A DNA stretch of 38,055 bases from Alphaproteobacteria bacterium UBA4588. GTDB taxonomy: Bacteria; Pseudomonadota; Alphaproteobacteria; Puniceispirillales; Puniceispirillaceae. The position numbers and the translations under genes were made by a program. Location of the stretch: the NCBI GenBank assembly GCA_949529445.1, contig CATISA010000119.1, forward strand, positions 1 to 38,055. Direction: 5' to 3'. The notes beneath the pieces were generated by a model that saw nothing but the letters and a program-made list of their open reading frames with translations, did not search any database and was not told where the DNA came from. Below, piece after piece: positions 1 to 38,055 of this stretch (its first letter is position 1; every line of letters begins with the position of its first letter).

Positions 1-3
1 AAA

Positions 4-558
4 TTGTCGATATGGGATGATTTGCTCGTTCGCGTTGGGCGCGACCGTGATAAAATCGCTTTTTCAGAACTCTTTGACTATTTTGGCCCACGGGTAAAAT
101 CATTCTTGCTACGCTTTGGTACGGATATGTCGTTGGCAGAAGAAATTGCTCAGGAAGCTATGATTATGGTCTGGCGACGCGCTGAAACCTACGACCCACG
201 GCAATCAGCGGCAAGTACCTGGATTTTTACAATTGCCCGTAACAAACGGATCGATAGGCTCCGGCGGGAGAACCGTCCCTTGCCAGATATGACCGATCCT
301 ACCCTGATGCCTGAGAGCATCGAAACAGGCGAAATTCAGGTCGCGCGCATACAACAAGAGAAAAAAATTCGCCACGCTTTGAAAAACTTGCCAGAAGAGC
401 AAGCCAAAATGATCTTTTCTGCGTATTACGAAGAGAAAAGTCATAGAGAGATAGCTGAAGAGAGCGGCGTTGCGCTTGGCACTGTTAAATCTCGTATCAG
501 ACTCGCACTCAATCGTTTGCGTGCACACATAGATGAAGACGAAGGAATAACACCATAA
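4..558 (+). CDS. ECF-family RNA polymerase sigma factor (RpoE/ChrR-partner type)
   Basis: This is an extracytoplasmic-function sigma factor of 184 residues that should redirect RNA polymerase to a stress regulon. A sigma region 2 spans about residues 19-88 (SELFDYFGPRVKSFL, then STWIFTIARNKRIDRLRR), followed by a short linker and a sigma region 4 helix-turn-helix at about 122-174 (SHREIAEESGVALGTVKSRI). The TTG at base 4 is the first available start. The frame is open to base 1, so the true start may lie upstream of the window and the gene may be cut. Its stop overlaps the start of the next gene by one base (TAATG), so the two are translationally coupled. That neighbour is a ChrR-like cupin anti-sigma factor, which places this protein with the sigma factors that answer singlet oxygen and related oxidants in other alphaproteobacteria. 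The family assignment is firm; the signal is inferred. Confidence 0.9.
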   Translation: MSIWDDLLVRVGRDRDKIAFSELFDYFGPRVKSFLLRFGTDMSLAEEIAQEAMIMVWRRAETYDPRQSAASTWIFTIARNKRIDRLRRENRPLPDMTDPTLMPESIETGEIQVARIQQEKKIRHALKNLPEEQAKMIFSAYYEEKSHREIAEESGVALGTVKSRIRLALNRLRAHIDEDEGITP

Positions 559-1214
559 TGAACGAACAAGTTTCGCTCAACTATCAGGTACTTGACGCGC
601 TGTTGCTTGACTATGCAGCGGGCGCATTATCGCAGCCGCTTGAGATTCTCATCGAAACGCATCTGGCAATGAACCCAGAAAGCGCAAAGACGATGCGGAT
701 TCTTATGCAGCTTGGCGGGATCTTGCTTGAAGAATGCGAGCCAGTTTCATTATCAGAGGATGCACTCAATAAAGTAATGAGCGCTATTGCTGAAGACGAA
801 GAGCCGCTTCAAAAGACGACCCAGCCGGAACATAGTTTCCTGCCACGGCCGATCTCAGACTATATCCCTGATTTATCCTGCACCAAAAGTTGGCGTAGTG
901 CGGGTATTGGGATTTCACGCCATGACGTTACCTTCGACAACCCAGACATGCGCGCAACCATCTATCGCATTCAGCCTAACAAGGCAGTGCCATTGCATAG
1001 TCACACTGGAGCTGAAATCTCGTTAGTGGTAGCAGGTGGCTTTTCTGATGAAAGTGGCACGTATGGGCCGGGTGATATCGCTATTCAAGAAGCAGGTGGG
1101 GTCCATAAACCTGTTGCTGATGCTGACGGGGAATGCATTGTATTCGCGGTAAATGAAGGTGATATACGCTTGGCGGGCCCGCTTGGCAGGGTTTTCAACC
1201 TCCTAATGAAATAA
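558..1214 (+). CDS. chrR: ChrR-type cupin anti-sigma factor with altered zinc-binding N-terminus
   Basis: This 218-residue protein should bind and hold the sigma factor encoded just upstream and release it on oxidative signal. Residues 1-80 match the anti-sigma domain (ALLLDYAAGALSQPLEILIETH). Residues 130-218 form a cupin with the metal ligand pattern intact: His147, His149, Glu153 and His183. In the characterised Rhodobacter ChrR, the N-terminal zinc is held by two His and two Cys in an H-x3-C-x2-C arrangement plus an upstream His. Here His35 is kept, but the Cys positions are Asn39 (H-L-A-M-N) and Ser42 (P-E-S), and the upstream His position appears to be Gln10. The start overlaps the sigma stop by one base, and an AAGGA lies just upstream. 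Family membership is secure; loss of the N-terminal zinc site is read from the sequence against remembered ligand positions. Confidence 0.88.
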   Translation: MNEQVSLNYQVLDALLLDYAAGALSQPLEILIETHLAMNPESAKTMRILMQLGGILLEECEPVSLSEDALNKVMSAIAEDEEPLQKTTQPEHSFLPRPISDYIPDLSCTKSWRSAGIGISRHDVTFDNPDMRATIYRIQPNKAVPLHSHTGAEISLVVAGGFSDESGTYGPGDIAIQEAGGVHKPVADADGECIVFAVNEGDIRLAGPLGRVFNLLMK

Positions 1215-1230
1215 GCACTCACTGACGTTC

Positions 1231-1662
1231 TTACAGTAAAATCGTGGCAAGGCTCACACAGGCGACCGCTGTAAGGTTGCGGCGAAGGCTATTCATCCAC
1301 TCCTGCCACTCACCAGCCACATATAGCCGCCTATCAATAATATAGGCACTGCAAAAACAACCAATCATGACGATAATGCCTGCTGATTGCCCCATAAGAA
1401 GCGCGCCCCATGCAATGAGTGGGGGCACGACAGACCAGACAAGAAAGGCTGTATCTGACGGACGTGAGTGATTCGCAGTAGAAGCTACCCGGCCCCAGTG
1501 AAGCCCCCCCAGAAAGCTTAGAATAACCGCCCCATAATAGAGGAGGGCCGTGGGTACCTCTATACCTGGCAGGCGGACATCACATGTGACTAATATTCCG
1601 CCACATAAAAACGGAATGGCGCCACCATATCCCAACAGTCGAACAACACTCTGAGATACCAT
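1231..1662 (-). CDS. DUF3429 family inner-membrane protein
   Basis: This 143-residue protein is very hydrophobic, with about four or five membrane segments: roughly residues 7-27, 38-55, 73-92, 93-110 and 127-143. It matches DUF3429, recognisable from the stretch LYYGAVILSFLGGLHWGR and the following WSVVPPLIAWGALL and YIIDRRLYVAGEW. The function of the family is unknown and I do not assign one. The gene starts 11 bases after the stop of the GDSL esterase and is probably its co-transcribed downstream partner. It converges on the anti-sigma gene with only 16 bases between the stops and no clear terminator hairpin between them. Confidence 0.85.
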   Translation of the reverse strand: MVSQSVVRLLGYGGAIPFLCGGILVTCDVRLPGIEVPTALLYYGAVILSFLGGLHWGRVASTANHSRPSDTAFLVWSVVPPLIAWGALLMGQSAGIIVMIGCFCSAYIIDRRLYVAGEWQEWMNSLRRNLTAVACVSLATILL

Positions 1663-1673
1663 TATCAGCCTTT

Positions 1674-2372
1674 CTACTCGCCACGAGATGCGAGAAGCAC
1701 CAAAAGCTCTGGCATGAGGTTCTGGACAATAACATCAATGCCAGCACGATTAGGATGAAGACCATCTGCCTGGTTAAGAGCTGGTACCAAGGCAACATCC
1801 TGCAAGAAGAAGGGGATAAAAGAGGTATTGAACTCATCTGCAAGCCGTGGGTAAAGCGGGTTAAATTCTGCTGCATAATCTGCCCCTAGATTTTCAGGCG
1901 CGAGCATTCCGCAAAACAAAACAGGCACACCCTCATCAGCAAGGCGGGTGAGAATTATACGTAAATTCTGCTCACTTGCCGCAGGCCGCAAGCCGCGCAG
2001 CATATCATTACCACCCAGAACCAGCACAACAACATCTGGCCTATCAGCAAGCGCCCAATCTATGCGCGTCACCCCACCAGCAGTGGTATCGCCCGACACA
2101 CCAGCATTTATCATTTCATTCTGATAACCATGCTGACTGAGCTTTTGTGCTAAAATGTCAGGAAAAGCCTCACCAGGTGGCAAGCCAAACCCTGCAACAA
2201 GGCTATCGCCAAACACCATTATCTTTAATGGTTTGGCCACTGCAATACTCACCCAGAGAAAAAATATAGCTGTAAACAAGGCAAACAACGACAACCAGAT
2301 TCCAGTGTGCTGACCAACTATCTTATTATTAAACACTTTTTGCACCTTGGTATTATCCTCTTCACACTCCAT
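1674..2372 (-). CDS. tesA: Periplasmic GDSL/SGNH arylesterase (TesA-like)
   Basis: This is an SGNH-fold esterase/lysophospholipase of 232 residues, hydrolysing acyl esters in the periplasm. The four SGNH blocks are visible: FGDSLVAGFG with nucleophile Ser57, NAGVSGDT with Gly94, GGND with Asn122, and the C-terminal DGLHPN with Asp203 and His206. A hydrophobic stretch at 24-46 ending in AVA is a signal peptide or anchor. The first 23 residues are charged and unlike a signal n-region, so translation may begin at the GTG codons at residue 10 or 13. It is divergent from a YbbA/YbbP-like ABC pair, the same grouping as tesA-ybbA-ybbP in Escherichia coli. Physiological substrate is unknown. Confidence 0.88.
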   Translation of the reverse strand: MECEEDNTKVQKVFNNKIVGQHTGIWLSLFALFTAIFFLWVSIAVAKPLKIMVFGDSLVAGFGLPPGEAFPDILAQKLSQHGYQNEMINAGVSGDTTAGGVTRIDWALADRPDVVVLVLGGNDMLRGLRPAASEQNLRIILTRLADEGVPVLFCGMLAPENLGADYAAEFNPLYPRLADEFNTSFIPFFLQDVALVPALNQADGLHPNRAGIDVIVQNLMPELLVLLASRGE

Positions 2373-2376
2373 ATCA

Positions 2377-2409
2377 ATGAAGGGCGTGATTACGTTATTA
2401 GCCCTTCAT
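2377..2409. repeat. 9-base inverted repeat in divergent promoter region
   Basis: ATGAAGGGC at 2377-2385 is exactly complementary to GCCCTTCAT at 2401-2409, with a 15-base spacer. It sits between the esterase start (2372, minus strand) and the ABC ATPase start (2462, plus strand). It could be an operator or a 5' leader hairpin. No T-run follows on either strand, so an intrinsic terminator is unlikely. Confidence 0.45.
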
Positions 2410-2461
2410 GTAACATTTATGCCGGGGTTTTCATCCCCCATACGTAGGATTTTTTATTACG

Positions 2462-3244
2462 ATGACCGCCTCACACCCGCAAAAAATGGTACAGCATAGC
2501 TCTGCTGACGATAAATCTTCTACGCAGGACGTTATTGCTCTATCGCAGGCAAGCCTGTCATTTGATGGTACACAGGGACGCGTTGATATTCTGAGCGATA
2601 TCACGCTTCGGGTGCCTCAAGGTCAGACAATAGCTGTGCTTGGCCCAAGCGGTGCTGGCAAAACAAGCCTGCTTATGGTGATGTCTGGGCTTGAACAATT
2701 AACCGCCGGCTCAGCAACACTAACAGGCCATGATATCACCCACATGGATGAAGATAGTCTTTCTGGCTTGCGGCGCGATAATGTTGGCATTATTTTTCAG
2801 GCCTTCCGGCTTATCCCCTCAATGACGGCTATACAGAATGTCTGCGTTCCACTGGAACTGGCAGGACATGAGAATGCTGAAGAACGTGCCGCAGAGGCCC
2901 TACAATCTGTCGGTCTGGGACACCGCCTCATCCATTTACCAGACCAACTGTCTGGTGGCGAGCAACAGCGCGTTGCCATTGCGCGGGCCATTGCTCCGCG
3001 CCCAACCATTTTGCTTGCTGATGAACCAACCGGAAATCTCGATAGCGCAACAGGTCAACGTGTTATTGACCAACTTTTTGCAGCAGCAAAACAGGTATCA
3101 GCAAGTCTTGTTCTGATTACCCATGATGAAGCATTGGCGCGCAGATGCACCCGTATTTTGCGCATTGAAGATGGTCGCATAAAAGATGATGTGATGAACA
3201 GCCCAACTGTTACGACGTCACAAAATACAGGCGCTACCCGATGA
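2462..3244 (+). CDS. ABC transporter ATP-binding protein, YbbA/LolD-like
   Basis: This is the ATPase of a MacB/LolD-type (mechanotransmission) ABC system, 260 residues. Seen in order: Walker [10 protein letters not shown] at 61-69, Q-loop Gln113, signature LSGGEQ at 163-168, Walker B ILLADEP at 183-189 and switch His221. The N-terminal 24 residues and the C-terminal 20 are low-complexity extensions. The last codons overlap the permease start (ATGA, 4 bases), so the two subunits are coupled. An AGGA lies 12 bases before the ATG, which is a long spacing. The arrangement with a divergent TesA-like esterase matches ybbA. In that family the complex is not a classical importer and its substrate is unsettled; lipid or lipoprotein handling is only an inference. 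Confidence 0.9.
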
Positions 3245-5784
3245 AGCCTGAATATAGGAGTGGCGCACCGGTAAGCTGGCGCCTGGCATGGCAGTTTGCA
3301 CGACCGGAGATGCGCGGCTCTGTTGCCAGATTTAGGGTCTTTCTTGCGGCTCTAATGTTGGGAGTGGCGGCCATCGGTGCTGTTGGTTCTATTGCTGCCT
3401 CGATGCGTGCTGGCATTGCAGAGAATGCACGAAGCCTACTCGGGGGCGATTTTGAATTATCTAGCCAGCATACGCCACCAGATAGCGCCCTGATCGCAGA
3501 ATTATCATCACTTGGGCAGAGCAGCGATGTCATTCAGATGCGTGCGATGCTGAATACGGTAGATGGGCGCCGCAAGCTCGTTGAATTAAAGGCGGTCGAT
3601 AATGCCTGGCCACTCGTCGGGCAGGTAGAATTATCCGATGGCCTCACTCTGGAAATGGCCTTGTCTGACAATAACATTGTGATTGATGAGGCTCTGGGGC
3701 GCGCTCTTGGGCTGATGATTGGTGATAAGGTGCGGCTGGGTGATGCAACGTTACGCATTTCTGCCTTTCTGCTGTATGAGCCGGACCGCTCCATCAGCTT
3801 TATCAGTTTTGGCCCACGTGTTTTGGTAAATATGGACACACTGACAGCAACAGCCCTGAAACGCCCTGGCGCGTTTATTACTTATCGCAGCCGATTTATT
3901 TTGCCTGAACAAACCATCAGCGCAGGACGTGAAGCACGCATCACAGAGGCGCTGACAGATACCCATGTTAGATTGCGCACAACAGCGAATGCGGCGCCCG
4001 GAATTAAACGTTTTATTACCCGCGGTGAGCTTTTCCTGACCCTCGTCGGTCTGACAGCCCTACTGATTGGTGGCCTTGGTGTTGGCGGTGCTGTGAGGGC
4101 ATGGATGACAAGCCGGATGTATGTCATTGCCACTCTTAAATGTCTTGGCGCATCATCAGCTTTGATTTTCCGAGTCTATATTATGCAAGTTATGGCGATG
4201 GCAGCTATCGGTGTCATTGGCGGATTATTGCTAGCTATAGCGTCTCCGGCACTGGCCCAGTTTTTACTTGGCGATTATGCAGGCGTTACACTTGTGAAGG
4301 GTATTTATATTCGCCCCTTATTTGTTGCAGCCTGTTTTGGGCTTCTAACGACCTTTGTCTTTGCCGTCTGGCCGCTGGCACAAACCCGTCATATTCGGGC
4401 TGCTTTTTTGTTTCGCACCCGTGTCATGCTCCCCTCCAAATGGCCGGGCCTCAGGGCTGTTCTAGCAGTGGCAGCGGGCAGTCTAGCACTTCTGGGGTTG
4501 GCCCTTATGGCAACGGGCAATATTGCTCTTTCGCTTTCTTTTATGGGCGGAACATTTGCAAGCCTCCTGCTGCTGGCAGGATTAGCAGAGGTCGTCTTGG
4601 CAGCGCTACGGCGAGTGCGCAACCCGGCTTATGTTCCTATCCGCATTGGCTTATCGGCAATTACCCGCGCAGGCTCTCCGTTACGCGCCATTGTAATTTC
4701 ATTTGGTCTTGGCTTATCTGTTCTTGTTACTGTCACGCTGAGCCAGTTCAATTTAACGAGCCAGCTAAATTCACAAGCGGCCGATACAGCCCCTGACTGG
4801 TTTTTTATCGACATTCAGCCCGACCAAATTACACCATTCCTGGCATTAGCAGAAACTACTGGTGGGTCTAAGACGCAAGTCAATAAAACGCCCATGCTAC
4901 GGGGCCGTGTTACCACAGTGAAAGGTATTTCTTCAGCTGATATTGAGCCGCCTGAAGGAACCGCATGGATTCTCAATGGTGACCGGGCGCTGACATGGTC
5001 GCCAGAGCCACCTCAGGGGGTTGAAATTATAGAAGGAGAATGGTGGGACAAAGACTATCGGGGACAACCACTTGTCTCTATAAGCCACGACATGTTTGTT
5101 GATTTTGGCTTGTCTCTTGGCGACACGATTGGACTGAACATCCTGGGCCGCGATATCACCATGACAATTGCCAGCACGCGGCAGATAACATGGGAAAGCT
5201 TTAATATCAATTTCCTTTTTATTGCATCGCCCGGGCTGGTAGACAAAGCACCTCATAGCTGGCTTGCAACCACACTCTCAGATGATGATAAAACAGCGTC
5301 TGAGATAGAGCAGGCTATTAGTACAACCTTCTCAAACATCTCGGCGATTTCTGTAAAAGAAGCTGTTGGAAAGGCCGTAGAAATTCTAACTCTTCTTGGT
5401 CAGGCGATACAGATAACAGCGCTTGTAACGATGATATCAGGCATGGCGGTACTAGCAGGTACTGTTGCTATTTCCGAATCACAACGTCTCTCAGACAGTA
5501 TTATTTTGAAAACACTCGGGGCAACACGCAGTGATATAATGTTGGCATGGCTTTTTGAATATTGCCTCCTCGGTCTGCTAACAGCTCTGGTTGCCTGCCT
5601 AATTGGGACAACCGCAAGCTGGGCTCTTATTTCACTTTTTCTGAAGGCTGAATTTATTTTTGATACGCAGACAGTTATCTTCACAGCCTTTCTCGGCAGT
5701 GGTGCAACCACCCTTCTTGGACTAATCGGCGCGCTTCGATCTCTGTCACAGAAACCGGGGCCATATCTGCGTGAGACATTATAG
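3241..5784 (+). CDS. FtsX-like ABC permease, YbbP type (ten-helix)
   Basis: This 847-residue permease is the partner of the overlapping upstream ATPase. I count ten hydrophobic segments, roughly at 33-53, 261-288, 311-338, 359-380, 404-426, 428-456, 482-503, 725-745, 772-801 and 811-834. Large soluble, probably periplasmic domains follow helix 1 (about 55-255) and helix 7 (about 505-720). Two FtsX domains are visible, around 261-380 and 725-840, each with the cytoplasmic coupling helix pattern (YVIATLKCLGAS; DSIILKTLGATRSD). That layout is the YbbP type, as opposed to the four-helix MacB/LolCE type. The following argG is 83 bases downstream with no strong terminator between them. Confidence 0.9.
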   Translation: MKPEYRSGAPVSWRLAWQFARPEMRGSVARFRVFLAALMLGVAAIGAVGSIAASMRAGIAENARSLLGGDFELSSQHTPPDSALIAELSSLGQSSDVIQMRAMLNTVDGRRKLVELKAVDNAWPLVGQVELSDGLTLEMALSDNNIVIDEALGRALGLMIGDKVRLGDATLRISAFLLYEPDRSISFISFGPRVLVNMDTLTATALKRPGAFITYRSRFILPEQTISAGREARITEALTDTHVRLRTTANAAPGIKRFITRGELFLTLVGLTALLIGGLGVGGAVRAWMTSRMYVIATLKCLGASSALIFRVYIMQVMAMAAIGVIGGLLLAIASPALAQFLLGDYAGVTLVKGIYIRPLFVAACFGLLTTFVFAVWPLAQTRHIRAAFLFRTRVMLPSKWPGLRAVLAVAAGSLALLGLALMATGNIALSLSFMGGTFASLLLLAGLAEVVLAALRRVRNPAYVPIRIGLSAITRAGSPLRAIVISFGLGLSVLVTVTLSQFNLTSQLNSQAADTAPDWFFIDIQPDQITPFLALAETTGGSKTQVNKTPMLRGRVTTVKGISSADIEPPEGTAWILNGDRALTWSPEPPQGVEIIEGEWWDKDYRGQPLVSISHDMFVDFGLSLGDTIGLNILGRDITMTIASTRQITWESFNINFLFIASPGLVDKAPHSWLATTLSDDDKTASEIEQAISTTFSNISAISVKEAVGKAVEILTLLGQAIQITALVTMISGMAVLAGTVAISESQRLSDSIILKTLGATRSDIMLAWLFEYCLLGLLTALVACLIGTTASWALISLFLKAEFIFDTQTVIFTAFLGSGATTLLGLIGALRSLSQKPGPYLRETL

Positions 5785-5867
5785 CTGAAAGCGGCTTTGC
5801 GGTTTACGATGAAGTAGGATAAAAGAACTGCCAGAATAGTAGCATGTCAAAAGCAGAGGCACAGACG

Positions 5868-7088
5868 ATGAGCAAACAAAACATCAATAAGGTTGTCCTT
5901 GCCTATTCAGGTGGTCTGGATACATCAGTTATCCTGAAATGGTTGCAGGCAGAATATGACTGCGAAGTTATTACCTTCACAGCTGACCTTGGTCAGGGCG
6001 AAGATATTGAGCCAGCGCGTGCCAAAGCCGAAATGTTGGGAATCAAAAATATCTTCATCGAAGATTTACGCGAAGAATTTGTATCTGATTTTGTCTTTCC
6101 GATGTTCCGGGCAAACGCCCTTTATGAAGGCCAATATCTGCTCGGTACATCTATCGCCCGGCCGCTCATTGCCAAGCGCCAGATCGAAATTGCCCGCGAA
6201 CTTGGCGCCGATGCTGTGTCTCATGGCGCAACGGGCAAAGGAAATGATCAGGTCCGTTTCGAGCTTGGCTATTACGCCCTGCAGCCTGATATCAAGGTTA
6301 TTGCTCCTTGGCGGGAATGGGATTTATCATCTCGTACAAAACTAATCGCCTATGCAGAAGCCAATCAAATACCAGTTCCAATGGATAAACGCGGCGAAGC
6401 GCCATTTAGTGTAGATGCTAATCTGCTGCATATCTCAGCAGAGGGTAAAGTATTAGAAGATCCGGCCGTTGCGGCCGAAGAATATGTTTTCTCGCGCACA
6501 GTAGCCCCAGAAGATGCTCCTGATACGGCAACCGAAATATCGCTGACCTTTAACAGCGGCAATCCTGTTGCTCTGAACGGAACAGCACTATCGCCCGCAA
6601 CCTTGCTAACCGAGTTAAACCGGCTCGGCGGTATGAACGGCATTGGGCGTCTTGACCTTGTTGAAAATCGCTTTGTTGGGATGAAATCACGCGGCATTTA
6701 TGAAACGCCGGGTGGCACTATCCTGCTTGCGATGCGCCGTGCAATGGAAAGTATCACTCTTGATAGAGAAGCCGCCCATCTTAAAGATGAGTTAATGCCC
6801 CGTTATGCAAAAATAATTTATAATGGATTCTGGTTCTCGCCTGAACGTACAATGCTACAGGCCGCTATTGATGCAAGCCAAGACATGGTGAATGGCGAAG
6901 TTCGCGCCAAGCTCTATAAGGGTAACATTATGATCACAAGCCGCACCTCACCCAATTCTCTCTATTCAGAAGAATTGGTAACGTTTGAAGAGGGTGCTGC
7001 TGATTATGATCATCATGATGCTCATGGCTTTATCAGGCTGAATGCTTTGCGTCTGCGCGTCTCAACCATGGCGCGGCGTAAGCTCTAG
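5868..7088 (+). CDS. argG: Argininosuccinate synthase
   Basis: It joins citrulline and aspartate with ATP to give argininosuccinate, the penultimate step of arginine synthesis, in the cytosol. The N-type ATP pyrophosphatase loop AYSGGLDTS lies at residues 12-20, followed by conserved family stretches such as [29 protein letters not shown] and the C-terminal [12 protein letters not shown] start it at 5868 (MSKQNINK), preceded by AGAGG at about 9 bases. This gives 406 residues, the usual family length. An in-frame ATG at 5844 would add eight residues but has a poorer upstream site. It stands alone on the plus strand and converges with a small minus-strand ORF. No frameshift or missing motif was seen. 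Confidence 0.97.
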
Positions 7089-7102
7089 ATTTTCGTTTCA
7101 CC

Positions 7103-7327
7103 TTACTCGGTGCAAACAGAGCCTATTGTGCCGTCATGATTTTTTTGCTTGAACATAATAAATTTTAACGGCGCTATGGCATAGCCTGAACTATGTTCAC
7201 CTGTGTCACACTGCTCAACAAAAGCTAACCTATAGTCACTGTTCCCATTTGAATGCTGGGCATATTCTTTATATTCATCTGATGAGACCCCAGCAACGAA
7301 TGCAAGGCTTACAAAAAGAGCAATCAT
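7103..7327 (-). CDS. Small putative exported protein, unknown
   Basis: I do not recognise this 74-residue ORF. It begins with a short hydrophobic stretch (MIALFVSLAFVAGVSS) that could be a signal peptide. That would leave a mature protein of about 58 residues with exactly two cysteines, Cys40 and Cys72, which could form one disulphide. The remainder is polar, with Tyr and Ser. It converges on argG with 14 bases between the stops. The upstream sequence shows no good ribosome-binding site before the ATG at 7327, and the region is richer in A and T than the neighbouring genes, so it may be a non-coding accident. Absence of an overlapping gene and the leader-like N-terminus are the only arguments for it. 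Confidence 0.35.
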   Translation of the reverse strand: MIALFVSLAFVAGVSSDEYKEYAQHSNGNSDYRLAFVEQCDTGEHSSGYAIAPLKFIMFKQKNHDGTIGSVCTE

Positions 7328-7440
7328 AATAACATCTTTCGCGTTAATCTTGGCGAATCTGTTGCATACAGACCCATATGCTTTATCACAGCATTGCTTA
7401 TAGAATAAAAAGAGGGGCAGAAATTAGTCAGTTTTAGGGC

Positions 7441-7467
7441 AAAAACAAGGCCTTGATAAAAAGGCCT
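7441..7467 (-). terminator. Intrinsic-terminator-like hairpin on minus strand
   Basis: Read on the minus strand, AAGGCCT and its complement (7448-7454 with 7461-7467) form a perfect 7-base stem around a 6-base loop. The stem is followed by TGTTTTTG (complement of 7441-7447). This is the form of an intrinsic terminator for leftward transcription, but no minus-strand gene lies to its right before sodB. Confidence 0.4.
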
Positions 7468-7725
7468 GAACGCCACGACATAATATTACAATTAACGTTT
7501 TTATCCGACTTCCTTATGACACCAGTCCAACTAACTATGTGCAATACTAAATAGCCTATCATTGCATAGGTTTTCTGCTACTCAGAAACGGAGCTGATAT
7601 TCACTTTAGAGTATTAAGATGCAACATTTTAGCCTATATTCTAAATCGTGCGACTGATCTATGATTTTCATCTAGAGCGTTACAGGTCGCATAAGTAATC
7701 TTAGGGCAATGACCCTGAAAACACT

Positions 7726-7756
7726 TTGACTATTTTTTCTGCTATCTCACTATAGC
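7726..7756 (+). promoter_or_regulatory. Candidate sodB promoter
   Basis: TTGACT at 7726-7731 resembles a -35 box and TATAGC at 7751-7756 a -10 box. They are separated by 19 bases, which is longer than ideal. The position, 28 bases before the sodB ATG, is suitable. No recognised operator was identified. Confidence 0.35.
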
Positions 7757-7784
7757 ATCCACTAAAAAGGTTTAAGAGGGAGAC

Positions 7785-8393
7785 ATGACAATGGCATTTG
7801 ATTTACCAAATTTGCCTTATGCCTATGATGCGTTAGAAACCTCAGGCATGAGCAAAGAAACATTAGAATTTCACCATGATTTGCATCACAAGGCCTATGT
7901 AGATAACGGCAATAAGTTGATTGCAGGGACACAGTGGGAAGATAAATCTCTTGAGGAGATCATTATTGGCACATACGACTCTGGTGCCGTTGCTCAAAAT
8001 GGTGTGTTCAATAATGCGTCACAGCATTGGAACCATATCCAATTCTGGGAAATGATGGGGCCAACAGGCAGAGCTATGCCGTCCGAGCTAGAATCAGCGC
8101 TCTCAGAGCAATTCGGTTCTGTAGACGGTTTCAAAGAAGCCTTTACTGTAGCTGGCATTGGGCAGTTTGGTTCAGGTTGGTGCTGGCTTGTACAAAAGGC
8201 AGATGGCGAACTCAGCGTGACCAAAACTGAAAACGGCGTAAACCCGCTTTGTTTTGGTGAAAATGCGTTGCTTGGCTGTGATGTATGGGAACATTCCTAT
8301 TACATTGATTTCCGCAATAAGCGGCCGGCTTATCTTGCTAACTTCCTAGATAATCTTGTTAATTGGGAAAATGTTGCCTCACGAATGAAATAA
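7785..8393 (+). CDS. sodB: Iron superoxide dismutase
   Basis: It converts superoxide to oxygen and hydrogen peroxide in the cytosol; 202 residues. The four metal ligands are visible as His30 (LEFHH), His84 (HWNH), Asp166 and His170 (DVWEH). Gln80 in the NNASQHWNH segment is the glutamine placement of the iron enzyme, not the manganese enzyme, which carries Gly there. No signal peptide is present. The start may be the ATG at 7785 or the one two codons on at 7791, which would give the family-typical MAFDLP beginning; the AGAGGGAG upstream suits either. It is a single-gene unit with a candidate promoter before it and a hairpin terminator after it. Confidence 0.97.
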   Translation: MTMAFDLPNLPYAYDALETSGMSKETLEFHHDLHHKAYVDNGNKLIAGTQWEDKSLEEIIIGTYDSGAVAQNGVFNNASQHWNHIQFWEMMGPTGRAMPSELESALSEQFGSVDGFKEAFTVAGIGQFGSGWCWLVQKADGELSVTKTENGVNPLCFGENALLGCDVWEHSYYIDFRNKRPAYLANFLDNLVNWENVASRMK

Positions 8394-8402
8394 CATCATT
8401 GT

Positions 8403-8444
8403 AGCGCCGAAAGTGAACCTCATAGCAGGCTTAATTTCGGCGCT
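8403..8444 (+). terminator. Terminator-like hairpin after sodB
   Basis: AGCGCCGAAA at 8403-8412 pairs perfectly with TTTCGGCGCT at 8435-8444 (10-base stem, 22-base loop), and T-rich sequence follows (CTATTATTGTTTG). It lies 9 bases after the sodB stop. The loop is long and the T-run interrupted, so efficiency is uncertain. Confidence 0.6.
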
Positions 8445-8607
8445 CTATTATTGTTTGTCTCATATGCAGAATACTAGTCTTCACAGCACTTGAATGCCAT
8501 ATGTCTGCCATCTAATCTGCTGTGAGCACGACATATCCAGACAATAACGGCCTAGAGGCTTTTTGCTATAAGGCCGTCTTCTTACCTTATTTTTGGAGAT
8601 TTCTATA

Positions 8608-10074
8608 ATGTCGGCTTCACTTTCTTTGAACGACCCAACTCTGCTACAGACCAATGCGTTTATTGATGGCGTATTTACAGCTGCGCCAAACGGCAAGACA
8701 TTTGCTGTAACAAATCCTGCTACGGGTGACATTATTGCTGAAGTAGCTGATTGTGGTGCAGATGATATTTTGCGCGCAATTGACGCAGCAGAAATGGCTC
8801 GCCATAGCTGGGCAGCAACTACCGCCAAAGAGCGCTCAGCTATCTTGCGTAAATGGAATGATTTATGCCTTGAAAACATTGATGATCTAGCCGCCATCCT
8901 TACCGCTGAGATGGGCAAGCCATTGGCAGAAGCTAAAGGTGAAATTCTTTATGGAACAAGCTTTATTGACTGGTTTGCCGAAGAAGCACGCCGGGTTACG
9001 GGCGATGTGCTGGAAAGCCCGTTTCCAGATAAAAAATTCATTGTCCTAAAACAGCCTATCGGCGTATTTGGGGCAATTACCCCGTGGAATTTCCCAAATG
9101 CAATGATTACCCGCAAAGTCTCTCCGGGCATTGCTGCTGGATGTACATGCGTTCTAAAACCGGCAGAACAGACACCGCTCTCAGCACTTGCACTTGCAGA
9201 ACTTGCCCGCCGGGCAGGCTTTCCAAAAGGCGTTATCAATATCGTCACAGGTATGGATGCACCGACAATGGGCGAGACGCTCTGTGCCGATGAACGGGTG
9301 CGCAAAATTACCTTTACAGGCTCAACTGAGGTCGGCCGGATTCTGATGCGTCAGTCCGCTGATACAATCAAAAAAGTTAGCCTTGAGCTCGGTGGTAACG
9401 CCCCGCTGATTATATTTGATGATGCTGACCTTGATGAAGCTGTTGAAGGAGCAATTGCATCGAAATACCGGAATGCCGGCCAGACATGTGTCTGTGCGAA
9501 CCGGATGTTTGTACAGTCAGGAATCCACGATAAATTTGTTGCTGCACTGGCAGCAAAAGTTGCTGAAATGAAAGTTGGCGACGGCTTTGAAGAGGGCGTT
9601 GTGCAAGGCCCCATCATAGACCAGCAAGGATTTGACAAAATCGAGCGTCATATCGCTGATGCCACTGCTAAGGGCGGTGTTGTGGTTACCGGCGGACAGC
9701 CACATGAAAAAGGTGGCACATTCTATCAGCCAACTGTACTGACCGGCGCAACCCGCGATATGCAGTTGTTTTCAGAGGAAACATTTGGCCCTGTTGCGGC
9801 ACTGTTTAAGTTCGACAAAGAAGACGAGGCTATCGAAGCTGCCAATGATACAATCTTCGGCTTAGCTGCTTACTTCTTTACAAAGGACGTCTCACGGATT
9901 TTCCGGGTATCAGAAGCCCTTGAATATGGCATGGTCATATCGAATACAGGTGCTTATTCATCAGAAGTTGGCCCATTTGGCGGCGTTAAGGCATCGGGCC
10001 TTGGCCGTGAGGGCTCGAAATACGGCATTGATGAATTCATGGAAATCAAACTGATGGTTGTTGGCGGCGTCTAA
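8608..10074 (+). CDS. gabD: NAD(P)-dependent succinate-semialdehyde dehydrogenase (GabD type)
   Basis: It oxidises succinate semialdehyde to succinate, the last step of 4-aminobutyrate and related C4 breakdown. With the start at 8608 it has 488 residues. Seen: PWNFP with Asn161, the glutamate of LELGG at Glu260, and the catalytic cysteine of GQTCVCANR at Cys294. The PFGGVKASGLGREGS C-terminal motif is typical of GabD. I chose the ATG at 8608 because GGAG at 8595-8598 is a well-spaced ribosome-binding site. The upstream in-frame TTG at 8593 would run through that site. It is flanked by terminators on both sides, so it is probably transcribed alone. The substrate is inferred from family resemblance; other aldehydes such as glutarate semialdehyde are possible. 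Confidence 0.9.
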   Translation: MSASLSLNDPTLLQTNAFIDGVFTAAPNGKTFAVTNPATGDIIAEVADCGADDILRAIDAAEMARHSWAATTAKERSAILRKWNDLCLENIDDLAAILTAEMGKPLAEAKGEILYGTSFIDWFAEEARRVTGDVLESPFPDKKFIVLKQPIGVFGAITPWNFPNAMITRKVSPGIAAGCTCVLKPAEQTPLSALALAELARRAGFPKGVINIVTGMDAPTMGETLCADERVRKITFTGSTEVGRILMRQSADTIKKVSLELGGNAPLIIFDDADLDEAVEGAIASKYRNAGQTCVCANRMFVQSGIHDKFVAALAAKVAEMKVGDGFEEGVVQGPIIDQQGFDKIERHIADATAKGGVVVTGGQPHEKGGTFYQPTVLTGATRDMQLFSEETFGPVAALFKFDKEDEAIEAANDTIFGLAAYFFTKDVSRIFRVSEALEYGMVISNTGAYSSEVGPFGGVKASGLGREGSKYGIDEFMEIKLMVVGGV

Positions 10075-10100
10075 AACGACAAGCCTATCGTGATATTAAG

Positions 10101-10137
10101 ACAGGCAGGGACGCTATGACCCCCGCCTGTTTTTTTA
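10101..10137 (+). terminator. Intrinsic terminator after gabD
   Basis: ACAGGC at 10101-10106 and GGG at 10108-10110 pair with CCC at 10121-10123 and GCCTGT at 10125-10130, with one internal mismatch and a 10-base loop. A run of seven T follows (10130-10136). This is a clear intrinsic terminator. Confidence 0.85.
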
Positions 10138-10168
10138 TTGCCACAGAAAATATCGAAGCGCGCTTTGG

Positions 10169-11035
10169 CTAACGGCGCAGCAACCGAATAAGCGCCGAGG
10201 TATCATTTCTGCCAAAGCCCTGATAAGACAAAGCCGCATAAAACTGAGCTACAAGCGCTGTTACAGGAAGCTCTGCGCCATTATTGGCAGCCTCAGCAAG
10301 GCAAATCCTTAGGTCCTTGCGCATCCAGTCAACCGCAAAACCGAAATCAAACTCGTCGCGTGCCATTGTTGAGCCACGATTTTCCATCTGCCAGCTCTGT
10401 GCAGCGCCACCTGAAATCACCCCTAAAACCTTCTCTATATCAAGTTCAGCCTGTTTGCCAAAATTCAATGCTTCAGACAGGCCTTGAACAAGCCCAGCAA
10501 TACAAATCTGGTTTACCATTTTTGTGAGTTGACCTGAACCAGGCGCCCCCATATGCGTAACGCGCGCACCATAGCAGGCCATCAGGGGCTCAGCACGTGC
10601 GAACGCAGCGTTATCACCGCCACACATTACTGTTAACTTACCGTTTTCTGCGCCAGCTTGACCACCAGAGACAGGCGCGTCAATGAAATGCAAACCGGCA
10701 TCCTTCGCTGCGGCATAAAGCTCACGTGCAACATCAGCTGATGCGGTTGTATTATCAACAAAGACAGCATCAGGTAACATTGCTGAGAAGGCGCCTTGCT
10801 CGCCGCTTGTCACAGATCTGATATCGGCGTCATCGCCCACGCATGAGAATACAAATTCAGCGCCGCTGGCAGCATCTGCCGGTGTTGCAGCAACAGTACC
10901 GCCATACTGTTTATACCATGCATCAGCTTTCGCAGAAGTCCGGTTATAGACAGTGACATCATGCCCTGCTGCTACCAGATGCCCTGCCATTGGATATCCC
11001 ATCACACCAAGCCCTAAAAATGCTACTTTTGCCAT
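10169..11035 (-). CDS. Beta-hydroxyacid dehydrogenase, 3-hydroxyisobutyrate dehydrogenase family
   Basis: This 288-residue NAD(P)-dependent dehydrogenase oxidises a 3-hydroxyacid or, in reverse, reduces a semialdehyde. The Rossmann fingerprint GLGVMG is at 8-13, the substrate loop DAPVSGG with Ser123 follows, and the catalytic lysine is Lys172 in GQLTKMVNQ with Asn175. The all-helical C-terminal domain is complete. Relatives act on 3-hydroxyisobutyrate, tartronate semialdehyde, glyoxylate or succinate semialdehyde, and the sequence alone does not choose between them. It converges with gabD across a terminator and is divergent from hpt. A second family member lies at 13503-14453. Confidence 0.88.
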   Translation of the reverse strand: MAKVAFLGLGVMGYPMAGHLVAAGHDVTVYNRTSAKADAWYKQYGGTVAATPADAASGAEFVFSCVGDDADIRSVTSGEQGAFSAMLPDAVFVDNTTASADVARELYAAAKDAGLHFIDAPVSGGQAGAENGKLTVMCGGDNAAFARAEPLMACYGARVTHMGAPGSGQLTKMVNQICIAGLVQGLSEALNFGKQAELDIEKVLGVISGGAAQSWQMENRGSTMARDEFDFGFAVDWMRKDLRICLAEAANNGAELPVTALVAQFYAALSYQGFGRNDTSALIRLLRR

Positions 11036-11262
11036 CTCTTCTGTCCTTCTTTGAATTGCTACTTGACTAGGCCCTCCACACTAGACAGCTTGCCAGGCCG
11101 GTCAAGTCCCAGCCGCCTTAAGATTAGTGGAATAAATCCTTCAAGACCTCTTTTGTTCGGCAAGCGAGCAGTGTAATGTTCACACATGACGTGCGAATTG
11201 AGCGTATCTCTGATGTTATATGCTGCCCAGATCACCGGCCTATTTTGACAAAAGGAAATTGT

Positions 11263-11814
11263 ATGTCCGTTCTTGTTTCTAACGACCGCGTTGATATTCT
11301 GATTTCCGAGACAGAAATTACAGCACGTGTTAACAAACTCGCGCATCAGATAACCGAACATTACTCATCGACGAACCAGCTTGTTGTGATTGGTCTTCTG
11401 CGCGGCTCATTTGTGTTTATCGCTGACCTCGTGCGGCGCATCAATCTTCCAGTTGAAGTCGATTTTTTGACTGTCTCCAGCTATGGCAACAAAATGGAAT
11501 CAAGTCGTCAGGTTCGTATCTTGAAAGACCTCGAAACAAATATCAAGAACAGAGATGTTCTGGTTGTCGAAGACATTATTGATACCGGCCATACATTATC
11601 CCAAGTTCTAAAAATACTTGCCACCCGCCAGCCTGCCAGCCTGACTGTCTGTGCATTGCTGAATAAACCCTCGCGCCGCGAAGTTGATGTTAATGTGCAT
11701 TGGACAGGGTTTGATATTCCAGATGAATTTGTTATCGGTTATGGCATTGATTATGCCCAGCAAGGCCGCAACCTGCCTCATATTGGCGCTGTGCGACCCG
11801 CTCAATCATCCTAG
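11263..11814 (+). CDS. hpt: Hypoxanthine phosphoribosyltransferase
   Basis: It salvages hypoxanthine (and usually guanine) by joining it to PRPP to form IMP or GMP in the cytosol. With the start at 11263 it has 183 residues, the usual length. The PRPP-binding motif [12 protein letters not shown] is at 101-112, GLLRGS at 44-49, the purine-contacting Lys135, and FVIGYGIDY near the C-terminus. The start is supported by AAGGA at 11252-11256. An in-frame ATG at 11176 would add 29 residues that match nothing in the family. It is divergent from a beta-hydroxyacid dehydrogenase and convergent with the AcuI-like reductase. Confidence 0.94.
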
Positions 11815-11820
11815 CTTAGC

Positions 11821-11850
11821 AAGAGCCTGACTGCGATAGGTTCAGGCCTT
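11821..11850. terminator. Bidirectional terminator between hpt and the AcuI-like gene
   Basis: GCCTGA at 11825-11830 pairs with TCAGGC at 11842-11847, and AAG at 11821-11823 extends the stem to CTT at 11848-11850 across one bulged base. The rightward strand continues into CTTTATTA. It lies in the 38-base gap between two convergent genes. Confidence 0.55.
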
Positions 11851-11852
11851 TA

Positions 11853-12842
11853 TTAGAGCGTGACAATCCATCGCCCTTTTGTCTGCCCCTCAAGAATCTT
11901 TTTTCCTGCTTCTGGAAGTTCATCAAGTGTGATCTGTGTTGCCATTTCTTCTAATCTATCTAGCGGAAACTCTCCTACCAGACGGTTCCAGCCATTCACA
12001 CATGACTGATATGACTGGAAGACAGAATCTATTCCCATCACATTAACCCCCCGCAGCAAGAAGGGCAGAATGCTGGCTGGCAAATCATTACCACCGGCAT
12101 TTCCGATTGAGGCAACCGTACCACCATATTTTAACTGGCCAATAATCCGGCCAAGCATCGGGCCGCCTACATTATCAATACATCCTGCCCAGCGAGCTGA
12201 TTCCAGCGGTTTTTTTACTGGCTCAGCAAGCTCAGTGCGAGGCACAAGCGTCTGCGCCCCAAGCGCCGTCAAATAGGCGCCCGCCTCTTCAATCCGGCCT
12301 GAAACGGCGGCAACCTCATAGCCGTGAGCTGCCAGAAGAAGAACACTTAACGAGCCCACACCACCAGCAGCACCTGTGACAAGAACTTCGCCTGAATTTT
12401 GGGTAATGCCACATTTCTCAAGTGCCTGCAGACCAAGAATAGCCGTTAAGGCAGCTGTTCCAAGTATCATTGACTGACGCAAGCTAAGGCCATCGGCGAG
12501 GGGGACAAGCCAGTCAGCCTTGACCTTGGCTTTTTCTGCAAACCCGCCATGCCATGTCTCGCCAAACCGCCACCCTGTCATCACAACCTTATCACCAGCC
12601 TTATAGCGATCATCGCTACTTTCAAGAACCTCGCCGGCACATTCAACACCCGGAATCCGCGGATAGTCCCGAATTAAAGCGCCCAGACCATTGAGACATA
12701 GCCCGTCTTTATAATTGAGCCCTGCATAATGAACTTTGATGGTGACCTCGCCCTCTTCAGGCAGAAAGCTGTCATCCAGTTGACCAATAGACGCGCTAAT
12801 AGCACCATCATCAGATTTAGTGACGGTAAGACCTCTAAACAT
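11853..12842 (-). CDS. acuI: AcuI/YhdH-type NADPH-dependent acryloyl-CoA reductase family protein
   Basis: This is a zinc-independent medium-chain reductase of 329 residues in the YhdH/YhfP/AcuI group, whose studied members reduce acryloyl-CoA to propionyl-CoA with NADPH. The GroES-like half carries NYKDG at 43-47 and PRIPGVECAGEV; the nucleotide-binding half carries GAAGGVGS at 157-164. The cysteine ligands of zinc alcohol dehydrogenases are absent. AAGGGGAGC precedes the start at good spacing. In marine alphaproteobacteria this enzyme handles the acrylate arm of dimethylsulfoniopropionate breakdown or detoxifies acryloyl-CoA. No DMSP lyase, demethylase or acyl-CoA ligase gene is in the window, so the role here is inferred only from family. 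Confidence 0.82.
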   Translation of the reverse strand: MFRGLTVTKSDDGAISASIGQLDDSFLPEEGEVTIKVHYAGLNYKDGLCLNGLGALIRDYPRIPGVECAGEVLESSDDRYKAGDKVVMTGWRFGETWHGGFAEKAKVKADWLVPLADGLSLRQSMILGTAALTAILGLQALEKCGITQNSGEVLVTGAAGGVGSLSVLLLAAHGYEVAAVSGRIEEAGAYLTALGAQTLVPRTELAEPVKKPLESARWAGCIDNVGGPMLGRIIGQLKYGGTVASIGNAGGNDLPASILPFLLRGVNVMGIDSVFQSYQSCVNGWNRLVGEFPLDRLEEMATQITLDELPEAGKKILEGQTKGRWIVTL

Positions 12843-13013
12843 ATTATTGCTCCCCTTGACAGTAGCTATGGTGAGTGATGTGTCGAAAATCGACCTTCTG
12901 CATAAAGTGAACGGACGAACATTGCAGGCAATATCCTGCCCTGCTAATCTTATTTCAACAAGTATTAAGCATTTTGTGAAGCTATCTGTGCCTTGATGAA
13001 AGGGGAAGAAGAG

Positions 13014-13400
13014 ATGTTTGAACCCGCCACTGCAGCATTATCGCGTGAAGTCTATGACATCCTCACCACGAATGAAAAGGCAGTCTTGCTTGATTGCCGG
13101 GCCACCTCAGAATGGGATAATGATGGTATTCCTGATTTATCTGCCATTGGAAAAGAAGCCGTCTTTGTTGAGTTGTTGAGAAGTAATGGGACCCTTAATC
13201 AACAATTTCTGAGTGAGGTCTCTGAAAAAATAAAACTGGATTCATCAATCTTTGTACTATGCAAAAGCGGTATCCGCTCTGCCAAGGCGTGTGAGTTTCT
13301 GATGCAGGCTGGGTTTGAGAGCGCCTGTAATATCACCGGTGGATGGGAAGCTTATCCAGAGGGCTGGGTTGCAGCTGGCCTGCCTTGGACAAAGTCTTAA
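13014..13400 (+). CDS. Single-domain rhodanese-like sulfurtransferase
   Basis: This is a one-domain rhodanese of 128 residues, transferring sulfane sulfur or serving as a sulfur carrier in the cytosol. The N-terminal LLDCRATSEW and the active-site loop CKSGIRS (Cys83) are both visible, as is the closing GGWEAYPEGW. The CKSGIRSAKA loop is the form found in small PspE/GlpE-like proteins. I start it at ATG 13014, which is preceded by GGGGAAGAAGAG. An ATG at 12996 or TTG at 12993 in the same frame would add six or seven residues. It converges with the liv-operon dehydrogenase. Donor and acceptor are unknown. Confidence 0.87.
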   Translation: MFEPATAALSREVYDILTTNEKAVLLDCRATSEWDNDGIPDLSAIGKEAVFVELLRSNGTLNQQFLSEVSEKIKLDSSIFVLCKSGIRSAKACEFLMQAGFESACNITGGWEAYPEGWVAAGLPWTKS

Positions 13401-13443
13401 TTAATTTTCTACTCTTTTTATTAGAATAAAATTATTAATTAAG
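13396..13443. repeat. A/T-rich inverted repeat between convergent genes
   Basis: CTTAATTAAT at 13396-13405 is exactly complementary to ATTAATTAAG at 13434-13443, and the left arm includes the rhodanese stop codon. Inner T and A runs (13406-13408 and 13428-13430) may extend the stem. It may help separate the convergent rhodanese and dehydrogenase transcripts, but the lack of G-C pairs makes a strong intrinsic terminator unlikely. Confidence 0.4.
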
Positions 13444-13502
13444 CCATTCTATAATTGCTCGTGACGCACCGTCTTAAAGAAAGACATCTCATGATGGTTT
13501 TG

Positions 13503-14453
13503 TTAAAGAGTGACCTCATAGCCCGGCTCTTCAGGCTCATCATCTTCAATATCTGCTGGAAAGCCATCAGCCCTTACATCTAGCCCGGCGGGCTCTTCAA
13601 TCCGGCGGATGATATTTGGCGAAAATTCCCGTTCGCCATAACGGGCAATACCGTCTTTGAAAATATCTACGAGCAACGGTGCCAATTCTAGTGATAGACC
13701 TGCTCGCTTTGCTACATCGGCAAACAGACTGACATCTTTTAGTACCAGATCCATCGTAAAAGAAATATCGCGGCTGCCATTAAGAATGACCTGACTTTCA
13801 GTTTCATGAACAAATGAGGTGCCAGACGAAATCTTAATAGCCTCATAACTTGTTTTTAAATCCATACCCGCGGCAGCACAGGTCGATAATGCTTCTGCTA
13901 CAGAGACAAGATTTGCCGTTGCCAGATAATTGGTGACAACTTTCAAAACCGTCGCTGAACCAAGCGGGCCTGTATGTAAAATACGGCGCCCCATCTTTGT
14001 AAGGTGCGGCAGCATATCATCAAATACATCTCTGCTACAGCCCGCAAAGATAGAGATGTTACCCGTTGCTGCGCGGTGACAGCCACCAGACACCGGACAG
14101 TCAACAGACCGCCCCCCTGTCTTGGCGATCAGAGCAGCAAGCCGGTGTATTTCGGTCTCGTCAGTAGTGCTCATTTCTGCCCAGATTTTTCCCGGACCAA
14201 AGCCTGCCAATACGCCGTCTTCTGCCTCAATAACAGCGGCACTGATAGTTGGTGACGGCAGGCACGTGATAATGACATCGCACATCTCTGCCATCTGTTT
14301 CGGGCTATCAGCCCAGAGCGCACCGACTGCCAGCAGAGGCGCAGCGGTGTCTTTATTCAGGTCGCGCACCATCAAATCCGTGCCATTGCGTAACAGCGAG
14401 CCTGATAGTTTTGCGCCAACATTACCCAGACCAATAAAGCCAATTTTTGTCAT
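13503..14453 (-). CDS. Beta-hydroxyacid dehydrogenase appended to the liv operon
   Basis: This is a second 3-hydroxyisobutyrate dehydrogenase family enzyme, 316 residues. GLGNVG is at 8-13, the loop DCPVSGG with Ser122, and the catalytic Lys171 with Asn175 (KVVTN). Compared with the paralogue at 10169-11035 it carries about 25 extra C-terminal residues that are strongly acidic (ADIEDDEPEEPGYEV). Its start is only 9 bases after the livM stop on the same strand, so it is very probably the last gene of the importer operon. That suggests it acts on something derived from the imported compound. The substrate cannot be read from the sequence. Confidence 0.87.
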   Translation of the reverse strand: MTKIGFIGLGNVGAKLSGSLLRNGTDLMVRDLNKDTAAPLLAVGALWADSPKQMAEMCDVIITCLPSPTISAAVIEAEDGVLAGFGPGKIWAEMSTTDETEIHRLAALIAKTGGRSVDCPVSGGCHRAATGNISIFAGCSRDVFDDMLPHLTKMGRRILHTGPLGSATVLKVVTNYLATANLVSVAEALSTCAAAGMDLKTSYEAIKISSGTSFVHETESQVILNGSRDISFTMDLVLKDVSLFADVAKRAGLSLELAPLLVDIFKDGIARYGEREFSPNIIRRIEEPAGLDVRADGFPADIEDDEPEEPGYEVTL

Positions 14454-14462
14454 TATTGCACT

Positions 14463-15776
14463 CTAACGTTTTTGTTCTGGTAACAGGCCCTGTGGCGCAA
14501 ACCGTAACATCACAAGCAGAACAATCCCCATCGTCATAAGCCGCATATGCGCAGCATTTTCAATCAGCTGTGTTTTTAAGACGCTACCATCATCAAGTCC
14601 GGCTGTAATTGTGGAGATAAACCAAAGGCCGAGCGGCTCAGATTCAATCCAGAAAAACCAGACGATAAAGCCGCCCAGTACAGAGCCAAAATTATTACCT
14701 GACCCACCAACAATGACCATAACCCAGATAAGAAAGGTGAACCGTAATGGCTGATAAGAAGCTGGCGTAAACTGACCATCTAATGTTGTCAGCATGGCAC
14801 CCGCAACTCCAACCATGGCAGAACCTAAAATAAAGACCTGCAAATGGCGGGCAGTGACGTGTTTTCCCATCGCATTAGCCGCAACTTCATTATCCCGGAT
14901 AGCCCGCATCATTCGGCCCCATGGGGAACGCAATGCCACTTCGGAAAGCCATAGAAATATCAACAACACAACGGTAAACAGACCCGCATAGGAGAGCTTC
15001 ACCATAATTGTTGAAACATCAACAACAGACGCTCCTAGCATATCAGCTAGCTGGCTTACCCATGGGGTTTCCTGTAACTCAATTTCATAAGGGACAGGGC
15101 GCGGCAAACCATTAATATTTTTTACGCCGCGAGCAAGCCAGTCTTCATTTTTCAGAACATAAATAACAATTTCTGAAATGCCGAGCGTTGCAATGGCAAG
15201 ATAGTCAGACCGTAGGCCAAGCGAAATACGACCAATAACAAATGCCGCGCCCGCCGCAACAAATCCACCAACAATCCATGAGAGCGTGACCGGTAGCCCA
15301 AACCCACCCAGATAGCCTGTTCTAGCTGATTCAACCGATTCAATAGCCGCAATCGATGGATCAGCAACCAGCCGCATAGTCACAACACCAATAATAATAC
15401 TCAGTGCTGTTAGCCAGTAGCGTTTTACGCCACTACCTTTAAGTTTTTTCCAAATCAGTAAGCTAACTATGGCGGTCACAACGATAATTGCAAGTCCTGC
15501 CATCACCCCGCTTCCACCTGCTGCCCACGCGTCAGGAACAGGCGGCATAGCAATCAGAACGGCTGCCAGGCCGCCAAGAGCGGTAAAGCCCATCATGCCA
15601 AAATTCACCAGACCAGCATATCCCCACTGGATATTCACACCCAGGGTCATGATTGATGAAATCAGGCATAAATTAACAATCGTAAGAGCCACATTCCAAC
15701 TCTGAAAAATGCCAACAATCGCTAGCAACGCCGCCATCATGGCAAACATAAGGGGTGTTCTATACTGTTCCATCAT
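14463..15776 (-). CDS. livM: Branched-chain amino acid-type ABC permease LivM
   Basis: This is one of two membrane subunits of a HAAT-family importer, 437 residues with about ten hydrophobic segments. The conserved LivM stretches are visible: WGYAGLVNFGMMGFTALGG near residue 50-70, SDYLAIATLGISEIV, the cytoplasmic EAA-like loop SPWGRMMRAIRDNEVAANAMG, and the late GGSGNNFGSVLGGF. Its start overlaps the livH stop by four bases. A long soluble insertion after the fifth helix (around YEIELQETPWVSQLADMLG) is common in alphaproteobacterial members. The cargo may be branched-chain amino acids, but this family also carries amides, urea and short carboxylates. Confidence 0.92.
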   Translation of the reverse strand: MMEQYRTPLMFAMMAALLAIVGIFQSWNVALTIVNLCLISSIMTLGVNIQWGYAGLVNFGMMGFTALGGLAAVLIAMPPVPDAWAAGGSGVMAGLAIIVVTAIVSLLIWKKLKGSGVKRYWLTALSIIIGVVTMRLVADPSIAAIESVESARTGYLGGFGLPVTLSWIVGGFVAAGAAFVIGRISLGLRSDYLAIATLGISEIVIYVLKNEDWLARGVKNINGLPRPVPYEIELQETPWVSQLADMLGASVVDVSTIMVKLSYAGLFTVVLLIFLWLSEVALRSPWGRMMRAIRDNEVAANAMGKHVTARHLQVFILGSAMVGVAGAMLTTLDGQFTPASYQPLRFTFLIWVMVIVGGSGNNFGSVLGGFIVWFFWIESEPLGLWFISTITAGLDDGSVLKTQLIENAAHMRLMTMGIVLLVMLRFAPQGLLPEQKR

Positions 15777-16786
15777 AATGTCTTTCCGCTAAACAGTCCG
15801 GTTGGCCTGATTAGCAATACAATCACCAGAATGACAAATGAGAGCGCAATTTTATATTCCGTTGAGAGCAACTGCATCAAACTTTCTGGCGCCAGACTTT
15901 CTGGCAAAAGATATGTCAGCACTTTTTTATAGGCAAAGGTGACAAATAATTCAGAGAAGGCAATGACAAACCCACCTGCAATTGCCCCAACAGGATTACC
16001 AACACCACCCACAATAGCGGCTGCAAAAATTGGCAGTAAAAGTTGCAGGAAAGTAAAGGGCTTGAAGCTCTTATCAAGGCCATAAAGCGTGCCGGCTATG
16101 GCAGCAAGCGCAGCAGCAATAATCCATGTTATCATCACAACCCGCTCAGGGTTAATCCCGGATAACAGCGCTAAATCTTCATTATCAGAATAAGCCCGCA
16201 TAGATTTACCAGTGCGCGTCTTATTCAAGAACCAGAATACTGCAATCACAATAACAATTGCTGTTGCGAGCGTTACACCTTGCGTCATCTTGATGGCAAG
16301 GCCCTCATTAAGCCCAGTCATCTCTTTGAAACTACGAGCTTTGATGATGAACCGGCTGCCATCAGTAAATATTCTATCAGACGGCCCAATAATAAAACGC
16401 ACAAGCCCGCCAATGGTAAACATTACCCCAATCGATACAATCAAATAGGTAACATTAGGCGCTCTGGTCTGCCTATAATACCGATATACCAGACGGTCAA
16501 TGAGCAGGCATAAAAGAACGGTCCCCAAAATAGATACAGGAAGCGCAATCAGGGCCGTTGGCAACAATCCTGCGCCAATGCCAGCACCCTGAAGCCAGAA
16601 TGTAACCAACACGGACAGCATTGCTCCAAAAGACATCATCTCTCCATGAGCAAAGTTAGAAAATCGAAGAACTGAATAAACCAGAGTCACCCCAAGCGCA
16701 CCAAGCGCTAGCTGGCTGCCATAGGCAAGGCCGGGAATAATCACAAAATTACCAATGACGGTTAATGCATTGAGGATATCTAACAT
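15773..16786 (-). CDS. livH: Branched-chain amino acid-type ABC permease LivH
   Basis: This is the second membrane subunit, 337 residues with about eight hydrophobic segments. Family markers are GLAYGSQLALGALGVTLVYSVLRFSNFAHGE near the N-terminus, the EAA-like loop RTGKSMRAYSDNEDLALLSGI, and the late AAIVGGVGNPVGAIAGGF. It begins 3 bases after the livF stop and its own stop overlaps the livM start, so the three are tightly coupled. No unusual residue or break was seen. Confidence 0.93.
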   Translation of the reverse strand: MLDILNALTVIGNFVIIPGLAYGSQLALGALGVTLVYSVLRFSNFAHGEMMSFGAMLSVLVTFWLQGAGIGAGLLPTALIALPVSILGTVLLCLLIDRLVYRYYRQTRAPNVTYLIVSIGVMFTIGGLVRFIIGPSDRIFTDGSRFIIKARSFKEMTGLNEGLAIKMTQGVTLATAIVIVIAVFWFLNKTRTGKSMRAYSDNEDLALLSGINPERVVMITWIIAAALAAIAGTLYGLDKSFKPFTFLQLLLPIFAAAIVGGVGNPVGAIAGGFVIAFSELFVTFAYKKVLTYLLPESLAPESLMQLLSTEYKIALSFVILVIVLLIRPTGLFSGKTL

Positions 16787-16789
16787 CTC

Positions 16790-17494
16790 CTACCCTCCCA
16801 AAAATGCGCGGCGGACATCTGGATTCTCCAACAACGCCTCGCCGGTATCCGTGTAACGGTTTGCACCTTGAACCAGCACATAGCCTTTATCTGCTATAGC
16901 AAGGGCCTGTTTAGCATTCTGTTCTACCATCAAAATAGCAATGTCCGTGCGGGCAATTTCGATAATCCGGTCAAACAGCTCATCCATTACAATAGGGGAG
17001 ACGCCAGCTGTCGGTTCATCAAGCATCAGCACGTCAGGACGCGTCATAAGCGCGCGTCCAACAGCCACTTGCTGGCGCTGTCCGCCAGATAATTCACCAG
17101 CAGGTTGGTGCCGCTTATCTTTTAGAATAGGAAAAAGATCAAACACCTGCCCCATTGTCTCAGCAACATCATCGCGCCGGATAAAAGCGCCCATTTCTAG
17201 ATTTTCTTCGACAGTCATAGAAGGGAACACATTTTGCGTCTGTGGTACAAATCCCATTCCTTTGAGAACACGTTCCTGTGGCTTTAGGGTAGTAATATCC
17301 TCCCCCTTCATGATGACTTGCCCACCCCGCAAGGCCAGCATTCCGAACATCGCTTTCATGGCTGTTGATTTACCAGCCCCGTTCGGGCCAACAACAACCG
17401 CGATTTCACCGCGTTCAACGCCAACAGTACAGCTATGCAGAATATCCACACTACCATAACCACCTGTCATATTTTTCCCGATTAGAAAGCTCAC
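16790..17494 (-). CDS. livF: Branched-chain amino acid-type ABC ATPase LivF
   Basis: This is the shorter of the two ATPases, 234 residues. Walker A GPNGAGKS lies at 36-43, the Q-loop in GFVPQTQNVFPSMTVEENL, the signature LSGGQ at 135-139, and Walker B VLMLDEP at 155-161, with the LivF-typical TAGVSP after it. It energises the LivH/LivM pore together with LivG on the cytoplasmic face. It follows livG by 42 bases. Confidence 0.94.
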   Translation of the reverse strand: MSFLIGKNMTGGYGSVDILHSCTVGVERGEIAVVVGPNGAGKSTAMKAMFGMLALRGGQVIMKGEDITTLKPQERVLKGMGFVPQTQNVFPSMTVEENLEMGAFIRRDDVAETMGQVFDLFPILKDKRHQPAGELSGGQRQQVAVGRALMTRPDVLMLDEPTAGVSPIVMDELFDRIIEIARTDIAILMVEQNAKQALAIADKGYVLVQGANRYTDTGEALLENPDVRRAFLGG

Positions 17495-17536
17495 TCTACT
17501 TATGCCCCTCTTGTATTTGATCGTCTCTGCAGCAGG

Positions 17537-18313
17537 CTATGCGTGCTTGGTATTTTTAAGGCCTGTGCCAAGATAAGCTTCTATCACATCTTCATTATTT
17601 CGTATTTCATCTGCACTGCCTGTCGCCAGCACACCGCCTTCTGCCATCACAATCACGGGGTCACATAGCCGGCTGATAAATTCCATATCGTGTTCAATCA
17701 TACAAAAAGTGTACCCCTGCTCACGATTGAGGCGCAAAATTGAGTCACCAATGTGGTTTAACAGCGTCCGATTAACTCCGGCACCCACTTCATCAAGAAA
17801 GACAATTTTTGCATCAGTCATCATCGTTCTACCAAGTTCCAGCAGCTTTTTCTGACCGCCAGACAGATTACCAGCGCGCTCATTTGCAACAGGGTCTAAT
17901 TGCAGAAACGATATAACCTCATTCGCTTTGGCAATGAGAACCGCCTCTTCCTGTCTGATTTTTGCCGGCTGAAGCCATGCATCTATCAAACGCTCACCTG
18001 ATTGCTCTTGCGGCACCATCATCAAATTTTCGCGCACTGTTAGCGATGAAAATTCATGTGCAATCTGAAATGTGCGCAGCAGGCCACGTGCAAATAACTC
18101 ATGCGGCGGCAGTCCTGTGATATCCTGACCATCAAGCTGGACTGTGCCACTATCTGGTTTATACAATCCGGCAATGACATTGAATAGAGTTGTTTTGCCA
18201 GCTCCGTTTGGGCCAATAAGGCCGGTTACGGATCCGGTTTCTATTTTCAGGCTTGCATCACGGACTGCGTGAATCCCGCCAAAATGTTTATTGACACCTG
18301 AAATAGAAATCAT
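17537..18313 (-). CDS. livG: Branched-chain amino acid-type ABC ATPase LivG
   Basis: This is the second ATPase of the importer, 258 residues. Walker A GPNGAGKT is at 34-41, signature LSGGQKK at 150-156, and Walker B VFLDE at 171-175. The following residues are VGAGVN, where most LivG proteins read PAAGLN, a modest departure that should not prevent activity. The C-terminal VMAEGGVLATGSADEIRNNEDVIEAYLG is typical of LivG. It is separated from livK by 116 bases holding an intrinsic terminator, so it is likely to be expressed at a lower level than the binding protein. Confidence 0.93.
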   Translation of the reverse strand: MISISGVNKHFGGIHAVRDASLKIETGSVTGLIGPNGAGKTTLFNVIAGLYKPDSGTVQLDGQDITGLPPHELFARGLLRTFQIAHEFSSLTVRENLMMVPQEQSGERLIDAWLQPAKIRQEEAVLIAKANEVISFLQLDPVANERAGNLSGGQKKLLELGRTMMTDAKIVFLDEVGAGVNRTLLNHIGDSILRLNREQGYTFCMIEHDMEFISRLCDPVIVMAEGGVLATGSADEIRNNEDVIEAYLGTGLKNTKHA

Positions 18314-18384
18314 CTCTTACGCACCCTGATAACACGGTTCATTTTCATCACAACAATCACTATGCTGTTCTTCTGGTATGAAAA

Positions 18385-18409
18385 AGGCCCGGAAAAACTA
18401 TCCGGGCCT
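18385..18409 (-). terminator. Intrinsic terminator between livK and livG
   Basis: On the minus strand, AGGCCCGGA (complement of 18401-18409) pairs perfectly with TCCGGGCCT (complement of 18385-18393) around a 7-base loop, and a T-run follows (complement of 18381-18385). It lies 20 bases after the livK stop and before livG, so it probably sets a high ratio of binding protein to transporter by partial read-through. Confidence 0.82.
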
Positions 18410-18429
18410 CATCATATTAAATGTTAAAC

Positions 18430-19611
18430 CTAGCGATATCCAACCGTCACGTTCTTGCCACCTTCAACAAGAATCTCAGCATAACTTCCTGCCGATTCTC
18501 CGGGGCCAACTAATTCCACCGCTGACGCACCAACGTAGTCGATTGACAAACCCTGGCGAAGGTATTTCAGCCCTTTTGCAAGTTCTCCCGGAAAAATTTT
18601 CTCGCCGGGCGCATTTGCAATATCCATCACATGTGACTTAAATACTTGGCTGTCAGTAGATTTCGCAGATTGCATAGCTAGTAAAATTAAAGCCGCTCCA
18701 TCATAGCTCTCTGGAGCAAATGGGCCAGCTGTAAATCCATTTTCTTTAGCCATATCTGCAAACTTTGCTGCTCCAGGGCTATCTGTTCCAGGAACATCAC
18801 CGATTGAGCCATTAAGGTCTGGTCCAATTGCTGCCGGTAGAGCATCACCAATCATACCATCGGGCATGTAGAATATGTCAAAAGCGCCTGCATCAAGAGA
18901 TGACTGAATAATGCCTTTGCCGCCTTGGTCAAGGTAACCAGCTACAATAAGGATTTCACCGCCCGCCTGAGCAAGAGCTGCAACTTCTGCACCATAATCA
19001 CCTTTGCCATCTTCGTGAGCTGCCGAGATTGTGATTTTACCACCAGCAGCTTCAAAATTAGCAACAATGCTATCAGCAAGACCCTTACCATAATCGTTGT
19101 TTGTATAAGTCATTGCGGCTGTCTTGTAGCCTTTATCCATTAAGATTTCTGCAACAACTTCACCCTGACGGGCATCAGAAGGTGCTGTCCGAAAGAACAA
19201 ATCATTGTCTTCGATTGTTGACAAAGCTGGTGATGTTGCAGATGGCGACACCATGACAACACCATTCGCAAGTGCAACCTGCGAAAGGATAGCTGTTGTC
19301 ACACCAGAACAGTCAGCACCAACCATCGCATTGACCTTATCAGCAGTGACAAGACGCTCTGCTGCCGCAGTCGCAGCGGCGGAATCGATACAAGTTGAGT
19401 CAGCACGTACTGACGTTACTTTCATACCGTTCATAAAATTACCCGCTGCATTCACTTCCGAAATGGCAAGTTCCGCACCGGCAGCCATATCAGGGGTGAG
19501 AGATTCAATTGGGCCAGTATACCCAAGGATAATGCCAATTTTTGCTTCATCGGCAAGGGCTGGCATAATCAGCATTGTTGCAGCTGCTGCTGCAGTCATT
19601 AATTTTTTCAT
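18430..19611 (-). CDS. livK: Periplasmic substrate-binding protein of the liv-type ABC importer
   Basis: This is a type-1 periplasmic binding protein of 393 residues, which captures the solute for the LivHMGF transporter. A clear Sec signal peptide covers residues 1-20 with cleavage after ALA; there is no lipobox. The mature protein opens with KIGIILGYTGPIE and carries ISEVNAAGN, the two cysteines in DSTCID and GADCSG that may pair, and YTNNDYGKGLADS. An AGGAG ribosome-binding site at 19621-19625 (complement) sits 9 bases before the ATG. It is the first gene of the importer run. Its ligand could be branched-chain amino acids, other amino acids, amides or small carboxylates. Confidence 0.92.
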   Translation of the reverse strand: MKKLMTAAAAATMLIMPALADEAKIGIILGYTGPIESLTPDMAAGAELAISEVNAAGNFMNGMKVTSVRADSTCIDSAAATAAAERLVTADKVNAMVGADCSGVTTAILSQVALANGVVMVSPSATSPALSTIEDNDLFFRTAPSDARQGEVVAEILMDKGYKTAAMTYTNNDYGKGLADSIVANFEAAGGKITISAAHEDGKGDYGAEVAALAQAGGEILIVAGYLDQGGKGIIQSSLDAGAFDIFYMPDGMIGDALPAAIGPDLNGSIGDVPGTDSPGAAKFADMAKENGFTAGPFAPESYDGAALILLAMQSAKSTDSQVFKSHVMDIANAPGEKIFPGELAKGLKYLRQGLSIDYVGASAVELVGPGESAGSYAEILVEGGKNVTVGYR

Positions 19612-19702
19612 TTTATTTAGCTCCTATGCTTGTGTGCCACTAAGCACCAAGCGTGTTATTCTTAACTCTATGATTAATAACGTTAACAAAACTAGCTCCT
19701 GT

Positions 19703-19708
19703 ATTATA
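19703..19708 (-). promoter_or_regulatory. Candidate -10 box for livK
   Basis: On the minus strand a perfect TATAAT lies 91 bases before the livK ATG in an A/T-rich stretch. No good -35 match occurs at the usual distance, so the assignment is tentative. Confidence 0.3.
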
Positions 19709-19752
19709 TAAAAATTATCAGAATCCGCCATTCTGTGCCCTTTTTGGTCTGT

Positions 19753-19776
19753 TTTCGTGAAAATTTTCGCACGAAA
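19753..19776. other. Hairpin after hemY, no T-run
   Basis: TTTCGTG at 19753-19759 pairs with CACGAAA at 19770-19776 around a 10-base loop, 20 bases past the hemY stop. No T-run follows on the minus strand, so it might be an RNA-end structure; it is not a classic intrinsic terminator. Confidence 0.3.
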
Positions 19777-19795
19777 CCATGATAATTTCAGAGAA

Positions 19796-21118
19796 TCACT
19801 TTGCTGAGACGAGGTTTTGCTTATCACCTGGTACGCCCCATCCTACCTGCCCAAAGGTAGAACAATAGCCACATGTGACCTGCCACTGCTCATCAGACAC
19901 CCCACAACTCTTACACAGCCAAACAGGGCCGCGTGGTGCAATGGCTGCCTGCTGCAAGGCATAATCACGGTCTACAGCAAAACTCTCACCATTAGAGCTT
20001 CTCATTTCTGCCAACCGAGCCATCAGTAAAAAATATTGATTTGTGCGCGCTACAGAAGAGATTTTTTCAAGGGCCGCTGATGCAGATGCCCAAATCCGCT
20101 TATCCAGCGCTGCCTGCGCCATCATTAAATAGCCGTTATCGGTATTTTTACTCGCCGCTGCGAGCGTGCCAATACGCGACACAAACTGACCTTCATTATC
20201 ATGTGTTAGGCGCGAGAGAGCCTCAAGATAGTCAGAATGCGGTAGAGCTTTAAATGCTGTTTCGATTGTTTTGATCGCCTGCCGTGATTTACCTGCTTTA
20301 TGCTCATCATCAGCGCGGCGCAAAACAGGTGCGGTAAGACGCTCACTAAAGCCAGAGGCGCGGGTCAGCCAATCATGACGGTCTCCCGGTTTTTCTTTCT
20401 GGTCAGCAATCATCAAACAGATATGAGCCGCCAAGAGCCCTGTGTCTGCCGGTCCAAGGCCATCTTGGTTATGATCAGCAAGCAAGCTAACTTTTTCATA
20501 AGCGCCAACCCAGTTTTGACGCGCCAAATCATGCGCCAGGAGCAAGGCAGCAGCAGGTACAGAATCAGGATTTAATGCAAAAGCTGCGCGGGCATTTTTG
20601 ATGCTCTCGGCAGACTGGCCTTTTTCATGCGTCAGACGCATCAACCCAATCTGTCCGAAATAGGCTGTATCCTTTTCTTTCGACAGGGCTGTAAAATATC
20701 GCAACGCAGCCCGGCTATCTCCTGATGCGTGAGCTGCCTGAGCCGATAGTAAGTCAGGGAGCATTCCTGCCCCTAACAGCTTTTCCGCACTTCGGGCGTG
20801 TTTGCGCGCGGCTTTGAAATCGCCCGCAGCAAAAGCAACCATCCCAAGACCAAGGGCACGTTCGCCGCCTATCTTGCGCCGCGCTCTCCAGTTTGCCGAC
20901 ATCCAGCTCGGCCAGCTTATAAAGCTTTTAACCAGCCGCTGCAGCATAAACAGGCAAATATTGCTCACAACTAACAGGCTAACAAGAAGGCTGGTTGATA
21001 CTTCTATCTGCCAGCCCTGCCATTCAATATTTGCCTGTCCTGTTTGATGAGAGAGCCAGTTGACGCTGAATGCAACAATAACGCCCCAAATGACAAGAAG
21101 AATGAGTTTGCGCATCAT
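19796..21118 (-). CDS. hemY: HemY-like membrane-anchored TPR protein with C-terminal zinc-ribbon motif
   Basis: This 440-residue protein belongs to the proteobacterial HemY family found next to hemC/hemD; it is not the protoporphyrinogen oxidase of the same name. Two membrane segments (about 3-22 and 42-64) form the HemY N-domain. A helical-repeat region of TPR type follows (for example ERALGLGMVAFAAGDFKAARKHA and the later QAIKTIETAFKALP). At the C-terminus four cysteines form C-x2-C, ten residues, C-x2-C (402, 405, 416, 419), a probable metal-binding ribbon. The biochemical role is unsettled; a scaffold for late tetrapyrrole synthesis has been proposed. Its start overlaps the upstream stop by four bases. 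Confidence 0.87.
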   Translation of the reverse strand: MMRKLILLVIWGVIVAFSVNWLSHQTGQANIEWQGWQIEVSTSLLVSLLVVSNICLFMLQRLVKSFISWPSWMSANWRARRKIGGERALGLGMVAFAAGDFKAARKHARSAEKLLGAGMLPDLLSAQAAHASGDSRAALRYFTALSKEKDTAYFGQIGLMRLTHEKGQSAESIKNARAAFALNPDSVPAAALLLAHDLARQNWVGAYEKVSLLADHNQDGLGPADTGLLAAHICLMIADQKEKPGDRHDWLTRASGFSERLTAPVLRRADDEHKAGKSRQAIKTIETAFKALPHSDYLEALSRLTHDNEGQFVSRIGTLAAASKNTDNGYLMMAQAALDKRIWASASAALEKISSVARTNQYFLLMARLAEMRSSNGESFAVDRDYALQQAAIAPRGPVWLCKSCGVSDEQWQVTCGYCSTFGQVGWGVPGDKQNLVSAK

Positions 21119-21804
21119 GAGGAGGGCGCTCCATCAACACGGCGCAAGCTTAGCATGTCAGCTATAAGGTCAAATATGCCAGAAAAAGACCAACTATTTT
21201 TCCAGCCATCTGCCCATTGCGGGAACCAGCCAGGCCGGATTGATTGGTTTTGCTGTTCTGGTTGCTGGGGCGCGGCACTGTCCTGCGGCGCTCTTTCAGG
21301 CACCGTATCGGATGGCTGAGGTACTAAGCCTGAGACGATTGGGTGCGCCTCGAGTATTTCCAACCGCGCTCGGTATGCCGCTATTTCCGCCTGAATTTCT
21401 AGGAGTGTTTCATGACTTGATTGCTGAGCAGACAGGGCTGTCTCAATTGTCTGCTCTAGGCCAGTTATCGCCGCCGATAATGCGCCGCGTTCAGCCTCAG
21501 CCAAAGCGCGGTATTCCGCAGCTTGCTGTCGAAGTGTCGATATCTCGGACTGCCAGGCAGGAACAAGAGCTGCAAGCCCAAAGGCAGACCCAATGAGTGG
21601 CCGCATAATAGGATAAACCGCAAGCGTAAACGCAACCATGCTCATAATAAGCGCCGCACCAATCAGCCGCTGCATCATCCGGGGGCGCAGCGGCGTAGCA
21701 TCAAGTATCACTGTTGAAGAGTATGTGTCATCGGCAGCTGATACGCGAGAACGCGACTTTGATTTAGTCTGGGATGCATCAGATTTAGAGGAAGACCTTG
21801 CCAT
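21115..21804 (-). CDS. Short mitofilin-position membrane/coiled-coil protein
   Basis: This 229-residue protein occupies the slot between hemD and hemY where alphaproteobacteria usually encode a Mic60/mitofilin homologue. It has a basic, Ser-rich N-terminus, one membrane segment (about 46-68), a probable coiled coil (about 85-153) and a Pro/Gln-rich linker (about 160-190). A Trp-rich tail ends in IADMLSLRRVDGAPSS. The LSLRRVDG ending resembles the start of the conserved C-terminal mitofilin domain, but the protein stops there. Because hemY begins inside its last codons, there is no room for a frameshifted remainder. It may be a reduced Mic60 or an unrelated protein in the same place; only topology and position support the link. 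Confidence 0.65.
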   Translation of the reverse strand: MARSSSKSDASQTKSKSRSRVSAADDTYSSTVILDATPLRPRMMQRLIGAALIMSMVAFTLAVYPIMRPLIGSAFGLAALVPAWQSEISTLRQQAAEYRALAEAERGALSAAITGLEQTIETALSAQQSSHETLLEIQAEIAAYRARLEILEAHPIVSGLVPQPSDTVPERAPQDSAAPQQPEQQNQSIRPGWFPQWADGWKNSWSFSGIFDLIADMLSLRRVDGAPSS

Positions 21805-21832
21805 ATATTTCCGTCATATCCCTTACGTTTTT

Positions 21833-22588
21833 TTAGCTGGACCCACCTGAGTGGTGCCAGTTATGCGCCAGCGTCATCATGCTGGCATGGTCAGGCCTGT
21901 CTGCAATGAGTATTTGGTGCCATTGTAGTGTGTTTCTTCCATCTTGAGGAAGGTCACATGCTGCATGGCTTATCGACAAAACACTCATCTTACGATGATG
22001 ATGCCATATATCATGCGCATGAAGCAATTGAACAAACGCTGTGAGTGTGCGTGCTGACAAGCTCATGACAGCAGAAATCTGACCTGCCTCAAGCTGAGCA
22101 ACAAAAGAGGCAGGAATTGTTGTGCGTTTTTCCATCGCATAACAGATATGGCGGGTTACCGTACAGCCTTCAGGGGTATCTTGGCTAATATCTACCTGAA
22201 CATCCTGTCCGCTAAGCCACACAAAGGACATATCGCTCTTTGCTGTCGCACGCCATTGCTGCAAGTGCTCACGTAAAGAGTGCGCCGAGCCGCCTCCGGC
22301 ATAAACATCCGTAAAGCCGTGCTGACGGGCTGCCTCTGCTGTACGCGCGCCCACAGCCAAAACAGGCAGGTGGCGAAGCGCAGCATGATGGCCAGGATGA
22401 AGCATCGCAAGACTCCGCTGGCTGGTCAGAATTAGGCCGTCAGTTGCATCCTGAAAACTGTCTTCAGGCAGTGCTATGCATCGTTCCAAAAGGCACGGCA
22501 AGGCGATAGCGGGAATACCCTGCTCTGCCAGCATCGCAACATCATTGCGGCAGTCAGGATCTGGACGAAGTACAGCAAGTTTTGTCAT
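21833..22588 (-). CDS. hemD: Uroporphyrinogen-III synthase
   Basis: It closes hydroxymethylbilane with D-ring inversion to give uroporphyrinogen III, following HemC. It has 251 residues, the usual length. HemD proteins are poorly conserved, and the evidence is the two-domain alternating pattern, with DGLILTSQRSL early, VLAVGARTAEAARQHGFTDVYAGGGSA in the middle and ISAVMSLSARTLTAFVQLL late. Position directly after hemC adds strong support. It sits 55 bases after hemC and 28 bases before the mitofilin-position gene on the same strand, so the group is likely one transcript. Confidence 0.85.
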   Translation of the reverse strand: MTKLAVLRPDPDCRNDVAMLAEQGIPAIALPCLLERCIALPEDSFQDATDGLILTSQRSLAMLHPGHHAALRHLPVLAVGARTAEAARQHGFTDVYAGGGSAHSLREHLQQWRATAKSDMSFVWLSGQDVQVDISQDTPEGCTVTRHICYAMEKRTTIPASFVAQLEAGQISAVMSLSARTLTAFVQLLHAHDIWHHHRKMSVLSISHAACDLPQDGRNTLQWHQILIADRPDHASMMTLAHNWHHSGGSS

Positions 22589-22643
22589 TGCTTAGCCCAT
22601 TCTTTCAAACATCCAACGCCAAGGTTAAGGGCGCGTATCTTAT

Positions 22644-23576
22644 TTACGTGAGAAACTGTCGACCGCCGCATAAATCAAGAAGCTGGCGCCCCACTTCATT
22701 TCCAATATCAGTTGCCAGTGATGCAGGGCCATCGGCACGCGCCTCGAATTTCTGCTGACCGTCTTCGGAAAGTAGATAAGCCGTCACATGCACCTGATTA
22801 GCATCAAGATGTGCGATGGCAGAAAGTGGTGTCCGGCAGCTGCCATCAACCGCAGCAAGAACAGCGCGTTCTGCTGTTACACATATTTGTGTTTCAGCGC
22901 AATTCAACTGGGCAAAGAGCGGTGCAAGCGCATCTGCACGTTCTGTGCCTGTACGGATTTGAATAGCAAGCGCACCTTGCGCTGCTGCGGCCGGCATTAC
23001 CGCATCAGAAAGAGGGGTGTAAATAACAGGAAGACGAAGTCGCTTTAGGCCAGCGACCGCAAGAATAATCGCATCAAATTCACCCGCCTGCAACCGCGCT
23101 AAACGCGTATTTATATTCCCACGCAATAGCTTGATCTGAAGGTCTGGCCGCAGGTTACGCAATACGGCTGATCGCCTGACCGATGCTGTGCCTATGACAG
23201 CGCCCTGCGGCAGTGCGTCAATGGTCTCGAAAGGCCCAACAAGCGCATCCCGGCTATCTTCACGCGGCAAAACGGCGCCAATAGCCGTTCCGGGCGCAAT
23301 GTCAGTTTCCATATCTTTCATTGAATGGACAGCAGCATCTGCTCGCCCGTCAAGCAAAGCCTGTTCAAGTGTTTTGATAAATACACCCTTACCGCCAATA
23401 TCAACCAACGGCCGGTCTAGTATCTCATCACCTTTAGTTGACAAACCAAGGATTTGTGTCGGAGACGGCGATAAACGAGCCTGTACGATATCTGTCTGCG
23501 CGCGGGCTAAGTCCGACATACGGCTCGCAAGAGTAATAGGCCTTTTAGAGGCATAATCTACAAAGGTTGTTGTCAT
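22644..23576 (-). CDS. hemC: Hydroxymethylbilane synthase (porphobilinogen deaminase)
   Basis: It joins four porphobilinogen units into hydroxymethylbilane. The 310-residue protein shows the catalytic aspartate Asp88 in HSMKDME, the arginine pair in TASVRRSAVLRN, LRGNINTRLARL, and the dipyrromethane-cofactor cysteine Cys247 in DGSCRTPLSA. The N-terminus is somewhat longer than usual before the TLASRMSDLARAQ motif. It heads the hemC-hemD-mitofilin-position-hemY group and follows gcvP by 95 bases on the same strand with no strong terminator between, so read-through from the glycine-cleavage genes is possible. Confidence 0.95.
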   Translation of the reverse strand: MTTTFVDYASKRPITLASRMSDLARAQTDIVQARLSPSPTQILGLSTKGDEILDRPLVDIGGKGVFIKTLEQALLDGRADAAVHSMKDMETDIAPGTAIGAVLPREDSRDALVGPFETIDALPQGAVIGTASVRRSAVLRNLRPDLQIKLLRGNINTRLARLQAGEFDAIILAVAGLKRLRLPVIYTPLSDAVMPAAAAQGALAIQIRTGTERADALAPLFAQLNCAETQICVTAERAVLAAVDGSCRTPLSAIAHLDANQVHVTAYLLSEDGQQKFEARADGPASLATDIGNEVGRQLLDLCGGRQFLT

Positions 23577-23671
23577 GCGGACTACATCCCATACTTACAA
23601 AAGGCTTGTAAAGGAGATTGTCTGCTTTAACCCAAAAGGCAGAAAATCTTGCATCTATGGCGAGGATAATA

Positions 23672-26533
23672 CTACTCGGCTGCGTCTTCATATTCGCTGA
23701 GTGGCGGGCATGTGCAAATCAGGTTTCTGTCACCAAAGGCATTATCAATTCGTCTTACTGGAGGCCAGTATTTTGCACTCATATCTATTCCACTCGGGAA
23801 ACATGCTTCATGACGACTATAAGGATGTGACCAGTCCTCTGCGGTAAGCATCTCAGAGGTGTGTGGCGCATTTACCAGCGGATTGTTATCAGCTGGCCAG
23901 TCACCCGATTCTATTTTTGCAATTTCTGCCCGTATTGCCCTCATCGCAGAAATGAACCGGTCAATTTCGCCTTTCGATTCGCTTTCAGTTGGCTCGATCA
24001 TCAAGGTCCCTGCTACAGGGAAACTCATCGTTGGGGCATGAAAGCCATAATCCATCAAACGCTTTGCAATATCTTCAGCATCAATCCCAACCGACTGTTT
24101 CAAAGGTCTTGTATCTAGAATAGCCTCATGCGCAACATGGCCACGCGCGCCACGATACAGAACTTGATAATCATCAGATAGACTCTCCGCAATGTAGTTT
24201 GCACTCAAAATGGCTATCTTGGTGGCATGCGTAAGACCAGATGAGCCCATCATTTTTATATAGGCATAGGAAATAGGAAGGATAAGAGGCGAGCCAAACG
24301 GCGCCGCAGAAATCTGTCCAGTCGCTGATTGCGGATTATTATGCATCACATGCCCCGCCAAAAATGGTGCCAGATGAGCCCGCACACCAATCGGCCCCAT
24401 GCCAGGCCCACCACCGCCATGCGGAATACAGAATGTCTTATGCAAATTCAAATGGCTCACATCAGCCCCGAATGCGCCAGGTTGCGAGACTCCCACCTGT
24501 GCATTTAGATTAGCGCCATCCAGATAGACTTGCCCGCCAGCGTCATGTACGAGCTTGCAAATCGTCGTGATTTCTTCTTCAAACACGCCGTGGGTTGATG
24601 GATAGGTCACCATAATCGCAGCAAGATTATCAGCATGTTCGGCAATTTTTTCTTTTAGATCGGCAATATCAACACTACCTTCTTCATCGCTGGCAACCAC
24701 AACCACTTGAAACCCTGCCATATGCGATGACGCTGGATTAGTGCCATGCGCAGACGATGGTATCAAACAGATAGTGCGATGGGATTCGCCGCGGGACTGC
24801 AGATAGCCTCGAATAGCCAACAGGCCAGCATATTCGCCTTGCGCGCCTGAATTGGGCTGCATGGAGATAGAGTCATAGCCCGTAATTTCACAGAGCTGTT
24901 TTTCCAGCTCAGTGATCATCTGGTGATAGCCTTGTGCTTGATCGGCCGGACAAAATGGATGCATTCTGGCAAATTCTGGCATGCTCACAGGCATCATTTC
25001 AGCAGCGGCATTCAACTTCATAGTGCAGGAGCCAAGCGGTATCATTGTTCGGTCCAGCGCAAGATCCTTATCAGACAATTTACGCAAATAGCGCATCATG
25101 TCTGTTTCTGACCGGTAGGTGTGAAACACCGGATGTGTTAGAAACGCAGACGTGCGCGTTAGATGCTCCGGCAACGCACTAGCTGTTGTGCCATCAAGGC
25201 CATCAAACTCTGCCGTGACCCCGAATAACGACCATAATGTTTCAACAATTGTGCGGTCACTTGTCTCATCAAGAGAGATACCAACCTGCCCATCACCACG
25301 TCGAACATTCATCCCAGCCGCAACAGCCCGACCCATAAAGCCAGACACATTATCACAATAAACCGTCACAGTATCAAAGCCAGGCTCGGTTACTGTAAGA
25401 CCAGCAGCCCGTAATCCTGATGCAAGAATAGAGGCGAGATGATGAATGCGGCGGGCAATAAGCGTTAGTCCATCTGGCCCATGCCACACAGCGTACATAG
25501 ACGCCATGATGGCAAGTAATGCCTGCGCCGTACAGATATTGGATGTCGCCTTTTCGCGGCGAATATGCTGCTCTCTTGTCTGCAGGGCCAAGCGGTAAGC
25601 CGGCGCGCCAGAGGCATCCACAGATACCCCAATAATGCGACCCGGTAGCGCACGTTTATGCTTATCAGCAGTTGCCATAAAAGCAGCGTGCGGCCCACCA
25701 TAACCCATCGGCACACCAAAGCGCTGGGCAGACCCAATCGCCATATCTGCGCCAAGCTCGCCAGGAGGAGTCAGCAAACATAATGCCAGCAAATCGCACG
25801 CCATAATTGCAAACCCGCCAGCCTCTTTTAGTCCCTCAATAGAAGAACGATAATCCCGTACGACACCAGAAGAGCCTGGATAATGAAACAGCGCCCCAAA
25901 CACCTCATCGGGCTTCATGTCAGCCACCGGATCGCCTATGATTATCTGCCAGCCAAGTGGCTCGGCCCGTGTCTTTAGCACCGCAACTATTTGCGGATGA
26001 CAGTCTTCATCAACAAAAAAGTTTACTGCCTTTAACTTTGAAACTCGATGAGCAACAGCCATGGCTTCTGCTGCTGCGGTTGCTTCATCCAGCAATGACG
26101 CATTTGCCATATCAAGGCCTGTCATCTCACAAATCATTGTCTGGAAGTTGAGAAGCGCCTCAAGCCGGCCTTGTGCAATTTCAGGCTGATAGGGGGTGTA
26201 GGCTGTATACCACCCCGGATTTTCTAGAATGTTACGCTGTAAAACTGGCGGCGTGTAACAATCATAATAACCCATACCAATAAGCGAGGTCATGACTTTG
26301 TTTTTGCCAGCGAGATCTTGCATATGTGACAGGAGCGTTGCTTCGGAAAGCGGCGCATCTAGCGCTAATGGCACGGTTGACCGGATGCTTTCGGGAACCG
26401 TCTGACCAATAAGAGCATCAAGAGACGTCATACCAATTTGTGACAACATATCAGCGCATTCACGCTCATCAGGGCCAATATGGCGAGTGATGAAATCACG
26501 CTGTGTTTGTTCAAAAAATTCTGAATATGTCAT
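23672..26533 (-). CDS. gcvP: Glycine dehydrogenase (decarboxylating), P protein
   Basis: This is the single-chain P protein of the glycine cleavage system, 953 residues, which decarboxylates glycine and passes the aminomethyl group to the lipoyl arm of GcvH. The pyridoxal-phosphate lysine is Lys699 in HLNLHKTFC, followed by the glycine-rich loop [12 protein letters not shown]. The N-terminal half contains RHIGPDE, the [21 protein letters not shown] family stretch and [10 protein letters not shown]. Some bacteria split this protein in two; here it is one chain. AGGA precedes the ATG at about 9 bases. It is the third gene of gcvT-gcvH-gcvP. Confidence 0.97.
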
Positions 26534-26601
26534 TACTTATGCGTCCTACTCTTCTAAACATTATACCCATGTCTTATGCAGTCGGGTGAAGCCCTGCTAG
26601 C

Positions 26602-26964
26602 CTAGGAAATTAGAGCCTTATAGGCACCTTCATCCATAAGGGCGTCTGCTGCTGACGGGTCATCAAGTTTGATTTTTACAAACCAGCCAGCCCCAAGAGG
26701 CTCTGAATTAACCTGCGCCGGGTCATCACTCAGACTATCATTGATTTCGATTATTTCGCCTGAAAGCGGGGCATAAACAGAAGAAGCTGCCTTGAAGCTC
26801 TCCACTGTTGCCATATCACCACCTGCAGTGACTGCTGTGCCGACATCGGGTAATTCAACAAACACAATATCACCCAAAGCATCTTGGGCATGGTCTGTAA
26901 TCCCCACGGTTGCGATATCTCCGTCAAGGCTAATCCATTCGTGATCTTCGGTATATTTTAGCAT
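26602..26964 (-). CDS. gcvH: Glycine cleavage system H protein
   Basis: This is the 120-residue lipoyl carrier that shuttles the aminomethyl group between GcvP, GcvT and the lipoamide dehydrogenase. The lipoylated lysine is Lys58 in [10 protein letters not shown]. The framing KYTEDHEWI and [19 protein letters not shown] are typical, and the length is slightly short of the usual 125-130. GAGGG lies before the ATG. It sits between gcvT and gcvP, with gaps of 77 and 68 bases. No gcvL is in the window, so the L protein is presumably encoded elsewhere. Confidence 0.96.
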
Positions 26965-27041
26965 TTTATATCCCTCAAAAATAATCTTGTTTTACTCATC
27001 TATCTTACCTGCTGCGCCATTGTGCCACCCCGTACTTTATA

Positions 27042-28175
27042 TCATCTGTGAAACCGATGCGGGAAAAACGGCATATCGGCCCGGCTCAACAAAATTCGCT
27101 TCCCTCTTACATCAGCAAAAAGCGGTGTGTCTGATACCGCAATATCATGTGGCAATGTCAGCATTGTAACAGGCTGTCCAACGGACGGGCCCGGCATGCC
27201 TGAGCTTATCCTGCCAATAGCGGTATCAGCCTTCTCACTCGTAAAAATTTCAGTACCGGCGCGCGGCGGAACACCTTTTGGGGCAACTGCGCCTATACGG
27301 CAAAACTCTGCACCAGCGTCACACTCAGCCAATGTTCTATCCGCGCCAATAAACCCTCCCATGCGCGCACCACCGGTGCGACGGATTTTAGGAACGGCCC
27401 AGCCAAGACTAGCAGCAACAATACTCGTTGATGAATCCATATCTTGCCCATAGAGGCATAAGCCAGCTTCAAGCCGTAAGCTATCGCGCGCAATTAAACC
27501 GGCAAAACCAACATTATCATGCGCAGATAAGGCCTTGACAAGGTCTTCGGCAACCGCATCAGGACAGCTAATCTCAAATCCATCCTCACCCGTATAGCCA
27601 GATCGCGTTGCCTCAATCTCTACCCCATTCCAGTTAAAAGAAGAGGCATCCATAAAATTCATTTTAGCCGACGCAGGGATAAGGGCGGCAAACGCCGCGC
27701 CAGCAGCTGGCCCCTGAAGGGCAATAAGAGCGCGGTGCAGACGTGTAATCGACATCTCCGTTAAATGGCCTGATATCCACGCCATATCCTGTTCAACACA
27801 GGCTGCGTTCACAACAAGCCTGACATGAGTGCCATAATTTGCCACCATCAAATCATCAAGGATGCCACCATTTTCATTTAAAAAAAGACCGTAGCGCTGC
27901 CGTCCAGCCTTCAAGTCAATCAGATTTGCAGGGATAATTGTCTCAAGCTGAGCCAAGATTGCCTTTGCAGAGCCTGTCCCATCACATAACTCAATCTGTC
28001 CCATATGAGAGACATCAAAAATAGCAGCGCTCGTTCGACATAAATGATGCTCTGCAATAGCGCCTTGCTCATAGGAAAGCGGCATATCATAGCCTGCAAA
28101 CCCACTCATTTTGGCGCCTTCGCTCAAATGAAAGGCATGAAGAGGTGTTTTGGCAAGCACAGTCTGTTCCGACAT
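27042..28175 (-). CDS. gcvT: Aminomethyltransferase, glycine cleavage T protein
   Basis: It transfers the methylene carbon from the GcvH aminomethyl-lipoyl arm to tetrahydrofolate, releasing ammonia. With the start at 28175 (MSEQTVLAKTPL) it has 377 residues. That ATG is preceded by AAGGGG at 28185-28190 (complement) with proper spacing; an in-frame ATG at 28199 lies upstream of that site and is less likely. Family landmarks are IFDVSHMGQIEL, GGILDDLMVANYG, RSGYTGEDGFEIS and LEAGLCLYGQDMD. It is the first gene of the minus-strand block and would be the target of any control of glycine breakdown. Confidence 0.95.
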   Translation of the reverse strand: MSEQTVLAKTPLHAFHLSEGAKMSGFAGYDMPLSYEQGAIAEHHLCRTSAAIFDVSHMGQIELCDGTGSAKAILAQLETIIPANLIDLKAGRQRYGLFLNENGGILDDLMVANYGTHVRLVVNAACVEQDMAWISGHLTEMSITRLHRALIALQGPAAGAAFAALIPASAKMNFMDASSFNWNGVEIEATRSGYTGEDGFEISCPDAVAEDLVKALSAHDNVGFAGLIARDSLRLEAGLCLYGQDMDSSTSIVAASLGWAVPKIRRTGGARMGGFIGADRTLAECDAGAEFCRIGAVAPKGVPPRAGTEIFTSEKADTAIGRISSGMPGPSVGQPVTMLTLPHDIAVSDTPLFADVRGKRILLSRADMPFFPHRFHR

Positions 28176-28523
28176 AATAAAACGCCCCTTTATCTGCATC
28201 GATACTATGGCTTTACATCAGCCTTAGATGAAATACTGCGGATGAATAGCAAACAGCAGAAAAGGCCGTCATCATGCCATGCTGCTGAAGAAATAATTTC
28301 ATAAAATGCCAACTGATATCAATAAATTTGTGTTGCTGTTCTGGTTTTCGCAATAAAGTTTTTCCATAGGTGGAATATTAAAATTTTTATTTTATAAATT
28401 GGTCACTTTTTGGCGGGACCCGAATAATCAACCGCTTTTTTGGGCATCACTTGAATAGCTGAGGAGATCATAGTAGTCACAGAACACAAATCTGATAGGC
28501 TTATCTGAAAAAGAGGCCTAACA
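28176..28523. other. Divergent gcvT/tsaD intergenic region
   Basis: This 348-base stretch should hold the promoters of gcvT (leftward) and tsaD (rightward). It is A/T-rich, especially 28321-28410. Small hairpins are visible: TTCCA/TGGAA at 28362-28375, and a weak GCGG/CCGC pair (28413-28416 with 28432-28435) followed by six T on the plus strand. On the minus strand, a CAGCAG/CTGCTG pair lies in the gcvT leader. I searched by eye for the conserved glycine-riboswitch core upstream of gcvT and did not see it. Nothing protein-coding is visible. Confidence 0.45.
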
Positions 28524-29630
28524 ATGCCCATTGATACGGAGCCCTGCACGTTGACTACGCCCTGCACCATTCTTGGCATTGAGAGTAGCTGTGATGAAAC
28601 AGCCGCTGCTATTGTATCGTCTGACCAAACTGTACATGCGAATATTATTGCGTCATCTGCTGAACTTCACGCTCGCCATGGCGGGGTTGTTCCTGAGATT
28701 GCGGCCCGTCAGCATCTAGACGTTATCCGGCCTGTTATCGAACAGGCTTTATCAGAAGCAGGGTGTAGCTTTGATGAAATTGATGGCATAGCGGCGACGG
28801 GTGGCCCAGGGCTGATTGGCGGCGTACTTGTCGGCACAATGAGCGCAAAGGCAATAGCAGCGGCCAGAGGGCTTCCCTATTTTGCCGTCAATCACCTCGA
28901 AGGGCACGCGCTGACTGCCCGGCTGACTGATGGGCTGGAATTTCCGTATCTGTTGCTACTTGTATCGGGCGGACATACCCAGCTTCTATGTGTCAGAGGT
29001 CCAGGTCTTTATTCTCGTTACGGCACAACAATGGATGATGCCGCTGGTGAAGCGTTTGATAAATCGGCTGCTGTACTCGGCCTTGGCTACCCTGGTGGGC
29101 CAGCTATTGAGAAAGCTGCAATTGGGGGACAGTCGGACGCCATCCAATTGCCGCGCCCCCGTCGGAATACTGCAGATTGTCATTTCTCTTTTTCTGGCCT
29201 TAAGACAGCTGTTGCGACCCGCTGGCAAGCAGCAAATGATGCCTATCAGACGGGCAAGGAGGATGCACCATCAGTTGCCGATTTCGCAGCCTCCCTTCAA
29301 CAGGCGATAGCCGACAGCCTTGTCGCCCGCACCAAACACGCACTTCACCGGTTCTATGACGAAACAGGACGCCGTCAGCTGGTTGTTGCAGGCGGCGTTG
29401 CGGCCAATCAGACGGTTCGACAGGCGCTTCATGACCTTGCCGCAGCTGAGGGTTTTAGCTTGTCTACGCCACCACTATCGCTCTGTACAGATAATGGGGC
29501 TATGATTGCATGGGTTGGCTGCGAATATTTTCAGCTGAACAGAACAAGTCCACTCACCTTCGCGCCCAGACCACGCTGGCCGCTTGATGATGATGCGCCG
29601 CCACCGCCTGGACGTGGCATTCGGATTTGA
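28524..29630 (+). CDS. tsaD: tRNA N6-adenosine threonylcarbamoyltransferase TsaD
   Basis: It transfers the threonylcarbamoyl group to adenosine 37 of ANN-decoding tRNAs, working with TsaB, TsaC and TsaE. It has 368 residues, with the ASKHA-fold opening LGIESSCDETAAAI. The metal-binding NHLEGH carries His124 and His128, with Asp323 in LCTDNGAMIAW, and VSGGHTQL is the phosphate loop. The N-terminal 15 residues before the fold are longer than usual. AGAGG at 28512-28516 supports the start. It begins a plus-strand run with gpsA and the EVE gene, and in many alphaproteobacteria it is divergent directly from hemC; here the gcv genes lie in between. Confidence 0.96.
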   Translation: MPIDTEPCTLTTPCTILGIESSCDETAAAIVSSDQTVHANIIASSAELHARHGGVVPEIAARQHLDVIRPVIEQALSEAGCSFDEIDGIAATGGPGLIGGVLVGTMSAKAIAAARGLPYFAVNHLEGHALTARLTDGLEFPYLLLLVSGGHTQLLCVRGPGLYSRYGTTMDDAAGEAFDKSAAVLGLGYPGGPAIEKAAIGGQSDAIQLPRPRRNTADCHFSFSGLKTAVATRWQAANDAYQTGKEDAPSVADFAASLQQAIADSLVARTKHALHRFYDETGRRQLVVAGGVAANQTVRQALHDLAAAEGFSLSTPPLSLCTDNGAMIAWVGCEYFQLNRTSPLTFAPRPRWPLDDDAPPPPGRGIRI

Positions 29631-29698
29631 CAGGATAAGATGGTGACCCAAGAACCTGCTACTGACCAAAGATTTGCAAATGAAATGCGAGATATAAT

Positions 29699-30682
29699 AT
29701 GAGCACACATCCCTCACTTGTCATGATGGGCGGTGGAAGTTGGGGGGCAGCCCTCGCTGACAAGCTCCGCCAGACTGATGGACAAGATTGCATTATCCTC
29801 ACCCGCTCGGCTGACACAGCCACTGCGCTGCGACGCGGTCATATTCGTCAGCTTCGCGATATTCGTCTGCGCGCACCACTGACAGCAACATCAGATATAT
29901 CCTGTTTAACTGGCGCTGATTTTATTTATCTTGCTGTACCAATATCTGGTCATGAAGACGCTCTAGCGCTTATCGATAACCATGCCGCAAAAAATGTTCC
30001 GGTTATCCTCTGCGCAAAGGGGCTGGTCCCCGATGGCGACGGTGGTGGACTGTTTTTGCCCGAATATATGGCCCAGCATTATCCAAACCGTCGATTTGCT
30101 ATCCTAACAGGCCCTTCTTTTGCTGATGAAGTTCTTCAGGACAAACCAACAGCCCTTCTTGCCGCCAGCGCTGACAACACGCTTAGTGAACAAATTTCAA
30201 CCCATTTCAGCACACCCTCATTACGCATTTATCAAGGCCATGACGTGGTAGGAGCTGCCCTTGGAGGTGCTATCAAAAACATCATTGCCATTGCTGCTGG
30301 CATTGCCGCTGGCCAGTCTCTTGGTGATAATGCCCGTGCTGGTCTTGTAACGCGCGGCTTAGCCGAAACAACCCGCCTTGCATCCCAGTTTGGCGCACAG
30401 CCAGCAACCATCATGGGACTTGCCGGTATGGGCGATCTTGTCCTGTCCTGTAGCAATCAGCATTCGCGTAACATGGCATATGGATTTGCCCTTGGCAGTG
30501 GTGCAGCTATCATTAGTCAACTTGCTGAGGGACGCTATTCAGCTGCCCGCCTGGTAAAACGTGCAGAGCAAGCCGGTATAACAATGCCGATTTGCGAAGC
30601 GGTGAATATGATTGTGAATCATGGGGCTGACATTCCCCAGACAATAGCCTGCCTGCTTGCCCGTCAGGCAGGCACTGAATAA
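29699..30682 (+). CDS. gpsA: Glycerol-3-phosphate dehydrogenase [NAD(P)+]
   Basis: It reduces dihydroxyacetone phosphate to sn-glycerol 3-phosphate for phospholipid synthesis. It has 327 residues. The nucleotide-binding GGGSWG lies at 11-16, Lys107 in CAKGL, the LTGPSFADEV motif, and the catalytic Lys193 in GAIKNIIAIAAG. The C-terminal domain carries GLAGMGDLVLSCSNQHSRN. It follows tsaD by 68 bases and precedes the EVE gene by 37 bases, all on the plus strand. The start lacks a good ribosome-binding site but gives the expected N-terminus. Confidence 0.95.
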   Translation: MSTHPSLVMMGGGSWGAALADKLRQTDGQDCIILTRSADTATALRRGHIRQLRDIRLRAPLTATSDISCLTGADFIYLAVPISGHEDALALIDNHAAKNVPVILCAKGLVPDGDGGGLFLPEYMAQHYPNRRFAILTGPSFADEVLQDKPTALLAASADNTLSEQISTHFSTPSLRIYQGHDVVGAALGGAIKNIIAIAAGIAAGQSLGDNARAGLVTRGLAETTRLASQFGAQPATIMGLAGMGDLVLSCSNQHSRNMAYGFALGSGAAIISQLAEGRYSAARLVKRAEQAGITMPICEAVNMIVNHGADIPQTIACLLARQAGTE

Positions 30683-30719
30683 CCCATGGGTAGCGCCTTG
30701 TAGGGCAGAAAGGTCTTAG

Positions 30720-31139
30720 ATGGCATATTGGCTTTTCAAATCAGAACCAAACACTTGGTCGTGGGACCAGCAAGTCCAAAAAGGCGATCAGGGCGAAGGC
30801 TGGGATGGCGTTCGCAATTATCAAGCTGCTAACAATATGAAGACGATGAGCATTGGCGATCTTGGATTCTTCTACCACTCTGTTAAGGAAAAACGGATCG
30901 TCGGAATTGTTGATGTAATTTCCCCTTACCATCCAGATCCCACCGATGCCTCTGGCCGGTTCGGAATGGTGACCATCCGGGCCATCACACCCATGGTACG
31001 GCCCGTTACTCTTGCTGAAATAAAGGCAGAGGAGTCGCTAGCTGACCTTGCTCTGGTGCGTCAAGCACGTTTATCTGTGGTGCCTGTTTCTTCAGCAGAA
31101 TGGAACTATATTTTGACAATGGGGCAGACAGCTATTTAG
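30720..31139 (+). CDS. EVE-domain protein (thymocyte nuclear protein 1 family)
   Basis: This is a single EVE domain of 139 residues. The family opening YWLFKSEPNTWSWD and the following GVRNYQAANNMKTMSIGDLGFFYHS and IVGIVDV stretches are clear. EVE domains are PUA-like folds that bind modified bases in DNA or RNA. In bacteria this small form is usually a chromosomal housekeeping neighbour of tsaD and gpsA, as here, and is not part of a defence island. Its ligand in this organism cannot be told. It converges with the LAB_N gene, with 9 bases between the stops. Confidence 0.9.
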   Translation: MAYWLFKSEPNTWSWDQQVQKGDQGEGWDGVRNYQAANNMKTMSIGDLGFFYHSVKEKRIVGIVDVISPYHPDPTDASGRFGMVTIRAITPMVRPVTLAEIKAEESLADLALVRQARLSVVPVSSAEWNYILTMGQTAI

Positions 31140-31148
31140 CCGATATCT

Positions 31149-31511
31149 TTATGTGCCCTTGCTACGGAAGATGAGATAAAGATTCCGCAAATAGATAAAC
31201 AGCCCAAGCCCTTGCCCGCAAATAATAACAGGATCTTTGCGCCAAAGGGCATAAAGTAACAAGACAAGACCGCCACCAATTGAAAAATACCAAAAGGCTA
31301 TCGGAATAACAGATTTTTTCTGTGTCTCAGATTTCAGCCACTGAATAATAAACCGCATCGCGAACAGGCCTTGGCCTGAAAACCCGATTATAATCATAAT
31401 TTGGCCCGGGTCTGTTGCTATGCTCTCTGGTAGAAACGGCAAAAGCGCGACCAATAATGATCCAATAAATAATGCTCCCTGACCAATTAGATCAGATATA
31501 ATTGACAGCAT
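31149..31511 (-). CDS. LAB_N (lipid-A-disaccharide synthase N-terminal-like) membrane protein
   Basis: This is a standalone LAB_N domain of 120 residues, with an N-terminal hydrophobic stretch and three further membrane segments. Conserved pieces are GFSGQGLFAMRFIIQWLKSE, SVIPIAFWYFSIGGGLVLLLYAL and IYLRNLYLI. The domain is found fused to some lipid-A enzymes or next to polyprenyl-phosphate glycosyltransferases, and its biochemical role is not settled. It starts one base after the stop of the GT2 gene on the same strand. Together with GT2 and the ArnT-like enzyme, it suggests a glycolipid-modification set in the inner membrane. Confidence 0.87.
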   Translation of the reverse strand: MLSIISDLIGQGALFIGSLLVALLPFLPESIATDPGQIMIIIGFSGQGLFAMRFIIQWLKSETQKKSVIPIAFWYFSIGGGLVLLLYALWRKDPVIICGQGLGLFIYLRNLYLIFRSKGT

Positions 31512-31512
31512 C

Positions 31513-32295
31513 TCAGTCCTCGTTATTTTGGGTCGTATCGGACCGCGATGTTACACCTGCTTCGGTAACACGGCCCGGATGAGCCGTTCTCTTCATAAGC
31601 CAAATGACCCCTAATATATCAGTTATTCCCACAACAAGCCTGTCAATAACACCATATTTGGATATGCCGCGTTCGCGTGCTCTATGCCCCACTGGCACCG
31701 GCAGAACAACACCCCCCTCACGCCGAACCAAAACAGGCATAAAACGGTGCATATGATCAAAGTAAGGAAGCTTCAGGAAAATATCTCTATCAACCATTTT
31801 AATGCCGCATCCTGAATCAGGATGACTGTCACCAAGCACGCTGGCGCGGATCCATTTTGCACACCGTGATGCCCGTAATTTTATCCAGCTATCTTGGCGA
31901 TTTGTGCGCACACCACCCGCCATACCCTGAGCAGGGCGCGCCTCTATCAAAGCTTGTTCTATCTGCACAAAATCAGCTGGAATATTCTGGCCGTCACCAT
32001 CCAGCACAGCAATGATGTCGCCGCGGGAGGCAAATAATCCTGACCGCAATGCTGCCGACTGTCCCGAGCGCCTCAGATGGTTCAGAACACGCAATTGGGG
32101 TATATCTGCGCCTGCTTCTGCAAGCTCACCAGCGGTATTATCTGTACTGCCATCATTGATATAAAGGATTTCAAATGAGCGCCCGACAAAAACGGCTGCT
32201 ATCTCGTTCATCAACGGACGGATATTGCCCGCTTCATTCATCACGGGCACCAAGACTGAAATTTCAACCTTTTCTGATGCATCTGTAACGCTCAT
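31513..32295 (-). CDS. GT2 family polyprenyl-phosphate glycosyltransferase (DPM1/ArnC-like)
   Basis: This GT-A fold enzyme of 260 residues should move a sugar from a nucleotide donor to undecaprenyl phosphate on the cytoplasmic face. Seen: ISVLVPVMNEAGNI at 12-25, the nucleotide contacts around DGSTDNT at 48-54, and the metal-binding DGDGQ at 99-103. The GISKYGVIDRLVVGITDILGVIW segment near the C-terminus is a membrane-associated tail of the short DPM1-like form. The two-helix anchor of ArnC or GtrB proteins is absent. It lies 114 bases after the ArnT-like gene. The donor sugar is unknown. Confidence 0.88.
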   Translation of the reverse strand: MSVTDASEKVEISVLVPVMNEAGNIRPLMNEIAAVFVGRSFEILYINDGSTDNTAGELAEAGADIPQLRVLNHLRRSGQSAALRSGLFASRGDIIAVLDGDGQNIPADFVQIEQALIEARPAQGMAGGVRTNRQDSWIKLRASRCAKWIRASVLGDSHPDSGCGIKMVDRDIFLKLPYFDHMHRFMPVLVRREGGVVLPVPVGHRARERGISKYGVIDRLVVGITDILGVIWLMKRTAHPGRVTEAGVTSRSDTTQNNED

Positions 32296-32409
32296 CTATC
32301 TGACCCTTTTTCCCGAAATCGGCTTTATCTTTAACGGTCTGATTCGGCGCCGTCAATCGACTGCACCCACATGGACAAATATGACAACCACAACCTTGCC
32401 GCTGGAATA

Positions 32410-34107
32410 CTAACGGAGTACTTGAAAGAACCGTAATGATACATCTTGACCACGCGAATGGTTAAAGCCATCAACCCGCGCGACCTCATGTATCCGAAGC
32501 GCAAGCTCATCAGCTATTTTCAGAAAATTTGGCAATGAGCCGTCCTCTACAATAACCAGCGCATCTTTGGCTTCTGCTAACAACAGCGCCGCTTCATCAG
32601 CTGTTAGCAGAAGCACATCACGTCCTAGTGCAAAAACAGCCGACGGCTCATGATATCCGGCAAGCGCAATCAAAGATGGTTTCTGTTCGAGCTGGGCAAT
32701 CGAACTGGAAATATGGGGTGCAAGATGCACACTGTCGAGATGGGCAATCACTCCGCCAATCGCCATAAAATGGAGGACAGCGCCAGCACCGAGAATAATA
32801 ACAAGGTCGCCGATTTTACGGCCGGCCCGCCACAGCCAGAGGCGCCATAAAATCAGCCCCGCTAACATAAAGACAAGCAGCACACTAACAAAGGCGCGGC
32901 CCCCCGTAATCCCGCCATATTTTATAGCAACCCAAAAGAGTGCCCCGCACAATAAGATCCCGCTAAGTGCCGCAACGATATATCCAGCGTCAATCAGCCG
33001 TGCCATTTTCTGGCCTGCAGCAGGGAGGGATCGCGTCAACGCCAGAGAGGTCAGCAGAGCCAGAGCCGGCAATAATGGCAAGATATAATGCGGCAATTTA
33101 GTTGGCACACATTCAATGACAAACCAATATCCAACAAGCCAGACGAGACAGAACTTACTGGCTTTGTCTGTGAACAAACTCTTGCCCAGTAGGGGTACAA
33201 AACAAAGAAAGGCGCTCGCCGGGAAAAACATCAAAAACATTAGTAGGAAATAAGTGCCAAATGGAGCGCCATGCGATTCCTGACCAGATTGCACCTTAGC
33301 CAGAAAATCTGCCGAAATAGCTGTTTTCAAAAAAGCGCCATCCGTCGCAATCGTTACGGCCACTCCCCAAGGTAAAGTAATAAGCCCAACGATTAAAAGG
33401 CCACGCCCCCAGCATAACCGCTTTAACCAGCTTAGATTTCTGTCTATTACGCACAAGCCGACAATAGTTACAACCAAGACAAGCGGTCCAATCGGTCCTT
33501 TGAGGAGAATGGAGGCAGATAATGCTATCCAAAAAGCACCCCAGTGAGATGCGGGCAATTTAAGCTCACTATCGCGGTAAATGCGCCAGAGCATAATTTG
33601 CTGACATAAAATAGTTGCCAGAAGTAGAGAGTCAGTTTTTGCGAGCAACGCTTCTGCTTGTAACAGCGGTCCACTCGCCAGCATAAGCCCTGCCAACAAG
33701 CCATGAAGCGGGGCCGCAGGTGAAGGAAACAAGCTTCTAGTGAAAAAATAGGTAAGCGTGAGTGTTGCCAAAAACCCAAGTAAAGACGGTAATCTGTAGG
33801 ACGCCACATCATCTATGCCGAAGAGGGCAGCTGAGCTTGCCTGTAACCAATATATGCCAGCTGGTTTCTTGGCCCTCAATTCATCCAGAAACCTAATGGT
33901 AATAACATCACCTGTTTCGACCATCTGGCGACTTGCCTGCGAGAAGCGCGCTTCATCCCTGTCGAGCATTGGCACTGTCTGGTGGGTGATAAGAACAAAC
34001 CCCGCCATAATAGCAAGAAGCAGCCATAAAGCACGACGACTCATCATAAACTGCGCAATTGCCTGATGCCAGTTAAGATTATTGTGCTTCATCCAGGGAA
34101 ATAACAT
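32410..34107 (-). CDS. ArnT-like GT83 lipid-linked sugar transferase
   Basis: This 565-residue integral membrane enzyme of the ArnT/PMT-like GT-C fold should transfer a sugar from a polyprenyl-phosphate carrier to lipid A or another envelope acceptor on the periplasmic side. About a dozen hydrophobic segments are followed by a soluble C-terminal domain of about 90 residues. After helix 1 comes the catalytic-loop motif LDRDEARF (Asp49, Asp51, Glu52), then ELRAKKPAGIYWLQ, where ArnT has its substrate lysine region. No arnA, arnB or arnD is in the window, so aminoarabinose is not assured. It heads the minus-strand trio with the GT2 and LAB_N genes. Confidence 0.85.
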   Translation of the reverse strand: MLFPWMKHNNLNWHQAIAQFMMSRRALWLLLAIMAGFVLITHQTVPMLDRDEARFSQASRQMVETGDVITIRFLDELRAKKPAGIYWLQASSAALFGIDDVASYRLPSLLGFLATLTLTYFFTRSLFPSPAAPLHGLLAGLMLASGPLLQAEALLAKTDSLLLATILCQQIMLWRIYRDSELKLPASHWGAFWIALSASILLKGPIGPLVLVVTIVGLCVIDRNLSWLKRLCWGRGLLIVGLITLPWGVAVTIATDGAFLKTAISADFLAKVQSGQESHGAPFGTYFLLMFLMFFPASAFLCFVPLLGKSLFTDKASKFCLVWLVGYWFVIECVPTKLPHYILPLLPALALLTSLALTRSLPAAGQKMARLIDAGYIVAALSGILLCGALFWVAIKYGGITGGRAFVSVLLVFMLAGLILWRLWLWRAGRKIGDLVIILGAGAVLHFMAIGGVIAHLDSVHLAPHISSSIAQLEQKPSLIALAGYHEPSAVFALGRDVLLLTADEAALLLAEAKDALVIVEDGSLPNFLKIADELALRIHEVARVDGFNHSRGQDVSLRFFQVLR

Positions 34108-34324
34108 GGATATTACTGTCCTTGACTATCGGCTGGAAACAGTGCCATGACCCAGCTTTGCTCCGGCATTATCTTTTATCTTCCTCCTTTCCTACATCAT
34201 GAGCCTGCTAGACGTAAAACCGAAATATTTATAGACTATCGCCTTAACTGATATCTGACACCCTATTTCAGTCAGACATAGACACGATTCCTAATCCCGA
34301 TACTGGCCGAAAGAGTTCACGCCT

Positions 34325-35653
34325 ATGCCCCCACCAGCGCGCCATTTGCGCTCTTCTTATCGTGACATCTGGCAGCTTTCATGGCCTGTGATGCTCTCTA
34401 ATATTTCTCTTCCTTTGGTTGGCGCTGTTGATGTTGCGATGATGGGGCACCTGAGTGATCCCGCCTATATTGGCGGTGTAGGGCTTGGGATGCTGGTTTT
34501 TAATCTGCTATATTTTGGCTTTGGTTTTCTGCGGATGGGGACCACGGGCTTTACCGCACGTGCGCGCGGCGAGGGCAATATACCTGAAGTCACATCTCTT
34601 CTTATACGCGGCCTTATGTTAGCAACTTTGTGTGGTACAGCTCTTATTATTCTTCACCCCATTCTTGTCTGGTCTGCTAGCAGATTACTGGAGGCAAGCC
34701 CTGCCGTTGAACGCCATATGGCACATTATATCTCTATCCGAATCTGGGCACTCCCTGCAGCGCTCTCCAATATCGTTCTGTTGGGGTGGTTATTCGGGAT
34801 GCAATCAATGCGGATGGGGATGGTGCAGCTCTTTATCATAAATCTCGGCAATATTGGGTTAAATATTCTATTTGTGATGGGTTTAGCACTGGGTGTGGCT
34901 GGGGTCGCCCTTGCATCGGTTATCGCCCAATGGGCCGGGTTGATAATAATGCTATACCTTATCTTTCTGCGGCGACGTCATTACCAACTTACGTCATTCC
35001 AGCTTTCCCTCAGGGTAGTTTTTACCCACCCTAGCTGGCGTGCCTTTATGACTGTTAGCCGGGATTTATGTTTACGCACTATGATGCTATGGCTCGTAGA
35101 AGCGCTTCTGCTAGGATACGCAGCCAAAACAGGCGACCTGTCTCTTGCCTCGATGCAAATTGTTCTGGTTGTTTTTGGCTTCATTGCGTTTGGTCTAGAT
35201 GGCTTTGCCCATGCCGCTGAAGCGCTTGTGGGAGATCGTTTAGGCAAACGCGACTTTGCTGATATGAAATATATTATCTGGCGCAGTACGCTGCTGGCAT
35301 TCTATAGCTCTGTTATATTATCCGCTATTCTGTTTTTTTGTCGGCTGCCCATTCTCAACATGCTGACAAGCCAGCCTGACCTGATAGATGCGACTCAGGC
35401 TATATGGATTTATATAACTTTACTGCCCCTTGTCTCTTTTCTTGCATTTCAAATGGATGGCATATTTGTTGGCGCCACAAATAGTGCTGAAATGCGAAAC
35501 GGTATGGTCTTCGCGCTTATCTCTTTCATTGCTGCGCATTATCTGTTTTCCTTTGCAGACCTTGACGCCGCTTTGACAGCCTTTATTTTCTATCTTGGGG
35601 CAAGAGGCGTTTATCTTGCTGTGCGGTTGCCTGTTTTATTCACGAACCAGTAA
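34325..35653 (+). CDS. MATE family efflux transporter (DinF-like)
   Basis: This is a multidrug and toxic compound exporter of 442 residues with about twelve hydrophobic segments. The N-terminal SWPVMLSNISLPLVGAVDVAMMGHL and the FGFLRMGTTGFTARARGEG loop are typical of the DinF branch. The later LDGFAHAAEALVGDRLGKRD matches the second half. Members use sodium or proton gradients to export organic cations or oxidised compounds. Its stop codon is part of the AAGGA ribosome-binding site of the following aminopeptidase, 9 bases away, so the two genes are co-transcribed, though no functional link is evident. The 217 bases upstream, divergent from the ArnT-like gene, contain nothing distinct. Confidence 0.9.
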   Translation: MPPPARHLRSSYRDIWQLSWPVMLSNISLPLVGAVDVAMMGHLSDPAYIGGVGLGMLVFNLLYFGFGFLRMGTTGFTARARGEGNIPEVTSLLIRGLMLATLCGTALIILHPILVWSASRLLEASPAVERHMAHYISIRIWALPAALSNIVLLGWLFGMQSMRMGMVQLFIINLGNIGLNILFVMGLALGVAGVALASVIAQWAGLIIMLYLIFLRRRHYQLTSFQLSLRVVFTHPSWRAFMTVSRDLCLRTMMLWLVEALLLGYAAKTGDLSLASMQIVLVVFGFIAFGLDGFAHAAEALVGDRLGKRDFADMKYIIWRSTLLAFYSSVILSAILFFCRLPILNMLTSQPDLIDATQAIWIYITLLPLVSFLAFQMDGIFVGATNSAEMRNGMVFALISFIAAHYLFSFADLDAALTAFIFYLGARGVYLAVRLPVLFTNQ

Positions 35654-35662
35654 GGATTCCAG

Positions 35663-37063
35663 ATGCCAATACTTGATTATGATAATGGGCTTGCAGACGA
35701 TGAACTGACATCTCGCCTGTTATATTTTTGTAATGTAGATGAGGCAGATGATTTTATTGCGTCTTTGAGTGAAAGCCAGCAACGCTGGCTGTCGGATACT
35801 GGATTTAAGGCGCGTGCTGGAAACACCTCCCTACTTCCCGGTGATGATGGCGGGCTTGATGCGGCACTGGCCATTACATCTGATAGCGTCATCTGGCAGA
35901 GCGCGGCCACAGCAGACGTCCTTCCAGAAGGACGCTGGAAGCCACAATGTGTATCAGGCCAGTCACTTGCTGCCATCCAGCTTGGCTGGGGGATGGCACA
36001 ATACCGATACGCGCCTCATAAGCCAAAAAAACAAAAGCGTGCTCACCTTTGCCTTAGCGCCACCGAATACGACAAGGTTGCACAAGCTGAACTGCTTGGC
36101 ACGCATATCTGCCGCGAGCTGATTAATCAGCCTGCCAATATCATGACCCCAGCTGCCCTTGCTGATGCTGCCTGCGATATAGCCGCCCATTTCGGTGCAG
36201 ATGTAAAAGTGATTTCAGGCAAGGCACTCCCTGCTTATGCGCCTGCTTTGCATATCGTCGGACGCGCCGCTGAAATTAAGCCGCGGATGGTTGATATGCG
36301 CTGGGGAACAGATGGTCCGGCTATTACACTTGTGGGGAAGGGGATTACATTCGATTCTGGCGGGCTTGATATCAAGCCCTCTAAAGGCATGGAAATTATG
36401 AAGAAGGATATGGGCGGCGCTGCTCACGTGCTTGGCCTGGCAGCAGCGATTATGGCGGCAGGTCTTAGGGTACGGTTACGGGTCCTCGTTGCCGCAGCTG
36501 AAAATGCTGTCTCGGAAAAATCCATGCGCCCACTTGATAGTATCGCCACAGCGGCCGGTATTATGGTTGAGGTGGGCAACACCGATGCAGAAGGCCGACT
36601 TGTGCTTGCCGATGCATTGTATCATGCCCTCACAGACGATGATGCGCCACATCCCGATTTCTTAATTGATTTTGCAACGCTTACCGGCGCAGCGCGTGTT
36701 GCTCTGGGAACAGAATGCCCCGCTCTGTTCTGCAATCAGCAGGAAACAGCAACAGCTCTCATGCGCGCTGGTGAAGCCTTGCATGATCCTATCTGGCAAT
36801 TACCGTTATTTGAATCATATGACAGATTCCTTGATACCGGTCAGGCGGGGCTATCCAGTACAGGGTCTGGCAGCGGGTATGGCGGCGCCATTACAGCGGC
36901 TCTTTTTTTGCGTCGTTTTACCGGCCGTGATGTCAACTGGGCGCATGTTGATGTAATGGCATGGAATATTTCCAGCCGTGCTGGCAGGCCAAAAGGTGGT
37001 GAAGCCATGGGGCTGCGTGCCACGTTCCACCATATTTCAGAGTTAGCTGACACAACCACCTAA
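35663..37063 (+). CDS. M17 leucyl aminopeptidase family protein
   Basis: This is a two-metal cytosolic aminopeptidase of 466 residues that removes N-terminal residues from peptides. The catalytic domain shows VGKGITFDSGG with Lys226 and Asp231, KKDMGGAAHV with Asp249, and the signature NTDAEGRL at 306-313 with Asp308, Glu310 and Arg312. These are the expected two-metal and catalytic residues. The N-terminal domain is short and poorly conserved, as in the alphaproteobacterial variant of the family, and the usual ENMPSG-like segment reads ENAVSEKSMRP. AAGGA precedes the start, overlapping the MATE stop. Its last base is directly followed by the last base of the convergent dehydrogenase. Confidence 0.93.
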   Translation: MPILDYDNGLADDELTSRLLYFCNVDEADDFIASLSESQQRWLSDTGFKARAGNTSLLPGDDGGLDAALAITSDSVIWQSAATADVLPEGRWKPQCVSGQSLAAIQLGWGMAQYRYAPHKPKKQKRAHLCLSATEYDKVAQAELLGTHICRELINQPANIMTPAALADAACDIAAHFGADVKVISGKALPAYAPALHIVGRAAEIKPRMVDMRWGTDGPAITLVGKGITFDSGGLDIKPSKGMEIMKKDMGGAAHVLGLAAAIMAAGLRVRLRVLVAAAENAVSEKSMRPLDSIATAAGIMVEVGNTDAEGRLVLADALYHALTDDDAPHPDFLIDFATLTGAARVALGTECPALFCNQQETATALMRAGEALHDPIWQLPLFESYDRFLDTGQAGLSSTGSGSGYGGAITAALFLRRFTGRDVNWAHVDVMAWNISSRAGRPKGGEAMGLRATFHHISELADTTT

Positions 37064-38008
37064 TTAATATCCGCGCTGCCTGTCTACCAAATTGGCCGGA
37101 ACATGTCCGGCCTGCATTGCCATTATTGCGTCTGCTACCTGCTGCGCCGCCGTCTCAGGATTTGTCTGAGCTGCAACATGCGGCCAGATTGTAATACGTG
37201 ACTCATCCCAGAAAGGGTGATTATCTGGAAGCGGCTCATGTTCAAAGACATCCAATGTTGCCCCTGCAATATGGCCCGAGACAATTGCCTGCAACAAAGC
37301 CGCCTCATCAACCTGTGCGCCGCGGCCACCATTAATGAAATAGGCACCGCGCGGCATTGCAGCAAATGCGTCGGCACCAAAAATATGCCAGGTTTCGTCT
37401 GTTAAGGGTAAAATACAAACATGGAGCTGACAGGTGCTAAGTAGCTTATCAAAGCCCGCATGGCCATGATGCATTGTAATGACACCAGCTTGCGGGCGCT
37501 CAGACCGGCTCCAGCCATGCACCTGAAATCCGATATCGGCAAGCCGCGTGGCAATCATAGAGCCAATCGCACCCATGCCATAAACAGCAAGGGGAAGCCC
37601 TCTTGTCTGACGCTGGCTATGCGATGAGAAAATACGCTGGCGCGCCTGTTCACGGTACATAGGACCATCACGCAGATGGTCGAGTGCTGCCAGAATGACC
37701 CACTGGCTTAGCGCATGTGACATATCAGGATCGACAATCCTGATCAGGGGAATATCATCTGGTAATTTTCCTGGTACCATCAAATGGTCAACACCCTGAC
37801 CAAGCGAGACAGCTAATTTAAGCTGAGAGAGTTCAGCAAGTCGGCCGTCGGGTGGACCCCAAACAAGCGCAATTTCAGCATCATCTGCTGCGTTGTCTGC
37901 AAGCGGAACAAGCTGACAGCCCGGCAAATAAGCAGTCAGCCGCATCTGCCAGCCATGCTGCCGCTCATCAGTCTTATCCCCATCATGATAGGCAATAAGA
38001 CAGGTCAT
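37064..38008 (-). CDS. ghrA: D-isomer 2-hydroxyacid dehydrogenase (GhrA-like glyoxylate/hydroxypyruvate reductase)
   Basis: It reduces glyoxylate or hydroxypyruvate with NAD(P)H in the cytosol. It has 314 residues. The nucleotide-binding GMGAIGS lies at 144-150, and the catalytic triad is Arg229 (INGGRG), Glu258 (FEHEPLP) and His277 (WPHVAA). The N-terminal VWGPPDGRLAELSQLKLAVSLGQGVDHL is typical of GhrA. The gene ends directly against the aminopeptidase stop (TAA/TTA, no gap). The 47 bases beyond its start hold a possible plus-strand ATG at 38027, too short to judge. Substrate preference within the family is inferred. Confidence 0.9.
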   Translation of the reverse strand: MTCLIAYHDGDKTDERQHGWQMRLTAYLPGCQLVPLADNAADDAEIALVWGPPDGRLAELSQLKLAVSLGQGVDHLMVPGKLPDDIPLIRIVDPDMSHALSQWVILAALDHLRDGPMYREQARQRIFSSHSQRQTRGLPLAVYGMGAIGSMIATRLADIGFQVHGWSRSERPQAGVITMHHGHAGFDKLLSTCQLHVCILPLTDETWHIFGADAFAAMPRGAYFINGGRGAQVDEAALLQAIVSGHIAGATLDVFEHEPLPDNHPFWDESRITIWPHVAAQTNPETAAQQVADAIMAMQAGHVPANLVDRQRGY

Positions 38009-38055
38009 GCTAGTGCTGAGCCTGAGATGAGTGAAGACACTTCAGAGCATCCTGA

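Follow-up and report, generated by a model that had tools for sequence, protein, structure and literature searches.

A ChrR-family anti-sigma factor of SAR116 with a degraded N-terminal zinc site and an intact cupin

Introduction

ChrR anti-sigma factors contain two metal sites, and which of them senses singlet oxygen is disputed. According to PMC6852236, ChrR from Rhodobacter sphaeroides needs zinc to inhibit sigma-E and its cupin is required for the singlet-oxygen response, while the precise role of the N-terminal zinc in that response is described in this review as unknown. Fast oxidation of a model peptide has been argued to be a possible key event, by authors who present the role of the N-terminal zinc as under debate (PMC6432622), and the cupin has been named as the sensor (PMC4960319). 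The locus described here, in which a ChrR-family gene lies next to the gene of its presumed sigma partner, raises the question of what becomes of sigma binding and sensing when the N-terminal zinc ligands are replaced and the cupin ligands are kept.

Results

The stretch of DNA analysed (the window; 38,055 nucleotides) is contig C119 from base 1, part of a 1.93 Mb genome in 159 contigs. The near relatives of this genome that carry names are MAGs from the SAR116 cluster and from other alphaproteobacteria. Its first gene encodes a protein with both Sigma70_r2 and Sigma70_r4_2 above cut-off in a profile search. The nearest solved relative of this product is R. sphaeroides RpoE (2q1z_A, E 4.1e-44), making it a candidate member of the ECF11 sigma group. 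The gene runs off the contig end at positions 1-3, and its true start is missing; the N-terminus is longer in relatives (e.g. L003). The ChrR-family gene lies directly downstream, its start codon sharing one base with the stop codon of the sigma gene. Its product matches TIGR02451 with 140.8 bits (cut-off 124.5) over residues 11-218, corresponding to the full length of the profile, and does not reach the narrower ChrR equivalog NF051881 (137.6 bits, cut-off 300). The features of the locus are summarized in Table 1. No second, zinc-type ChrR copy was found in this genome with TIGR02451, which gave a single match. A Cupin_7 match on contig C74 was considered as a second ChrR and rejected, being a 184-aa cupin ORF with no match to the ChrR profile built here.

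Table 1 Features of the sigma/anti-sigma locus in the window (residue numbers refer to the window ChrR unless stated otherwise).
Feature	Position	Strand	Basis
RpoE-type ECF sigma factor gene, 5'-truncated by contig start; presumed to encode the partner of the ChrR-family protein	1..558	+	ORF open at 5' end
ChrR-family anti-sigma factor, 218 aa	558..1214	+	TIGR02451; 2z2s_B (phmmer) E 2.4e-28
Anti-sigma domain, about residues 1-78, without intact zinc site	558..791	+	Alignment to 2z2s_B; model helices
Q10 codon, place of zinc ligand H6	585..587	+	Alignments
H35 codon CAT, place of zinc ligand H31, kept	660..662	+	Alignments; 25/25 SAR116 relatives
N39 codon AAC, place of zinc ligand C35; N-cap position in model	672..674	+	Alignments; model; 25/25 SAR116 relatives
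S42 codon AGC, equivalent to zinc ligand C38; in model, within the first turn of helix III	681..683	+	Alignments; model; 25/25 SAR116 relatives
Cupin domain, about residues 95-205	840..1172	+	Cupin_7 above cut-off, residues 111-196; model strands 113-205
Cupin metal ligands H147 (CAT 996-998), H149 (CAC 1002-1004), E153	996..1016	+	Alignments
Cupin metal ligand H183	1104..1106	+	Alignments

Ligand positions were assigned by phmmer against the solved R. sphaeroides ChrR 2z2s_B and by MAFFT alignments in R. sphaeroides numbering, with the ligand numbers of that protein taken from PMC6852236. The zinc ligands H6, H31, C35 and C38 correspond to Q10, H35, N39 and S42 of the window ChrR. The H-x3-C-x2-C motif thus reads H35-x3-N39-x2-S42 with Q10 upstream, three of the four ligands being replaced and H35 alone being kept. 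Misalignment of the motif is ruled out for H35, N39 and S42, on which the phmmer and MAFFT alignments agree. The cupin ligands H141, H143, E147 and H177 correspond to H147, H149, E153 and H183, all intact. Every residue named for the two sites in a preliminary description of this DNA is therefore correct by alignment. With one ligand of four left, a ChrR-type Zn(His2Cys2) site cannot form, and any sigma binding would have to proceed without it. C193 (1134-1136), a cupin residue close to the position of R. sphaeroides C187, does not vary among the 25 SAR116 ChrRs described below; C187 itself is reported as dispensable for the response (PMC6852236).

A search of 61 SAR116-family genomes at the TIGR02451 cut-off gave a full-length ChrR in 25 of them, as a single copy in each. 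Only weak matches were obtained in 10 further genomes, and those examined as loci proved to be cupin proteins that do not match ChrR over its full length. All 25 distinct proteins read H-x3-N-x2-S, all are encoded downstream of a sigma gene on the same strand, and together they form one clade (SH-aLRT 100). Position 10 is variable (Q in 11, T in 9, E in 4 and D in 1), so that what is shared is loss of the His, not a conserved Gln; in the single ChrR with D (L009/L018), the preceding residue is a His, which aligns with H5 of R. sphaeroides, not a zinc ligand. The median dN/dS was 0.064 for the anti-sigma domain and 0.108 for the cupin, over 23 SAR116 pairs with unsaturated dS that are not independent of one another. 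Fixation in the clade, the adjacent sigma gene and the low dN/dS show a protein maintained under purifying selection, and the identical H35, N39 and S42 in 25/25 relatives together with the low dN/dS rule out chance, assembly error or a pseudogene.

Other positions of the anti-sigma domain also set the SAR116 proteins apart. D18, E29, E33 and H35 are invariant in 25/25, with E29 and E33 typical of SAR116, the zinc-type rows of the alignment having mostly S/A and A there. In helix III, SAR116 ChrRs carry M/I/L at position 46 (23/25), M/I at 48 (23/25) and M/L at 50 (25/25), compared with R 29, A 19 and L 17 at position 48 and E 79 and D 20 at position 50 among 113 zinc-type rows, one of which is R. 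sphaeroides. The residue after the second Cys is Arg in 103 of these 113 rows, and Ala or Ser in SAR116. A Pro directly follows N39 in 15 of the 25.

The N-terminal site was then compared across the class and the phylum. The class draw comprised 385 genomes, with the matches listed examined to E about 2e-26. The phylum draw comprised 398 genomes and contributed 30 loci, the remaining full-length matches listed from other classes, and 23 matches from the class, mostly low scorers, with about ten mid-scoring class matches left out. Dropped from the set were L082, which is split over two frames and not full length, and eight further loci that matched only in the cupin or in part. Among the matches listed there were 258 distinct full-length ChrRs, 176 with the complete HHCC set and 82 without it. 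The latter comprise the 25 from SAR116 and 57 others, and all are alphaproteobacterial (82 of the 211 alphaproteobacterial ChrRs among the matches listed); 82/258 is not an unbiased rate, since the class part of the phylum draw is enriched for low scorers and only best matches were taken. The class draw by itself gave 36 degraded ChrRs out of the 147 distinct full-length ones among the matches listed. HHCC was present in 47/47 of those listed from other classes of the phylum.

The 57 degraded ChrRs from outside SAR116 come, among the matches listed, from 29 family codes. They keep none of the four ligands in 26 cases, one in 24 and two in 7, with H31 persisting in 30, C35 in 4, H6 in 3 and C38 in 1. 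The H6 column is alignment-dependent in these lineages (L128 and L147 read H in one alignment and L in another), and weight was therefore placed on C35 and C38. Asn and Ser at these two positions, which the preliminary description had suggested counting among homologues, occur as H-x3-N-x2-S in 25/25 SAR116 ChrRs and, outside them, in L273 among the 258 listed; the other 56 differ at the ligand positions. Replacements of C35 outside SAR116 are S in 13, N in 10 and D in 8, together 31/53 as compared with a domain background of 20% for S/N/D/T, and Arg or Lys in a further 15/53, a statistic that ignores kinship among the sequences. The cupin ligands, in contrast to the degraded N-terminal site, read H, H, E, H in 258/258 distinct ChrRs among the matches listed. 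These were picked with a profile that includes the cupin, so that strongly altered cupins could go unseen; a change of a single cupin ligand should not cost a full-length profile match.

Two further kinds of ChrR-like protein were encountered. L297 (3155-5345), L298 (3249-4824) and L300 (5041-6665), from three family codes, encode zinc-less ChrR-like proteins with no sigma gene detected adjacent; each adjoins a short-chain dehydrogenase-like ORF and lies near a cysteine-synthase-like ORF, both named by eye from motifs. These proteins may represent orphan ChrRs that serve a different role. In L041, L042 and L044-L047, from family or order members without a full-length ChrR, proteins of about 226-235 aa carry two tandem cupin-like matches to the ChrR profile and resemble the solved double-cupin 'Anti-ECFsigma factor, ChrR' 3o14.

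To estimate the number of origins, a tree was built without the four ligand columns. The state of the two Cys positions, CC or lost, requires at least 15 changes on a tree of 174 rows and 11 changes on 157 rows (17 long-branch rows left out), and strongly supported branches alone force 3. Holding the 55 degraded rows among these 157 together as a single zinc-free subfamily was rejected (AU test, p 0.0006). As HHCC is present outside the class, loss would be the likelier direction of change. The view of the preliminary description that the window ChrR belongs to a distinct subgroup is not supported as worded: another 57 distinct alphaproteobacterial ChrRs have this site degraded, with more than one origin. 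Judged from the sequences, loss of the N-terminal zinc site is not special to SAR116 and appears as one of several parallel losses.

An AlphaFold2 single-chain model of the window ChrR was built from 14 sequences, without sigma (mean pLDDT 71.5). The nearest fold is ChrR 2q1z_B (TM 0.71 when scaled by target length, with Z 15.3 and an rmsd of 5.4 over 164). The anti-sigma domain is modelled as helices 3-20, 26-38, 40-58 and 67-78. Helix II ends at 38 and helix III begins at 40, leaving N39 as the lone residue between them, at an N-cap position.

Upstream regions and candidate targets were also inspected. A sigma-E type pattern (TGATC, 17-21 bases, TAA) was present upstream of 0/25 SAR116 sigma genes, two of which have only about 100 bases upstream, and in 24/97 other upstream regions. 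In the window's genome, L286 (726-4199, minus strand) contains adjacent FAD-dependent oxidoreductase-like, DUF1365 and methyltransferase-like ORFs, of which the oxidoreductase and the methyltransferase were named by eye. We take this cluster to resemble genes tied to ChrR turnover and known sigma-E targets. By-eye comparison gave no defensible upstream motif shared by the sigma genes and this cluster. DUF1365 was tried as a marker of ChrR genomes and discarded, being present in 54/61 family genomes with no separation.

Discussion

The window ChrR is probably a working anti-sigma factor whose N-terminal domain needs no zinc to fold or to hold the neighbouring RpoE-type sigma factor, with the cupin keeping its metal and receiving the signal. 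Its sequence is best read in terms of sigma binding independent of zinc, and the cupin would then be its only metal sensor. The preliminary description had held that sequestration here must be zinc-independent. The loss of a ChrR-type site stands, with one of four ligands left; sequestration itself is predicted, from gene adjacency and constraint.

As to how the domain could manage without zinc, we favour the following scheme. The N-terminal zinc would be an exchangeable structural staple. In SAR116, the clamp of the zinc knuckle at the start of helix III would be replaced by N39 capping the helix, S42 lying in its first turn, and the staple would also be compensated by a more hydrophobic helix III with a larger hydrophobic face. 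Sigma would be released via the cupin and not via oxidation of N-terminal cysteines. In R. sphaeroides, sigma release proceeds by ChrR turnover. The N-cap idea is incomplete, since 15 of the 53 C35 replacements elsewhere are Arg or Lys. A wider reading, to which we give somewhat less than even odds, extends the scheme to ChrR systems at large: the N-terminal zinc, lost several times in alphaproteobacteria with the cupin untouched, would stand outside sensing altogether, and SAR116 sensing and release would be a matter of the cupin only.

An alternative is that the N-terminal domain has decayed and sequesters no sigma factor, so that the protein is chiefly a cupin next to a constitutively active or otherwise controlled sigma factor. 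The reported need of R. sphaeroides ChrR for zinc to inhibit (PMC6852236) counts against the preferred reading and would fit decay. So would the situation outside SAR116, where no adjacent sigma gene was found for 20/57 degraded ChrRs compared with 12/176 HHCC ChrRs (Fisher p 7e-7, kinship ignored), which suggests that zinc loss may elsewhere accompany loss of the anti-sigma role. SAR116 ChrRs do not show this pattern: the sigma gene is adjacent in 25/25, the anti-sigma domain is more constrained than the cupin, and H35, N39, S42, E29 and E33, among others, are invariant. For SAR116 we therefore consider decay unlikely.

A second alternative keeps sigma binding and changes the signal, such that loss of the N-terminal Cys residues has made the SAR116 pair deaf to singlet oxygen and responsive, for example, to organic peroxides only. 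In PMC6432622, whose authors call the role of the site debated, a peptide modelled on the HHCC site of ChrR is reported to react quickly with singlet oxygen and to lose its fold, and singlet oxygen and organic peroxide are reported to reach R. sphaeroides ChrR by different routes (PMC3818230). We judge this reading decidedly improbable, given that the cupin, which R. sphaeroides needs for its singlet-oxygen response, keeps its ligands in every ChrR among the matches listed. The window's genome also keeps the FAD-protein/DUF1365/methyltransferase cluster, a weak point because DUF1365 is found in family genomes with or without ChrR. Least probable of all, and to our mind very doubtful, is an N-terminal domain that still binds metal through H35 and the acids D18, E29 and E33 in place of His2Cys2: all four are invariant in SAR116 and E29 and E33 are typical of it, but E33 and H35 stand two apart on one predicted helix and would face different sides.

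Under the preferred reading of a working, zinc-free anti-sigma domain, the SAR116 proteins are natural zinc-site knock-outs that retain cupin and sigma partner and have no conserved N-terminal thiol, which allows the two sites to be studied apart. They would provide a natural test of which ChrR metal site senses, and bear on the dispute over whether the N-terminal zinc takes part in sensing singlet oxygen. Provided that singlet oxygen is still sensed by these systems, the recurrent loss of the N-terminal site while the cupin stays unchanged speaks for the cupin as sensor. Anti-sigma domains free of zinc are in themselves not new (RseA; zinc-free RsiW). Published counts put the motif in 227/248 cytoplasmic anti-sigma domains, given as 95% (PMC2893595), or in 92% (PMC6432622), so that the 5-8% without it imply that such domains were known to exist in general. 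Motif-based surveys that start from H-x3-C-x2-C, as PMC4960319 does, omit such proteins by design. In the open-licence literature on ChrR, zinc, ECF11 and ZAS we found no title on a zinc-free ChrR, and nothing related on SAR116 anti-sigma factors or singlet oxygen.

The closest known system is R. sphaeroides ChrR/sigma-E (PDB 2q1z, 2z2s; ECF11), with which the window pair shares the two domains, the order of sigma and anti-sigma genes, the fold and the four cupin ligands. It differs in the replacement of three of four N-terminal ligands and in a remodelled helix III and residue after the second Cys. The 57 zinc-less ChrRs of other alphaproteobacteria likewise combine intact cupin ligands with a degraded N-terminal site; they differ in the residues at the ligand positions (56 of them) and, in 20, in having no adjacent sigma gene found.

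More distant systems show how zinc can be dispensed with. As described in PMC6852236, E. coli RseA has no significant sequence similarity to ChrR and forms a similar helical bundle without zinc, protein-protein contacts taking the place of the metal within the same fold. Unlike the window ChrR, RseA is regulated by membrane proteolysis, and the account of it in PMC6852236 describes no cupin. Sigma binding without metal, proposed here, has been shown for two ZAS proteins. Zinc-free Bacillus subtilis RsiW is reported to retain complex and fold; when RsiW binds zinc, its first Cys is placed in a loop and its second Cys within helix 3 (PMC5358783), the same geometry as that of N39 and S42 in our model. 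For Mycobacterium tuberculosis RshA, changing both Cys residues is reported to leave SigH binding intact (PMC3427169). Unlike the window ChrR, RsiW and RshA carry H-x3-C-x2-C, and the metal was removed or the Cys changed by experimenters.

Precedent for a role of the retained His, by analogy with these proteins, is mixed. Changing the His of RshA weakened SigH binding according to PMC3427169, whose abstract says that binding was abolished. In Neisseria MseR, the Cys residues are reported to matter and the His not (PMC2893595), the reverse both of RshA and of the SAR116 pattern, in which the His is kept and the Cys residues are gone; this counts against the preferred reading.
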